Source: an uncultured Ruminococcus sp. (lineage in GTDB: Bacteria > Bacillota > Clostridia > Oscillospirales > Ruminococcaceae). From it: a DNA stretch of 54,680 nucleotides. A program made the position numbers and the translations under genes. Positions 1 through 54,680 of the stretch are shown here, piece after piece (position 1 is the stretch's first letter; every line of letters starts with the position of its first letter). Below the pieces are notes generated by a model, which worked only from the letters and a program-made list of their open reading frames with translations, did no database searches and was not told the DNA's origin. The DNA lies in NCBI GenBank assembly GCA_902776945.1, contig CACYSH010000009.1, positions 1-54,680 on the forward strand. Direction: 5' to 3'.

Positions 1-128
1 GTAGGGGCGAGCATCGCTCGCCCGTGTGACCCCGAAATTGCCGTATTTTCAATAGTTTTATATTAGGTTAATGCGTATGGGGCAAGCCCCCGCCCTACAC
101 CTTATTAACCTTAAGTTGTGGGCAGTGG
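1..128 (+). repeat. MITE-like intergenic repeat, right part
   Basis: The stretch contains a GC-rich palindromic core (gggcaagcccccgccctac, near 80-99) and ends with cttaagttgtgggcagtgg at 110-128. That end is the reverse complement of the sequence that starts related copies at 9932 and (opposite strand) closes the copy at 24493. It therefore looks like the right terminal inverted repeat of a small non-coding element. A second GC-rich hairpin (gtaggggcgagc / gctcgcccg) lies at 1-24. The left end is outside the window. Confidence 0.5.
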
Positions 129-164
129 TTTATAACATACTATGCCGCTTTGCACGGTAACGTG

Positions 165-193
165 AAAAAAGCCGCTCCACAAAGGAACGGCTT
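165..193 (-). terminator. Rho-independent terminator after tag
   Basis: On the minus strand a stem aagccgttcct / ggagcggctt with a short loop is followed by a run of T. It lies 16 bases beyond the tag stop codon. Confidence 0.75.
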
Positions 194-208
194 GCGAATG
201 TGCTTAAA

Positions 209-769
209 TTATTTTTTGCCGGGAAAAAGAAAGCATTCCTCTCCGTGAGCGTTTATCACTCCCGCCGATTGCAGCAGCGAATAGATTATCGTGGAGCCGA
301 CAAAGCTCATGCCGCGCTTTTTCAGGTCGGCTGAAATTTTGTCGGAAAGCGGACTTGTCGTGCGGAGCGTGTAGCTCTCGGCAATAATCTGCCCGCCCGT
401 AAAGCCCCATAAATAGCGGTCAAAGCTGCCAAATTCGCGCTGTATCTCCCGGAAAACACGGCTGTTTTTCATCGCAGCGGCGATCTTCCGCCTGTTGCGG
501 ACAATGCCCTTATCCTCCGCGAGAGCCGCGAGCTTTTCGTCATCATAGCCGCATACTATATTAATGTCGAATCCGTCAAAGGCTTTGCGGAACGCCTCAC
601 GCTTGTTAAGGATACACTCCCACGAAAGCCCCGCCTGAAAGCCTTCAAGTATCAGCAGTTCGTAAAGCGCCCTGTCGTCGTGAAGCGGCTTGCCCCATTC
701 GTCATCGTGATACGCTATGTACGCGGGGTTGTTCATATTGCACCAGCGGCAGCGCGGCTTGTCTGTCAC
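209..769 (-). CDS. tag: DNA-3-methyladenine glycosylase I
   Basis: Base-excision repair enzyme that removes 3-methyladenine from alkylated DNA; cytosolic. The 186-residue length is typical. The N-terminal CRWC followed by YHDDEWG, and the C-terminal NAHGEEC, supply the Cys/His set that binds the structural zinc in the Tag family. The central EGFQAGLSW block and the RNRRKI segment are also family hallmarks. It begins four bases after the stop of the upstream peptidase-like gene on the same strand, so the two are probably cotranscribed. A terminator follows directly. The family assignment rests on recognised motifs and is secure. Confidence 0.93.
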   Translation of the reverse strand: MTDKPRCRWCNMNNPAYIAYHDDEWGKPLHDDRALYELLILEGFQAGLSWECILNKREAFRKAFDGFDINIVCGYDDEKLAALAEDKGIVRNRRKIAAAMKNSRVFREIQREFGSFDRYLWGFTGGQIIAESYTLRTTSPLSDKISADLKKRGMSFVGSTIIYSLLQSAGVINAHGEECFLFPGKK

Positions 770-772
770 CCG

Positions 773-1606
773 TCAGCCTCTCGGGTCGATAACGGTGAGG
801 TTGTTGCCGAACTTGCAGACGAGCTTTCCGATAAGCCCCTGTCCGCAGGTGAGGTGATGATGCAGGTCGGCGGCGTTGATGTAGTATTCCTTGCCCCACG
901 AGGCTACCTGATACATTACCGAGTTCTGCGGATTGCCGCTCTTGTCGGTGAATACGCCCGTAACGGTAACATAATGGTTCTGCGTGGAGGTTTTAAGACC
1001 GAATACAAGCTGATTGCGCTTTTTGACGTACATGGGGATAGCGTCCTCCTTCGAGGAAGGGCTTATCCCTATAATAACGGGAAGGTCGTTCCTGATCGAA
1101 GCGCATATCTCCTTGTAGCTGGCAAGCTCGGTTATCGGTCTGCCGCCCAAGTCTTTTACGTCCTTCATGCTGTGGGCTACGACCTTCATAGGTATCATAT
1201 TTGATTTGAAATAGGTGGTCATTATCTTGCCCGTTTTGCCGTCAAGGTTGTTCATCTGGAATTTTCTGCCTATTGGATCCATTCGGTGATGAAGATTTAT
1301 GTAAAGGTCGTTGAAGCTCTTCACATATTCGATGTATTCCTGAGCGCCGATCTGTCCGTTCTTGTAATCATCGGTAAGGGGCGAGCGGTTTCGGCTGCTC
1401 TGTCCCGCGATGTAAAGGCAGATGTCGCAGATAGCGACAACTCCGCAGCCCGAAGGCGAAAGAATCCCGTAATAAGGCATTCCGCGGAACCACCTCTGGT
1501 CGCCGCCGTAATATTTGCCGTTTTCGTCGGCTACTTTTGTATATTCAGATTGTAAAGTAAGGATCTCTGTTGAATCGGAATTAAAGGTAATAGTCTGAGT
1601 ATTCAT
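773..1606 (-). CDS. Putative C39/papain-like cysteine peptidase
   Basis: A 277-residue protein without a clear signal peptide. Residues near 40-60 contain a G-rich Cys motif (SPSGCGVVAICDICLY) that resembles the nucleophile helix of C39-like and papain-fold peptidases. A later NHYVTVTGV segment could give the catalytic His, and a following SWGKEYYI strand resembles the region with the third residue. The start at 1606 is chosen because GGAGGTG lies 5 bases upstream; the longer frame to 1654 runs into the promoter -35 box. It heads a two-gene unit with tag. Activity and substrate are not known; a non-peptidase papain-fold protein is an alternative. Confidence 0.5.
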   Translation of the reverse strand: MNTQTITFNSDSTEILTLQSEYTKVADENGKYYGGDQRWFRGMPYYGILSPSGCGVVAICDICLYIAGQSSRNRSPLTDDYKNGQIGAQEYIEYVKSFNDLYINLHHRMDPIGRKFQMNNLDGKTGKIMTTYFKSNMIPMKVVAHSMKDVKDLGGRPITELASYKEICASIRNDLPVIIGISPSSKEDAIPMYVKKRNQLVFGLKTSTQNHYVTVTGVFTDKSGNPQNSVMYQVASWGKEYYINAADLHHHLTCGQGLIGKLVCKFGNNLTVIDPRG

Positions 1607-1625
1607 ATAAGCACCTCCACTATAC

Positions 1626-1654
1626 ATTGTAGCATATTTTCGTTCAGATGTCAA
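1626..1654 (-). promoter_or_regulatory. Sigma-A type promoter of peptidase-tag unit
   Basis: On the minus strand TTGACA (1649-1654) is followed after 17 bases by TACAAT (1626-1631). The start codon at 1606 lies about 13 bases beyond the expected start site, so the leader is very short. Confidence 0.75.
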
Positions 1655-1929
1655 TAACTTGTCAGAATAATTTATTGCAGTATATCAATTATTTAGCACT
1701 TATGACAAATGACCATTCACGGAGGACTGCGCCTGCGGCACGGCAAAAAGAACATTTGTACGCAATCGCCGACCCTGCCGGCGGGTTTCACACGATCAAG
1801 CCGGCGTTCGGGCAGTCCGCAGCCCTTCGGAGCATTGTGCATATTGTGCAAAGTGTATAAAAAAACGTACCCTTATTAATGTAAACTCACGATTTTGAAG
1901 CGAATTTAAATATTTTACAGAAATTTTCT
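1655..1929. other. Non-coding gap with inverted repeat
   Basis: No convincing gene is visible. ggactgc near 1724 and gcagtcc near 1813 can pair across about 80 bases of GC-rich sequence. The flanks are AT-rich and hold the two divergent promoters. Confidence 0.35.
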
Positions 1930-1957
1930 TTGACAAATCCGAATTATGTGGTAAAAT
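1930..1957 (+). promoter_or_regulatory. Promoter of minD-like gene
   Basis: TTGACA (1930-1935), a 16-base spacer and TAAAAT (1952-1957). The roughly 90-base leader contains ggacgg / cgtccgtc arms that can pair, and an SD gaaagggg 11 bases before the start. Confidence 0.6.
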
Positions 1958-2052
1958 ATATATTAGGTAATACTGTTTGCAGGACGGAATAACGTTTTCA
2001 ATGCTTAATGGCGCTGAAACGTCCGTCGGTATGAAAGGGGAAAAATTGAAAT

Positions 2053-2790
2053 ATGTCTGATGTAATCGCGGTAACGTCCGGAAAGGGCGGAGCCGGTAAA
2101 TCCACAATATGCGCCTGCTTAGGCTATGCGCTTGCCAAGCAGGGTGCCCGTACTCTTATAATCGAGCTTGACTTCGGTATGAGATGTATGGATCTTATGC
2201 TCGGCATCGACGGCAAGATAGAACACGATCTGGGCGATGTGCTTAAAGGCGAGATCGACGCTTACAAGGCTGCCATAGACGTTAAGCTCGCTACCAACCT
2301 TTCGGTGCTGTGCGCTCCCTCAGACCCTTATATACAAATAAAGGTCAAGGACATTGAAAAGATCCTGGACGATATGAGGAAATATTTTGAATATATCCTC
2401 ATTGATACTTCGGTCGGGATAAACGGTCCTATTTTCGACGTTGTTGCCAATTCCGACCTGATACTTTTAGTCTCGTCGATCGAACCGACCAGCGTGCGCG
2501 ACGCAAGAATGATGTCCGACGAGTTCTACAAGCGCGGCACTAAGAAGCAGCGGCTGATAATCAACAAGGCGAGCCGCAAGGTATTTGATAACGACGGTCT
2601 TGACGACCTTGATATGATAATCGACTCGGTGGGCGTACAGCTTATCGGCGTTGTTCCCGAGGATCCCGCAATACCCATGTCAACGGGCAAGGGCATAGCT
2701 CTCGGCTCGAACACGGACGGCTTTGCCGCATTCTCGAATATCGCAAGGCGCATCAAGGGCGCGTCAATGCCTATCGCGGCAAAGGTATGA
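2053..2790 (+). CDS. MinD/ParA-family septum-site ATPase
   Basis: P-loop ATPase of the SIMIBI class, 245 residues. The deviant Walker A motif SGKGGAGKS lies at residues 9-17, and the next block (LDFGMRCMDLMLG) matches the MinD switch region, with LDF in place of the usual DAD. The tail ends in a basic-hydrophobic stretch (ARRIKGASMPIAAKV) that could act as a membrane-targeting helix, as in MinD. It is followed 56 bases later by methylglyoxal synthase, a pairing also found near min genes in Clostridia. No minC or minE is present in the window. A role in division-site placement is likely, but a general ParA-like function cannot be excluded. Confidence 0.8.
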   Translation: MSDVIAVTSGKGGAGKSTICACLGYALAKQGARTLIIELDFGMRCMDLMLGIDGKIEHDLGDVLKGEIDAYKAAIDVKLATNLSVLCAPSDPYIQIKVKDIEKILDDMRKYFEYILIDTSVGINGPIFDVVANSDLILLVSSIEPTSVRDARMMSDEFYKRGTKKQRLIINKASRKVFDNDGLDDLDMIIDSVGVQLIGVVPEDPAIPMSTGKGIALGSNTDGFAAFSNIARRIKGASMPIAAKV

Positions 2791-2846
2791 TCTGAAAGCG
2801 CGGGCTTCGGAGATACTTATATAATTTTTTTACGGGGTGATTTAAA

Positions 2847-3263
2847 TTGAATATCGCATTGATAGCTCACGATACTAAAAAGGAACTCATGGTGCAGTTT
2901 TGCATAGCCTACTGCGGAGTACTGAGCAGGAACACGCTCTGCGCAACGGGTACGACAGGCAAGCTCGTTTCGGAAGCAACGGGTCTGCCTATACAAAGAT
3001 ATATGAGCGGCTCTCAGGGTGGCGCACAGCAGATAGCGGCAAGGATCTCTTGCAACGAGATAGACCTGCTGCTCTTCTTCCGCGATCCCATTTCCGCAAA
3101 GCCCAACGAGCCTAACGAGGCTAATCTGTTAAGGCTCTGCGATGTCCATAATATTCCTGTCGCTACGAATATCGCTACCGCCGAAGCGCTGATACACGCG
3201 CTGGATCGGGGCGATCTTGACTGGCGCAATATTGTGAACCCGAACCTTGAACGCGACGTTTAA
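2847..3263 (+). CDS. mgsA: Methylglyoxal synthase
   Basis: Converts dihydroxyacetone phosphate to methylglyoxal and phosphate, a bypass that relieves sugar-phosphate accumulation; cytosolic. The protein has 138 residues, normal for the family. [10 protein letters not shown] opens the fold, ATGTTG binds phosphate, and the [17 protein letters not shown] block contains the conserved Asp region. The end [20 protein letters not shown] is diagnostic. The start is TTG at 2847, with ggggtg 8 bases upstream. It follows the minD-like gene closely and probably shares its promoter. Confidence 0.94.
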
Positions 3264-3299
3264 CGGGCGGCTCGAAGGCTTAATTGATAATTTAAATTT

Positions 3300-3558
3300 T
3301 TTAAAGGCGGCGACGAGGGAAAGCAGCGGTGTGTAAACCCGAAAAGCGAGGACGGCGGTAAGAATTTCGTTCTTACTATGGTGAAAGCGTCTGCGGGCGG
3401 CACCGATTATGACACCCTTATCAGTCTGCGCGTGTTCAAGCGCGTGCGTTTCCTCCGCGTTAAGGAGAAGATAAGCGGCAGACGGGGGAATACTGTCTGC
3501 AATCAGGGTGGTATCACAGCTGCGGTTGTCCCTTTTTTACGGGACAGCCGCGTTTTTT
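3300..3558 (+). ncRNA. T-box leader (probable His specificity)
   Basis: The 5' part carries the stem I entry motif gcgacgagggaaagc (about 3309-3324). The 3' part has the T-box AGGGTGG at 3505-3511, followed by a strong terminator (gcggttgtccc / gggacagccgcg then T6, 3522-3558) that competes with the antiterminator. A CAC triplet at 3413-3415, on the 3' side of the predicted stem I loop, fits a histidine specifier and agrees with hisS downstream. A second CAC at 3401 is the main alternative. Uncharged tRNA-His should therefore switch on the DUF218-hisS unit. The T-box call is secure; the exact specifier is inferred. Confidence 0.85.
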
Positions 3559-3588
3559 GGTTTATTGCCGACTTGTGCGGGGTGGGGT

Positions 3589-4188
3589 ATGTTATTATCG
3601 GAGCTTGATGAAAATTTGCTGACCGATACGCTTATTGACCGTCTGCTGTTCGCGGGGCTTGACTACGCGGGGCAGACTGCCGACCTGATACTTGTACCCG
3701 GCAGCCGCAAAGCCTGCGATTACCGCGTACCTGCGGCGGCTGAATTATATCACGCGGGCAAGGCGGGCAGAATGCTTTTCAGCGGCGGAAAGGTGCAGAA
3801 AACCTCTCTCGGGGAACTGCCCGAGTACGAATCAATGCTTATCGCGGCGGAAAGACTGGGCGTGCCGTCGGGGGATATTCTGACCGAGACACGCGCCATG
3901 AATACACCCGAAAATATGCGGTTTTCTGCCGAGATAATAGCGCGTGAGCTGCCCGAATGCGGGAGAATCATTCTCGTTACGACGGCTTACCATACGCGGC
4001 GGGCGCTGATGCTTGCGGAGAAAATTATGCCGCAGTACGCATTTTTTTCGTGTCCCGTGCAGAAAGGCAGTACGACCTGCGATAACTGGCGACTGACGGA
4101 AAAGGGCAGACATACCGCGAAGGAAGAATGTATGAAGCTGAAAAAATACGCGCAGGATAATTTGATAAACGATATGGAAATTCAATAA
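3589..4188 (+). CDS. DUF218 (YdcF/SanA-like) protein
   Basis: A 199-residue DUF218-family protein. ADLILVPGS opens the fold, followed by LYHAGKAGRMLFSGG, a Glu-rich ESMLIAAERLGVP helix, the TRAMNTPENMRFS block and the closing ILVTTAYHTRRAL, all in the usual order. YdcF-type members bind S-adenosylmethionine and SanA-type members act on the envelope; neither activity can be assigned here. The start at 3589 lies 30 bases after the T-box terminator, behind ggggtgggg; an upstream in-frame ATG sits inside the T-box and is rejected. No export signal is visible. It lies between the T-box and hisS, so it should respond to histidyl-tRNA supply. Confidence 0.8.
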   Translation: MLLSELDENLLTDTLIDRLLFAGLDYAGQTADLILVPGSRKACDYRVPAAAELYHAGKAGRMLFSGGKVQKTSLGELPEYESMLIAAERLGVPSGDILTETRAMNTPENMRFSAEIIARELPECGRIILVTTAYHTRRALMLAEKIMPQYAFFSCPVQKGSTTCDNWRLTEKGRHTAKEECMKLKKYAQDNLINDMEIQ

Positions 4189-4211
4189 AATACAGGAAAG
4201 GATAGAAAAGA

Positions 4212-5543
4212 ATGGCACAATTAATGGTAAAAAGACCTAACGGCACGCGAGATGTCGTGCCGTCGCAGATGTACAAATGGAACACAGTCGAGGGGATCGT
4301 GAAATCGCAGGCGGAGGCTTACGGTTTCAAGGAAATTCGCATTCCCACGTTTGAGGAGACCGGGCTTTTCGTGCGGTCGGTCGGCGACACGACAGACGTT
4401 GTTCAGAAGGAAATGTATTCGGTAACGGCGACGGGCGACGACGGATTTACTTTACGACCCGAGGGTACCGCAGGCACTATCCGCGCACTTATCGAAAACG
4501 GATTGCTCAACGACGGTCTTCCGCAGAAGCTGTTTTATGTGCTGTCCTGCTTCCGCCACGAGAAACCGCAGGCGGGCAGACTGCGCGAGTTCCACCAGTT
4601 CGGCGTGGAAATGGCGGGTTCCTCCGACCCCCGCGCCGACGCGGAAGTAATTTCCCTCGCTAAGTCGATTCTTGACGCGGCGGGGCTGAAAAATATTCAG
4701 CTCAACATAAATTCGATAGGCTGTCCCGAGTGCCGCGCCAAGTATCAGCAGGCTTTGAAGGACTATTTCGCGCCGAGCCTTGACAAGATGTGCGAGACCT
4801 GTCACAACCGTTATGAGAAGAATCCTCTGCGCCTGCTCGATTGCAAGAGCGAGATTTGCTCCGAGATCGCGAAGGGCGCTCCTGTCATTATTGACTATCT
4901 CTGCGACGACTGCCGCACGCACTTCGAGAGCCTGCAAAAGTACCTCACGGCTATGGGGATAGACTTTGCGATAAATCCGAAGATCGTGCGCGGGCTTGAT
5001 TACTACACAAAGACGGTTTTCGAGTTTATCTCGACGGACATCGGCTCGCAGGGGACGGTCTGCGGCGGCGGTCGTTATGACGGGCTTATCGAAGAGCTTG
5101 GCGGAAAGCCTACTCCCGCGCTGGGCTTTGGCATGGGGCTTGAAAGGCTTATCCTTACTATGGAAAATCAGGGTGCGGAGTTTGCCGACGAGGAAAGCTG
5201 TGATATTTATATCGGGTCTATGGGCGAGAATGCGGCGGTCAAGGCTATGCAGATTTGTCGTGAGCTGCGCGAGGACGGCGTTCGTGCCGAGTGCGATGTG
5301 GTCGGCAGGAGCGTGAGAGCGCAGATGAAGTATGCCGATAAGATCAAGGCGAAATTCTCGGTGATGATCGGTGACAGCGAGCTTGAAAGCGGTAAGGTCG
5401 AGCTTAAAGATATGCAGGCGGCGGAGAAGCCTGCCGAGCCGACGATGCTCACGCTTGATGAGAATTTCAGGGGTTGTTTCAATGCGTTGCTGATAGCGAA
5501 GCAGCTTGACGCGGAGGGATTTGATTTCGGCACGGACGAATAA
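4212..5543 (+). CDS. hisS: Histidyl-tRNA synthetase
   Basis: Class II aminoacyl-tRNA synthetase that charges tRNA-His; cytosolic, usually a homodimer. The 443-residue protein shows TLRPEGTAGTIRA, motif 2 (CFRHEKPQAGRLREFHQFG), the His-specific RGLDYYTKTVFEF and GGGRYDGLIEELGG, motif 3 (ALGFGMGLERL) and a C-terminal anticodon-binding domain (residues about 330-430). The insertion carries CxxC pairs (GCPEC, CETC, CDDC), as in many Firmicute HisRS, which may bind metal. It follows the DUF218 gene by 23 bases, under one histidine T-box. Confidence 0.96.
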   Translation: MAQLMVKRPNGTRDVVPSQMYKWNTVEGIVKSQAEAYGFKEIRIPTFEETGLFVRSVGDTTDVVQKEMYSVTATGDDGFTLRPEGTAGTIRALIENGLLNDGLPQKLFYVLSCFRHEKPQAGRLREFHQFGVEMAGSSDPRADAEVISLAKSILDAAGLKNIQLNINSIGCPECRAKYQQALKDYFAPSLDKMCETCHNRYEKNPLRLLDCKSEICSEIAKGAPVIIDYLCDDCRTHFESLQKYLTAMGIDFAINPKIVRGLDYYTKTVFEFISTDIGSQGTVCGGGRYDGLIEELGGKPTPALGFGMGLERLILTMENQGAEFADEESCDIYIGSMGENAAVKAMQICRELREDGVRAECDVVGRSVRAQMKYADKIKAKFSVMIGDSELESGKVELKDMQAAEKPAEPTMLTLDENFRGCFNALLIAKQLDAEGFDFGTDE

Positions 5544-5569
5544 AAAAGATAAGCAAAGCCGAACGAAAA

Positions 5570-5798
5570 CGCAAAGTGAAGGCAAACCAAAAGTCTTAGG
5601 AAGGGTGTGGCACGAACAAGTTCGTGCAAAGGGTCTTCCCCCAGGAAAGTCGGCGGCATTCGCAAATTAACGGTAAAGAGAAGCCGTTAAGTTCAAAATT
5701 AAAATCGGCAATTTCATAAGAAAGCCGAGAAAAATCAGAGGTTAAAAGCTCTGCAAGACAGTACGGAAAAAAACAAATTGCCGATTTTATTTTTGAAC
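5570..5798 (+). repeat. Intergenic repeat copy A
   Basis: First full copy of a family of about 170-300 bases found downstream of plus-strand genes (copies at 5570, 7661, 10040, 12479, 14612). Shared order: gcaaag..ggcaaaccaaaagtc, an aggaaggg / gtcttccccc stem enclosing a variable cassette, ttaacggtaaagagaagccg hairpin, then aatcggcaattt paired with aaattgccgatttt about 85 bases later. The cassette here is the palindrome gcacgaac-aa-gttcgtgc (5610-5627). The rest of the gap to 5972 is GC-rich, without a gene. Confidence 0.75.
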
Positions 5799-5972
5799 GC
5801 TCAACTCTGCGATAATTACGATTTGCTTGATTTGTCGGCTTTGCATTGTTGCGCCTGCGGCGCAAATGAGGCTCTGCCCCATACCCCGCTTGGGGGTTCC
5901 TCGCCCCCGCGAGCCGATGCCGGATCCGGCGTTATGCCCTCACTTAGCTTATATTTTTAGGAGCGTGAAAAA

Positions 5973-6290
5973 ATGTCATCAATAGCCAAAACCGAAAAAG
6001 ACCGCTGCGTATACTGCGGAGACATTCCCCTTGTACAGATACATACCCCGCAGGAATACATGATGTGCCTTGACAGCTTCATGCGCATGGTCAATAACGA
6101 TCTGCTGGAAATAGTTTATCAGTCCTGCCCGCTCGATAAGGTCATCGTGGACGGCAAATTCTATCAGCAAAAACTTTTCCACCAGTTCAAATGCCCCGCC
6201 TGCGGCTGTATCTACGGAATGTACGTTGACGCGGCACAGGGCGGCGAAATAAAACTCAACAACAAGGTTTTCATACCCGGGGAGTATTGA
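5973..6290 (+). CDS. Small protein with CxxC zinc-ribbon pairs
   Basis: A 105-residue protein that I do not recognise by family. CVYCGD near residue 12 and CPACGC near residue 75 form two CxxC knuckles, likely one zinc ribbon, separated by a helical middle (EYMMCLDSFMRMVNNDLLEIVY). There is no signal peptide or membrane segment. The SD aggagcg is 8 bases upstream. It is followed after 3 bases by a two-helix membrane protein and then by a 275-residue protein that overlaps it, so the three probably act together. No promoter is obvious, although the upstream sequence holds repeat copy A. Confidence 0.7.
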   Translation: MSSIAKTEKDRCVYCGDIPLVQIHTPQEYMMCLDSFMRMVNNDLLEIVYQSCPLDKVIVDGKFYQQKLFHQFKCPACGCIYGMYVDAAQGGEIKLNNKVFIPGEY

Positions 6291-6293
6291 GCT

Positions 6294-6815
6294 ATGTTTC
6301 TCCTTATCCCGAAAAAAATACGGGTCGAGACCGCGCTTACTCAAAAGCAATGCCGCGAACGCCTTAACCGCGAAATTATCCCCTACACCCGCAAACCAAG
6401 CCTTGTGGCGGCAAGCGGCTTTATCAAGGCGCATAAGCTGGAGGACTGCTTTTTCGGCTCATGCGGCAAGGACGATTCAGGCAAGGTAAAAGCCGAGATA
6501 TTTTACCACCGTGCCAAAAAATACGACGGCTCATCGGCGGGATTTTTCGGCACGATAAGCAAGCGCGAGGACGGCAAAGGCGCTGTAATCGAGGGGAGCA
6601 TCCGCCGCACAGCCGCCGTCGTTATTACCTCTGTGCTGTGGACGATAATAACACTTCTGCTTACGCTGATACTCGTTTCGATGAAGGAATATCTCGGCGC
6701 GGGAGTGTCGGCGGCGGTGATGCTCGCCGGGCTGGGGCTTATCACCTACGACCGCTCGGAAGGCTTTATCCGCGAATATCTTGACAGATTTGCGGAGGAT
6801 ATGAAAAATGAATAA
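6294..6815 (+). CDS. Membrane protein of unknown family
   Basis: A 173-residue protein, second in the three-gene cassette. Residues 1-100 are mixed alpha/beta and hydrophilic, followed by two hydrophobic helices (about 108-128 and 134-152, with TSVLWTIITLLLTLILV and YLGAGVSAAVMLAGLGLI) and a short charged tail. The soluble part should face the cytosol by the positive-inside rule (IRR before helix 1). The start lies three bases after the preceding stop, with ggggag upstream. The end overlaps the next gene by 8 bases, which suggests translational coupling. No function is claimed. Confidence 0.7.
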   Translation: MFLLIPKKIRVETALTQKQCRERLNREIIPYTRKPSLVAASGFIKAHKLEDCFFGSCGKDDSGKVKAEIFYHRAKKYDGSSAGFFGTISKREDGKGAVIEGSIRRTAAVVITSVLWTIITLLLTLILVSMKEYLGAGVSAAVMLAGLGLITYDRSEGFIREYLDRFAEDMKNE

Positions 6816-7635
6816 CAACAGAGAAATAGTTTTACAGATAATCGGCTCCGAGAGCTTTGACAAAGCGACCTTCGAGAGAATGGCGCGGCAGTATTTTACC
6901 GACGATACGCCTGAAATAATAGATAATTTTCTGAAAAGGCAGTTTGTCTGCGATGATTTTTCCGAAATAATCAAAACGCACAGTATGGAGGAGATCATTG
7001 ATTTTCTTAACAGGCTCATCGCTTCAAAGGACAGGGATCACAACATGAGCTGGCGGGAAAAGAAAAGTCTCTGCGTTATCTCCGACAAGGAGCTTGACGA
7101 ATTTACGCGGCTCGCAACGAAAACGAACGAAATCCCCGCTGATGTGCTTGCAGAGACCGCGCCGCCGCTCACCGGCAGGAGCTTTTTCGAAATGATGAGA
7201 GTGGTCTTTGACGCGGCGAAGGTATGGGACTATCCGCCCGACACCTCGACGGCGTTTCTGTACAGCGAGGCAAGGAGCATTTCGGGAAGGGAGTCCTTTT
7301 TGCTGCTTGAAGAGCCTGATTCCATAGAGGAATTTGCGGGACATTTTCAGGCTTTGTACCACAATGAGGAAATATGGTTCGGGGGACCCGGAATAGCTAT
7401 CCATGATGAAAGTTCGCGGCTGGAAATAGGTTATACCTATGCGTACAAATATACCGAATGGACGGGGACGATTTATTCAGGAAGCTCGGGCGATATAATC
7501 AAGTTATACAAGGCGATAAAAATGTATGTAGCTCTGCGCAAGGCGGGCTATCCGGTTTTTTACGACGGCGTAAAGAGAGACCGTGAGAATTACCTTAGAT
7601 GCCTTGAACAGATGCGCCGCGACAATACAGACTGA
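6808..7635 (+). CDS. Uncharacterised soluble protein
   Basis: A 275-residue protein without signal peptide or membrane helices, third in the cassette. The N-terminus is helical (residues 1-70). A C-terminal beta-rich part contains AIHDESSRLEIGYTYAYKYTEWTG and a closing helix (LYKAIKMYVALRKAGYPVFYDGVKRDRE, here split across residues about 228-255). I do not recognise a family. Start codon and SD lie inside the preceding gene. The pattern of a small metal-binding protein, a membrane protein and a soluble partner would fit a signalling or immunity-type module, but nothing in the sequence proves this. Confidence 0.65.
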   Translation: MNNNREIVLQIIGSESFDKATFERMARQYFTDDTPEIIDNFLKRQFVCDDFSEIIKTHSMEEIIDFLNRLIASKDRDHNMSWREKKSLCVISDKELDEFTRLATKTNEIPADVLAETAPPLTGRSFFEMMRVVFDAAKVWDYPPDTSTAFLYSEARSISGRESFLLLEEPDSIEEFAGHFQALYHNEEIWFGGPGIAIHDESSRLEIGYTYAYKYTEWTGTIYSGSSGDIIKLYKAIKMYVALRKAGYPVFYDGVKRDRENYLRCLEQMRRDNTD

Positions 7636-7660
7636 CCGTCAGAATAAATTGCACAAAAAC

Positions 7661-7898
7661 CGCAAAGCAGGGGCAAACCAAAAGTCTTAGGAAGGGGGCG
7701 GCTGCATTAACTATGTTAATGCCAACTTGTTCGTGCAAAGGGTCTCCCCCTACAAAAACCGGCGGCATTTGCAAACTAACGGTAAAGAGAAGTCGTTAAG
7801 TTAAAAATAAAATCGGCAATTTCAAGAAAAACGAGCTAAAACGCAGAATTGAATAAATCTGCAAAACATTACGAAAACGAACGCATTGCCGATTTTCG
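7661..7898 (+). repeat. Intergenic repeat copy B
   Basis: Second copy of the family described at 5570. The variable cassette holds gcattaac-tat-gttaatgc (7704-7722), followed by a half palindrome caacttgttcgtgc. The closing pair aatcggcaattt / attgccgatttt is intact. With the GC-rich palindrome at 7948 it fills the gap before aspS. Confidence 0.75.
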
Positions 7899-7947
7899 CG
7901 AAAAGAAGCGCGGGGCGGGCAAATTCTTCCCGACAGGGCAGGATCGG

Positions 7948-7985
7948 CGGACAGAGCGGGCGGGAGCAAACCCCCGCCCTACAAC
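7948..7985. repeat. GC-rich palindromic repeat
   Basis: cgggcgggagcaaaccccc followed by gccctacaac matches the GC-rich core of the MITE-like element at 1, 9932 and 24493. It is not followed by the terminal repeat and is probably a fragment. Confidence 0.5.
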
Positions 7986-8119
7986 GTGTATCCGGCGCGG
8001 CAGATTTATCAAGGACGGCGTGAAATTCACGGACGCGCAATGCTCGCCACTACAATGAAATGTCTATAAATATTAAAGTTTTGCAAAATAAACAAATCAA
8101 AGAAAAGGAAGTAAGAAAA

Positions 8120-9913
8120 ATGGAACTCAAAAACGATACCATGAAAGGCTTGAAAAGAACTCACTACTGCGGAGAGGTTCCGCTGACACCGTGCGAAGTT
8201 ACCGTCTGCGGATTCGCTGACAGAGTGCGCGATGTCGGGAACATCATCTTCATCAACCTGCGCGACCGCACCGGGCTTGTTCAGCTCGCGTTCAACGACG
8301 AGACCGACCGCGAGGTCTTCGCTAAGGCACAGCAGGTCAAGGGCGAATACGTCCTCATGGCGCACGGCACTATCCGCGACCGCGACGAGGCTAATCCCAA
8401 AATGAAAACAGGCAAGATAGAAGTAGCCGTTGACGACCTGCGCATTCTCGCTAAGGCGCAGACTACGCCGTTCGAGGTGACTAACTCCGACCGCGTAAAC
8501 GACGACCTCAAGCTCCGCTACCGTTATCTCGACCTGCGCAACCCGCGTTTGCAGAACAACCTTATCATGCGCCACGAGATCGCCAAAGCCGCGAGAGAAT
8601 ATTTCTACGCGAACGATTTCCTCGAAATCGAAACGCCGATGATGATGCGCTCCACGCCCGAAGGCGCTCGCGATTATCTTGTGCCTTCCCGCGTTCACAA
8701 GGGCAGCTTCTACGCCCTGCCGCAGTCCCCGCAGATATACAAGCAGCTGCTTATGGTCGCGGGCTACGACCGCTATGTGCAGATAGCCCGCTGCTTCCGC
8801 GACGAGGATTTACGCGCCGACCGTCAGCCCGAATTTACGCAGATAGACCTTGAAATGTCCTTCACCGACGTTGACGGACTTATCTCTATCGGCGAGGGCT
8901 TTCTGGCGCACATCATGAAGAAGGTTCTCGGCAAGGACGTTGCTCTGCCGCTGCCGCGCATGACCTTCGCCGACGCTATGAACCGCTACGGCTCCGACAA
9001 GCCCGACACACGCTTCGGCATGGAGATTCAGAACATCACCGAGACCGTTCAGGGCATTGAGTTCCCCGTATTTACGGACGCTGTTGCGGCGGGCGGTTCG
9101 GTTCGCGCTATCGTTGCCAAAAACGCTTCGGCGGTCTACACCCGCAAGGAGATAGACAAGCTGATCGACCACGCAAAGGGTATCGGCGCTAAGGGCTTGG
9201 CTTACATCAGGTGGACAGCTGAGGGCGCTAACTGCTCGTTCAAGAAGTTCCTCAAAGACGGCGACCTTGACCGCATTACTGCGGCTGTCGGCGCGGAGGA
9301 GGGCGACCTCGTTATCATCTCCGCCGACCGCGACAAGGTTGTTCTGCCCGTGCTTGGCGCTATCAGACTTATCATGGCGAGACGTTTGGAGATAATTCCG
9401 GAGGATAAGTTTAATTTCCTCGTTATTACAGAAATGCCTTTCTTTGAGTACGATGAGGAGACAGGCAAGTGGCTTGCGATGCACCATCCGTTCACTATGC
9501 CTATGGAGGAGTGCCTTGCTAACCTTGACAGCGACCCCGCTTCGGTAAGAGCGCAGGCTTTCGACTTTGTTGTAAACGGTATTGAGCTTTCGAGCGGTTC
9601 CATGCGTATCACCGATTATGAATTACAGCAGAGAATGTTCGAGGCGCTGGGGCTTACCGATGAAGAGATAGCGGCTAAGTTCGGGTTCCTTGTTGACGCT
9701 TACCGTTATGCCGCGCCGCCTCATGGTGGAATGGGCTTCGGGCTTGACAGAATTTCGATGATACTTTGCGGGGCGGATTCGCTCAGAGATGTTGTGGCGT
9801 TCCCGAAGGTACAGAATGCAAGCGAGCCGATGAGTGCGTGTCCGAGTGTGGTTGATAATGAGCAGCTGGCAGAGCTTGGAATTGCGGTAATAGAAGAAGA
9901 TAAAGAGATATAA
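8120..9913 (+). CDS. aspS: Aspartyl-tRNA synthetase, bacterial type
   Basis: Class II synthetase charging tRNA-Asp; cytosolic. The 597-residue length shows the bacterial form. An N-terminal OB-fold anticodon-binding domain spans about residues 15-110. Motif 2 is seen in QIARCFRDEDLRADRQPEFT and motif 3 in GGMGFGLDRISMI near residue 540. The middle (about 290-420) is the GAD insertion of bacterial AspRS. The start at 8120 is chosen over 8060 because an aaaggaag SD lies 8 bases upstream and the protein then opens like its homologues. No T-box is seen upstream; repeat copy B occupies that gap. Confidence 0.95.
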   Translation: MELKNDTMKGLKRTHYCGEVPLTPCEVTVCGFADRVRDVGNIIFINLRDRTGLVQLAFNDETDREVFAKAQQVKGEYVLMAHGTIRDRDEANPKMKTGKIEVAVDDLRILAKAQTTPFEVTNSDRVNDDLKLRYRYLDLRNPRLQNNLIMRHEIAKAAREYFYANDFLEIETPMMMRSTPEGARDYLVPSRVHKGSFYALPQSPQIYKQLLMVAGYDRYVQIARCFRDEDLRADRQPEFTQIDLEMSFTDVDGLISIGEGFLAHIMKKVLGKDVALPLPRMTFADAMNRYGSDKPDTRFGMEIQNITETVQGIEFPVFTDAVAAGGSVRAIVAKNASAVYTRKEIDKLIDHAKGIGAKGLAYIRWTAEGANCSFKKFLKDGDLDRITAAVGAEEGDLVIISADRDKVVLPVLGAIRLIMARRLEIIPEDKFNFLVITEMPFFEYDEETGKWLAMHHPFTMPMEECLANLDSDPASVRAQAFDFVVNGIELSSGSMRITDYELQQRMFEALGLTDEEIAAKFGFLVDAYRYAAPPHGGMGFGLDRISMILCGADSLRDVVAFPKVQNASEPMSACPSVVDNEQLAELGIAVIEEDKEI

Positions 9914-9931
9914 GATAAAAGATAATAATAA

Positions 9932-10030
9932 CCACTATCCACAACTTAAGAAAAAATTGACGGAAATCATCTTTAAAAAACGTTCATTTACGGGCGGGAG
10001 CAAGCCCCCGCCCTACACCTTGTAAACCTT
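9932..10030 (+). repeat. MITE-like element, left end intact
   Basis: Begins with the terminal repeat ccactatccacaacttaag (9932-9950), then attgacggaaat, acgttcatttacgg, and the palindromic core cgggcgggagcaagccccc. It ends at ccttgtaaacc without the right terminal repeat and abuts repeat copy C. Nearly the same sequence lies in reverse orientation at 24493-24592. Confidence 0.65.
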
Positions 10031-10039
10031 ATTAATAAC

Positions 10040-10340
10040 CGCAAAGTGAGGGCAAACCAAAAGTCTTAGGAAGGGGTTGGCTGCATTAACTATGTTAATG
10101 CCGGCAAGCTCGTGCAGGGGATAACCCTTCTTCCTGCACGAACTTGTTTGCATCAACTTGTTGATGCCCGCAAAGGGTCTTCCCCCACAAAAGCCGACGG
10201 CATTCGCAAATTAACGATAAAGAGAAGCTGTTAAGTTCAAAATTAAAATCGGCAATTTCAAGAAAATCTAACAAAAACGCAGAAGTGAATGATTCTGCAA
10301 ATTTGAGCGGAAACAAGGAAATTGCCGATTTTATATTTGC
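10040..10340 (+). repeat. Intergenic repeat copy C, expanded
   Basis: Longest copy of the family described at 5570. The cassette region carries gcattaac-tat-gttaatgc (10083-10101), a cgtgcagggg / cctgcacg stem, then gcatcaac-tt-gttgatgc (10150-10167), so several palindromes are stacked at one position. The closing aatcggcaattt / attgccgatttt pair is intact. Confidence 0.75.
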
Positions 10341-10506
10341 GAGAAGAGCGGTCTGAACGAAGTTCAGACAGGCGATATTTCGCAAATATAAAGCGCAAAG
10401 CCGGGATTTTCGCACGATTAGAGTAAATTCACGAACGCGCAATGTGCGCCCCTACAATATCGGATCTGCGACGCAAAGAAATAATAAGCAAACGAGGGGA
10501 AAGCCG

Positions 10507-11490
10507 ATGTGGACAGAAAACGGTATATTGAAAAATTATTACAGCGAAACGCCCGTCAGGCGGCTTGTTATCCCCGATGATGTGCGGATGATAGGGCGCG
10601 AGGCTTTCGCAGGGACTTCGGGGCTTGAAGAGGTAGTTATCCCGAACCATGTGACGAAGATTGAACAAAGGGCTTTCGTGTTCTGCCCCGACCTTAAAAA
10701 CGTAATTATCGGCGACGGCGTTACCGAGATAGGCAGGGGCGCTTTCGAAAGCTGCGAGGCGCTCGCAAGCGTTCGGCTGCCCTTCTGGCTGACGGTGATA
10801 CCCGACAGGCTGTTCTGCGGCTGCCGCTCGCTTGCCGCCGTTGATATTCCCGACGGAGTGAGCCACATCGGACATGAAGCCTTCGGAAACTGCCGGGCGC
10901 TGCGCTCGGTGCGGCTGCCGGAGGGTATCTCGAAGCTCGATAACAACGCCTTCGACGGCGATGAATCGCTTAAGTACATCGAGTTGCCCTCCGGCGTGGA
11001 GTCGGTGGATTATTCCGCCTTCCGCTGCACGGGGCTTGAAAGAGTCCTCTACCGGGGAATGGATATCCGCTGGAATAAGGAAGCGCCGGGCTGCTCCTAC
11101 GGGGACTTTTATTTCTCGAAAACGTTTTCCGAAGGTATACAGCACGGCGTTATCGAAACGCGGGAGATCAACAGGCACATGATAATGCCCATGAATATCG
11201 CGTATTATATAAAAACGCGCACAAAGCTGTTCGGCATTAAAAAGCGCACAAAGACAGCGGGCACTTATATCAAGGAAAATCTTACGGACGTTATAAAATT
11301 TATCATCAGCACCGGCAGCATGGATTTCCTTGAAGCTGTCGCGGAGGATTTTATTGATAATAACAACGTTGACGAATATATAGGGCTTGCGACGGATTCG
11401 GACTGCCACGAGGCTTATCTCTGCCTTGTGGAGCATAAGAACAGGCTCGGAGGCTACGACGGCGAAAACAGTGGGCGCTTTGGTCTGTAA
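10507..11490 (+). CDS. BspA-type leucine-rich repeat protein, cytosolic
   Basis: A 327-residue protein with no signal peptide. Residues about 14-195 hold seven LRR_5 units of the form LVIPDDVRMIGREAFAG or VVIPNHVTKIEQRAF. The C-terminal third (about 220-327) is helical, starts at MNIAYYIKTRT and ends in CHEAYLCLVEHKNRLGGY; the same domain is found in the next gene. The start at 10507 is preceded by gagggg; the frame to 10444 adds a residue stretch out of the repeat. It is followed 21 bases later by its paralogue. Such repeats usually mediate protein binding; the partner is unknown. Confidence 0.85.
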   Translation: MWTENGILKNYYSETPVRRLVIPDDVRMIGREAFAGTSGLEEVVIPNHVTKIEQRAFVFCPDLKNVIIGDGVTEIGRGAFESCEALASVRLPFWLTVIPDRLFCGCRSLAAVDIPDGVSHIGHEAFGNCRALRSVRLPEGISKLDNNAFDGDESLKYIELPSGVESVDYSAFRCTGLERVLYRGMDIRWNKEAPGCSYGDFYFSKTFSEGIQHGVIETREINRHMIMPMNIAYYIKTRTKLFGIKKRTKTAGTYIKENLTDVIKFIISTGSMDFLEAVAEDFIDNNNVDEYIGLATDSDCHEAYLCLVEHKNRLGGYDGENSGRFGL

Positions 11491-11511
11491 ATCGGGGAGG
11501 CAGGTAGGCAG

Positions 11512-12477
11512 ATGAGGATAAACGAAAAGGGCGTGCTGATAAACTATCACGACGACCCGAACGTAAAGCGGCTGGTCATTCCCGAGGGAGTGACGGCGAT
11601 AGCACCCCACGCCATGTACAGCGCGGAGTACCTTGAAGAGGTAGTCATTCCCGGCGGCGTGACGAAGATAGGTCCCAGCGCTTTCGATAACTGCCGCGAG
11701 CTGCGGCAGGTGATAATGGCGGACACGGTAACGTCTATCGGCGCGGGAGCGTTCTGCAACTGTCAGAAGTTAGAGCAGGTCAGGCTTTCGAAGGGGCTTA
11801 CGGAAATATCGGCGCGAGCCTTCAACAACTGTCGTGCGCTGCGTTCGGCGGAAATACCGGAGGGCGTGCGGCGGCTAAGTGTATTAGCCTTCAACAGCTG
11901 TATGGCGCTTTCGTCGGTGCAGCTGCCGGAGACCCTTACGGAGATAGGCGACGGCGCATTCATGCAGACGTTATCGCTGAAAAGCATAAATATCCCGGAC
12001 GGAGTATCGGCGCTGGAGGAGGACACGTTTTACAGTTCGGGAGTCGAGGTCATGAAGTGGCGGGGAATGGAACTGTATTTTTTTGACGGCAAGGATAACA
12101 TTTCATACAGCAGCGGTATCTTCTGGTCATCGGAGTTTACAGAAAAGCTGGAACGCGGCGAGTTTGACGCGAGTTTGCTTGTCAAGGAGCTTGAAATTCC
12201 CTTTGCGGTGGCATACTATGTAAAAACGCGGTCTGCGGAGGTCAAAGCGAAGATAAAAAGGCGTTTTCCGGAGACATTCCGCTGGGTGATACGCACGAAC
12301 GACATCAAAGCGGCGGGGGCGTTCATCGAGGAAGGTGGGCTTATATCGGCGCATAACATAGACAGATACATTGATCTCGCGCTGGAATGTAAGCGGCATG
12401 AGATATATTTAATGCTTGTGCAGCATAAGGAAAGTCTCGGCAGTTATCAAAAGAAGTCTGCGAGGTTCAAACTGTAA
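11512..12477 (+). CDS. BspA-type leucine-rich repeat protein, paralogue
   Basis: A 321-residue paralogue of the preceding gene with the same layout. The opening (GVLINYHDDPNVKRLVIPEGV) mirrors GILKNYYSETPVRRLVIPDDV of the first. Six to seven LRR_5 repeats run to about residue 190. The helical C-terminal domain starts at FAVAYYVKTRS and ends in RHEIYLMLVQHKESLGSY. There is no export signal. The SD ggggagg is well placed. The tandem arrangement points to local duplication followed by divergence, since identity is clearly lower in the middle repeats than at the ends. Confidence 0.85.
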   Translation: MRINEKGVLINYHDDPNVKRLVIPEGVTAIAPHAMYSAEYLEEVVIPGGVTKIGPSAFDNCRELRQVIMADTVTSIGAGAFCNCQKLEQVRLSKGLTEISARAFNNCRALRSAEIPEGVRRLSVLAFNSCMALSSVQLPETLTEIGDGAFMQTLSLKSINIPDGVSALEEDTFYSSGVEVMKWRGMELYFFDGKDNISYSSGIFWSSEFTEKLERGEFDASLLVKELEIPFAVAYYVKTRSAEVKAKIKRRFPETFRWVIRTNDIKAAGAFIEEGGLISAHNIDRYIDLALECKRHEIYLMLVQHKESLGSYQKKSARFKL

Positions 12478-12478
12478 G

Positions 12479-12590
12479 CCGCAAAGTAAGGGCAAACCAA
12501 AAGTCTTCCCCCACAAAAGCCGACGGCATTCGCAAGCTAACGGTAAAAGAAAATTGTAATGGTTTTGCATTAAGTTCGTGCAGCCGCCCT
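12479..12590 (+). repeat. Intergenic repeat copy D, deleted
   Basis: Truncated copy of the family at 5570. The segment between the two gtctt words (the cassette and half the GC stem) is missing, as expected from deletion between short direct repeats, and the copy breaks off after cggtaaaaga. Just downstream gcattaagttcgtgc (12567-12581) joins the left half of one cassette palindrome to the right half of another. Confidence 0.6.
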
Positions 12591-12657
12591 ACATTCAAAA
12601 TTGTTAAATAAAACCAAATAGAATGATAAAATAAAAAGTACGAAAGAGAGGAAATTT

Positions 12658-13731
12658 ATGTCAATACTCGTTTCACCCGACCACCCCGAGCTTACCTACA
12701 TGGGGCGCACCGAGCTTTACAAGGGCTTTCCGCGCTTCGTTTTCGCGGGAACTATGGTCACTATACGCTTTAAGGGAACCGAAATACGCTGCGTTATCAG
12801 GAACCATAAGTTCTTTAACAAGCAGGAACTGGGCTATGTTCTGAACGGTATCGTCGGCAAGGTGACTTTTGAACAGTCCGAAGACGATATAACGCTTACC
12901 CTCGCGGATAACCTTACCGATACCGTTCACACACTTACGCTCTTTAAGCGGCAGGACGCTTCGCACTATTTCGAATTTAAGGGCTTTCTGCTGAACGACG
13001 GCGCGGAGCTTCTTCCCGCCGACCCGCTGCCGAAACGCCGCATAGAATGCTACGGCGACAGCGTTTCAGCCGGAGCCGTTACCGAAGCGGTCGAGCATAC
13101 CGCGACCGTTGACCCCATACTGCACGAGGGCATTTATGATAACGCATGGTATGCCTTCCCGATGATAACCGCACGCAATCTTGGTGCGGCAATAAACAAC
13201 ATCGCACAGGGCGGTATCGCCGTTTACGACCGCACGGGCTGGTACCACGCGCCCGACTACATCGGCATGGAAACCGCCTACGACAAGGTGTGCTACTTCC
13301 CCGAAGCGGAGGGCGGCTTTACCGAATGGGATTTCTCGAAATATACTCCCCATGTCGTGATAGTGGCGATAGGTCAGAACGATCAGCACAACGAGAAATG
13401 GGAATATGAGACAGGCACCGAGAATTTTATCGGCGAACCGAAGTTCCGCGAATACTGGAAAGACGGCTACAAGCGCATTGTACGCAGTCTGCGCGAGAAA
13501 TATCCGAAGGCGTTCATTATCTTAACGCTTACGGTGCTGCGCCATGACAGCGGCTGGGACGATGCCCTTGACGAGATAGTCAGCGAGCTTGCCGACAGCC
13601 GCATAGTACACTTCCGCTTCACCCGCACGGGCGCTGCCACGCCGGGACACCCACGCATTCCCGAGCAGTACGAAATGGCGGAGGAGCTTACCTGCTTCAT
13701 CTCAAACACCGAAGGCGTATGGGAGGACTGA
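12658..13731 (+). CDS. SGNH esterase, CE2-like
   Basis: A 357-residue SGNH-fold hydrolase with the layout of carbohydrate esterase family 2. An N-terminal jelly-roll domain (about 10-115, with FVFAGTMVTIRFKGTEIRC) precedes the SGNH domain. Block I is CYGDSVSAG with nucleophile Ser135, block III IGQNDQH, and block V GHPRIPEQYEMAEEL with the probable catalytic His331. Known CE2 enzymes remove acetyl groups from plant polysaccharides, but this one has no signal peptide, so a cytosolic role on imported acetylated sugars or on an intermediate is inferred. The stop lies 4 bases before the CvpA-like gene, whose SD is inside this gene. Confidence 0.8.
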   Translation: MSILVSPDHPELTYMGRTELYKGFPRFVFAGTMVTIRFKGTEIRCVIRNHKFFNKQELGYVLNGIVGKVTFEQSEDDITLTLADNLTDTVHTLTLFKRQDASHYFEFKGFLLNDGAELLPADPLPKRRIECYGDSVSAGAVTEAVEHTATVDPILHEGIYDNAWYAFPMITARNLGAAINNIAQGGIAVYDRTGWYHAPDYIGMETAYDKVCYFPEAEGGFTEWDFSKYTPHVVIVAIGQNDQHNEKWEYETGTENFIGEPKFREYWKDGYKRIVRSLREKYPKAFIILTLTVLRHDSGWDDALDEIVSELADSRIVHFRFTRTGAATPGHPRIPEQYEMAEELTCFISNTEGVWED

Positions 13732-13735
13732 TATT

Positions 13736-14605
13736 ATGGATATGCTGACAGCGGCGGGACTGGTGCTTGATATTATCGCCATTGCGGCGGTGCTGTTGCC
13801 GGTGCTTGCGGGATTCAGACAGGGCTTCAAAAGGCGGCTGCTTGCGCTCGCGGCGCTTGGCATTTCGGCTCTTATCGCGTATGTCGGCTCGGGAATGCTG
13901 GCTCCGAAGGTCTATGACGAACTGCTCAAGGATAAGACCCGGCAGGTGTGCGTAAGGGTGACAAAGAGCTTCGACCCCGTTACGGCGGCGAAAAATTCGC
14001 TTGAAGCGCAGGGTGTGGCGCTCGATGAGGACTATGTGCGCGAGATACTCTCGCAGACGGACGAAAACAAGATACAGGCGGTGCGGCAGGCTGCCGAAGA
14101 ATACGGCATAGACGCGAACAGGGCGCGTGAGCTTGCGGAGAAATTCAGCGATCAGCTGCCCGAGCAGGCGGCAAGGGCGCTGAAAGAACAGGCTCCGCAG
14201 ATCGCAGAGGCTCTGCGCAGCGGCGCAATGACAAACGACGAGCTTGCAAAGACAGTCCGTCAGGTGGTGGAATCGCCCGAATCGGCGGCAGATTATATTG
14301 AAGAAAACTATGCCGCGCCGTTCATCACAGCGATAGCGGAGGCGGTGCTTTTCGGGCTGATATTCGCGCTTATGCAGCTCATACTGGTACTGGTGTTCTC
14401 GCTTTTCGGATTCGATATGAAGAAGAAGGCGGAAAGCAACGGCGACCGTTGTGCGGGAGTTATGCTGGGGCTGGTATGCGCATTGGCAAATCTGCTTGTG
14501 ATGTGCATAGTTGTAACGAGCTTTCTCAAGGCGGGAACGAGTGCTTTTGATATGGATTCGGTAAATTCGCTGATATTCCTGCCGATATATAATAAGCTCT
14601 ATTAA
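13736..14605 (+). CDS. CvpA-like membrane protein
   Basis: A 289-residue integral membrane protein. Helix 1 and the short loop (DIIAIAAVLLPVLAGFRQGFKRRLLALAALG) match the CvpA (colicin V production) pattern of a hydrophobic strand, GxxxGF, basic residues and a second helix. A charged helical insert (about 60-200) rich in Glu, Ala and Arg separates these from two more membrane helices (about 200-220 and 238-258). The insert is longer than usual for the family. The SD ggagg lies within the end of the SGNH gene, so translation is coupled. Function of CvpA homologues in Firmicutes is poorly known. Confidence 0.7.
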   Translation: MDMLTAAGLVLDIIAIAAVLLPVLAGFRQGFKRRLLALAALGISALIAYVGSGMLAPKVYDELLKDKTRQVCVRVTKSFDPVTAAKNSLEAQGVALDEDYVREILSQTDENKIQAVRQAAEEYGIDANRARELAEKFSDQLPEQAARALKEQAPQIAEALRSGAMTNDELAKTVRQVVESPESAADYIEENYAAPFITAIAEAVLFGLIFALMQLILVLVFSLFGFDMKKKAESNGDRCAGVMLGLVCALANLLVMCIVVTSFLKAGTSAFDMDSVNSLIFLPIYNKLY

Positions 14606-14611
14606 ATAAAC

Positions 14612-14783
14612 ACGCAAAAAGGCAAACCAAAAGTCTTAGGAAGGGGGTGTGGGGGGCATTCGCAAATTAACGGTAAAGAGAAACCGTTAAGTTCAAAATT
14701 AAAATCGGCAATTTCAAGAAAATCTGACAAAACGCAGAATTGAATAGCTCTGCAAGACTGTACGGAAGCAAATGAATTGCGCG
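14612..14783 (+). repeat. Intergenic repeat copy E
   Basis: Copy of the family at 5570 without any palindromic cassette: aggaagggggtgtggggggcattcg goes straight into the ttaacggtaaagaga hairpin. The closing arm is interrupted (gaattgcgcgaatg). The remaining gap to 14956 holds a gggcgcacacacaggtgt hairpin of the type seen at 16105. Confidence 0.7.
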
Positions 14784-14956
14784 AATGTCCCGAAATCGCA
14801 ACGGTGGGGCGATTCACGGGCGCACACACAGGTGTACCCCTACAATTTGGCATTTTGTAACCGTAAAGATTTGTGAGCAACCCCCCGCCCCTCATTCACA
14901 AATTGTTTAATCAAAGTAAAAAAATCAGCATTGTGCATTTAAGGAGAAACAGAAAA

Positions 14957-16048
14957 ATGAAAAAGTACAAAAGACTAATAAGCGGCGCAATTGCCGCAGT
15001 CATGGCTATGGGCGGCGCGGGAGCTTTCGGCGCGTTCGCAGATAACACGGACGGCGCGGCGCTTTTCAGCGAAAGCACAAATGTCGAGCTGCCGCCTATC
15101 ACCGAAGACGAAGTTATCGCAAGCGGCTCCTGCGGCGACGACCTGACATGGCGGCTCCGTGAAAGCGGCACGCTGACGATCAGCGGTACGGGGGCGATGA
15201 ACGACTATTTATCGACAATGGCTAACCCTATCGAGGCTCCCTGGTTCGGCTATAAAGATAAAATAAATACCGTTATTATCGGGCAGGGCGTTACCTACAT
15301 CGGCAAATATGCGTTCGAAAACTGCACGGCTATCGAAAAAGTTACAGTAAACGACAGCGTAACGAGTATCGGCGAGGGCTGTTTCTGCGACTGCTCTGCG
15401 CTAAAGGAAGTCCCCGTGATGAACGGCGTTGCCTTGATAAGCAGAAACGCTTTCAAGAGATGCAATTCGCTGACGAGCGTTACCATTCCTGACAGCGTTG
15501 ACACGCTTGACACGAACGCTTTTGCCGAATGCAAGGCGCTTAAATCGGTAAAGATCGGAAGCGTCGCCACAGTCGGGGCGGGGGCTTTCACGGGCTGCAC
15601 GGCTCTTAGCTATGTTGATATAAGCACCGGTGTTAATGAGTTCAGGAACTCGGTATTTACTAATTGTCCGTCCTTAAAGTGGGTAACGATTCCGGCGGAG
15701 GTAAGAGAGATCGGCATTTATGCCTTCGGATACGTTGACGGAACCGCCGAAAGAACGATTCTGGAAGGCTTTACAATTTACGGATTCAGGGGCAGCAGAG
15801 CCGAAAGCTATGCCGAGTACAGGGGGATAGCCTTCAAGGCGCTCGACGATATGGGCAGCGGCGACATAGACGGCAGCGGCACGACAGACCTTGAAGACCT
15901 CGTTATCATGCAGAAGATCGCGGCAGGCTGGAAGACGGACAGCGGCGACATGGAAGCCGCAGACGTTGACGGCGACGGCGATACCGACATTGACGACCTT
16001 ATCCTGTTGCAGAAGGCGGTCGCGGGCTGCGTGAAGTCGTCGCAATGA
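14957..16048 (+). CDS. Secreted LRR protein with type I dockerin
   Basis: A 363-residue secreted protein. A signal peptide covers residues 1-31 (KKYKRLISGAIAAVMAMG, then AFA). Residues about 55-270 carry BspA-type LRR_5 repeats (ITISGTGAM, VTIPDSVDTLDTNAFAECKA). The C-terminus is a type I dockerin with two calcium-binding repeats, DIDGSGTTDLEDLVIMQKI and DVDGDGDTDIDDLILLQKA, about 303-360. It should dock to a cohesin of a cellulosome scaffold. The start at 14957 is fixed by aaggag 10 bases upstream; the longer frame has no signal peptide at its end. No scaffoldin lies in the window. A related gene is at 41057. Confidence 0.9.
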   Translation: MKKYKRLISGAIAAVMAMGGAGAFGAFADNTDGAALFSESTNVELPPITEDEVIASGSCGDDLTWRLRESGTLTISGTGAMNDYLSTMANPIEAPWFGYKDKINTVIIGQGVTYIGKYAFENCTAIEKVTVNDSVTSIGEGCFCDCSALKEVPVMNGVALISRNAFKRCNSLTSVTIPDSVDTLDTNAFAECKALKSVKIGSVATVGAGAFTGCTALSYVDISTGVNEFRNSVFTNCPSLKWVTIPAEVREIGIYAFGYVDGTAERTILEGFTIYGFRGSRAESYAEYRGIAFKALDDMGSGDIDGSGTTDLEDLVIMQKIAAGWKTDSGDMEAADVDGDGDTDIDDLILLQKAVAGCVKSSQ

Positions 16049-16104
16049 ATGCGGAACTTGATTTTCCAAAATTAGGAACTGCCATGATGAAATTTGTGAA
16101 ATAT

Positions 16105-16182
16105 GTAGGGGCGCATCTGCGTGTGCGCCCGCAAATATCGCATTGCCTACCCGAACGGGCGCACACATAGGTGCGCCCCTAC
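16105..16182. repeat. Palindromic GC-rich intergenic repeat
   Basis: gtaggggcgcatctgcgtgt.. (16105-16131) and its near reverse complement (16156-16182) form a long hairpin with a 24-base loop. Fragments of the same sequence occur at 14810 and 16340. Confidence 0.65.
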
Positions 16183-16269
16183 AAAGCTAAATTGCTCATT
16201 ATTATAGCTATAAATGAGCGCTTTTCAGCAAACTGCATAAATAATCATTGTTAGATAAAGTCCATACAT

Positions 16270-16352
16270 CGGGGCGGCGGGGGCAATGACTGCATTAACA
16301 AAGTTAATGCCAACAAGTTTGCATCAACAAGTTGATGCCGCAGCCGCCCTAC
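16270..16352. repeat. Two palindromic cassettes outside repeat family
   Basis: gcattaac-aaa-gttaatgc (16292-16310) and gcatcaac-aa-gttgatgc (16321-16338) sit within a ggcggggg / ccgccctac GC-rich frame. They are the same palindromes that interrupt repeat copies B and C, here without the rest of that repeat. Confidence 0.65.
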
Positions 16353-16414
16353 AAGCCTCGTGATATTCTTAATTTGTGCAAATTGACGGCATTGCTCATT
16401 TATAGATCATAGTA

Positions 16415-16455
16415 TAAAAAACTCCCGGAGCTGCAAAAGCTCCGGGAGATATTTT
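16415..16455. terminator. Bidirectional terminator after LCP gene
   Basis: Stem ctcccggagct / agctccgggag with a 5-base loop, A-tract on one side and T-tract on the other. It ends the minus-strand LCP gene and can also stop plus-strand transcription. Confidence 0.9.
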
Positions 16456-18333
16456 TTACTTGTATAACTGCGCCCTTAACGCATTCTTGCAGGCTTCAAA
16501 ATCAAGATCAAGCGTACTGAGACCTTCATGGTCGCCGTAAATGTAAGTACCGTCGGGCGGTAAACGCATTTCCCCGCGTGAATACGTCATCGAAAACATC
16601 AGCTTATAGAAGAAAAAGTACATCTCGCTGCCGGACATATTCGTGGTAAGCTCACGGCAGGAGATTTTAAGGAAATTATCAAGCTCCAGCGGACTGAGCG
16701 TTTTCGCCTTTTCAAGCAGCTTGTTTATCACTATGCGCTGACGGTCGGTGCGCTCGAAATCCGCATTGCCGACATAACGCAGTCTCGCGTAGGCAAGCGC
16801 CTGATTGCCGTTCATCTGAATATCCTGTCCGCCGCCCTGGAGATAATCGGTGCCTTTCGCGTTTTTCAGATACTTGTTCTGCTCTGCAAGCGGCGGCTCC
16901 ATGCCCTGCGCTTCCTCGTCGGTAATGCTGAGATTAATGCCGCCCGCCGCGTCGATAATGGTTATGAACGAAAAAAAATCAACGAAAACATACTTGTCAA
17001 TCTGTATCCCGAAATTCTGCTGCACGGTATCAAGAACCAGCTCCGCGCCGCCGTAGGCATACGCCGAATTGAGCTTGCCCCAGCCGCGCCCGGGAATATC
17101 CACATAGCTGTCGCGCATTATCGAGGTGAGCGTGACCTCCTTGCTGCGGCTGTTGATGCTTGCCAGGATCATCGAATCGGTGCGCCCGGTGTGATCTTCG
17201 TCGTCGGTGCCGCGATTGTCGCTTCCGATTATCAGCACATTTGTCACCTTGCTGTCCGAAAGCTCCGCCGCCGTTACGGTTCGCCTGCCTGTCGGAACCG
17301 ATTTTACCATGCTTATGTACCTGACGATAAGCACCTGCAAAAGCAGCGCCACTATGACTATGATCACGAACAATATCTTAATAAACGAGCCGAACGAAAA
17401 CGTTTTTACCTCATTGAGCTTTTCGCTGTCGTGGTCGTATCTGCCGAACGCGAGCTGCTTGTTGCCGTGTTTATGCTCCGCTTCCTCTGCGTAACGCTTA
17501 ACGCGGCTGTGTCCGTCGTCGAAGCTGCGGCTTTGACTGTGACTGTGGCTGTGATGCCGATGCTCACCGCTCCGCGACGAGCTTCTTGGTTCGCGGCTGT
17601 CGGCGGCGTAATTGTACATACTCTGCGGACGGTAATCTTCATCGCCGCCGCGCCCCGACCGCGAAGACCCTCCGCCCGCGCCCGTGTAGCTGTAAGAGGC
17701 GCTTTGGGAACGGTAGTCCTGCTGATAATCATGCTGATAATCCTGTCCGCCGCGCCCGATTATCGGCGACTGGTCATATCCAGAGCCTGAGTCTGAATAA
17801 TCATCATAGCTGCTCTGAGTGCGGCGCTCCTGTTCGCCGCGTCCCTGACGGGAATAATTGTCATAGCTGTCATAACCGTCATAGCCGTTATCACCGCTGT
17901 AATTACTTCTGCTGCGGCGTTCCTGTTCGCCGCGCCCCTGACGGGAATAATTGTCATAGTTGTCATAACCGCCATAGCCGTTATCGCCGCTATAATTACT
18001 TCTGCTGCGGCGTTCAGGCTCTCTGCGCGAAGAGGAGCGCGGTTCGCTGCTTCCGCTGTCATAGCCCGTGAATCCGCCGTTACCAAGACGAAAATCCGGG
18101 CGCTTTTCCTGCCCGTCCATGCCCGACTGTCGGCGCGGCTGCTGTCTGCCGCCGTATTGCTCGCTGCGGTAGTTCTGTCTGCGGCGTTCGTCTCCGGCAT
18201 CGAAGTCCGGCTTTTCGGATCTGCGGCTTCTTTCCGCCATGCGCTGATTTTTTTCAAGCTCACGGTCGTACATCTCGCCGTAAATATCCCCGCCGCTGCC
18301 GCTGCGGCTGTTACTGTACCTTCTGTCTGCCAT
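16456..18333 (-). CDS. LytR-CpsA-Psr wall-polymer transferase
   Basis: A 625-residue LCP-family membrane protein. Such enzymes move teichoic acid or polysaccharide from a lipid carrier to peptidoglycan. The order is a cytosolic disordered region (1 to about 300, rich in Arg, Ser, Tyr and Gly), one membrane helix (ILFVIIVIVALLLQVLIV) and the outer LCP domain with VTNVLIIGSDNR, HTGRTDSMILASI, TSIMRDSYVDIPG and the ALAYARLRYV end block. Residues about 105-165 contain a tandem repeat of YSRQGRGEQERRSRSNYSG units. The disordered head is far longer than usual. The ATG at 18333 is preferred; a GTG at 18375 would add 14 residues and lies in the leader hairpin. Confidence 0.9.
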   Translation of the reverse strand: MADRRYSNSRSGSGGDIYGEMYDRELEKNQRMAERSRRSEKPDFDAGDERRRQNYRSEQYGGRQQPRRQSGMDGQEKRPDFRLGNGGFTGYDSGSSEPRSSSRREPERRSRSNYSGDNGYGGYDNYDNYSRQGRGEQERRSRSNYSGDNGYDGYDSYDNYSRQGRGEQERRTQSSYDDYSDSGSGYDQSPIIGRGGQDYQHDYQQDYRSQSASYSYTGAGGGSSRSGRGGDEDYRPQSMYNYAADSREPRSSSRSGEHRHHSHSHSQSRSFDDGHSRVKRYAEEAEHKHGNKQLAFGRYDHDSEKLNEVKTFSFGSFIKILFVIIVIVALLLQVLIVRYISMVKSVPTGRRTVTAAELSDSKVTNVLIIGSDNRGTDDEDHTGRTDSMILASINSRSKEVTLTSIMRDSYVDIPGRGWGKLNSAYAYGGAELVLDTVQQNFGIQIDKYVFVDFFSFITIIDAAGGINLSITDEEAQGMEPPLAEQNKYLKNAKGTDYLQGGGQDIQMNGNQALAYARLRYVGNADFERTDRQRIVINKLLEKAKTLSPLELDNFLKISCRELTTNMSGSEMYFFFYKLMFSMTYSRGEMRLPPDGTYIYGDHEGLSTLDLDFEACKNALRAQLYK

Positions 18334-18365
18334 AATAAAAAACCTTTTTACCTTTCCTTTGCGGT

Positions 18366-18491
18366 ATATACTCACATCTGTTCCAACCTCACCCTTTTAT
18401 CCGCACATAAATCAAATTTCTCTGCATTCGCCTTGATAAATTTTATTCCTGCACGAATCTAAGGGTGAGCTTGAAACAAATGTGAGTATAT
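18366..18491 (-). promoter_or_regulatory. 31-bp inverted repeat in LCP leader
   Basis: The arms 18366-18396 and 18461-18491 match at 28 of 31 positions when one is reversed; the loop is 64 bases. The hairpin lies between the promoter and the start codon of the LCP gene, so it would be the main structure of its 185-base leader. The function is not known. Confidence 0.65.
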
Positions 18492-18523
18492 CCACCTTTT
18501 CATATTCTAATCCCTAATTATAT

Positions 18524-18552
18524 ATTATAGTAGAAAAAGCTGAAAATGTCAA
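18524..18552 (-). promoter_or_regulatory. Promoter of LCP gene
   Basis: Minus strand TTGACA (18547-18552), 17-base spacer, TATAAT (18524-18529): a full consensus match. The leader to the start codon is about 185 bases. Confidence 0.85.
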
Positions 18553-18702
18553 ATGATTTGCGTAAATTCTCAGAAATTTTTCATTTATTTCGCCGGATAA
18601 TAACAGTATAGCTGCCGCATTTTTTTAAATCAATATTTTACCTGCATAACGCCCTCAAAACCGTCAATACTAAGTTCAGCAAGAAAAGGCAGGTGAACAA
18701 AA

Positions 18703-18912
18703 ATGCTTGACAGAATTGCATTGCTGCTGCTGATAGTCGGGGGCGTGAACTGGGGTCTGCTGGGTATATTCCGTTTTGACCTTGTCGCCTTCATGTTCGG
18801 CGGGCAGGCGGCTATCATAAGCCGTATAATCTATGTGCTGGTGGGCATCAGCGCGATATGGTGCATCTCGCTGTTCTTCAAGGAACAGGAGCTTATCGAA
18901 GCCCGCGGCTAA
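18703..18912 (+). CDS. DUF378 membrane protein
   Basis: A 69-residue protein with two membrane helices. LLLLIVGGVNWGLLGIFRFD and the following ISRIIYVLVGISAIW are the signature of DUF378 (YuzA-like) proteins, whose role is unknown. An aggtga element (18690-18695) lies upstream. It is divergent from the LCP gene. A large hairpin and a terminator follow its stop codon. Confidence 0.85.
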   Translation: MLDRIALLLLIVGGVNWGLLGIFRFDLVAFMFGGQAAIISRIIYVLVGISAIWCISLFFKEQELIEARG

Positions 18913-18924
18913 ATCCCCTCCAAG

Positions 18925-19037
18925 GGCGGACAGCCGTATATGCGGAGGAAAGACCCTGCCGCGTCCGCGAAAAAGCACGGGCTTGCAAGCCGGACTTTAA
19001 ACGCGTGTCTTTCCTCTGCGTATGCGGCTGTCCTGCC
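18925..19037 (+). ncRNA. Long 3' hairpin, possible small RNA
   Basis: ggacagccgtatatgcggag.. (from 18928) and its reverse complement ending at 19034 pair over 27 positions; the three differences are transitions that would still form G-U pairs in RNA. The 52-base loop holds its own palindrome gggcttgcaagccgg. The element sits between the DUF378 stop and a terminator. Whether a separate RNA is made is unknown. Confidence 0.4.
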
Positions 19038-19050
19038 GTGTGCGGACACG

Positions 19051-19090
19051 AAAAACGGACGGTGTTTTTTGGCACCGTCCGTTATTTTTT
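19051..19090. terminator. Bidirectional terminator, DUF378/XRE
   Basis: Stem acggacggtg / caccgtccgt with T-rich loop and tail. It separates the convergent DUF378 and XRE genes. The same stem sequence recurs at 20461 and 21149. Confidence 0.85.
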
Positions 19091-19429
19091 TCTTGCTATT
19101 TCGACAGCCGCTCTGCCGATGACCTCGTAAGCCGCACGGTCGATCACCGCCCCTCGAAATGTATCGCCGAGCGCACGGAGAATATCCGCCTGCTCGTCGG
19201 TCAGCCCGTGAAGCGTCAGCGTACCTTTATGCTCCATGCCGAGAAGCTCGTCCATTGAGACGTTGAACAGGGCGGCGTAGGAGCGGAGAACGTCTATTGA
19301 CGGGACGGACAAATTGCTTTCATACTTGCATATCGCAGATTCCGTAACATTCAGCCAATTGGCTACTCTTTTTTGTGTCCATTTCTTTTTTATCCGCAGT
19401 TCGCGCAATTTAATTCCCAAATCAAACAT
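19082..19429 (-). CDS. XRE-family transcription regulator
   Basis: A 115-residue DNA-binding protein. Residues 4-60 are a Cro/C1-type helix-turn-helix (LRELRIKKKWTQKRVANWLN, then ESAICKYES and VPSIDVLRSYAALFNVSMDELLG). The C-terminal 55 residues are helical and could dimerise. It is divergent from the lipoprotein gene at 19579, and the shared gap holds a palindrome over the lipoprotein -10 box, so it may control that gene and itself. The effector signal is unknown. Confidence 0.88.
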   Translation of the reverse strand: MFDLGIKLRELRIKKKWTQKRVANWLNVTESAICKYESNLSVPSIDVLRSYAALFNVSMDELLGMEHKGTLTLHGLTDEQADILRALGDTFRGAVIDRAAYEVIGRAAVEIARKK

Positions 19430-19476
19430 AACAAATACCTCTGACTTTCCTATTAGTAAATTTTATCATATAAAAC

Positions 19477-19530
19477 TTGACAAGCAGTCCATAATATGAT
19501 ATAATATATGACGGACAGTCATATTATATA
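19477..19530 (+). promoter_or_regulatory. Lipoprotein promoter with overlapping operator
   Basis: TTGACA (19477-19482), 17-base spacer, TATAAT (19500-19505). An inverted repeat with arms atatgac (19506-19512) and gtcatat (19518-19524), extended by AT-rich half matches, covers the -10 box and start site. Its position is right for repression, perhaps by the divergent XRE protein. Confidence 0.7.
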
Positions 19531-19578
19531 CTTAAAACTTGAAGATTTGTCCTATTTTGTTTTATGGAGGTTATACTA

Positions 19579-20445
19579 ATGAGAAAAGCTGTAATAATAG
19601 GTATAGCGGCAATTTTGCTGACTGCCTGCGGCGGCAGCGATAGTGCTGCTTCCGAATCCCCTGCACCGCAGGAAACGACAACAACGGCAGCTGCCGAGAC
19701 CGAAACCGCCCCCGCTGCATCAGCCGATGAAAAAGCAGCAGAACCTGCGGAAACAACAACGGCGGCAGAAACTACTGCGGCTGAGGAAGTAACCACCGAA
19801 GCCATTACTCAGGCGGGGAATGTCGAGATTAATATTTCAAAAAAAGAAGAATCGGAAAAAGTTGAAATTACAGAAGACGACATATCTAAAATTTCTGTCA
19901 AGGAATATGTGTACGAAGGAACCAAGAGTACATACGATTTTATTATTATAACAAATAATTCCAGCAAAGCAATCAAATATTCTCCTAGTGGAATTGCGAA
20001 GGATAGTGCCGGGAATACTATTGGCGAGGCTCATGTAAATTTATATGGCGAAACGATAATTGCACCCGGAGATACCTCTATCGCATTTATAGATTTTAGT
20101 GATGTTTTGGGCGTAGCATCAGTTGAATTGACCCCGAATTACAGTATCCCTGAATATAATGCGGTTGATCTAAAAAAACTGAACGCCAAGATTGATCTCG
20201 ATATGGATACAAGGCGTGGAACAATAGAAGTAACAAATAACGGAGATGTTCCCGTATATTATCCCAAAGGATGCCTTTTATTTATTGATGATAAAGGTAA
20301 GCCGGTTGATTACGACAGTTCTACCTATACTAATGAAGGTGGTTCACTGCAACCTGGCGAAACTGTGTCCCATAACTTTACGATGTTCCGTGAGCCGGAC
20401 GAGTTTGACCACGTTGAATTCTACTTAAGCGGTCATGAAAAATAA
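19579..20445 (+). CDS. Surface lipoprotein of unknown function
   Basis: A 288-residue lipoprotein. The signal peptide RKAVIIGIAAILLTAC ends in the lipobox LTAC-G, so the mature protein starts at Cys17 and is lipid-anchored outside. A low-complexity linker rich in Thr, Ala and Glu runs to about residue 80. Two beta-rich segments follow, each with a phrase such as YDFIIITNNSSKAIKYSPSG or GTIEVTNNGDVPVYYPKG, which resemble repeated Ig-like domains. The SD tggaggt fixes the start at 19579. No family name can be given. The gene is under a promoter with an operator-like palindrome. Confidence 0.8.
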   Translation: MRKAVIIGIAAILLTACGGSDSAASESPAPQETTTTAAAETETAPAASADEKAAEPAETTTAAETTAAEEVTTEAITQAGNVEINISKKEESEKVEITEDDISKISVKEYVYEGTKSTYDFIIITNNSSKAIKYSPSGIAKDSAGNTIGEAHVNLYGETIIAPGDTSIAFIDFSDVLGVASVELTPNYSIPEYNAVDLKKLNAKIDLDMDTRRGTIEVTNNGDVPVYYPKGCLLFIDDKGKPVDYDSSTYTNEGGSLQPGETVSHNFTMFREPDEFDHVEFYLSGHEK

Positions 20446-20460
20446 TAAAGCCAAATAGCA

Positions 20461-20497
20461 AAAAACGGACGATGCGCAAAGCACCGTCCGTTATGTT
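20461..20497. terminator. Bidirectional terminator, lipoprotein/ParE
   Basis: aaaaacggacgatgc / gcaccgtccgtt stem between the convergent lipoprotein and toxin genes; nearly the same sequence as at 19051 and 21149. Confidence 0.85.
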
Positions 20498-20812
20498 TTA
20501 CAGCTTGTTCTCGTAATCCTCGCCCGCGTGGAAAATGTTCGTTATAACGACGGTATCGCCGTCAATGGCAAACAGCATAAAATAATCATGTTTCATGAAG
20601 TTCATTCTTTTCAGACCACGCTTTTTAAGCTCCGGGTCGTCCGGAACCGGCAAACTGTCAGCCAAATATGACAGTTTTTTCTTGGAATCATTGCAATCAT
20701 TAAAAACATTTCTTGCCGCATACGGATTATGTTTTTCATTTTTTAGATAGTCCACACAGCGGCGGAGATCGTCTTGTGCTTTTGCAGAAAAACTTACCCG
20801 ATATTTTTTCAA
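20498..20812 (-). CDS. ParE/RelE-superfamily toxin
   Basis: A 104-residue basic protein of the ParE/RelE fold. YRVSFSAKAQDDLRRCVDYLKNE is the typical first strand and helix pair. The closing strands (FMKHDYFMLFAIDGDTVVITNIFHAGEDY) match the family. ParE members poison gyrase and RelE members cut mRNA; sequence alone does not tell which applies. Its start overlaps the antitoxin stop by 4 bases, the standard arrangement of a type II toxin-antitoxin operon. Confidence 0.85.
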   Translation of the reverse strand: MKKYRVSFSAKAQDDLRRCVDYLKNEKHNPYAARNVFNDCNDSKKKLSYLADSLPVPDDPELKKRGLKRMNFMKHDYFMLFAIDGDTVVITNIFHAGEDYENKL

Positions 20813-21069
20813 AATCCGAACTCCTTCCTGAGCCTTTCGATAACAATGTCCGAATCCTCATAGCGCCCGTTTCTGAAATCATCAAGCCCCTCGTCAACGC
20901 GCTTCAGGAACTCCTCCTTAGTAAGCGGGTGATAAAAGCCGTCACTGTAATCAGGCTCCGAAGCAACGTCATTTACATAATCCCGAACATCTCTGAGCTG
21001 TTTGTCATTTAACGATTTAAGAACCTCAATTATCCCGTCCAAAACGGACTTATCCGCAGCATATCCCAT
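20809..21069 (-). CDS. Antitoxin of ParE-type pair
   Basis: An 86-residue acidic protein encoded directly before the toxin. It is helical throughout, with LDGIIEVLKSLNDKQLRDVRDYVND in the first half and a toxin-wrapping type C-terminus (FLKRVDEGLDDFRNGRYED). The start at 21069 is fixed by gaaaggag. No classical RHH or HTH motif is obvious, so DNA binding cannot be claimed. It has its own consensus promoter. Confidence 0.75.
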   Translation of the reverse strand: MGYAADKSVLDGIIEVLKSLNDKQLRDVRDYVNDVASEPDYSDGFYHPLTKEEFLKRVDEGLDDFRNGRYEDSDIVIERLRKEFGF

Positions 21070-21118
21070 GATAAATTCTCCTTTCACAGAAGGTTACAAA
21101 TACGTTTCCTATACATAT

Positions 21119-21147
21119 ATTATAACACAAATACGCCGTTTTGTCAA
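21119..21147 (-). promoter_or_regulatory. Promoter of toxin-antitoxin operon
   Basis: Minus strand TTGACA (21142-21147), 17 bases, TATAAT (21119-21124), full consensus. Confidence 0.85.
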
Positions 21148-21148
21148 T

Positions 21149-21184
21149 CAAAAACGGACGATGCCGAAAGCACCGTCCGTCTTA
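21149..21184 (-). terminator. Terminator of PEP carboxykinase gene
   Basis: Third copy of the acggacg..gc / gc..cgtccgt stem. On the minus strand it is followed by T5 and ends the PEP carboxykinase transcript just before the toxin-antitoxin promoter. Confidence 0.8.
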
Positions 21185-21218
21185 TTATTTATACAGAAAA
21201 TCTAACGAAATCCGCAGA

Positions 21219-23018
21219 TCAGCCGTTGAATCTCTTCTCCAGCTTGTCAAGCTCGCCGTAGAGAGCCGCGGGGATCTTGCCGCCCTTGGCAGCGATGTCC
21301 TCGTCGTAGTAACGGCGCATTTCCTTGATCTCGTCAGCCCACAGATCCTTGTCAACCGCGAGCAGAGCGTCTACCTGAGCAGCGCTCATGTCGAGACCTT
21401 CAAGGTTCAGGTCTTCCGGATTGGGAACGTAGCCGATAGGAGTTTCCTTAGCGCCTACTGTACCCTCGCAGCGCTTGATGATCCAGTCAAGAACGCGCAT
21501 ATTGTCGCCGAAGCCGGGCCACATGAAGTCGCCGTTGTCGTCCTTCTTGAACCAGTTAACGTTGAAGATCTTGGGAGCCTTGTCGCCGAGCTTTTCGCCC
21601 ATTTCGAGCCAGTGGTTCCAGTAGTCGCCAACGTTGTAGCCGATGAAGGGCTTCATCGCCATCGGGTCGTGACGGAGTACGCCAACAGCGCCGGTAGCAG
21701 CAGCAGTAGTCTCGGACGATACAGCGGAGCCGATGTAGGTGCCGTGAGTCCAGTCAAAGGACTGATATACCAGCGGAGTGGTCTTTGCACGTCTGCCGCC
21801 GAAGATTATAGCGGAAACCGGCACGCCCTTCGGGTTGTTGAACTCGGGGCTGATGCAGGGGCAGTTCTCTGCGGGAGCAGTGAAACGGCTGTTCGGATGA
21901 GCGAGCTTTTCGCCGGAAGCGATATACTCGGGTCCGTTTACATGAGCGCCCTTCCACTCCTCAGCATTTACAGGAGGATTCTTGTCGAGACCCTCCCACC
22001 AGGGAGTCATATTGTCGAGGTTGATAGCAACGTTCGTGAAGATAGCGTTCTTCTTGGTGGAAGCAAGAGCGTTGTAGTTGCTCTTTGCGTTGGTTCCGGG
22101 AGCAACGCCGAAGAAGCCGTTCTCGGGGTTGATAGCATAAAGTCTGCCGTCCTCGCCCTGCTTCATCCATGCGATGTCGTCGCCGACGGTGAATACCTTG
22201 TAGCCCTGCTTGGTGTAGCCCTCGGGCGGGATAAGCATCGCAAGGTTGGTCTTGCCGCAGGCAGACGGGAAAGCGGCGGTGATGTACTTAACGTCGCCGT
22301 CGGGCTTCTGAACGCCTAAGATAAGCATATGTTCAGCCATCCAGCCCTCGTTCTTGCCCTGGAACGAAGCGATTCTGAGAGCAAAGCACTTCTTGCCGAG
22401 CAGTACGTTTCCGCCGTAAGCGGAGTTGATCGAGCAGATAGTGTTCTTCTCGGGGAACTGAACGATGTATCTCTTGTCGGGGTCAACGTCAGCCTTGGAG
22501 TGCAGACCGCGAACAAAGTCGTCGGAAACATCGCCGAGGTTTTCGAAAGCTCTTGTGCCTACGCGGGTCATGATGTCCATGTTCAGAACAACATAGATAG
22601 AGTCGGTCAACTCAACGCCCACCTTAGCGAGGGGCGAGCCGATAGGTCCCATAGAATAGGGGATAACGTACATGGTTCTGCCCTTCATAACGCCCTTGTA
22701 CATGGGTTCGAGCATAGCCCACATTTCGTTGGGATCCATCCAGTTGTTGGTCGGGCCCGCGTCCTCCTTCTTGTTGGAGCAGATAAAGGTTCTGTCCTCA
22801 ACACGGGCAACGTCGTTGGGCTTGGTGCGGTGATAGAGACAGCCGGGGTAGAGTTCCTCGTTCATCTTTACCATTTCGCCGGTAGAAAGAGCCTCCTGAC
22901 GGAGAGCCTCAAGCTGTTCGTCGCTGCCGTCGATCCATACTACCTTATCAGGGGTGGTAAGGGCGATCATTTCATCGACCCACGCATTTACGTTGGGGTT
23001 CTTGGTTAAACTTGCCAT
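21219..23018 (-). CDS. pckG: Phosphoenolpyruvate carboxykinase (GTP)
   Basis: Interconverts oxaloacetate and phosphoenolpyruvate with GTP/GDP; in anaerobes it often runs toward oxaloacetate for succinate formation. The 599 residues match the GTP class. The P-loop AFPSACGKTNLAML near residue 245, the metal-binding FTVGDDIAWM about 30 residues on, the GENGFFGV-like ENGFFGVAPGTN and PRNWFRKD-like NVNWFKKDDNG are diagnostic. It stands alone with its own promoter and terminator. Confidence 0.96.
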   Translation of the reverse strand: MASLTKNPNVNAWVDEMIALTTPDKVVWIDGSDEQLEALRQEALSTGEMVKMNEELYPGCLYHRTKPNDVARVEDRTFICSNKKEDAGPTNNWMDPNEMWAMLEPMYKGVMKGRTMYVIPYSMGPIGSPLAKVGVELTDSIYVVLNMDIMTRVGTRAFENLGDVSDDFVRGLHSKADVDPDKRYIVQFPEKNTICSINSAYGGNVLLGKKCFALRIASFQGKNEGWMAEHMLILGVQKPDGDVKYITAAFPSACGKTNLAMLIPPEGYTKQGYKVFTVGDDIAWMKQGEDGRLYAINPENGFFGVAPGTNAKSNYNALASTKKNAIFTNVAINLDNMTPWWEGLDKNPPVNAEEWKGAHVNGPEYIASGEKLAHPNSRFTAPAENCPCISPEFNNPKGVPVSAIIFGGRRAKTTPLVYQSFDWTHGTYIGSAVSSETTAAATGAVGVLRHDPMAMKPFIGYNVGDYWNHWLEMGEKLGDKAPKIFNVNWFKKDDNGDFMWPGFGDNMRVLDWIIKRCEGTVGAKETPIGYVPNPEDLNLEGLDMSAAQVDALLAVDKDLWADEIKEMRRYYDEDIAAKGGKIPAALYGELDKLEKRFNG

Positions 23019-23089
23019 TAAAATATACTCCTCTCATGAAAATAGATATGTGGTGAAAAAGGACGTAAGTAAGCGTCCTATACATAATT

Positions 23090-23118
23090 ATTATACCGCA
23101 AATTTTTCCTTTTGTCAA
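23090..23118 (-). promoter_or_regulatory. Promoter of PEP carboxykinase gene
   Basis: Minus strand TTGACA (23113-23118), 17 bases, TATAAT (23090-23095). Directly downstream ggacgc ttactt acgtcc (23061-23078) forms a small palindrome that could be an operator or leader hairpin. Confidence 0.85.
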
Positions 23119-23202
23119 CACCCGATTGTTGATATATCGAAAAAATATGGGAGCGGCAGATCATGTTCGGGTTTACGGGTCGTTCCCTCCCCGTGCATTG
23201 GT

Positions 23203-24393
23203 TCAGAAATCGTATTCGTGGAACCATGTTTTCTCGCCGTTATCAACATCGTAAAAGAACTTTCGCAGAGTTACTGACCAGCTGCCGTTAAATTCAAGCG
23301 AATAAGCGTTATACGAATCGGTAAGAGCCGCGAGCTTTTCTTCGCGGGTCATTCCGTCGTACCATGTTGAAATAAACTTATTGTTCCGTTCGGGGCTGGT
23401 ATAGGAATCAGCGCCCGCTTCGAACCACGCCTGATCCTTGTCGCTCATTAAACTTGTACACGGTATTGCGCCTATGTGAGGGAGACATCTTACAAAACCG
23501 CTGTAATAGTCATTGACGAGCGTGGTCAATTCATCTTTTTCGATCTCTCCGTCTGAGGTATAGTATTTTACGTCATCGCCGATACCGCACGAATAACCTC
23601 CTACCCTGCTTTCGTTAAACGTATGTTCGCCGACGGAAAGATCGTTAAGGAAGTACCCGCCGTTTGGCGATTCCGAAGGCATCGGAATGACATATTTGTA
23701 ATTGCCTTCTCCGTCCGACACCACATCAGCGCCGCAGGCTCCGGTCAGACCGGGATAAAACGTATCGTCGGTATAGTCCGAAAATGCACTGACCGAATCG
23801 TATATGAACGGATATTCGTCGCTGCTGAAGTTGCTGTTTTTCTCATTATATATCTGTTCCATAGTTCCGGAATCTAAATTGAGCCTGAAAAGCACATATC
23901 CTTCGCCGAACTGCCAGCCGGGATTCCAGCCGCCGATAATAAATTCGGGTGTTCCGTCGAAATCAAGATCCTCAAACCAGCAAACGCCGTGTTCTCTGTT
24001 TGTCAAATCGGGGTTTCTTGGCATATCAGACAGACTGTCGTTCACGGGGTCGAGCCAGAGAGCCTCGTTATTGAGAACGATCTCTGCGGCTTTCTCCGCG
24101 TCGGTTTTTTCGGCGTTATCAGCAGGAGCGCTTTCGGGTGTTTTTTCCGTCGCGGCTGATACATCTGCGGACGGCGCTTCGCTTTCTGCTGCGGTTGTCG
24201 TGGCGGCATCCGTATTATCTGTTGCTGCCTGTGCGGCGGTGGTTTCCGCCGCAGCGTTTGACGGCGGTGCATTATCGGCGGCATTTTCGCCGCAGCCGCT
24301 GAACAGGCTTACCGCCAATAAAGCCGCTGCTGTTAAAGCGAAGTGTTTACGGCTGCCGTCATGAAAATTGTGTTTAGTATTTGTTTTACGCAT
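23203..24393 (-). CDS. Surface lipoprotein of unknown function
   Basis: A 396-residue lipoprotein. The signal peptide ends in the lipobox LFSGC (Cys about 34). A linker of Ala, Thr, Glu and Asp extends to about residue 105. The globular part has a phrase typical of FG-GAP-like or calcium-binding turns (WFEDLDFDGTPEFIIGGW) and several Cys residues (VGGYSCGIG, VRCLPHIGAIPC). The SD aggag is 7 bases before the ATG. No catalytic motif is recognised. It is in the same direction as the PEP carboxykinase gene, which has its own promoter. Confidence 0.8.
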   Translation of the reverse strand: MRKTNTKHNFHDGSRKHFALTAAALLAVSLFSGCGENAADNAPPSNAAAETTAAQAATDNTDAATTTAAESEAPSADVSAATEKTPESAPADNAEKTDAEKAAEIVLNNEALWLDPVNDSLSDMPRNPDLTNREHGVCWFEDLDFDGTPEFIIGGWNPGWQFGEGYVLFRLNLDSGTMEQIYNEKNSNFSSDEYPFIYDSVSAFSDYTDDTFYPGLTGACGADVVSDGEGNYKYVIPMPSESPNGGYFLNDLSVGEHTFNESRVGGYSCGIGDDVKYYTSDGEIEKDELTTLVNDYYSGFVRCLPHIGAIPCTSLMSDKDQAWFEAGADSYTSPERNNKFISTWYDGMTREEKLAALTDSYNAYSLEFNGSWSVTLRKFFYDVDNGEKTWFHEYDF

Positions 24394-24492
24394 ACTTCAC
24401 TCTCCTGAAAATTATTATTTTTGTTGTTATGCTTCATTTTTATAAATTTGTCAGTTCATAGTGAACGATATTTATTTTAGACATTGGGAATG

Positions 24493-24592
24493 CACTACCC
24501 ACAACTTAAGTTTTACAAGGTGTAGGACGGGGGCTTGCTCCCGCCCGTAAATGAACGTTTTCTAAAGATAATTTCCGTCAATCTTGTCCACG
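24493..24592 (-). repeat. MITE-like element, reverse copy
   Basis: Reverse-oriented copy of the element at 9932. The end cactacccacaacttaag (24493-24510) is the same terminal repeat; the core and the acgttcattta.. and attgacggaaat blocks follow on the minus strand with few changes. It lies between the cyclase and lipoprotein genes. Confidence 0.65.
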
Positions 24593-24631
24593 ATTTGACA
24601 GTGAAATAGTATAATATAGCTTTCGCCTTGC

Positions 24632-27487
24632 TTACTTCTTCACAAACCTGAACACATTCCCCTTATCCTTATCCGACATTCCCGAAATATAATTAAGATA
24701 CATATCGGTCACATAGTCATTCTTCCCCGCCGCCGAAAGATTTTTAAGTATCTTCACGGCTTCGGTACGCCGCCCGAGATGAAACAGCCTTACCGCCTCG
24801 CGCAGCTCTAAGGAATTATCCGAACGGCGTTTCTTTTCCTTATCGGGCAGACAATCCAGCACCTCGTAAACCGCCTTGACCTCGTTTACCCCCGCTACCT
24901 GCACTATGCCGAGATACCTAAGCCCCAGCGAATCGGGGTCGGTCATGCGGTCAACGGTGTCCTTTGAGATAAGCATTGCCGTCTTGTATTGCTTTGTAAG
25001 CGTTTCAAGCCGCGAGCTTAGATTCACCGTGTCGGATATTACCGTACCCGAAAGCCGCTCGCTCTCGCCGACAATGCCTATTCGCGCCATACCCGAATGA
25101 ATGCCTATACCGATATTCAGATCGCTAATGTGTATCGTTTCGGCGGTCGAACGGTCTAAAACTATCGCATGGTAAAGCTCTATCCCGCACATAACCGCGT
25201 CGTCGGCGTTCTCGAAAAGCGCCATTACCGCGTCGCCGATATATTTATCAATAAACCCGCCGTGACTGCGCACAATGGGCCCCGCCTTGCCGTATATCAC
25301 GTTTACGAACTCAAAATTCTCTTTCGCGGTCATTATCTCGGAATTTATCGAAAAGGCGCGTATGTCGAAAAACAGCACCGTAAGCTCGCGGCTGCTTGCG
25401 TCGCCCAAAGCAAGATCGGTAAAGCTGTCCTTGCCGAGCAGCTCGCGGAACTTTTCGGGAACGAACTTGTAATAGAAACGCTCGGTCTTGTCCTTTTCGT
25501 CGAAAAGCGTTTCAAGGCTCTGCGCCATGCCGTTTACCTGCGAGCATATCTCGCCCAGCTCGTCCTTCGAGCGGTAACTTACACGCGCCGAAAGATCGCC
25601 GCCCGAAATTTTTTCGACCGCCTTTGTGGCTTTCTTTATAGTTCGCGTTATGTATATCGAGCTTATCACCGTTACTGCGGTCAGCGCGGCGAATATTATC
25701 AGTATATAGATCAGCGTTTTTATGAAAATATCGTATCGTAAAGACCATAAGCTCCAGCTGTTTGTCTCGACTTTAAGATAATACTCACCGTTCGCAGTGT
25801 CCAGTTTGCCGAGCGCATATATCTTGCTGTATGTCGCTTCATCGGACATGAAATTCTGTATCTCCTTGAAAAGATAATTTCCGCTGCCGCCGATATTCTC
25901 CATGATCTCCTTGTGGGACACAAGCTCTTCGGTAAAGTACAGCGGCATAACAGTCTTGTCGGTGCGGTCGAGTACCACCGCGTTACCCTCGTCTATGCGC
26001 TTTACCACCAAAAAGATATATTTGGTCTTGTCCGGGTCAAAGGACTCCAGCTTGCTGTGAAGTTTGCTGACAGCTGCGCCGGTATCAGCGCCCACGCGGT
26101 CAAGCCCTGTAAAATCATAGCCTTCAAGCGCGGAGATACCAATGCGGCACACAAGGTCTAACTCCTTTTCGGTCTTGTCGGTATTATCCTCCTCCATATC
26201 GAAGTAAAAACTGATAACTATTGCAAGCGCGGGTATCAGCAAAACGGGCAGGGTCATGGCTATCTGCTTGTACAGCAGAGTTTTCTTCCGTATGATAATA
26301 TTTATCACCACACCAGCCATGCAGAAGGCGAAAATGTACCAGAGCATTTTCTCAACGTACCACCAAAATCCGTTTCTTACCGATATGGTTATATTTACGT
26401 CCTTTGTGCCGCTGCCGTCAAAGGTGATGATCCTGTCGTCAAGTGTAATGACAAGCACCTCGTTTTCGCAGCCTTCGGGACGGCAGCCTGCCAGCGCAAG
26501 CACCTTTGATGAATTTTCGCTGCCCGCAATAGTGCGGACGTTCAGCACTTCGGTAAGCGTGCCGTTTTCAAGCGTATAGACAGCACCCTTGCCGTAAAAT
26601 CTGTACAGATACAGCTTGCCGCCGACGACTGCGGCGTATTTGAAAAAGCCGCCGTTATTTTCGGGGTGTTCCTCAAAGCGGAAAATGCTCTCACCGAGAG
26701 GTTCGCCGAAGCGCGTGCGGTAAACGCTGCCGTCGCTGCGCATGAAAATAAACGAATCGGAAAGCGGCAGCACCTCAAATGTGAATGTTCCGTCGGTGTC
26801 GGTGGGGTAAGGATCGCTTATGGTGAGCGAGTCCGTTTCGGGGTCGATAGAGTACAGCCGCGTTTCATTGCGTTCAATGCAGGCAAAGGTGATCTTTCCT
26901 TCCGTACAGCAGAGCTGACTCAGCTTTGATAACTGAAGCCCCTCATGCTGATCGTAATTGATAGTGCAGTATTCCCTGTCTACCGTAAAATCGTCATTCA
27001 GGCGGACTATACGCTCCCTCAGCAGATTCATTGATTCTTCTTCATCAGCAAAATCTATGATACTGGCATAGAGCCTTCCGTCATCTGCGTAAACATATTT
27101 TGACAGCGTATATTTTTTTTCATCACAGTCTACCAAATAGTAATGGCAAAATTCCTGCTCGCCATTTCCGATATTTACAAGCGCCGCCAAATTAATGCCT
27201 TTTCTTTCAAGGCGGATAATCGCCTGACCGTCATGATTTACCGACGACGAATTTATCCCGGACAGCGGAAACTTATCACCGAATAAATTGTATGTCATGG
27301 TAGCGGCTTGATTGTCGTCGGAGCCGAAAATTTCGAGCAGCACGACCAGCAGGATAATGACGACCTGTGCGAGCAGGAACCACCGTGCCTTACCGAAAAA
27401 GCGGCAAATAAACCGACCGATCGCTTTACGCACCGAGTGTTTTGATTTTTTAACGGGTTTGGTCTTATTTTCTTTTTTTCGGCTCAT
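24632..27487 (-). CDS. Membrane class III adenylate cyclase with HAMP
   Basis: A 951-residue receptor-type nucleotide cyclase. Helix 1 (about 35-55) precedes a long outer domain (about 60-370) with propeller-like strands. Two helices near 385-430, an outer segment (about 430-590), a further helix, a HAMP linker (about 610-665) and the cyclase domain follow. The metal Asp residues are D708 (VLFFDIR) and D752 (YIGDAVMALF). K748, D819 and the N822/R826 pair (ISDTVNLSSR) match the ATP-specific set, so cAMP production is likely. The tail (about 885-951) is helical. It follows the ABC exporter on the same strand, but a terminator lies between. Confidence 0.88.
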   Translation of the reverse strand: MSRKKENKTKPVKKSKHSVRKAIGRFICRFFGKARWFLLAQVVIILLVVLLEIFGSDDNQAATMTYNLFGDKFPLSGINSSSVNHDGQAIIRLERKGINLAALVNIGNGEQEFCHYYLVDCDEKKYTLSKYVYADDGRLYASIIDFADEEESMNLLRERIVRLNDDFTVDREYCTINYDQHEGLQLSKLSQLCCTEGKITFACIERNETRLYSIDPETDSLTISDPYPTDTDGTFTFEVLPLSDSFIFMRSDGSVYRTRFGEPLGESIFRFEEHPENNGGFFKYAAVVGGKLYLYRFYGKGAVYTLENGTLTEVLNVRTIAGSENSSKVLALAGCRPEGCENEVLVITLDDRIITFDGSGTKDVNITISVRNGFWWYVEKMLWYIFAFCMAGVVINIIIRKKTLLYKQIAMTLPVLLIPALAIVISFYFDMEEDNTDKTEKELDLVCRIGISALEGYDFTGLDRVGADTGAAVSKLHSKLESFDPDKTKYIFLVVKRIDEGNAVVLDRTDKTVMPLYFTEELVSHKEIMENIGGSGNYLFKEIQNFMSDEATYSKIYALGKLDTANGEYYLKVETNSWSLWSLRYDIFIKTLIYILIIFAALTAVTVISSIYITRTIKKATKAVEKISGGDLSARVSYRSKDELGEICSQVNGMAQSLETLFDEKDKTERFYYKFVPEKFRELLGKDSFTDLALGDASSRELTVLFFDIRAFSINSEIMTAKENFEFVNVIYGKAGPIVRSHGGFIDKYIGDAVMALFENADDAVMCGIELYHAIVLDRSTAETIHISDLNIGIGIHSGMARIGIVGESERLSGTVISDTVNLSSRLETLTKQYKTAMLISKDTVDRMTDPDSLGLRYLGIVQVAGVNEVKAVYEVLDCLPDKEKKRRSDNSLELREAVRLFHLGRRTEAVKILKNLSAAGKNDYVTDMYLNYISGMSDKDKGNVFRFVKK

Positions 27488-27562
27488 AGGTTCACCTGCT
27501 TTTTAAATCAGAAGATAGGATAGGATATATACTGCCCTCACTTTGTGTTTTCTGCCTTGCTC

Positions 27563-27606
27563 AAAAAAGCGGTCCCGCAGAAAACTTCCTGCGAGATCCG
27601 CTTTTC
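27563..27606 (-). terminator. Terminator after ABC permease gene
   Basis: On the minus strand aaagcgg..ctcgcagg / tctgcggg..ccgctttttt folds into a long stem with a T-tract. It closes the operon that starts at 36516 and lies just before the cyclase gene. Confidence 0.85.
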
Positions 27607-27612
27607 TTTGTA

Positions 27613-30600
27613 TTATTCTTTTTCCTTGACTGTTTCCACAATATCCCACTTTTTCAGTGATTCCATAGCAACAACATGGCTCACAACAATGAACGCCAGC
27701 ACCATAGCCGCCGTAAGAATATATTCCCTTATGCCGTTAGCGTATGTATACTCTCTCGTATCGGAGCTTAGATTCTGCAAAGCGACCCTCGCAATATAAC
27801 CGCCCGCCGCAAGCCCTATCACACACGAAAATACAAATTGCAGCAGCGACTGCACAAACCATTGCCGCGAAAGCTCGGAATGCTGAAAGCCCAGCGTTCT
27901 CAACACGCAAAGCTCTTTTTTCTGTTCAAGCAGGTTCGTGTTAGTCGTGTTGATAATGATTATCAGTCCGATCACTACCGCAAAGCCAATGATTATCCAT
28001 GCAATAGCGTCGTAGGTGGCGAAGGTCTTTTCATCGCCCGCCCGCAAAACGCTCGTAAACAGGTTGAAAACGTAGTCGTCGCGGTTGATAAGGTATTCCG
28101 TAAGATATTGCTCGTCCTCTTTGGCGATGTTGCACAGCACGCACCAGAATTTCGCGTCGCCAAGCTCTTCCGACTGCTCTATCGAAATGAACTGCGAACG
28201 GGTGAACGACTGGAACGATATGTCGCTTATTGTCAGCTCGTGACCGTCAACCTCTACCTTGTCGCCCTTTTTCACGCCAAGCTCATCGGCGAGGTGCTTT
28301 TCGAGGACTATCCCCTTGTCGGGTATTTTCAGCAGATCACCCTGCTCGTCGTAAATGCTTATCAGCTCGCAATCGGGAGACATCGCGTTTACGAGCGTGG
28401 AACGGCTGTTCCCGTTCGCTGATATATCGCAGTTGTAATAATAAAGCTCGTTTACGTCGGAAAGATAGTCGCGCAGCTTAAACTGATTCAGCAAATACCT
28501 GTCGGGCTTTTTCGAGAAAAATATCTGGCTGTCGTAATGCGACCTGAGATCATAATATTCGTGAAGCATATAGTTTTTCGAGGTGATAAAGGCGTATGCC
28601 GAAAAGATCATCATTACCGACGACGATATGCAGATCACCGAGAACGCGAAACGCGCTTTGTTTCTCAGCAGCGAGGTTATGCAGAATTTTCCGAGCGGCG
28701 AAAGCAGACTCGTTGCCGCCTGCAAGAGCTTCGGCATTTTGCTGCTTGCGGGAGCGGGGCGGCTCATCGCTTCGGAAGGGAGTATCTTTCCGATCACGGT
28801 CGTACCCATTAGCGTTGCAAGCTGTCCGGTAATTATCGTAAACAGCGCAGCAAGCACGACGGTTGACGGCTCGACAATATAATCATAGAACGGCAGCGCG
28901 AAAAATCGCTTGAAATAACCGCCCGCATACCGTATTACCGCCATGCCTATACCCACGCCGACAAACACCGCCGTCACCGACGAAAGCAGATTTATAACGC
29001 AGAATATTATCCTTACCTTGCCGACCGTAAAGCCCAGCGCTCTGATTATGCCTATCTGCCGCCTGCTCTGCTTTATCATCAGCGACATGAACAGGAACAC
29101 AACAACAAGTGTTATAGCAAAGAACACGACGGGCATGAATTTCGACATCTGGTCGATAGGCTGCACGTTTATGTCGATACGCTGCTTGACCGACGAATCC
29201 TCATAGGTGTAGCTGCTTTTTATGCTTACGCCGCTGTTCTTTTCAAGCAGCGCCTCGACCTCTTTGAGCGATTCCTCGTTGTCGCAGCCGTCCTTGAATT
29301 TGATAAGCAGCTGGTCGCAGAGATAATCATAGCCCTTGAACTTGTTAAGCTCGTTCTGCATCTTTTCGATCTCCCTGCGGGTATCGGCAAGGCGCATTTT
29401 TGTATCGTCCCAGGTGTCGGAGAGCTTTTTCTCGTTGTCCTCAATTTCGGTCTCGGAGCTTTTCAGATTTTCCTTGTCCTCTTCAAGCTCCTTATTTATC
29501 TTTTCGATATATTCATCTGTTTTGGCAGCTTTTTCATCGAGTGCCTTTTCGCTTTCCTCAATATCGAGAAAGCCCTGCTCTGTCGCGGAGATCTGCACTC
29601 TTACGCTGTCTATGCCGTCCTTGACCCTTGCAAATTCCTCTATCAGCTGACGTTCACGCAGTTCAAGGAGCGCCGTGCTTGTGTGCGAGCCTGTTCCGCT
29701 GTCATTAAAAAACTCCTCGCGCTGGCTTTTCAGCTCCTTGCGGGTCTCCTCCAGCTCTGCGAGCTGCTTTTCATATTCGGCGAGCTGCGTTCCTGCGTTA
29801 TCGCGCTTTTTCTGCAAAGCCGTTCTGCTGTCGGCAAGCTCCAGACGTTCTTTACCGATGTTTTCCTTTTCCTGTTCAAGCTCTTTGAGCCTTTCGGTGC
29901 GTTCGGACTTTCGGCTTTCGTAGGATTTCTTATCGGAGTCCAGATTATCCTTTGCGTCCTTAATGCTCTGCTCGGCGTAATCATACTGCTTTTCGGCGGT
30001 CTTTTCAGCGTCCTTGAGCTTATCTATCTGCCTGTTTAATTCTTCCTTAGCGTCGATATTTGCCTGATTGATCTCGTTGCGGAGTATCTTCTCCGAGCCG
30101 TAGACAAATCCGAAATCCGAATTGCTCACCTTTGCTTCTTCGGTGGGCTGCGCAACGATCGTTTCGGGCATGGAGATAAGCGCCGAGATGAAAAATTCGC
30201 GCTCGTCTTCCCCGATACGGAATTTTATGATGTCGCCAACCTTTATCCCGTTGTCCTCTGCAAAGCCGACCTCCATGTAAAGCTCGTCAAGCCCCGAATA
30301 GTTCTGCACACGTTTCCAGAAATAGAACGGCTGAAAATCATCATCGCGAAACGAAAACGCCCGCACGGAGATTATTCTGCCGTCGGCTCGCACGAACGTA
30401 CTGTCCGCGAACATTCGTGCCACAATGCTTTCAACGCAGTCGGCGGCTTCAAGCTCGTCCAGAATATCCTTGTTATTGACGTTGGTGGTGATAACCGCGT
30501 CGGGGTAGCTGTATTCCCTGACGTACCTGTTCATTGTTCTGGCAAGAGACTCCCGCGTTCCCGAAATGCCGATAATGATAGCGCAGCCAAGCGCCGAAAC

Positions 30601-30666
30601 GATCATCGAAGAGAGCATGAGCTTCCAATATTTCTTTATCAGAGCGCGGATCATTAGGGAAATCAT
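27613..30666 (-). CDS. FtsX-family ABC permease with coiled-coil insert
   Basis: A 1017-residue ABC permease of the MacB/FtsX type. Helix 1 (about 15-37) is followed by a MacB-like outer domain. A very long coiled coil spans about 195-450 (for example EKTAEKQYDYAEQSIKDAK and KELKSQREEFF), about 250 residues of heptad-rich sequence. FtsX helices follow near 505-650, then a second outer domain and three C-terminal helices with ELCVLRTLGFQHSELSRQW. Such transporters move lipoproteins, lipids or peptides outward or transmit mechanical force. The ATPase gene precedes it by 4 bases. Confidence 0.88.
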   Translation of the reverse strand: MISLMIRALIKKYWKLMLSSMIVSALGCAIIIGISGTRESLARTMNRYVREYSYPDAVITTNVNNKDILDELEAADCVESIVARMFADSTFVRADGRIISVRAFSFRDDDFQPFYFWKRVQNYSGLDELYMEVGFAEDNGIKVGDIIKFRIGEDEREFFISALISMPETIVAQPTEEAKVSNSDFGFVYGSEKILRNEINQANIDAKEELNRQIDKLKDAEKTAEKQYDYAEQSIKDAKDNLDSDKKSYESRKSERTERLKELEQEKENIGKERLELADSRTALQKKRDNAGTQLAEYEKQLAELEETRKELKSQREEFFNDSGTGSHTSTALLELRERQLIEEFARVKDGIDSVRVQISATEQGFLDIEESEKALDEKAAKTDEYIEKINKELEEDKENLKSSETEIEDNEKKLSDTWDDTKMRLADTRREIEKMQNELNKFKGYDYLCDQLLIKFKDGCDNEESLKEVEALLEKNSGVSIKSSYTYEDSSVKQRIDINVQPIDQMSKFMPVVFFAITLVVVFLFMSLMIKQSRRQIGIIRALGFTVGKVRIIFCVINLLSSVTAVFVGVGIGMAVIRYAGGYFKRFFALPFYDYIVEPSTVVLAALFTIITGQLATLMGTTVIGKILPSEAMSRPAPASSKMPKLLQAATSLLSPLGKFCITSLLRNKARFAFSVICISSSVMMIFSAYAFITSKNYMLHEYYDLRSHYDSQIFFSKKPDRYLLNQFKLRDYLSDVNELYYYNCDISANGNSRSTLVNAMSPDCELISIYDEQGDLLKIPDKGIVLEKHLADELGVKKGDKVEVDGHELTISDISFQSFTRSQFISIEQSEELGDAKFWCVLCNIAKEDEQYLTEYLINRDDYVFNLFTSVLRAGDEKTFATYDAIAWIIIGFAVVIGLIIIINTTNTNLLEQKKELCVLRTLGFQHSELSRQWFVQSLLQFVFSCVIGLAAGGYIARVALQNLSSDTREYTYANGIREYILTAAMVLAFIVVSHVVAMESLKKWDIVETVKEKE

Positions 30667-30670
30667 GCCG

Positions 30671-31378
30671 TTACCACTCTATCCTTTCCGCAGGAATAGG
30701 CTCCTCGTTGATCTCTGTTTCGATTATCTTACCGTTTCTGACATGGATAACCCTGTCAGCCATTCTTCCTATCTCTCTTGTGTGGGTGACGATAACGACG
30801 GTCTGCCCGTGTACGCGGGACAGCTTTTCAAGCTCAATAAGAATCTGCTTGCCCGTTTCGTAATCGAGCGCTCCCGTCGGTTCGTCGCAAAGCAGCATTT
30901 TTGCGTTTTTCGCCAATGCCCTCGCGATAGAAACACGCTGTTGTTCGCCGCCCGAAAGCTGCGTGGGATATTTGTCCTTTTTATGTCCGAGACCGACAAG
31001 CTCCAGCATTTTTTCGGCTATATGCGGGTCGGCGGCTTTGTCGGCGGTCATCGACACATTTTCGTAAGCCGAAAGCTCGGTGATAAGGTTAAAGGACTGA
31101 AAAACAAAACCGACCTTTTCCTTGCGGTACCTTGTAAGTCCCTTGTCGCGCAGGCGGCAGAGGTCTTGTCCGTCAACCATTATGCTGCCCTTATCGGGCT
31201 TATCCATGCCGCCGAGCATATTGAGCAGCGTGCTTTTGCCGCTGCCGCTGCTGCCGAGTATCACCATAAGCTCGCCGTCGAATATCTGCATAGATACTCC
31301 GTTAAGAGCCCTGACCTGTCCCTGACCGCTGCCGTAAGTCTTGTAAAGCCCGTTCGCTTCGAGAAATACCTCTCCCAT
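30671..31378 (-). CDS. ABC transporter ATP-binding protein (MacB/LolD type)
   Basis: A 235-residue ATPase. Walker A GSSGSGKST lies at 42-50, the Q-loop at FVFQSFNLI, the signature at LSGGEQQRVSIARAL and Walker B at MLLCDEPTGALD, with the switch His in VIVTHTREI. The short size and EPTGALD form are those of the MacB/LolD/FtsE group that pairs with FtsX-type permeases. It sits between the GH3 gene (28 bases upstream) and the permease (4 bases downstream), in one operon. Confidence 0.95.
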   Translation of the reverse strand: MGEVFLEANGLYKTYGSGQGQVRALNGVSMQIFDGELMVILGSSGSGKSTLLNMLGGMDKPDKGSIMVDGQDLCRLRDKGLTRYRKEKVGFVFQSFNLITELSAYENVSMTADKAADPHIAEKMLELVGLGHKKDKYPTQLSGGEQQRVSIARALAKNAKMLLCDEPTGALDYETGKQILIELEKLSRVHGQTVVIVTHTREIGRMADRVIHVRNGKIIETEINEEPIPAERIEW

Positions 31379-31405
31379 TATGGTCTGTCCCGCTTTCCTG
31401 TATTA

Positions 31406-33100
31406 TTACATCGCTTTCATAAGCGAAATAAGCTGTTCCTTATTCTTGATAACTCTTAAAGTCTTTATCTGATTTACGGGGATCCCGTTTTTTATCTTCT
31501 GATCTCTTATCTTCTGATACGAGCCATTTTTCATGACGTATACTGCGGTATCGGCAATATCTCCGCACTCGCCGTGCAGATGCGCGTAATCGACGTTTAC
31601 CTCAGAAAGTATCGAATCATAATACTCGGGCAAACGTACCTTGACCTCGTCGGAAAGATCGACGGCTGTTTCTATAAAGAGCATTATTCTTCCGGGCACA
31701 TTGTCGTTGTCGGCATAAAGGCTGTAATCGCTTATCGGAACGCCTATCTTCTTTTCAAGCAGACGTATCGACTCGGAGGCGTGTTCCATTGTCATGTGCA
31801 GACCTGCAAGGTTTATCACCTGCTCCTTGCGATAGGCAAATCTCAGCGTGGGAGCCTTTCCGATAAAGCCCGTTATCTTTATAACGTCCTTTAAGCGGTA
31901 GCGGTAAAGCCCCGCTTCGTTGGTAACGATCACCTCGTAATTCTTGCCGACCTCAAGCTGATTCATCAGCAGAGGACGCTTTCCGCTGCCGTCGTCGTCC
32001 TCGGGAATGAACTCGTAAAAGCCGCTGTCGGGAAGAAGCATATAGTCCTTGTTTTCGAGCTCGATAGTGGTAGCCAAAAGCGCTTCGGAAGCCGCGTACA
32101 TCGCATAGCTGAAACGGATATCATCGCCCGCGTAATACTTCATCTTCTCGCCGAACGGCGCAAATTCGCCCGTGCCGATGCCGATAATCAGCGTCATTCT
32201 CTTCCACAGTCTCGGGATTATCCCTGCGCTGTCGCCCGCGGCAAATGCGGCACTGATCTCGGCGGCGCGTTTCGGTTCGGGAGAAAGCCGCCTTTCCAGC
32301 TTCTTCCGCATACTCTTCGGCATGGCGACCGAGCTGTCGATAGTACCCGTCCGTATGTCGCGGATAAGCATATCCTTGTTATCTGTAATATAAGCCATAA
32401 GATCGGTGAGCGCCGAAAGAAACACCGACATCATGTAGGTCATTTCACCGTCCTGAAGCGCATATCTTGCCTTGATGTATTTCATATCAACGTCGTCGCC
32501 GCAGCCGAAAGCCTCTCTCGGCAGGCAGGTAATGAACGGCAGGAACATAAGCGAGCTTTTGATGGCGTAGCCCGAAATATAGCCCGTTCTGATGCCGCCC
32601 GGCGTGACTTCGGTGCCACATTCGATGATGTTCATGCCTCTGCCGTACTGTATGCCTTTATATTTCTTCTTCATCTCATCGTGAAGCTCGGAGGTGATGA
32701 GCGCCGCGCACCGCAGATAATGCGTATACGAGCTCTTGACGATCGGTATCATCTTCATGACCTTGATAGTTCCCGAGGTCTTTGCGAAGTAATCGACTTT
32801 ATTTCCGGTGATAAGTCCCTGCTCGCCTGTTTCGATCATTCTGTCTATGTAGGGCTTGTAATCATCGTAATCCGAAAGCGGTACTTTTTTCTGAAAATCT
32901 CGTATGCTGTGTATGCTGCCGAAATCGTATTTTCTGCCGTATTCGGTGTCTTTGCTGCATTTCAGCTGTTTAAGCAGAAAATTTCTGCTGCTTGACAGAG
33001 CGCGTTTGCTCTTGAACAGATATCTGAATTTGCTGAAATGTCCGTAAGCGAATAAGCCGTTTAATATCAGCATATTTACCGCTTTTTCGTATATCTTCAT
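31406..33100 (-). CDS. GH3-family acyl-adenylate amide synthetase
   Basis: A 564-residue member of the GH3 family (firefly-luciferase superfamily). GH3 enzymes adenylate a carboxylic acid and pass it to an amine, usually of an amino acid. FAKTSGTIKVMKMIPI near residue 105-120 is ATP motif I, YAASEALLATTIE is motif II, and NEAGLYRYRLKDVIKI is motif III. The C-terminal domain starts near residue 430 (FAYRKEQVINLAGLHM). In bacteria the family is rare and mostly uncharacterised. The SD gggaggag is 9 bases upstream. It lies between a C45 enzyme and the ABC pair, so its product may be modified and exported; the acid and amine are unknown. Confidence 0.88.
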   Translation of the reverse strand: MKIYEKAVNMLILNGLFAYGHFSKFRYLFKSKRALSSSRNFLLKQLKCSKDTEYGRKYDFGSIHSIRDFQKKVPLSDYDDYKPYIDRMIETGEQGLITGNKVDYFAKTSGTIKVMKMIPIVKSSYTHYLRCAALITSELHDEMKKKYKGIQYGRGMNIIECGTEVTPGGIRTGYISGYAIKSSLMFLPFITCLPREAFGCGDDVDMKYIKARYALQDGEMTYMMSVFLSALTDLMAYITDNKDMLIRDIRTGTIDSSVAMPKSMRKKLERRLSPEPKRAAEISAAFAAGDSAGIIPRLWKRMTLIIGIGTGEFAPFGEKMKYYAGDDIRFSYAMYAASEALLATTIELENKDYMLLPDSGFYEFIPEDDDGSGKRPLLMNQLEVGKNYEVIVTNEAGLYRYRLKDVIKITGFIGKAPTLRFAYRKEQVINLAGLHMTMEHASESIRLLEKKIGVPISDYSLYADNDNVPGRIMLFIETAVDLSDEVKVRLPEYYDSILSEVNVDYAHLHGECGDIADTAVYVMKNGSYQKIRDQKIKNGIPVNQIKTLRVIKNKEQLISLMKAM

Positions 33101-33152
33101 TCCGATCTTCTCCTCCCGATGATCTTGCTGTTTATATTTTTTATTATGTCTG

Positions 33153-34181
33153 TTATTTTACTCTTACGATCTTCATCGGTTTGTCAAGTTCTAATTTATA
33201 TTGTTTGGAAAAATCCATACCCGTGCTTAAAAGCATAGTCCTCTTGGTGCAGTTATATACCGAGCTCCACAGCGTGCCGATATGGTAGATCTTATACTTC
33301 GATAGGAAATACACCTTGCACTCCTCCAGGAGCTTCATAGCCTCCTGCTCGGTCATTATCGCGTTTTTCTTCAAGGCGCAGTCGATACGTTCAAAGCGGT
33401 CTCTACCCTTTTCTCTGCACGTTCCCGAAGGCGTAAGGAAGAAGTTGGTCAGTTTGAGATTATACCCCTGATCTGCCTGACGGTAAACGTACATCTTGCC
33501 GTCAACGTACTCGACGATATTGCTTATACCCGCTGCGTCGGTGAAATGGTAGTGATAGCAGGCGCCGAGCAGATCGTGCATTTCGTGCCTTTGCAGAAGC
33601 TCGACGGCTTCGTCGGCGGTGGCACAGGTATCAAGCACCGCCCTGAGCGCGACGTTCACGGTTATGGGCGGCTTGCCGTTATTCTGATGCGTGGGCTTGG
33701 TAATAAGCATTAAAATAGCGGCGCACAAGCCCTTTTCGTTAATGCCGTCCATGCTGAGATAGGGAGCACCCAGCGCCCGAAGCGGTCGGCGGGAACGCCT
33801 TATGTCGGCGTATATCAGATGGTTCTGATTTACCATCGCAAGACTGCGGTAGCCATCCTTGGGGTGCGTCCACATCGCCATGCATTTCGACATCTTGTAA
33901 TCAAAATTGCGCCCCATGATTATCTGCCCCTCGGGAGTGACGGCGTTGAACGTCGAGCAGCCTCCGGGACCCGCAAGCGGATTGGGCAGCAGTCTCGGCG
34001 AGTGTACATGTTTTTGAAAATACCGCACCTCGCTGAGAACGGTATTTCCGCCTTCCGCAAGCATACCCTTCAAATTGTAATCAACATGATAATCCATTAT
34101 GCAGAAATGTTTGTTTATTGGCTTTATCGAAGAAAGCGTTTTGTTTACCGCTTCTTTCATGGCTTTTCTTTCGTCTTTCAT
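33153..34181 (-). CDS. C45/Ntn linear amide acyltransferase or hydrolase
   Basis: A 342-residue Ntn-hydrolase of the choloylglycine/C45 group. GPGGCSTFNAV places the likely nucleophile at Cys75; GRNFDY and GINEKGL are conserved blocks of the fold. A 74-residue segment precedes the Cys, as in C45 proenzymes that cut themselves to free the N-terminal Cys; no signal peptide is seen. Relatives cleave or form amide bonds (bile-salt hydrolase, isopenicillin N acyltransferase). With the GH3 gene 52 bases downstream, an acyl-amide pathway is a natural guess. The upstream gap of 117 bases holds GC-rich and (gataaaa) repeats, without a clear promoter. Confidence 0.8.
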   Translation of the reverse strand: MKDERKAMKEAVNKTLSSIKPINKHFCIMDYHVDYNLKGMLAEGGNTVLSEVRYFQKHVHSPRLLPNPLAGPGGCSTFNAVTPEGQIIMGRNFDYKMSKCMAMWTHPKDGYRSLAMVNQNHLIYADIRRSRRPLRALGAPYLSMDGINEKGLCAAILMLITKPTHQNNGKPPITVNVALRAVLDTCATADEAVELLQRHEMHDLLGACYHYHFTDAAGISNIVEYVDGKMYVYRQADQGYNLKLTNFFLTPSGTCREKGRDRFERIDCALKKNAIMTEQEAMKLLEECKVYFLSKYKIYHIGTLWSSVYNCTKRTMLLSTGMDFSKQYKLELDKPMKIVRVK

Positions 34182-34298
34182 ATTCTCATCTCTTCATTAA
34201 ATTATTGTAGGGTCGCGCATTGTTCGCCCGTAATATCCTCCGACTGAAAGATTATTTCTGACGCGGAGGTTAGTTTTTTATCTTTTATCTTTTATCTG

Positions 34299-35480
34299 TT
34301 ATCTTTTATCTTTTTTATATCTTGGGCAATTCGACCCTTTTAGAGCTTCACGCACTATCTTTTTCGTATCCTTCCCGAACAAAGGTCCGTGCGTCTGCTG
34401 GTGCATTACCAACGAACCGTTTGTGAGGTTCGCTTCGATAAGCACCGGCTCGCCGTCCTCGTCGATCGTCATGTCCCACGAGATAAGACGGAAACACGGC
34501 AGCATCGGGTGCGCCTTCTTTACCATCTCTATCGCCTTGCCGTAAGAAGGTATCTCATACCCCTCAAATACCAGCCCCGTCTCGGGATCGCTCTGAAAAC
34601 TCTTCGTGCTGTTGTAGCCGTAGGCGTCGCGCATCAGCTTTCCTTCGCTGTCGATGCCGCAGAAAAATCCGCCGCTTTTCAAATTGTCGGCAAAAGCGCC
34701 CCTCGCGCCGAACTTCTGCGCACTCGAAAGCACCTTTACGCCCTCCTGCGTGAGCAGTGTTATCACGCGGAAACAGTTCACCGAAGAGGGATTGAGCTTT
34801 GCCAGCGCTTCGTGCTGACGGACGGGAAGCTGTATTATCAGATCGCCATTCATCTGCGGGAGCTTTCTTGCGAATACCTCGCCGACGGTCTCGCCGGGGA
34901 TCTCGGGTCTTATGCGGAATACTCCGTGTCCGCCGCAGGAATTATAGGCTTCCTTCGCGAATACCTCGCTGTGCCTGTTAAGCTCGGCAGTAAGCGCGGA
35001 GCGAGTAATCGGCTCCCAGTCGGGCGAAAGCCATATCCCGTTCATTCTGAGCGCCACGGTCTTCGGCTGACGTATTCCGGGAAACAGCTTGTCGAACAGA
35101 CATTTGTTCTCCAGACCGACCGCCTGCTTGTGGCTGTTGAGATACGGGTCTATAAACGCAAAAAACATCTCCTCCGGAAGATATTCGGCATGGAACTCCC
35201 CCGTGGCGTTAAGCATTTCGCGGTGGGTGAACGTGCTTACTTTATAAGGATAGTAGAACCTGCGGACAGCCTTCGACTGCTCGGAGGTCAGCCCGGGGAG
35301 CAGTATTACTTCTTTTAGCTTGCTCATGATATCGGCAGTGGTGATAACGCTGCCGTCGGTCACTCCCGAAAGCATCTTTCTGTTTTCCGCAAGATAGGCA
35401 AGGTCTTCTATGACATTGAGCCGCTTTTCGACCGCCTCACGAAGAAAGCTGCCGACGCTCTTGTTCCTGTTCTTTTTCAT
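34299..35480 (-). CDS. ATP-grasp ligase, sugar-transfer-associated type
   Basis: A 393-residue ATP-grasp protein of the family named sugar-transfer-associated ATP-grasp. The core is visible in EVFAKEAYNSCGGHGVFRI (ATP-binding Lys and Gly loop), DLIIQLPVRQHEALAKLN, SVNCFRVITLLT and the metal-binding end SWDMTIDEDGEPVLIEANLTNGS. The fold joins an acid to an amine or hydroxyl through an acyl phosphate; the substrates are unknown. The start at 35480 is chosen because caggag lies 10 bases upstream. It overlaps the flippase gene by 44 bases in another frame, which supports coupling. Confidence 0.8.
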   Translation of the reverse strand: MKKNRNKSVGSFLREAVEKRLNVIEDLAYLAENRKMLSGVTDGSVITTADIMSKLKEVILLPGLTSEQSKAVRRFYYPYKVSTFTHREMLNATGEFHAEYLPEEMFFAFIDPYLNSHKQAVGLENKCLFDKLFPGIRQPKTVALRMNGIWLSPDWEPITRSALTAELNRHSEVFAKEAYNSCGGHGVFRIRPEIPGETVGEVFARKLPQMNGDLIIQLPVRQHEALAKLNPSSVNCFRVITLLTQEGVKVLSSAQKFGARGAFADNLKSGGFFCGIDSEGKLMRDAYGYNSTKSFQSDPETGLVFEGYEIPSYGKAIEMVKKAHPMLPCFRLISWDMTIDEDGEPVLIEANLTNGSLVMHQQTHGPLFGKDTKKIVREALKGSNCPRYKKDKR

Positions 35481-36516
35481 TTTCAATGTTCTCCTGTTTT
35501 TCTTTTTCTGCATTTCTTCTTCCGATAAGGTTTGCCGCAGCGCCGACGATAAGCCCGAGATAGTAGCTCATGAAACGCCATATCATCATGACCGCGAGCA
35601 GCGAAGCGCCGGGCATCATGCTGCCGAAGTACAGCCTGAAAATGCCCTCCTGCGCACCCGACGCGCCGGGCGTGGGCATATACGCGGCTGAAATATACTG
35701 ACAAAATCCCATGCTGAGGATCTCGCCGTAGCTCGAACCTTCAAGCCCGATGCCCCGATAGGCAAAATACAGTATCGAGGAAAGCGACATAACGTAAACG
35801 GTGCCGAAAAAAAGCTGTCTGAATATCTCGCTTTTGTGATTTTTCAGGTGGGTCATGCCGGTGTGGAACTTATCCGCGGTGCGCTGCATACTCTCGATGG
35901 TTTTCTGCGAATTTTTTATAATGCGGAATTTCTCGGCGAGCTTGCCTATCAGCTTGACGATAAGCTCAACGGGCTTTTTGCTGAAACAAAACAGCAGCCA
36001 CAGTACGACCAACACCACATTATATGTAAATCCCAGTATAAGGAACGGAACGTACTGCCCGAGATTCTGATTTATGAAATCCTTGTAGAACAGCCCGAAC
36101 CCCGCCAGAAGCACCACGCGCATAACGTGCCACGCGATGAAAAACGAGGCTATCGCCGAAGTTCCTATCCCGACGGGTATGCCGAATTTTTTCAGATAGG
36201 CTATCTGCATCGGCTGCCCTCCCGTCGCACCGGGGGTGATATTCGAGTAGTAGATAGCCGTCAGCATTGCTGAAAGAGAATCCCTCAGCCGCAGGTGATA
36301 GCCCTCTCTTTTGAGAAACGAGCAGATCGCCATCGCGCCTGCCATCATATAGATGAAATAACACAGTACGCACAGCGCTATGCACAGCGGGTCTGCGCTC
36401 ATGACCGCGTTTACGGCTTTCGGCAGGTTCCCGCTGACCATGCCGATTATCATAACAGCAGTAAGCGTGACTACTATTATAATAGGACCGAGCCATTTTT
36501 TCAAAAATCCCTTCAT
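35437..36516 (-). CDS. LPG-synthase-TM family flippase
   Basis: A 359-residue integral membrane protein with about eight helices, matching the membrane half of lysyl-phosphatidylglycerol synthase (MprF) and AglD-type proteins. The order of helices and the motifs SNITPGATGGQPMQIAYLKK, FIAWHVMR and YMPTPGASGAQEGIF are typical. Such proteins flip or handle lipid-linked molecules. There is no soluble synthase domain. It is the first gene of the operon. The start at 36516 follows gggagat by 8 bases. The charged C-terminal tail overlaps the next gene. Confidence 0.88.
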   Translation of the reverse strand: MKGFLKKWLGPIIIVVTLTAVMIIGMVSGNLPKAVNAVMSADPLCIALCVLCYFIYMMAGAMAICSFLKREGYHLRLRDSLSAMLTAIYYSNITPGATGGQPMQIAYLKKFGIPVGIGTSAIASFFIAWHVMRVVLLAGFGLFYKDFINQNLGQYVPFLILGFTYNVVLVVLWLLFCFSKKPVELIVKLIGKLAEKFRIIKNSQKTIESMQRTADKFHTGMTHLKNHKSEIFRQLFFGTVYVMSLSSILYFAYRGIGLEGSSYGEILSMGFCQYISAAYMPTPGASGAQEGIFRLYFGSMMPGASLLAVMMIWRFMSYYLGLIVGAAANLIGRRNAEKEKQENIENEKEQEQERRQLSS

Positions 36517-36574
36517 AAAATATCTCCCTTGTTTTATAACAAACATATCAATAATATTTTATCCAATCCATTTT

Positions 36575-36603
36575 ATTATACACCTAAAAAAAACTATTGT
36601 CAA
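36575..36603 (-). promoter_or_regulatory. Promoter of flippase-GH3-ABC operon
   Basis: Minus strand TTGACA (36598-36603), 17 bases, TATAAT (36575-36580). The leader is about 52 bases. No other convincing promoter is seen down to the ABC permease. Confidence 0.88.
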
Positions 36604-36818
36604 TAAAATGTTAAAAAGCTGATTTGATATTTGTAAAAAGCGACTAATAAACCGATAACATAAAAGTCTTAATTTTTCATTCGAACCACAACATATTCAT
36701 ATAAACGAAATAGCCGAATTTCGACCGTCTGCCGCAGAAAAAGTTCTGCTTTGACACAATATGTCATTAAGTGCAATAAATGTTTATGCAAGTTCGTGAT
36801 TTTTTCACGATTTTTTCA

Positions 36819-36847
36819 TTGAAAACCTCTTGTTTTTATGATATAAT
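36819..36847 (+). promoter_or_regulatory. Promoter of NYN gene
   Basis: TTGAAA (36819-36824), 17-base spacer, TATAAT (36842-36847). A tcgtga / tcacga hairpin (36794-36810) followed by T-rich sequence lies just upstream. Nothing else is seen between 36604 and 36793. Confidence 0.75.
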
Positions 36848-36877
36848 TATAATAAGGAGCAAACGGAGGTGAGCTAT

Positions 36878-36925
36878 ATGATTACAATGCTTTATACATC
36901 GAACAGCATATTTTCTACTGAATAG
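36878..36925 (+). CDS. 15-codon leader peptide before NYN gene
   Basis: Strong SD ggaggtgag lies 5 bases before the ATG. The frame reads MITMLYTSNSIFSTE and stops at 36925, inside the SD (aggaggg) of the NYN gene. A ribosome ending here would be placed on the next start. It is a leader or coupling ORF by position; it may not make a stable peptide. Confidence 0.45.
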   Translation: MITMLYTSNSIFSTE

Positions 36926-36936
36926 GAGGGATAATT

Positions 36937-38259
36937 TTGACCGTTGATACAAAAGAGGTAGTAACGACTATCGCATATCTGATCGGGGTAAGGCGCTCGG
37001 CGCTGGATTCCGTTTACGGTGAATGCTCGGAGCTTATCGAAAGGCTCTCGGCGGACAAGGACGCTAACGTTATCCGGTATCTCTGCAAGCTGCGCACGGC
37101 GCTTATGCAGCATTTCAAAAAGACCGACAACGCCATGCGGTACGATCTGAAAAACCTGAAAGCTCTGGAATGGTACAACAAGGACAACATTATACAACTT
37201 GAAAAATGGGGATTCGAAATCATAAAGGCAAATTATCGCTCCGAGAAATATATGCTCGATTTCACCAAACTGATAAACGAAAACATCGACAAATGCTCGC
37301 GGCTCTTCTACGACTGGGTGAACTGGCAGTACATACGCGACCTGTTCTATGTCCCGAAATATCAGAAGCCGAACGTAATGCGCGACGAGTTCAACAAGTA
37401 CATGGCGAACATAGACAGCTACCCGTTTCAGATGTATATTCACTGGCAGCCGCAGGAGCTGGGCAGCATAATCTATTCCGACCGAAAATTCCTGAAAATC
37501 ATCTACTCGCAGCATGACGATTACTTCACCGATTACACCAAGTACCGCGACGCGGACGACGAAACGCGCAGCAACATCTACGATTTTATCGACGATTCGG
37601 GCAAGACCGCTATCGCCGTTGACTGCGAAAATTCCGACCCGTTCAAGCTGTACAGCGTGCTTAAGGGTCTGCACCCCGACGAGCTGGCGAAGATCGAAAA
37701 GATCGCGCTTTACGACGACCCCCACACAACGGCGGGCTGGGACGGTCTTTCGGCTTTTACGGATATTCCCGTTGAGCATATCGAGATCGAGCGCATCGCC
37801 GAGAACAAGTCTCTCGTGGACGTTCGCATGACGGCGAGCGTGGTAAAGGATTTCTACCAGAACGGGATAACCTCGTTCATCATCGTTTCGAGCGATTCGG
37901 ATTTCTGGGGGCTTATTTCGAGCCTTCCCGACGCGAAATTCCTTGTCATGTACGAATATACAAAGTGCGGCGAAGCGATAAAGCAGGCGCTTACCGAGCA
38001 TGACATCTACTACTGCGCCATAGACGATTTCTGCACGGCGGGCAACGAGGAGCTGAAAAAGGCGGTACTGTTCGCGGAGCTTAAAAAGCATTTCCCGAAC
38101 ATCTTAGGCGAGGAGCCTATGGAGCTTACCCGCCGCATCTACGCGGAAACAAAGGTAACAGCGACTATCAAGGAAATGGAAAATTTCTGTAAACGCTACG
38201 TTTCCACGCTGCGGTTAAAGCTCGTTGACGGAAAATTCCAGATCGTTATACAGGATTAA
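36937..38259 (+). CDS. NYN-domain (PIN-like) protein
   Basis: A 440-residue cytosolic protein. The NYN domain lies at about residues 225-345: TAIAVDCENSDPFKLY holds the first acidic residue pair, SLVDVRMTA the next Asp, and FIIVSSDSDFWGLI the third cluster, the expected layout of a metal-dependent RNase of the PIN-like group. A helical N-terminal region (1-220) and a C-terminal tail (about 370-440) are not recognised. The start is TTG at 36937, 6 bases after aggaggg. RNA cleavage is inferred from the fold. It forms a single-gene unit with promoter, leader ORF and terminator. Confidence 0.82.
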   Translation: MTVDTKEVVTTIAYLIGVRRSALDSVYGECSELIERLSADKDANVIRYLCKLRTALMQHFKKTDNAMRYDLKNLKALEWYNKDNIIQLEKWGFEIIKANYRSEKYMLDFTKLINENIDKCSRLFYDWVNWQYIRDLFYVPKYQKPNVMRDEFNKYMANIDSYPFQMYIHWQPQELGSIIYSDRKFLKIIYSQHDDYFTDYTKYRDADDETRSNIYDFIDDSGKTAIAVDCENSDPFKLYSVLKGLHPDELAKIEKIALYDDPHTTAGWDGLSAFTDIPVEHIEIERIAENKSLVDVRMTASVVKDFYQNGITSFIIVSSDSDFWGLISSLPDAKFLVMYEYTKCGEAIKQALTEHDIYYCAIDDFCTAGNEELKKAVLFAELKKHFPNILGEEPMELTRRIYAETKVTATIKEMENFCKRYVSTLRLKLVDGKFQIVIQD

Positions 38260-38261
38260 AA

Positions 38262-38299
38262 AAAGAACAGCCGGGTGCAGACCGGCTGTTTTTGTTTTT
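38262..38299. terminator. Bidirectional terminator, NYN/sigma gene
   Basis: aacagccgg / ccggctgtt stem flanked by an A-tract and T-tract between two convergent genes. Confidence 0.9.
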
Positions 38300-38312
38300 G
38301 GAGAATGCGGTA

Positions 38313-40607
38313 TTAGTAAGTTTCAAAAAAATGATCTTCGTATTCCTCTACATCGTCAAATTCTGTAAATTCTGTTTCATCTGCCACTTCAAGCTCTTCA
38401 TTATAATCTATCCAGTCGCCGTTTTCATCATAGTAAGGCAGGGCATTGGCTATGTCCGTTTCGATGTCTCCGCTTGCGCTGTACTGCTCGTAGTTTTCAA
38501 GATGAGCAAGAAGATTTTTAGCAGTGTTGACTTCTAATAAAGCATATTCATCAGCATAGTAATCACCATCGTTATGTTTGCCCACATTGATATTTGAGGC
38601 TGCACGGGATATAAGATAATCATAAAATGCCTGACTGTTGTTTCCGATTATCACCCTGTCAAAATTGCAGTCCTTAAACCTCGTGACATCAGCATAAGAC
38701 AGATTATCGGAAAGCGTAAGCGTGCCGGAAACCTTGTCTGCCGGAACCCATACAAATTGACTGACCTTTTTTTCGTTAGTATCTGCGGAATAACCAGACA
38801 CATAAAGTATATCATCTTGAAAATAATAACCGTATGTTATTGCCGACGGCATAAGGTTAAGTTTTTTTACCCTGTCTTTGTTTTCGGAATCATTAATATA
38901 ACCAAACGGCGTAGAACAAGGCTTCATTGCGCATATATTCACAACTCCACCGTCATGAAGTATAAGCGCACCGTCAGTCGGATTAAAAAGGTTTGATTCC
39001 AAACCGGCAGAATATCCTGTTGCCCATTTTCCGCCCGGGAATATCCATGATAAGCCTATCGGGTCAGCAAATTCATCATAACCATACGAATGATAAGTCT
39101 GCACTGTCGGGAGCCGCAGAAAGCTGTCATCGGTCAGGCTTGTTTCATATCCCTCCAGCTTGACCTCAAACAGTCCGTGCCATAAAGAGTATCCGAATTC
39201 ATTAAGCAAATAATCTATATCTTCACCCCTGACAGCCAAAACCTTTTCGCTCAGATTATCTTTGTTTCCGGAAATCATTTCGCCGAATTTTTCAGGCTCG
39301 CTTATCCCGTCAAATTCCATTATGACAAGTCCGTCCTTAACGTCAAGAGTGCCATTGACGGTGTATTCATCGGAAAGCCCGCAGTTTACGGTCATTTGGG
39401 GCACCTGTGCCAAAAATCCCGGGTCGTATTCCGTGAAATTCTCTATCTTTGAAAGATACGGCTCGTAAACCACGCGGACGGAATTATCCCTGTACTGCAT
39501 ACTGTCGAGCCGCAGAAAACGGTATTCCTGCGAATCCTCGTCTATCAGAGACTTGACAGGATATGTACGGTCGAACATTTCTTTGTACTCTTTTTCGGTG
39601 ATATGATATTTATCCTTATATTCCTGCGGCAGGGTAAGATCCCCAAGACCCTGCTCTTCAAATTCCTCGCCCTGGTCTATATAGCTTCCGCATGGTATAA
39701 GCGTAAGCGAAGCCGACTCCGACTGAAAATCGTCGCCGCGGAATACGGACATGACATAATTCTGCAAGTCAAAATTTGTCCAGCCCTCGTCGCTATCGTC
39801 AAGCGTTTCAACATAGCTGCTGTCGTCCGTATTATCATCATAATTGTTATCATTCTGATTGTAGCCAAAATATCCCACCGCCGCAACGCTCATCATGCCC
39901 GCCATGCAAGCCGCTGTTACGCCCGCCGTCGCCGAACGGACAACAGCGGCTCCGGTGTAGGCGCTCTTGACCTTGCCCGTGCTGACGAGCTTGCCGATAA
40001 ACAGACTCATCGGCGCGAGCGCGAAGTTATAGCTGCCGCGGTACTTTTCGAGCTTGCGTTTCAGCTTTGCGAGAGCGTTCTTTTTGCGCAGCTTTACCGC
40101 GTTTTCCGTAATGTCAAGTATTTCCGCGATCTCGGCAATGGACTTCTGCTGATAGTAATACAGCACAAGGCAGTCGCGCTGCGCCTTCGGCAGGCTGTTG
40201 AGCGTTTTCGTGAGCAGCTCCTGAAGCTCGGTGTTCGCGGCAAAATCCTCCGGCAGTTCAAGGCTGTCGTCCGCGAACTCGCACTCGCTGCCGTCCTCGT
40301 CCGCAAATGCCGAGATAGGGGTATAGCGTTCGCTTTCGCGCTTTATCGTTTTGTTTACGGTCATGCACTCGTTGTAGGCAATCTTGTACAGCCAGCTTTT
40401 CAGCCCTTCGGGATTTTTCAGCTGACCGATATTTTTAAACACCGCGACGAACGTATTTTGCAGAACGTCCTCCGCCTGCGATTTGTCGTTTATGTGCGAG
40501 GTGATATATGAACGCAACCCGCCCTTATAAGCAAGGTAAATCTCGTTGAAAGCCGCGTGTTCGCCCGAAATAGCGCGGTTGATAGTTTTCTCCGTAATGT
40601 TCCCCAT
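38313..40607 (-). CDS. ECF sigma factor fused to outer membrane-anchored domain
   Basis: A 764-residue fusion. Residues about 5-90 are sigma-70 region 2 (AFNEIYLAYKGGLRSYI, then QAEDVLQNTFVAVFKNI). Residues about 125-185 are region 4, with the helix-turn-helix KSIAEIAEILDITENAVKLR. A single membrane helix at about 212-240 (AGVTAACMAGMMSVAAVGYF) leads to an outer domain of about 520 residues with an acidic linker (YNQNDNNYDDNTDDSS). The outer domain has no recognised family. The protein could sense outside and transcribe directly, perhaps after proteolysis. The start at 40607 follows ggaggt; the longer frame runs into the promoter. It is divergent from an LRR-dockerin gene. Confidence 0.88.
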   Translation of the reverse strand: MGNITEKTINRAISGEHAAFNEIYLAYKGGLRSYITSHINDKSQAEDVLQNTFVAVFKNIGQLKNPEGLKSWLYKIAYNECMTVNKTIKRESERYTPISAFADEDGSECEFADDSLELPEDFAANTELQELLTKTLNSLPKAQRDCLVLYYYQQKSIAEIAEILDITENAVKLRKKNALAKLKRKLEKYRGSYNFALAPMSLFIGKLVSTGKVKSAYTGAAVVRSATAGVTAACMAGMMSVAAVGYFGYNQNDNNYDDNTDDSSYVETLDDSDEGWTNFDLQNYVMSVFRGDDFQSESASLTLIPCGSYIDQGEEFEEQGLGDLTLPQEYKDKYHITEKEYKEMFDRTYPVKSLIDEDSQEYRFLRLDSMQYRDNSVRVVYEPYLSKIENFTEYDPGFLAQVPQMTVNCGLSDEYTVNGTLDVKDGLVIMEFDGISEPEKFGEMISGNKDNLSEKVLAVRGEDIDYLLNEFGYSLWHGLFEVKLEGYETSLTDDSFLRLPTVQTYHSYGYDEFADPIGLSWIFPGGKWATGYSAGLESNLFNPTDGALILHDGGVVNICAMKPCSTPFGYINDSENKDRVKKLNLMPSAITYGYYFQDDILYVSGYSADTNEKKVSQFVWVPADKVSGTLTLSDNLSYADVTRFKDCNFDRVIIGNNSQAFYDYLISRAASNINVGKHNDGDYYADEYALLEVNTAKNLLAHLENYEQYSASGDIETDIANALPYYDENGDWIDYNEELEVADETEFTEFDDVEEYEDHFFETY

Positions 40608-40627
40608 TTTCATTACCTCCGTTATAT

Positions 40628-40656
40628 ACGATAACATTTTTACCTCAAAATGTCAA
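40628..40656 (-). promoter_or_regulatory. Promoter of sigma-factor fusion gene
   Basis: Minus strand TTGACA (40651-40656), 17 bases, TATCGT (40628-40633). The -10 is weaker than elsewhere in the window and the leader would be only about 15 bases. An ECF-type autoregulated promoter at this site is an alternative. Confidence 0.5.
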
Positions 40657-40824
40657 GTGCTAATTAAAAGACTATGCGGGGCGCAAAAAGGTTTTAAACT
40701 AATCATGAATATTAAGAAAATCATTTGTGAACCGATTTAAGCGAACAACATTGCGAAATTTTAGCGTTATGTAGGTGCGTCCCTGCAAGGTTCCGGCAAA
40801 CGGAGCTATTTTTTGGCAAAGGTA

Positions 40825-40853
40825 TTGACATTTGTAAAAAACTATGCTATAAT
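40825..40853 (+). promoter_or_regulatory. Promoter of LRR-dockerin gene
   Basis: TTGACA (40825-40830), 17 bases, TATAAT (40848-40853) with an extended TG. The transcript would have a leader of about 195 bases. Confidence 0.85.
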
Positions 40854-40915
40854 GTATTAACGAATCGTTTTCGTAAAGTGTTTGTAAACTTTCTACAAAA
40901 GGAGTTGACGAGATC

Positions 40916-41023
40916 GTGCCTATCCGCTGTACTTCGACAGACATACACACGGGCGGGACGGGTGTTTCTTTGGATATATTTGTATTTAGTCAAATAAACG
41001 TGTCTTGCGGGCTGAACCCGTGA
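40916..41023 (+). CDS. Possible 35-codon leader ORF
   Basis: A GTG start at 40916 lies 11 bases after ggag and opens a 35-residue frame that begins VPIRCTSTDIHTGG and ends SCGLNP. The same stretch can fold into hairpins (acacggg / ggtgt and cgggctgaacccg). It may be a leader peptide or only part of a structured 5' region; the codon evidence is too short to decide. Confidence 0.3.
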   Translation: MPIRCTSTDIHTGGTGVSLDIFVFSQINVSCGLNP

Positions 41024-41056
41024 GAGCGCTTTTTATATTTTTCAGGAGGAAATGTT

Positions 41057-42361
41057 ATGAAAACAAACAAGAGACTTATCTGCACGGCGGCGGCTTTGGT
41101 AATGGCTTTCGGCTGTACGGGGACTGTGCCGGGCGGCGTGTTTGAGGACATGGCTATCACGGCAAGCGCGGAAACAGTAACATCGGAAGACGGTAGATTT
41201 CAGTATGACCTGGTTTTCGGCGAGGCTCATATCACCAAATATTTGGAAACCGACCCGGACGTAGTTATCCCTTCCGAGATCGACGGTCATGAGGTAGCAG
41301 AGGTCAAGTCAATAGGCAGATATGAGCAGGATAAGACAATAAAAAGCATCGTTTTCCCCGATACTATCAAAACGATCGGGAGTTTTCAAATGTTAGTAGG
41401 CTTGGAAAAGGTGACTCTCGGCAAAAATGTTACGGTAATCGGGGGTTCGGCTTTTAGTGACTGCTATGCTCTTAAAGAGATAAATTTCCCCAACGGACTG
41501 AAAACGATAGGCGGCGGCGCATTTTCGAGAACCGGTTTAGAAAACATTACGCTTCCCGATACACTTACCGAAATCGGAGGCAATGCGTTCGCTTATACTA
41601 AAATATCATCAATAACCATACCCGACAGCGTTACAAGTTTAGGCTGGCATACATTCGCTTGTTGCCCTAATCTTGAAACAGTAGTTCTTTCCGACAATCT
41701 GACCACGGTAGATTTCCCCACCGTGTTTGCCGGCTGCGAAAAAATAAAAAGCTTTAATATTCCTAAAAGCTGTACAGAATTTTACGGGCCTGACAATTCA
41801 CAGATCGGAGAAACACTGGAGATCGCGGGCTTAGAAACACTGGGCGGTTTCGAATCCAACCAAAACCTTAAAAAAGTAAAGCTTGACTGCAAAACGATCT
41901 CCGGATTTAACGGCTGCGAACATCTGGAAAGTGTAGAGTTCGGCAGTAATGTCCGCGAGATAAGCGGCTTCTTTAACTGCACAAGCCTTATGAGCGTTAC
42001 CATTCCCAAAAACGTTACCAAAATAGATGCCTCATTTGGAGCTTACGGAGAGACCTATGCCCAGCAGCATTACAAAGGTTTCACGATTTACTGCTACAAG
42101 GGCACCGCAGGTGCAGAATACGCTGAAAAATGCGCTGAAAAATACGGCTATAAAGTAGTATATCTTGAAGACACCGTTAAGGGCGACGTAAACGGCGACA
42201 ACACAGTAGACGTTGACGACCTTGTTTTGGTTCAGAAAGCCGTTGCGGGCTGGAAGATCGACGAAAACTCCAAGAACGCCGCCGATGTGACAGGCGACGG
42301 CGTAGTCGATGTTGACGACATAATTTATATTCAGAAGAAGGTTGCAGGCTGGAAGGTCTAA
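41057..42361 (+). CDS. Secreted LRR protein with type I dockerin
   Basis: A 434-residue secreted protein. The signal peptide (about 1-33) has the core LICTAAALVMAFGCTGTV and ends near ASA. LRR_5 repeats span about 75-340, for example LENITLPDTLTEIGGNAFAY and ISSITIPDSVTSLGWHTF. The type I dockerin occupies about 375-434 with DVNGDNTVDVDDLVLVQKA and DVTGDGVVDVDDIIYIQKK. It should bind a cohesin, most likely on a cellulosome scaffold. SD aggagg precedes the ATG. The layout matches the gene at 14957, but the long leader and the neighbouring sigma fusion suggest separate control. Confidence 0.9.
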   Translation: MKTNKRLICTAAALVMAFGCTGTVPGGVFEDMAITASAETVTSEDGRFQYDLVFGEAHITKYLETDPDVVIPSEIDGHEVAEVKSIGRYEQDKTIKSIVFPDTIKTIGSFQMLVGLEKVTLGKNVTVIGGSAFSDCYALKEINFPNGLKTIGGGAFSRTGLENITLPDTLTEIGGNAFAYTKISSITIPDSVTSLGWHTFACCPNLETVVLSDNLTTVDFPTVFAGCEKIKSFNIPKSCTEFYGPDNSQIGETLEIAGLETLGGFESNQNLKKVKLDCKTISGFNGCEHLESVEFGSNVREISGFFNCTSLMSVTIPKNVTKIDASFGAYGETYAQQHYKGFTIYCYKGTAGAEYAEKCAEKYGYKVVYLEDTVKGDVNGDNTVDVDDLVLVQKAVAGWKIDENSKNAADVTGDGVVDVDDIIYIQKKVAGWKV

Positions 42362-42388
42362 AAACATCTGTTATATTTTCGCATAAAA

Positions 42389-42425
42389 ACAAAGGGGAGA
42401 GCCTTGCGGCTTTCCCCTCTTTGTT
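42389..42425. terminator. Bidirectional terminator
   Basis: aaaggggaga / tctcccctttgt type stem (aaaggggagagcc / ggctttcccctctt) between the convergent dockerin and DUF4830 genes. Confidence 0.85.
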
Positions 42426-42434
42426 TATTCACGG

Positions 42435-42953
42435 TCACGATACCCCTGAGCCGGTCTCCGTTACTGCGTCGGCTTCGGGCTTTACGGGCTTTGTGTTTTC
42501 ATCGGGAAGAAGCCCCTGCATGAAGCCGTCAAGCTCGGTGCAGCAAACGTCCCCGCCGATAAGTATGCCTTCCTCGCCTATAAGCGTCAGCTGCATATTT
42601 TCGGGGTGATCGGGGTAATTGTAGATGTCGTAGGTATAAAGCTCCGCAGACTTGCCCTTGTGGGCGGCAAGGTCGAAGCCCTGTTCCTTTTGCAGCGCAT
42701 TGTAGCCCTCGTAAACGTCGTCGAACTGCTCGGGGATAGTGATAGTCTTGTGCGATGTGGGCTTGTCGCCCGTCTGCCAGCCAAGCTCGGAGATAAGCGC
42801 CTGCCGCTGCTGTTCGGTCTGCACCTTATAGACGCGCCTGCTGCCGGATAGCTTTTTTGCCGCACCCGCCGCCGCAAGCACAGCCGCCGCACCAATGGTA
42901 ACGACTGCCAACGCGAATACCGTCCTGCTGAGTTTCACTGTTTTTATGTACAT
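42435..42953 (-). CDS. DUF4830 membrane-anchored protein
   Basis: A 172-residue protein with an N-terminal membrane helix (TVFALAVVTIGAAAVLAAAG). The outer domain matches DUF4830: QRQALISELGWQTG, ITIPEQFDDVYEGYNALQKE, QGFDLAAHKGKSAELYTYD and IGGDVCCTELDGFMQGL. The role of the family is unknown. The start at 42953 is preferred because gagggaa lies 6 bases upstream, while the ATG at 42959 abuts it. Confidence 0.85.
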   Translation of the reverse strand: MYIKTVKLSRTVFALAVVTIGAAAVLAAAGAAKKLSGSRRVYKVQTEQQRQALISELGWQTGDKPTSHKTITIPEQFDDVYEGYNALQKEQGFDLAAHKGKSAELYTYDIYNYPDHPENMQLTLIGEEGILIGGDVCCTELDGFMQGLLPDENTKPVKPEADAVTETGSGVS

Positions 42954-43123
42954 AAGCATTCCCTCGCTTCAAAATAGGTTTGTCTATTTATATGCGATGA
43001 AGCAAAGGGATATGCAAAAAAGCAGAATAAAAACCCGCGAAGCGGAAAAGGGGTCAAGGGAGACAACCACTCACAAAGAAGTTATTTCTAACCAAAAATC
43101 TTTTAATAGACAATACAGCGGAT

Positions 43124-43165
43124 AAACAAACACCGACATCCATAAATTAGATGTCGGTGCTTTTG
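43124..43165. terminator. Terminator of surface-protein operon
   Basis: caccgacatc / gatgtcggtg stem with A/T tracts on both sides. On the minus strand it ends the 47553-43211 operon. Confidence 0.85.
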
Positions 43166-43210
43166 TATTAGCTACATATCAACTGGATGCTTTTTAGTAT
43201 CCTCAAAATA

Positions 43211-46099
43211 TTAAGATACTACGTGTATCACCTTTTCTTGTGCCTTAGTCTTTACTGTAAGGTAATCATCCATATCCGAGCTTACACAAGTTATTCTGAT
43301 AACATATGTTGCTGATTTACCATCATCTGCAATTGTATATGAAGTTTCGAAGATGGCAGGAGCAGTTAAGTTACCAGTTTCCATTCTATTGACTTCAATT
43401 GAGTTATTAAGGAAGTTTTCTAATAATTCAATATTTGATTCGTCAATAGCGACATTAATTACCACGTCTTTATAACCTGTGTGATTTGAGAAATCAATAG
43501 TATAATTAGTATAGTGATTATACATATTCCCCGATGTATTACTCTCAAGACCGAGCTTAGGTTCAACAACCACTTGTAAATCTGTCAAGTCAATATCCAA
43601 ATCAGATTCTGCAGATAGCATAAATGTTCCTGGTTTATTCGAAGTATAGTCTATAATAAGATACGCCATATTACGATAGTTCGAAGATTTACTATACGAA
43701 TAACGATCTATAGTAATAGCTGGATCATTTGACACATATCTTATAGAGGATAATTCAGAATCAAAATTATCCGGATCTTTTGCATTATATGTCACCATCT
43801 CTGTTTCAGACTCACCGACAACGGTATACAATGTTGTGCATTTGTTTTCCTTAGTTACAGGATCCGGATTATCTTCTCCAGGCTCGTTTTCATTGTTATT
43901 AGAACCGCCATTATCCTCTTTTGTATACTCTAAATCAGGACTATCTGTAATGGAATTCTTTACGATAAGTTCTCCATTTTTAATTGCAAAGATATTCCAG
44001 TATCGTGCCTCGTTAAATCCAAGAGGAATATTGAAAGTTCTGACAAGGTTGTTTCCTTTATAAACTTTAACCTGTGCCTCAGAGTTTATGAGCGATCCGG
44101 ATGAACTATATCTGTAAATGTAATAATAGTATGCTTCCTCAGTTGTAGGATTAAGAGTTATTGTTTCAGGTCCATAACTGGAAGTGTCATCAACATCAAG
44201 TTCACATACTTTAGTAGTGCCGTCCATTGCCCTTTTGTTATTGTACATTACATGGAATGTATTACCATTTAACAAGGTACCCTGCATATGAGAATCAAGA
44301 TCGCTCGGAGTTGCGCCCCAAGTCAATACTATTCTAAATGTGTTTTCATCACCAATTGGTGTCATAACACCATTCTGTGCAAAGGTCTCTCCTTCTTGAA
44401 CAATAATATTCACCATGCCGGGAATATATCCATTCTTAGATACATTCAAAGTATAATATCCCAAAGGCAATTCAAGGCTATACTTTCCGTTGGAGTTAGT
44501 GTTGGCAGTTTTAATTACTTCACCTTGATCAGAATTATTCCAGCCGCTTCTTACAGAAATTGATACATTCTCAAGAGCTTTTCCGGTAATAGAATCTGAG
44601 ATCGTTCCGCTTGCCTTGCCGGATTCAGCATCGGATTTCCCGACTAACAGGAATGTTTCCAAATAAGTGGTTTTATCATCTGTAACGCTTGCATAACAGC
44701 TAAACGGAATAAAACCTTCAGCAGTTATTTCAATTCTGTAGTCTCCTACCGGAAGCTGAACGTTATATACACCATCTGAACCACTTGAAATAGATTGAAT
44801 AAAGCTATCACCACGATAAATCTTTATGTCTGCATTATTAATTGGAGTTGACCTATCACTTGCCTTGCAGATTTTTCCTGAGAGACGACCATAAATAATC
44901 GGTTTATTTCTTTCTGCTTGTTTTATAGGCTCTAATTCTGCTATCTTCTTATTGACCAGATTAGCATAATGTTCAGCACCTGTTTTATTTGGATGGGCGG
45001 ATGAATATCCAATTATTCCACCAATTCCTTCATCAAGTTTTTGACTGCCAAGGAAAGTTGTACCATTAATCCATGGTTTAAACGTTCCAATCACTCCCTC
45101 TGGCGCATCCATACCATGACCTTTGAACTCGGTGATTACAGAAACGTAATGAATTTTATCTCTTGTTATTCCGGGATTTTTTTCTCTTATTTCTTTGTTT
45201 ACTTCTTCAATTAATTTTGCTATTTCTCCTCCTTCACCATCTTCAGATTCTTCTTTTGACTGACAATAAGTCAAAACTAAATCATCAATTAGCTTTCTTT
45301 GTGTTAAGCCTGCCATAGCTGTATTGGTATATCTATAATATAGTTCCGGATAGCCAACTACTATTATATCAACTTGGTCACCTGCTTTACGATATGTATC
45401 CCAATATGCCTTCTTTAGATTTGTTCTTATTGTATCAGACCAAGCTTTGTTTGATTTGTCAATTTGATTCTTCAACCAATTAGGACTAAAAGCTCCTTTC
45501 CATGTATCTAAAAAACCATTAAGACAAATATCTACAAAACCCAAATCATTTCCACCTATAGACATAGTTACATAATCAACTTTGCCATACAACCCATTTT
45601 TATCGAAAACATCCAATTGTGGTGGTAAATAAGTTGTTTTAGAACCGTTCTCATTATCCCAAGTGGTTTTTTCTTGTCCCCTAATAAAATCAGAAGTAAC
45701 GGCACCTGATGATGCAACAAAGTACCATTGCAGCTCAGAATCTTGTTCACTTTTATTATACCACTGCACATCTTTTTTATTAAGTGGCATTTTATGATCT
45801 TTTACAGCCTTATTTCCAACAGTAAGTAATGAAGGCCAACTGTACATAGATCTATGAGCAAGCCAATCATTATTTACTATCTTAGAGGATCGTGGCAAAT
45901 CGTTTCCATTACTATCTATTTGTCCATAAAAAGGCTCAATTCCCTCTCCGGAGGAATACGAATCTCCCATTGAAACCACAATTATTGGTTTATCCTTTCC
46001 ATACGCATAGGCACTTATGGGAGAAGCAATCTCAAAAAATGAAAAAGAGAATATTATAGCCAACAATATTGATAATGGTCGCAAAACGCTTTTTTTCAT
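43211..46099 (-). CDS. Large secreted SGNH hydrolase with repeat domains
   Basis: A 962-residue secreted protein. The signal peptide covers 1-31. The SGNH domain runs to about 395: SMGDSYSSGEG gives nucleophile Ser47, SIGGNDLGF is block III, and SSAHPNKTGAEHY the late His. Two carboxypeptidase-regulatory-like beta domains follow (about 408-485 and 488-575, each with GxYxVxLPxGxYxIxI phrases), then a domain opening with LTWGATPSDLDSHM (about 585-700), an Asn/Glu/Pro linker and an unrecognised C-terminal beta region. The substrate is unknown. It is more AT-rich than the core genes. Its start overlaps the stop of the upstream gene by 4 bases. Confidence 0.83.
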   Translation of the reverse strand: MKKSVLRPLSILLAIIFSFSFFEIASPISAYAYGKDKPIIVVSMGDSYSSGEGIEPFYGQIDSNGNDLPRSSKIVNNDWLAHRSMYSWPSLLTVGNKAVKDHKMPLNKKDVQWYNKSEQDSELQWYFVASSGAVTSDFIRGQEKTTWDNENGSKTTYLPPQLDVFDKNGLYGKVDYVTMSIGGNDLGFVDICLNGFLDTWKGAFSPNWLKNQIDKSNKAWSDTIRTNLKKAYWDTYRKAGDQVDIIVVGYPELYYRYTNTAMAGLTQRKLIDDLVLTYCQSKEESEDGEGGEIAKLIEEVNKEIREKNPGITRDKIHYVSVITEFKGHGMDAPEGVIGTFKPWINGTTFLGSQKLDEGIGGIIGYSSAHPNKTGAEHYANLVNKKIAELEPIKQAERNKPIIYGRLSGKICKASDRSTPINNADIKIYRGDSFIQSISSGSDGVYNVQLPVGDYRIEITAEGFIPFSCYASVTDDKTTYLETFLLVGKSDAESGKASGTISDSITGKALENVSISVRSGWNNSDQGEVIKTANTNSNGKYSLELPLGYYTLNVSKNGYIPGMVNIIVQEGETFAQNGVMTPIGDENTFRIVLTWGATPSDLDSHMQGTLLNGNTFHVMYNNKRAMDGTTKVCELDVDDTSSYGPETITLNPTTEEAYYYYIYRYSSSGSLINSEAQVKVYKGNNLVRTFNIPLGFNEARYWNIFAIKNGELIVKNSITDSPDLEYTKEDNGGSNNNENEPGEDNPDPVTKENKCTTLYTVVGESETEMVTYNAKDPDNFDSELSSIRYVSNDPAITIDRYSYSKSSNYRNMAYLIIDYTSNKPGTFMLSAESDLDIDLTDLQVVVEPKLGLESNTSGNMYNHYTNYTIDFSNHTGYKDVVINVAIDESNIELLENFLNNSIEVNRMETGNLTAPAIFETSYTIADDGKSATYVIRITCVSSDMDDYLTVKTKAQEKVIHVVS

Positions 46100-47553
46100 A
46101 GTTTTTCAACCTCCTCAACAGTCAGATTGTCAAGTACGTCCGAATTAATATCGTCAACTTTCACAACAATCATTGCACTTTCTTTAGGAATAACCGTGTA
46201 GAATCTGTCCTTTTCATCATCATAACCGAATATGGTATTCGATGTTGACAGCATTGTTGTAACTTTGCGCTCTGTCTGCATATTAAAAGATAGAGGATTA
46301 GCGTAAATGTTCTTGCCAACTATGGTTACGTACCAGATCTCATTATTCTTCGAAAGATAGTATGTTCCATACATTGGGTGCTTAACATTCGAAGATGAAC
46401 TGCTTTCCTTCTCGCTATCAAAATCTCCGGACAGAGAATAATTATATGTGATAGGATAATCCTTAAATCCTTTTTCGTTCAGCAGTTTTGTAACCTCTTC
46501 TTCGCTAAGCGTTGTATCGGAAGTAACATCAACTACTTCAAGAATATCAGCATTTTCTTTGTAGTATTCTTCCGCTACAGACGGATTTTCTTCTTCCGAC
46601 GGTGTTGAAGTAATTGCTCCGTATTTCACAGTAGCGTTTAACACAACATCTTTGCCTTCTACGATCACATTAGTTTTAACCTTAATGCTTCTATCAGCAG
46701 CAGCAGCGCCTATATCAAGATTAAGCCCTACGCCCAAAATAACAGTGGTTATCATAGTGCCAGCAATTGCAATAGAGAGCATCTTTTTCTTTTCGGTCTT
46801 GCCTTTTCTTCCAACTGTAATAATAGTTAATGATACCGCAATAGCTGCAACGGCGTATGCCCACGCTCTATCGCCGCCACCGGGCTTTCCTTTCATACCT
46901 TTCTCTTCTTTTGAACTTGGATCGGGTTCCGGAGCTGAATCAGGAGTGCTGTCAGGTGTAGGACTCGGAGTTGGATCCGGTGCGGGTGAAGGAGCAATAG
47001 AACTTGAAGGTTCGGGACCAGGGGTAGGATTTGGTGTAGGTGTCGGCTGCGGAGCAACTACATCAGGCGTTTTAGTAGCACTATTGTTTGTAGCAAGGTT
47101 GGAAACAACGTTATTGGTTGTTGGTGGTTCATTACTTAAATCAGAATTGTTATTTGATGCGTCGCTACTGCTCGAATCATTTGAAGAACCAGACGTAGTA
47201 TTCGATGAATCATCGTTGTTATCAGTTTCTTTGGGAACAAATAACGTATCTAATTCAACCACTTCGTTACTTTTCAGCTCGCTAACAGTCTTATTCTTAT
47301 AATATCCGTCAGCGAGAACATAACCATCAGGTATCGTTTCATCAAGAACCAGATCATGAACGGTGTCCGAGTTTTTGTTTGTCACTTTAAGCGTAGCCTT
47401 GATTGTATCCGTTTTGCTATACTTATCCTTATCAGTTGAATAAGATACAGATAAGCCGTCCTGCTCGACTGTATCAGCACTTGAAGCAATTGCTGATAAA
47501 GAAGATACCATGGTCAAAGCTAACAGGAATGACAAGATTCTTTGGTTTCTCAT
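46096..47553 (-). CDS. Pro-rich surface protein with two membrane segments
   Basis: A 485-residue exported protein. A signal peptide (about 1-26, ending ASSA) is followed by a DUF11-like beta domain (KYSKTDTIKATLKVTNKNSD, to about 105). A Ser/Asn then Pro/Thr repeat region (PTPTPNPTPGPEPS type, about 110-215) should span the wall. Two membrane helices (about 228-247 and 258-280) flank a basic loop (GRKGKTEKKK). The rest (about 285-485) is beta-rich and outside or unknown. The SD aaaggagg is strong. It heads the operon with the SGNH gene, and its promoter region coincides with an inverted repeat of the putative switch. Confidence 0.78.
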   Translation of the reverse strand: MRNQRILSFLLALTMVSSLSAIASSADTVEQDGLSVSYSTDKDKYSKTDTIKATLKVTNKNSDTVHDLVLDETIPDGYVLADGYYKNKTVSELKSNEVVELDTLFVPKETDNNDDSSNTTSGSSNDSSSSDASNNNSDLSNEPPTTNNVVSNLATNNSATKTPDVVAPQPTPTPNPTPGPEPSSSIAPSPAPDPTPSPTPDSTPDSAPEPDPSSKEEKGMKGKPGGGDRAWAYAVAAIAVSLTIITVGRKGKTEKKKMLSIAIAGTMITTVILGVGLNLDIGAAAADRSIKVKTNVIVEGKDVVLNATVKYGAITSTPSEEENPSVAEEYYKENADILEVVDVTSDTTLSEEEVTKLLNEKGFKDYPITYNYSLSGDFDSEKESSSSSNVKHPMYGTYYLSKNNEIWYVTIVGKNIYANPLSFNMQTERKVTTMLSTSNTIFGYDDEKDRFYTVIPKESAMIVVKVDDINSDVLDNLTVEEVEKL

Positions 47554-47628
47554 AAAATTCCTCCTTTATGTATTGCATAAAATGCAAATTATTTAACATA
47601 ATTAAAACCGACGGATATATGAAAACTA

Positions 47629-47654
47629 TTTCTTATATTATACCATTATAAGAC
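47629..47654 (-). repeat. Left 26-bp inverted repeat of invertible segment
   Basis: Reads gtcttataatggtataat.. on the minus strand and matches the right repeat (49046) at 24 of 26 positions in opposite orientation. It holds a perfect -10 TATAAT pointing at the surface operon, but 17 bases upstream only TAAGCG is present, so the promoter looks inactive in this orientation. cttata / tataag arms make the site itself an imperfect palindrome, as expected for a tyrosine recombinase site. Confidence 0.75.
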
Positions 47655-47735
47655 GTTTGCGCTTAAATCGACGATATAACGTGGCTTTCACCTATTTCAC
47701 ACCACATTTCTGACCATGATCATCAAAAAAATAAT

Positions 47736-48833
47736 TCACTCATACAACCCCGCCAGCTTTTCACGTTTCAGATCCATATCCGTATACATATACCGTTCAA
47801 GAGTTACTTTTACACTCGAATGTCCCAAAAGCTCGCTAACGGTTTTGACGTCGATGCCCTTATTGATACAAGTGGTCGCAAAGGTCGAGCGCAGACTATG
47901 GAATTTTCTGTAAGGTACGTTGGCGGCTTTGAGCAGTCTTTCATAATGATACTGATAGGAACGCGGTTCAATTATCCTATTGCTCCCCGTAAGGAAATAA
48001 TCATTTTTGCTGCGGCTCCGCTTCATTTCTGACAACCGCTCTATCATATTTTGCGGCAGCGGAATATCCCTTATGGACTTGCGGCTCTTTGGCTCGGTGA
48101 TGATTATTTTCGTTTTAGAAGTTCCGGCAGGATTCTTTATCCTTGAAAGTGTATGCCGAACAGACAGTACAGCGTTCTCAATATCTATATTTTTCCAAGT
48201 AATCGCGCATATCTCTCCGATGCGGAGCCCGGTATACAGACAAAGTAATATGCCGAGTTCATAGCTGTTATTCAGATCTGCGGCGGCTTTGATACGGTTG
48301 ATCTCATCAGAATTAAACACCGTAATATCGTGGTTTTCGCTTCTTGGAAGGTTCAAATTCTTTGCTGGACTGTCTATGCCGTATTCGGTTTCGGCGTGAG
48401 CGAATACCGAACGCAGCATTATCAGAACTGACTGAACGGTTGCCGCAGACAGCGTTGCGCCCTTCCTGCTTTCTGTATTCAAAAGTTCATCAGCGTACAG
48501 GTTGAGCATATTTGAAGTGACCGATGTTACTCTGTATCCACCAAGCCTTCCTGCTACATAGCAATCGAACAGGTTTATATATGCCGAATAAGTCGATTCT
48601 TTGACTGTGTTTTTTCGGGCAAGCAGCCATGAATTAAACAACTCATTTACTGTCATGGATTTTGATACGGGTATTCTGTGTAGCTTTGCATCCAAAAGCT
48701 TTGCGGAGCATTCCGAATAGCTACGGGCGTATACTGATGAATACATTGCCTTACCGTCAGAGCGTCTGCCCGAGATGTACCGTCCTTCCCAGCGCCCGTC
48801 CTTGCGCTTGAAAATGTTTTCTCCTCGTCTCAT
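47736..48833 (-). CDS. Tyrosine recombinase, probable DNA invertase
   Basis: A 365-residue tyrosine recombinase. The opening GENIFKRKDGRWEGRYI is an AP2-like arm-binding strand. An SAM-like core-binding domain spans about 60-160. The catalytic residues are R204 (TGLRIGE), H312 and R315 (FHSLRSTF), H338 (LGHSS) and nucleophile Tyr348 (LERYMYTD). All are intact. The gene lies between inverted, not direct, 26-bp repeats, so it probably inverts the segment that carries it instead of mobilising an element. No excisionase gene is seen nearby. Confidence 0.9.
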   Translation of the reverse strand: MRRGENIFKRKDGRWEGRYISGRRSDGKAMYSSVYARSYSECSAKLLDAKLHRIPVSKSMTVNELFNSWLLARKNTVKESTYSAYINLFDCYVAGRLGGYRVTSVTSNMLNLYADELLNTESRKGATLSAATVQSVLIMLRSVFAHAETEYGIDSPAKNLNLPRSENHDITVFNSDEINRIKAAADLNNSYELGILLCLYTGLRIGEICAITWKNIDIENAVLSVRHTLSRIKNPAGTSKTKIIITEPKSRKSIRDIPLPQNMIERLSEMKRSRSKNDYFLTGSNRIIEPRSYQYHYERLLKAANVPYRKFHSLRSTFATTCINKGIDVKTVSELLGHSSVKVTLERYMYTDMDLKREKLAGLYE

Positions 48834-49034
48834 TACTTATTCCTCCTCGAAAATGAATAAGTAAATTATATCATTTCCGACCATTGTTTTGACCATAAAT
48901 AGGCGAAATAAAGCAGATATTATAGCCTAAACAAATATATGATTTTAAACAGCAGTTGAAATCGCATGGTTAAATTTATTAATTATTTGTAACATATGTC
49001 GGATAATTTTATACAAATTCAGCAAATCCATCAA

Positions 49035-49071
49035 TTGATTTCCATGTCTTATAATGGTATATTACAAGAAA
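49035..49071 (+). promoter_or_regulatory. Right inverted repeat with outward promoter
   Basis: The right repeat is 49046-49071. TTGATT (49035-49040) lies inside the segment and is spaced 17 bases from TATATT (49058-49063) within the repeat. In this orientation the promoter points at the 3' end of the SLOG gene; after inversion the same -35 would face the TATAAT of the left repeat at the same 17-base distance and drive the surface operon. Confidence 0.65.
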
Positions 49072-49097
49072 AATCGGATAAAGATGTAGTAGGTGCC

Positions 49098-49565
49098 TTA
49101 CATCGCCACAAGATTTATCACCTGCTTACCTAACTTCTCCGCATACCTAACCGCTTTGAAAGCACCGCCCATCTCTTGTTCAATAGCGGAAATAACGAAA
49201 TCACTGCGGTCTATCATGCACTTGTTCCTTACAAAGATAGCCGCTTTCGGGTGGGCAGCCGCAGCTTCGTGGCAGATTTCTATTTCATCATAATAGGCTT
49301 CATAGCTTTCACGGTTGTTACGGTAATCAGCTCTCTCGTAAGGCAAAACGAGAATATGCGACACGTTCCCATAGGCGCAGCTTTCTTTTGCCCTGCGGAT
49401 AGCGGAGGATACAAGCTGATCGAACTCTCCGTCCCGCCCGACAAGAAACTCGACGTATTCCTTGGTGTTTATTAGGTCACGTAGGATAGGCTCCAGCTGC
49501 GATTCTATGCTAAATGTGTCGGACAAGTGCCTGTGACCGAAAAATGACACTGTAAATATTTGCAT
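49098..49565 (-). CDS. SLOG-superfamily protein
   Basis: A 155-residue protein of the SLOG/DUF1273-like Rossmann group. FTVSFFGHRHLSD is the first strand and glycine loop, and FLVGRDGEFDQLVSSAIRRA the second nucleotide-binding motif. IDRSDFVISAIEQEMGGAFKAVRYAEKLGK completes the fold. Such domains bind nucleotides or related signals and are common in stress and defence contexts. The SD aaggaga is 5 bases upstream. It is divergent from an XRE regulator. Confidence 0.78.
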   Translation of the reverse strand: MQIFTVSFFGHRHLSDTFSIESQLEPILRDLINTKEYVEFLVGRDGEFDQLVSSAIRRAKESCAYGNVSHILVLPYERADYRNNRESYEAYYDEIEICHEAAAAHPKAAIFVRNKCMIDRSDFVISAIEQEMGGAFKAVRYAEKLGKQVINLVAM

Positions 49566-49696
49566 AATATCTCCTTATCGACTTATTACTACAATATATT
49601 TTACCCTAAAATAATAGTATTGTCAACCCATATATTTATATTAATTTTTATTACAAAACATACTATAATAAATGTAGTGAAAGGAGCTGCATTATT

Positions 49697-50005
49697 ATGG
49701 AGATCGGCGAACGTCTGCGCAGTATCAGAAAATCTAAAAAAATGAGCATCTATAAATTGTCGCAGGAAACGGGAATATCACAAAACCACATCAGTGATCT
49801 GGAACTTGGCAGAAGAAAACCGTCTGTTGAAACTCTTAAAAGACTTATCGTACCGCTGGGAATTACCCTCGCAGAGCTTTTCAACGAGGATACAGAGGCT
49901 TCGATTCTTAACGAAAAAGAAAGAGAACTTATCGAGAATTACCGCACCCTGCCAGATAATAAAGCTGAAAGTCTGCTTAACCTCAGCAGATTACTTAATG
50001 AATAA
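49697..50005 (+). CDS. XRE-family transcription regulator
   Basis: A 102-residue protein. Residues 4-60 are a Cro/C1 helix-turn-helix (LRSIRKSKKMSIYKLSQETG, then ISQNHISDLELGRRKPS). The C-terminal 40 residues are acidic and helical. SD aaaggag. It is divergent from the SLOG gene. A tactataat box near 49663 may be its -10. Confidence 0.88.
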   Translation: MEIGERLRSIRKSKKMSIYKLSQETGISQNHISDLELGRRKPSVETLKRLIVPLGITLAELFNEDTEASILNEKERELIENYRTLPDNKAESLLNLSRLLNE

Positions 50006-50151
50006 AGCATTAACACGAAAGCAGCGATTCACGGTACGAAATGCATATAACCATTATGTCCCCGGAATTCCTTACCTTTTGAGATGAGTATTACAAGACG
50101 AACACAGATTCTCTGCACAGGCTGACTGATGAGAAGAAAAATGGCATAAAA

Positions 50152-50192
50152 AGAGTGCAGGTCATCTTTTGGCAAAGAACTGCACTTTTAAA
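50152..50192 (+). terminator. Weak hairpin terminator
   Basis: gagtgcag / ctgcacttt arms with a long loop, followed by mixed T and A runs. The rest of the 50006-50294 gap shows no gene; ctataataat near 50232 may be the -10 of the next gene. Confidence 0.4.
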
Positions 50193-50294
50193 AAAATATT
50201 GCTCAGGTTATTCCATTTTGAATATTATTATGCTATAATAATATAGACATAAATTTCCTATCATGGAATTGACCACTCTGTTCGGAGGTTATAT

Positions 50295-51398
50295 ATGAGT
50301 AACATTGCCAATATTGATGAAGAATACAGAAAATGGATTGAAAAGATAACCCTTGAATACCGCAGCAGTCAGATAAAGGCTGCAATCAAAGTGAATGCCC
50401 AACTGCTTGCGTTCTATTGGAATCTCGGCAGGGACATCGTAAGTATGCAGGCACAGAGCAAATGGGGAAGTAAGCTCCTTGAAAATGTCAGCAAAGATCT
50501 GAAAAAGCAGCTTCCCGACGCAAAAGGCTTTTCAAAGACAAATCTGTTCTATATCACCAACTTTTTCAGCTTGTATTCGCCCTTAGAAACCGAGAAAGAG
50601 ACCGTTCCTCAAATAGAGGATCAAATTACTCCCCAAGTTGGGGAACAAATTGAGATCGGTTCAAAGTACGGTATTACGGTGCAGGATCTGTTCTCGATTC
50701 CGTGGGGACACCATAAGCTGATAATCGACAAATGTGGGAAATCTCTCGAAAAAGCGTGTTTTTATGTCAGAGAAACATTATCAAACAACTGGTCAAGGGC
50801 GCTATTGCTGAACTTTATTGACAGCGATCTGTATTCAAGACAGGGTGCGGCAGTCACTAACTTTTCTAAAACGCTCCCGATAGCAACAGGAGAGCTTGCA
50901 CAAGAGATGACAAGAGACCCGTACTGCTTTGATTTCCTCACTCTTAGTACTCCGTATCTCGAAAAAGAGCTGAAAGACGCTCTCATGGATAATATCACAA
51001 AGTTCATGCTAGAGCTTGGCAAGAGCTTTGCCTTTGTAGGCAGGGAGTACCGTCTCGTGGTTGGTCAAACGGAGCAGTTTATTGATATGCTGTTCTATAA
51101 CATCAAGCTGCACTGCTATGTTGTGATAGAGGTCAAGGTGAGAGAGTTCCAGCCGGGAGACATCGGTCAGCTTTCGACCTATGTGTCTGCGGTTGACGGA
51201 TTGCTTTGTGATGAACATGACAACCGCACCGTCGGTCTGCTTATATGCAAGACTAAAGATAACGTACTTGCGAAGTATGCTGTAAACGGAATCGACCTTC
51301 CACTCGGCATATCTGAATATGAGCTTTCAAAGCTCCTGCCCGATGACTTCAAAGGTTCTCTGCCGACCATTGAAGAAATTGAGAACGGGCTGAAATAG
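50295..51398 (+). CDS. YhcG-type PDDEXK nuclease (DUF1016)
   Basis: A 367-residue DUF1016 protein. The N-terminal domain (about 10-160) has VNAQLLAFYWNLGRDIVS, SKDLKKQLPDAKGFS and LFSIPWGHHKLIIDK. The C-terminal nuclease domain holds FIDMLFYNIKLHCYVVIEVKV, the D-xn-ExK core of the PD-(D/E)XK fold, followed by DIGQLSTYVSAVD. Members are often found beside restriction genes in accessory islands. Here it stands alone, convergent with DUF6076. Cleavage of foreign DNA is inferred from the family. Confidence 0.9.
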   Translation: MSNIANIDEEYRKWIEKITLEYRSSQIKAAIKVNAQLLAFYWNLGRDIVSMQAQSKWGSKLLENVSKDLKKQLPDAKGFSKTNLFYITNFFSLYSPLETEKETVPQIEDQITPQVGEQIEIGSKYGITVQDLFSIPWGHHKLIIDKCGKSLEKACFYVRETLSNNWSRALLLNFIDSDLYSRQGAAVTNFSKTLPIATGELAQEMTRDPYCFDFLTLSTPYLEKELKDALMDNITKFMLELGKSFAFVGREYRLVVGQTEQFIDMLFYNIKLHCYVVIEVKVREFQPGDIGQLSTYVSAVDGLLCDEHDNRTVGLLICKTKDNVLAKYAVNGIDLPLGISEYELSKLLPDDFKGSLPTIEEIENGLK

Positions 51399-51414
51399 AA
51401 TTGCAGACATAATA

Positions 51415-51446
51415 AGTCGGAAAGTATGGCGATATACTTTCCGACT
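51415..51446. terminator. Hairpin between convergent genes
   Basis: Perfect 13-base arms agtcggaaagtat / atactttccgact with a 6-base loop, without a long T-tract. Confidence 0.6.
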
Positions 51447-51462
51447 ATTCTATGATATAAGA

Positions 51463-52827
51463 TCATTCCTTCTTTTTCCGATTCTTAAAGCTGTTATACA
51501 GCCACTCCTCAAACTCCTGCGGAGTTATCTCACCGTCCTGACACCTGTCCCGCATCTCGACAGCCTTATAATTCCACTGCTTGAAATCGTCGAGTTTGAT
51601 CTGCCGCACCTTAGTCCTCGCATAGTAACGTTTGTAATACTTGCGGAACAGCGCAGTCGCATCGTCCGTTTTGAGCTTTTCGTCGTACTTCTTCTGCGCC
51701 CCGATCTGCTGGCAGGTGCGCGTCTGCCCCTCACGGATACGATTGCAGAAGTCGGAAACGTAATTCCCCTTAACGATGAAATACCGCCCGCAGATTTTAC
51801 ACTTGTGCAGACGGGTGCCGTATTCAAGCATTTTAGTGAACTCCAGCTCCAGCATATCGTGAAGAGTGCTGACGCTGTATTCAATCGCCATGAACCTCGG
51901 CGCATGATAGAATAACTGAACCCTGCCCGCTTTGAGCCCAAGCGCTTCTTCAAGCGGGCTTTGTTCGTCTGTCGGGGAGTAGCTTTTGAGCCTTTGCACT
52001 ATTTCCGAGGGATCAATATTTCCTCGATTGAGTTGCCGAGCACTGAAGTTGCCAAGCATAGTGAACCGTTCGTCGCGATTGAATGAAAGCGGCGTACCGT
52101 AAATGTCGGCGTAAAGAGAATACCGCTCGCAGGGCAGGAACTTTGACAGCTCGTCAGGATAGAATTCATCATCGAACACGAACTCGATACGGCGCATCAT
52201 CTCTTTTTGTACCTCGGTGATGTATCGGATAAACGTGGGAATGGTATCTTTTGCGAACTCTTGAATATACGGCGGGAATATACTGCTGTACACCGACTGA
52301 TAGAGATATTCGCCTAACGTTGTGAGCGTCCGCTCCATGTGGTCTTGCTCGACTTCGTAGACTTCCTCGCGGTTGTGAACTATGTCCTCCCGCTTTCTGC
52401 CTTGGCTGAAAATATGCCCGAAAAGCAAAATGCCATCCTGTTCTTTGGTGAAGTCGGTGTAGCAGAAATCGAGTATGCCCTCGCCGACGTAAAACGAAAT
52501 GTCAAGCCCCGTAAACGGGTTCAGCTTCCAGTTAGGTGCGCTATCATTCCGCGTTCTCAAAGTAAAAGCGTCGCGGTAGACGTAATCTCCATTCGCATTA
52601 ATAATGTCAAGCTCGTCAACGGGCTTAGTGGGTTCGCGCTCTTCGCCTTCCTCCAAGGGCGTGTTATCCTCAACCTCGTACCTCGTGCTGACGTGAATAT
52701 TTGCAATATGCTCCTCCTCGTCAAAGTAGACTTTGTTCGGAAAACCGTCAAAAGCGATGTCACGGCGGTTCACGCGAATAGCCTGATAGACCTCTAAGGG
52801 CGTGTATGTGTAGTACTCTTTTTTCAT
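51463..52827 (-). CDS. DUF6076 protein with CGNR-like zinc finger
   Basis: A 454-residue protein. Most of it (1-340) is of unknown fold. Residues about 345-390 contain KCKICGRYFIVKG and DFCNRIREGQTRTC, a treble-clef-like zinc finger similar to CGNR fingers that bind nucleic acid. A helical, basic tail ends in FKNRKKKE. The family is widespread in Firmicute accessory regions. Its link to the neighbouring oriT and mob genes is positional only. Confidence 0.7.
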   Translation of the reverse strand: MKKEYYTYTPLEVYQAIRVNRRDIAFDGFPNKVYFDEEEHIANIHVSTRYEVEDNTPLEEGEEREPTKPVDELDIINANGDYVYRDAFTLRTRNDSAPNWKLNPFTGLDISFYVGEGILDFCYTDFTKEQDGILLFGHIFSQGRKREDIVHNREEVYEVEQDHMERTLTTLGEYLYQSVYSSIFPPYIQEFAKDTIPTFIRYITEVQKEMMRRIEFVFDDEFYPDELSKFLPCERYSLYADIYGTPLSFNRDERFTMLGNFSARQLNRGNIDPSEIVQRLKSYSPTDEQSPLEEALGLKAGRVQLFYHAPRFMAIEYSVSTLHDMLELEFTKMLEYGTRLHKCKICGRYFIVKGNYVSDFCNRIREGQTRTCQQIGAQKKYDEKLKTDDATALFRKYYKRYYARTKVRQIKLDDFKQWNYKAVEMRDRCQDGEITPQEFEEWLYNSFKNRKKKE

Positions 52828-52899
52828 TTTCGTTCCTCCCGATTTTGGACAATAAGATTTTTCAATATTTCTTGCAATTATTGTGTCAAGACCATGCTA

Positions 52900-53340
52900 T
52901 AATTAAATTGAGCTCAAGAAACGACTGTTCCGGAACAGGGTACAAAGAGGTGAAGTAAAAAATGCAGACGTAAAACGCAGTAAGGTAAAAAATGCTTGAA
53001 ATAATCCAAAATGGGGAACCAGCCTTCGGAACGAAAATCCGATTTTGTACCAAAATGATTGTTATTTTTAGCTAGTTGGACAGGTACATTTTTCGACTTT
53101 TGTACCTTCGGAGTAACGAAAGCGAGCCCGAGAGGATTATTAGCAGCCCATACGGGCTAAGCAAGGAAACGTGTAGATGGGAATTTTTGGCTATAACTAG
53201 CGAGCCATAGATTTTGTACGTACAAAATCCGCGCTTTTCCGCCCGACGGACGTCGGACGGCGCGATCTGCCTTGCGGCAGCCCGCGAAAAGCGGCTCGTT
53301 GGGAGCGCCCAAACCCCTAAAATGCAAGGAGGAACGCCTA
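52900..53340 (+). other. Probable oriT / mobilisation control region
   Basis: A gene-free stretch before mobC. It contains a perfect 20-base palindrome gattttgtacgtacaaaatc (53210-53229), two more (a/c)ttttgtac words (53040, 53096), and GC-rich hairpins such as ctgccttgcggcag and cgcgaaaagcgg. A tataat box lies at 52899. Such a layout before a MobC gene is typical of a transfer origin. The nick site cannot be placed. Confidence 0.5.
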
Positions 53341-53706
53341 TTGAAGAACGAAGTACAAAAGTTGAAAAAGAAGTACAAGCGTAAGGGACAGAGAAAGGAA
53401 GTTCTGTTCAAAGATGACGAGTGGGAGATCGTGAAAAGGAACGCAGCCCGCATGGGATTAGATACTTCAAAGTACATTGTGATGATGTCGCTGAACGGTA
53501 ATTCTGCCCCATACCGAATTTCTGAACTTTCAGAACTGTGTCAGCAGTTGAGCAGGATAGGTAACTGTATCAACCAGCTTGCCCGCAAAGCGAATACTAT
53601 CAACAACATTTACGCCGAGGACTATGAAAGAATGAAGGAGGAGAACGCCCGCCTGTGCCTTACCTTAAATCGCGCGATATTCATGTTACGCCGAACCGCA
53701 GCCTGA
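53341..53706 (+). CDS. mobC: MobC-family mobilisation protein
   Basis: A 121-residue basic relaxosome accessory protein. The RHH-like start (KEVLFKDDEWEIVKRNAARMGLDTSKYI) and the helical end (QLSRIGNCINQLARKANTIN) are the MobC pattern. These proteins help the relaxase at oriT. The start is TTG at 53341, with aaggagg 7 bases upstream; the frame continues further left without a start signal. The relaxase frame begins inside this gene. Confidence 0.82.
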   Translation: MKNEVQKLKKKYKRKGQRKEVLFKDDEWEIVKRNAARMGLDTSKYIVMMSLNGNSAPYRISELSELCQQLSRIGNCINQLARKANTINNIYAEDYERMKEENARLCLTLNRAIFMLRRTAA

Positions 53707-53990
53707 ATTATATCTGTGACCCGAAGAAAACGCAGAACGGGCTGAACATCGTCTCGCTGAACTGTATGCCCGACCCGCGGAACGCTTACGAGGAAATGAA
53801 GCGGATTCTGACGTCCGTCTACACCTCTCTGACCGAGAAGGGTTATAACCCCATCAATCAGATCGTGGGCTATCTCCTTTCCGAGGACCCGACCTACATT
53901 ACCAACCACAACAACGCCCGCGCCATGATCTGCCGTCTGGACCGCGACGACGTCCTGCAGGAGATCGTGCGCCACTATCTGTTCGACTGA
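53655..53990 (+). pseudogene. Relaxase N-terminus joined in frame to IreB C-terminus
   Basis: The GTG start at 53655, with ggaggag upstream, opens a relaxase: PYLKSRDIHVTPNRSLNYI, then CDPKKTQNGLNIVSLNC and DPRNAYEEMK. From about residue 52 (near 53805) the protein changes to LTSVYTSLTEKGYNPINQIV, GYLLSEDPTYITNHNNARAM and CRLDRDDVLQEIVRHYL, which is the IreB (DUF965) regulatory phosphoprotein without its first 20 or so residues. The relaxase lacks most of its catalytic domain, so it cannot work. Either DNA was joined in the cell by insertion and deletion, or two unrelated sequences were joined in assembly. I favour the latter slightly. Confidence 0.75.
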
Positions 53991-54013
53991 GCGTTCCCGC
54001 TTCGTCGGGGGCC

Positions 54014-54048
54014 AATCGGGGCTGGCTCGCAAGGGCCGGCCCCGATTT
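54014..54048 (+). terminator. Terminator after ireB
   Basis: aatcggggctggc / gccggccccgattt stem with a short loop, directly after the IreB stop codon. Confidence 0.8.
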
Positions 54049-54195
54049 GTCCGGCAGGGGCAGAGCTTGCCCTTCCCTGTAACAATTTCATATTTATCCT
54101 CGCTTTCAGAAGCCTGATTATCCCCGGCATTCGGACCAAATTGTGTTCTTTTGTTAAGAATTCGGCAAGAAATTGTCATTTTCGAAACTTAATAC

Positions 54196-54224
54196 TTGAC
54201 AAATCCATCACAATGAGTTACAAT
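54196..54224 (+). promoter_or_regulatory. Promoter of small conserved gene
   Basis: TTGACA (54196-54201), 17 bases, TACAAT (54219-54224). Confidence 0.8.
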
Positions 54225-54253
54225 TTGGTTACATTAAGTTAGGAGGTGCTCTT

Positions 54254-54541
54254 ATGGCTGACCAAGAGGGTCTCATGTACAAGGGCCATCCCTTGATGCG
54301 CAAGGACAACATTTGTTATTACGGCTCCATGGCGGATTCGCACATCGTAATCCTCCAGGTTCTCGAGTCGAAGGATTTCAGCGATCTCAAGCTCGCGACG
54401 AAGGTCTCCGTTCAGCTCCAGCTGACCGACCAGACCGCCCGTCCCAGAGACCGGATCGTAAAGAAAACCGAGAAGGAAGGCTTCTACACCGCGCTTGACG
54501 TCGGCGCCGTTTGGCTCGACCGCGCCCTGTCTTCCAAGTAA
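54254..54541 (+). CDS. Small conserved-type protein, unknown
   Basis: A 95-residue soluble protein that I do not recognise. It has the opening GLMYKGHPLMRKDNICYYGSM, a central beta-strand (SHIVILQVLESK) and a closing LDVGAVWLDRAL. SD aggaggtg lies 5 bases before the ATG. Codon use is richer in CTC, GTC and ATC than in the main part of the window, as in the IreB part and the next gene. It has its own promoter. Confidence 0.7.
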   Translation: MADQEGLMYKGHPLMRKDNICYYGSMADSHIVILQVLESKDFSDLKLATKVSVQLQLTDQTARPRDRIVKKTEKEGFYTALDVGAVWLDRALSSK

Positions 54542-54561
54542 TTCTGAAAGCGAGGGTACTT

Positions 54562-54680
54562 ATGAAAAGACTCAACACCAGACTGATCGCAGTTCTGCTG
54601 ACCGTCTGCCTGCTGGCTGGCATGGCGATCCCCGCCTACGCCACCGAGCTGAAGACCGGTATCGGCGTCGTCACCGCCTC
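54562..54680 (+). CDS. Secreted protein, 5' part only
   Basis: The frame opens with a signal peptide (NTRLIAVLLTVCLLAGMAI, then PAYA) after gcgaggg and runs off the window after 39 codons. The mature start ELKTGIGVVTAS resembles the opening of bacterial SH3-domain wall proteins, often with an NlpC/P60 end, but too little is present to name it. Confidence 0.6.
   Translation, partial: MKRLNTRLIAVLLTVCLLAGMAIPAYATELKTGIGVVTA

Follow-up and report, generated by a model that had tools for sequence, protein, structure and literature searches.

The cassette and its surroundings

The window analysed here (the whole stretch of 54,680 nucleotides) is the whole of one contig (C9) in a 4.0-Mb assembly of 280 contigs. 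Between positions 47629 and 49071, a tyrosine recombinase gene is enclosed by two 26-bp sequences in opposite orientation, and an operon of two genes for predicted secreted or membrane proteins follows in the same direction as the recombinase. The features, from the operon towards the far end of the segment, are:

43211-46099, minus strand: predicted target gene 2, a secreted protein of 962 aa (with a signal peptide recognized by eye, carboxypeptidase-regulatory-like domains and a GDSY motif)
46096-47553, minus strand: predicted target gene 1, a secreted or membrane protein of 485 aa (with a signal peptide recognized by eye and a sub-cutoff Pfam match to DUF11)
47629-47654, minus strand: left (operon-side, B) recombination site, half-sites TCTTATAAT and TCTTATATT flanking the 5-bp spacer GGTAT; it carries the operon-facing extended -10 TGGTATAAT
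47637-47642, minus strand: -10 TATAAT within the left site, facing the operon; inversion would supply TTGATT
47660-47665, minus strand: -35 slot at 17 bp, holding TAAGCG and thus no -35 in the orientation shown
47711-47717, minus strand: ATGGTCA past the recombinase stop, in the same direction; putative arm-type site
47736-48833, minus strand: tyrosine recombinase of 365 aa with N-terminal strands-plus-helix, core-binding and catalytic domains
48878-48896, minus strand: putative arm-type sites ahead of the recombinase start, formed by the direct repeats ATGGTCG and ATGGTCA at a 12-bp interval (48878-48884, the degenerate copy with GTCG, and 48890-48896)
48919-48948, minus strand: candidate recombinase promoter TTAAAA-18-TATAAT, a consensus match only, not above chance
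49035-49040, plus strand: -35 TTGATT, inside the segment and directed outward
49046-49071, plus strand: right (promoter-side, A) recombination site, an inverted copy of the left one, 24/26 identical
49058-49063, plus strand: -10 TATATT within the right site, 17 bp from the -35 TTGATT

A search of Rfam gave no match within 42000-54680.

The recombinase

The open reading frame of the recombinase is intact and matches PF00589 (E 5.9e-25). Residues R204, H312, R315, H338 and Y348, which we take to be part of the tyrosine-recombinase catalytic set, occupy invariant columns in an alignment of 17 sequences. The structure model (mean pLDDT 87, pTM 0.71) places three strands (residues 6-9, 15-23 and 29-36) and a helix (39-51) ahead of the core-binding domain, a layout that is presumably that of the arm-binding domain of the Tn916 and lambda integrases. 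The best whole-chain fold match is the Tn1549 integrase (6en2, E 3.8e-14, an entry that lacks the N-terminal domain), followed by lambda integrase, and the closest sequence matches in the PDB are the Int protein chains 6en0, 6emy and 6emz. The NCBIfam model for tyrosine-type DNA invertases, PRK09870, gives the window protein 24 bits against a cutoff of 221; by E-value alone, it matches 12 of the 17 aligned family members at 0.001 or better. As modelled, the recombinase resembles the integrases of Tn1549 and lambda and carries an additional N-terminal domain that is putatively arm-binding.

Recombination sites of the window

The initial annotation had described two inverted arms of 26 bp, matching at 24 positions, around an intact recombinase, an operon-facing TATAAT in the left arm with TAAGCG instead of a -35 at the proper distance, and a TTGATT exactly 17 bp ahead of the TATATT in the right arm; each of these was recovered at the coordinates listed above. 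The inner half-site and the spacer are the same in both arms, the two mismatches fall in the outer half-sites, and TGG precedes both -10 boxes, making them extended. With three mismatches allowed, a pattern fitted to the arms occurs twice in the window (0.02 expected), and a similar pattern finds the two window sites only across the whole assembly. When 2000 random placements of similar geometry were scored on the contig, all scores of 20 or more were the window arm pair itself (10 placements); among 2900 placements elsewhere the top score was 16 and nine reached 14. The assembly-wide site count and the placement control rule out a chance origin of the arm pair. The promoter elements are less distinctive: consensus matches in the cassette region number 8 against 7.5 in shuffles, so that the claim of a promoter in the window rests on its conservation in relatives.

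A family of cassettes

Relatives of the recombinase were gathered from whole genomes (sets of 61, 13 and 396), from named genome contigs (the best 80 of at least 574 relatives) and from viral contigs (the best 80 of 314). Recombinases scoring at least 190 bits against the window protein were taken as the family and those below 190 bits as distant integrases. The relatives collected include 137 distinct family recombinases, the window's among them, and 124 of the 137 have full flanks (at least 300 bases upstream and 150 downstream). Inverted repeats of their own (score of at least 14) flank 104 of these 124, compared with 2 of 65 distant integrases; the pair is missing in the other 20. As a background, mismatched pairings of upstream and downstream flanks reach a score of 14 in 1.0% of 1032 cases (first set). 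The median distance from recombinase to site is 190 bases upstream and 73 downstream. After removal of identical copies, 106 cassettes have a median segment of 1413 bp and a median arm of 24 bp, many of the segments being mutually related and hence no independent samples. A quick tree of 194 proteins requires a minimum of 21 changes of the repeat-flanked state (51 in shuffles); the state is clustered without forming one clean clade. Among the members that lack the flanking pair, at L058 and L118 the repeat pair adjoins the recombinase gene rather than flanking a cassette, and at L147 it overlaps the recombinase stop.

A second family member in the window's own genome is truncated by the end of contig C44 (L246:10228-10464; 79 residues at 49% identity); a TTTCGCAAA motif lies past its stop, and this is probably another cassette. 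Other members are found on viral contigs and plasmids. The cassettes of Butyricicoccus pullicaecorum, Blautia glucerasea and Agathobaculum massiliense (L082, L084, L085) are identical and their flanks of 1.6-4 kb nearly so, which suggests that a larger mobile element carrying the cassette probably moved recently. At L124:3050-4630 the site is tandemly duplicated inside a 73-bp repeat at both cassette ends. On the Ruminococcus albus 7 plasmid pRUMAL02 (L318), the surroundings of a family member include two more tyrosine recombinases and three genes with the annotation 'recombinase family protein'. Members on Enterococcus plasmids (L311-L317) have a longer 3' spacer of about 125-230 bp, and the repeat pair of L317 scores just 12.

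Core sites and putative arm-type repeats

Many arms of the family show dyad symmetry. With half-sites of 9, a spacer of 5, 7 or 9 and at least 8 positions pairing, about 40-43% of A-arms and 27-30% of B-arms are symmetric, compared with 0-1% of shuffles, and even spacers give almost no symmetry. The arm of L042, TCGCAGAGT-TAGTC-ACTCTGCGA, is an example; the subclade members L033 and L286 fall below the threshold.

Imperfect arms could also mean that the window holds a real switch that is locked or dying, its arms having drifted by two mismatches and flipping having been lost. The position of both mismatches in outer half-sites would fit such decay, as would the three of eight loci in the window subclade (L284, L285 and L287) where no inverted pair was found. 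Outer half-site differences between arms also occur in relatives, however, the inner half-site and spacer of the window are identical in both arms, and the recombinase is intact and keeps the alignment's invariant residues. Loss of switching is therefore distinctly unlikely.

A second kind of repeat lies beside the recombinase gene. On the recombinase strand, 82 of the 106 cassettes have GTCA within 70 bases upstream of the start codon (53 with at least two copies), and 83 have it within 45 bases downstream of the stop (40 with at least two copies). The reverse complement, TGAC, is found in 13 cassettes upstream and 8 downstream, and distant integrases carry GTCA in 14/74 cases upstream and 7/74 downstream. 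Successive copies are 12 bases apart in 72 of the 102 spacings listed. From this arrangement we infer that the GTCA repeats are putative arm sites of the lambda type.

A promoter-like sequence at one end

Promoter-like scores were counted when they exceeded the 95th percentile of mononucleotide shuffles, in 85 segments. Directed outward, such scores occur at the recombinase-start end in 76/85 segments and at the other end in 3/85; in the two inward directions the counts are 6/85 and 4/85. In most members the entire promoter lies inside the segment, the -10 often being 50-90 bases from the outer arm edge. The window and its closest relatives differ from these in that the -10 sits inside the recombination site. 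All seven A-ends of this subclade with a site (the window, L282, L283, L285, L286, L287 and L033) have TTGATT or TTGAAA 17 bp before a TATA-type -10 in the site, the spacing being judged by eye; in the eighth member, L284, no site was found. At the opposite end, TATAAT is present in all five B-sites found in the subclade (the window, L282, L283, L286 and L033). In four of the five no -35 was seen at 16-18 bases, and L033 has TTGAGA at 18 bases.

The inferred crossover would cut through the -10 box in the window subclade. Because the -10 lies inside the site and the -35 stands 17 bp before it, inversion would assemble a promoter. The initial annotation had proposed that inversion builds a promoter for the operon, and with a crossover placed in the spacer the predicted product is TTGATT-17-TATAAT facing the operon. 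A swap of whole arms would instead put TATATT before the operon, so that the product hinges on where the crossover falls.

Evidence for inversion

Related cassettes were compared in 38 pairs whose segments align over at least 600 bases and which share at least one flank near an arm. The two members have the same orientation in 29 pairs and opposite orientations in 7, and 2 pairs are mixed; one opposite pair, L289/L290, is based on 52 bp and is used only within the count of 7. Two pairs have both flanks swapped with respect to the segment. The first, L043 and L047, consists of paralogous loci in a single genome with segments 83% identical; one flank matches at 92%, starting 6-8 bases beyond the arm, and the other at 81%, starting 163-214 bases beyond it. 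L062 and L073 come from two MAGs of the 'Lapin' series with segments 80% identical, and their flanks are 74% identical from 7-8 bases and 80% from 75-138 bases outside the arm. In addition, L142, on a viral contig, is opposite to L043 on one flank. Contig ends provide a different kind of observation: of 24 that lie within 700 bases of a family recombinase, 2 finish in a perfect inverted copy of the flank on the other side (55 bp at L103, 136 bp at L115) that extends beyond the arm. Such ends would be expected if the reads contained both orientations, one flank being joined to both ends; an assembly artefact could also produce them.

Opposite orientations could instead reflect separate insertions of a small mobile element, similar to an insertion sequence or a reduced integrative element, with the inverted repeats as its ends. 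The identical cassettes in Butyricicoccus, Blautia and Agathobaculum and the members on plasmids and viral contigs are consistent with mobility, as is the fact that in each swapped pair the alignment of one flank begins no closer to the arm than 75-214 bases. The second flank, however, aligns from 6-8 bases outside the arm around orthologous segments, and the near-identical 1.6-4 kb flanks of the three genera indicate that a larger element moved. Copies within one genome differ in their end sequences (G001 loci), and the promoter-like sequence is confined to one side. Independent insertion thus appears very improbable. Taken together, these comparisons make inversion within the family well supported.

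At the window locus itself, no inverted copy was found in genome collections with one genome per species. Five Enterococcus raffinosus records, which cover two cassettes in three and two records, show one orientation only. A search of viral contigs with the arm pattern found nothing, and viral-contig searches with three family recombinases yielded no near-identical cassette in opposite orientation among the matches listed. Inversion is very likely in the family, and flipping of the window segment and its control of the operon are likely.

The predicted target operon and neighbouring genes

A GGAGG resembling a ribosome-binding site precedes the first ATG of the two-gene operon, and the interval from the left arm to the operon start showed no promoter-like site in the direction of the operon. 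The GDSY of the 962-aa protein is, we assume, the motif of SGNH hydrolases. Among 61 genomes, relatives of the two operon proteins were matched in 4 and 12 genomes besides their own, with partial coverage.

No terminator-like hairpin was found between the recombinase and the operon in the window, so some read-through is possible. Across the family, such hairpins lie between recombinase and far site in 7 of 106 cassettes (1.5% in shuffles), and their rarity means that read-through could blur the OFF state. A terminator switch of the cwpV kind was discarded on these same counts. When the genes beside the 106 cassettes are called simply as the longest ORFs, the first one points away from the cassette more often on the 3' side of the recombinase (81/98) than on its 5' side (45/103). 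The outward first gene is on the 3' side only at 47 loci, on the 5' side only at 11, on both sides at 32 and on neither at 5, the rest being cut by contig ends. The excess of 47 over 11 suggests either that the predicted OFF state dominates assemblies or that the assignment of states is wrong.

The second possibility corresponds to the main alternative, a cassette that inverts but is expressed in the orientation shown, the operon being read through from the recombinase promoter and inversion silencing it or altering its level. The shared direction of recombinase and operon, the lack of a detected hairpin between them, the 81/98 first genes pointing away and the scarcity of hairpins on that side would all suit this arrangement. 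It leaves unexplained why an outward promoter-like sequence occupies the opposite end in 76/85 segments and why an operon-facing TATAAT is present in 5/5 B-sites of the subclade; we consider it unlikely.

The genes on the 3' side are varied. Among 74 scanned, domains of LytTR and response-regulator type occur in 12, of HTH_3 type in 5, BspA-type leucine-rich repeats in 4, dockerin domains in 4 and DEAD helicase domains in 3. Within the window subclade, the gene faced by L286 encodes a BspA/dockerin protein and that faced by L282 a signal peptidase. A response-regulator gene recurs on the 3' side at L038, L078, L083, L095 (Ruminococcus flavefaciens FD-1), L103, L104, L106 and L119, and in several cases a gene judged by eye to be relaxase-like lies on the opposite side; comparable pairs among these loci have the same orientation, and the contig end of L103 has the opposite junction. 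In the two annotated Enterococcus records, L311 precedes an operon with signal peptidases and L317 one with WxL proteins. The cassette at L112:7670-9270, which shares its segment with L310, is bordered on both sides by a 181-bp inverted leader and long genes related to each other; the arrangement looks like an either/or switch between two genes.

Beyond the right site, positions 49098-49565 (minus strand) of the window encode a 155-aa protein that starts with MQIFTVSFFGHR and has no Pfam match. Its homologs adjoin family recombinases in G001:C32 (between two cassettes), G006:C132 and G008:C98. A fixed coupling of the cassette to this neighbour was considered and rejected, as 3 of the fetched homolog loci are near a family recombinase and 13 are without one. 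Further along, positions 50295-51398 (plus strand) encode a DUF1016/YhcG nuclease of the PDDEXK type adjoining an HTH gene, and positions 53272-53706 (plus strand), near the contig end, encode a NikA/MobC-like relaxosome protein, which hints at a mobilizable element close by.

Proposed mechanism

Positions 47629-49071 most probably constitute a self-contained invertible promoter cassette, shown in the orientation predicted to be OFF for the operon. The proposal of the initial annotation, an invertible promoter switch carrying its own recombinase, gains support from the family of cassettes, the promoter-like sequence at one end, the swapped flanks and the split promoter of the subclade. The core-binding and catalytic domains would bind the two inverted end sites, and the N-terminal domain would probably bind the GTCA repeats beside the recombinase gene. 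Recombination between both sites would then invert the 1.4-kb segment, recombinase gene included. Since the likely binding sites lie inside the segment, save for the outer half-sites, each flip would remake the substrate, and the switch would be reversible. One end of the segment would supply an outward -35, and in the subclade the -10 would be composed of the crossover spacer and the outer half-site. With the segment as shown, the end next to the operon (47553-43211) lacks a -35, and the operon would be low or OFF; after inversion, TTGATT-17-TATAAT would face the operon and turn it ON.

For the family as a whole, we lean, if only slightly, towards 1.4-kb plug-in modules for phase variation that are widespread in Bacillota. 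A lambda/Tn1549-type integrase, core sites that vary in sequence between members, arm sites and an outward promoter would form one invertible unit, and in the window subclade a crossover through the -10 would assemble the promoter. Because every flip would remake the same substrate with its arm sites inside the segment, no directionality factor would be needed. On this reading, around a hundred loci, in Clostridia and on plasmids of Enterococcus, would be phase-variable; their neighbours include response regulators, surface proteins and helicases. Searches for repeat pairs at short spacing, as under the 750-bp limit associated with tools of this kind, would miss cassettes of 1.4 kb. The split -10 design also provides a testable link, namely competition between recombinase and RNA polymerase for one site.

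Comparison with known systems

By the defining feature of invertons, inverted repeats around a promoter-bearing segment are present in the window, the promoter being recognized by sequence. In the flagellar switch of Salmonella, excerpts of PMC2784873 and PMC5903667 place the Hin recombinase gene within the inverted DNA, and an excerpt of PMC3798978 describes Hin as a serine recombinase with a Fis-bound enhancer. As with Hin, the recombinase gene of the window cassette lies inside the segment between the inverted repeats, together with a promoter predicted to change direction. The window enzyme is a tyrosine recombinase of the integrase type (PF00589 and fold), and the cassette is thus Hin-like in layout but outside the Hin family. 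Unlike in Hin, the promoter of the window subclade would be completed at the crossover.

In the fim switch, tyrosine recombinases (FimB and FimE) invert a promoter-bearing segment ahead of a surface operon, as predicted for the window locus. FimB and FimE are encoded next to their switch (excerpt of PMC2784873), whereas the window recombinase lies inside the segment, has an extra N-terminal domain and scores far below the cutoff of PRK09870. The RecV switches of C. difficile are likewise clostridial and combine inverted repeats with a tyrosine recombinase that controls a surface protein. At cwpV, according to the excerpt of PMC2784873, the segment is 195 bp, the promoter is outside and recV is encoded elsewhere; the window segment, in contrast, is 1.4 kb and holds both the recombinase gene and promoter elements.

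Inverton group 139 resembles the window in the excerpts of PMC11892184, being clostridial and associated with a tyrosine-type recombinase. This group of gut Clostridia (33 members, 32 from Clostridia) is statistically linked there to the nearby tyrosine recombinase/invertase group 35, and two examples span about 255 bp, too short to hold a recombinase gene. Integrases of the Tn1549/Tn916 type are the best fold and sequence matches of the window enzyme, but the window sites are inverted rather than direct, and its 1.4-kb unit contains the recombinase gene alone, with no conjugative element between the sites.

No such cassette is named in the excerpts of PMC8138268 and PMC11868660. Invertible promoters as such are well known; in the open-licence literature searched, no family was described whose tyrosine integrase, with probable arm sites, flips its own gene along with the promoter.
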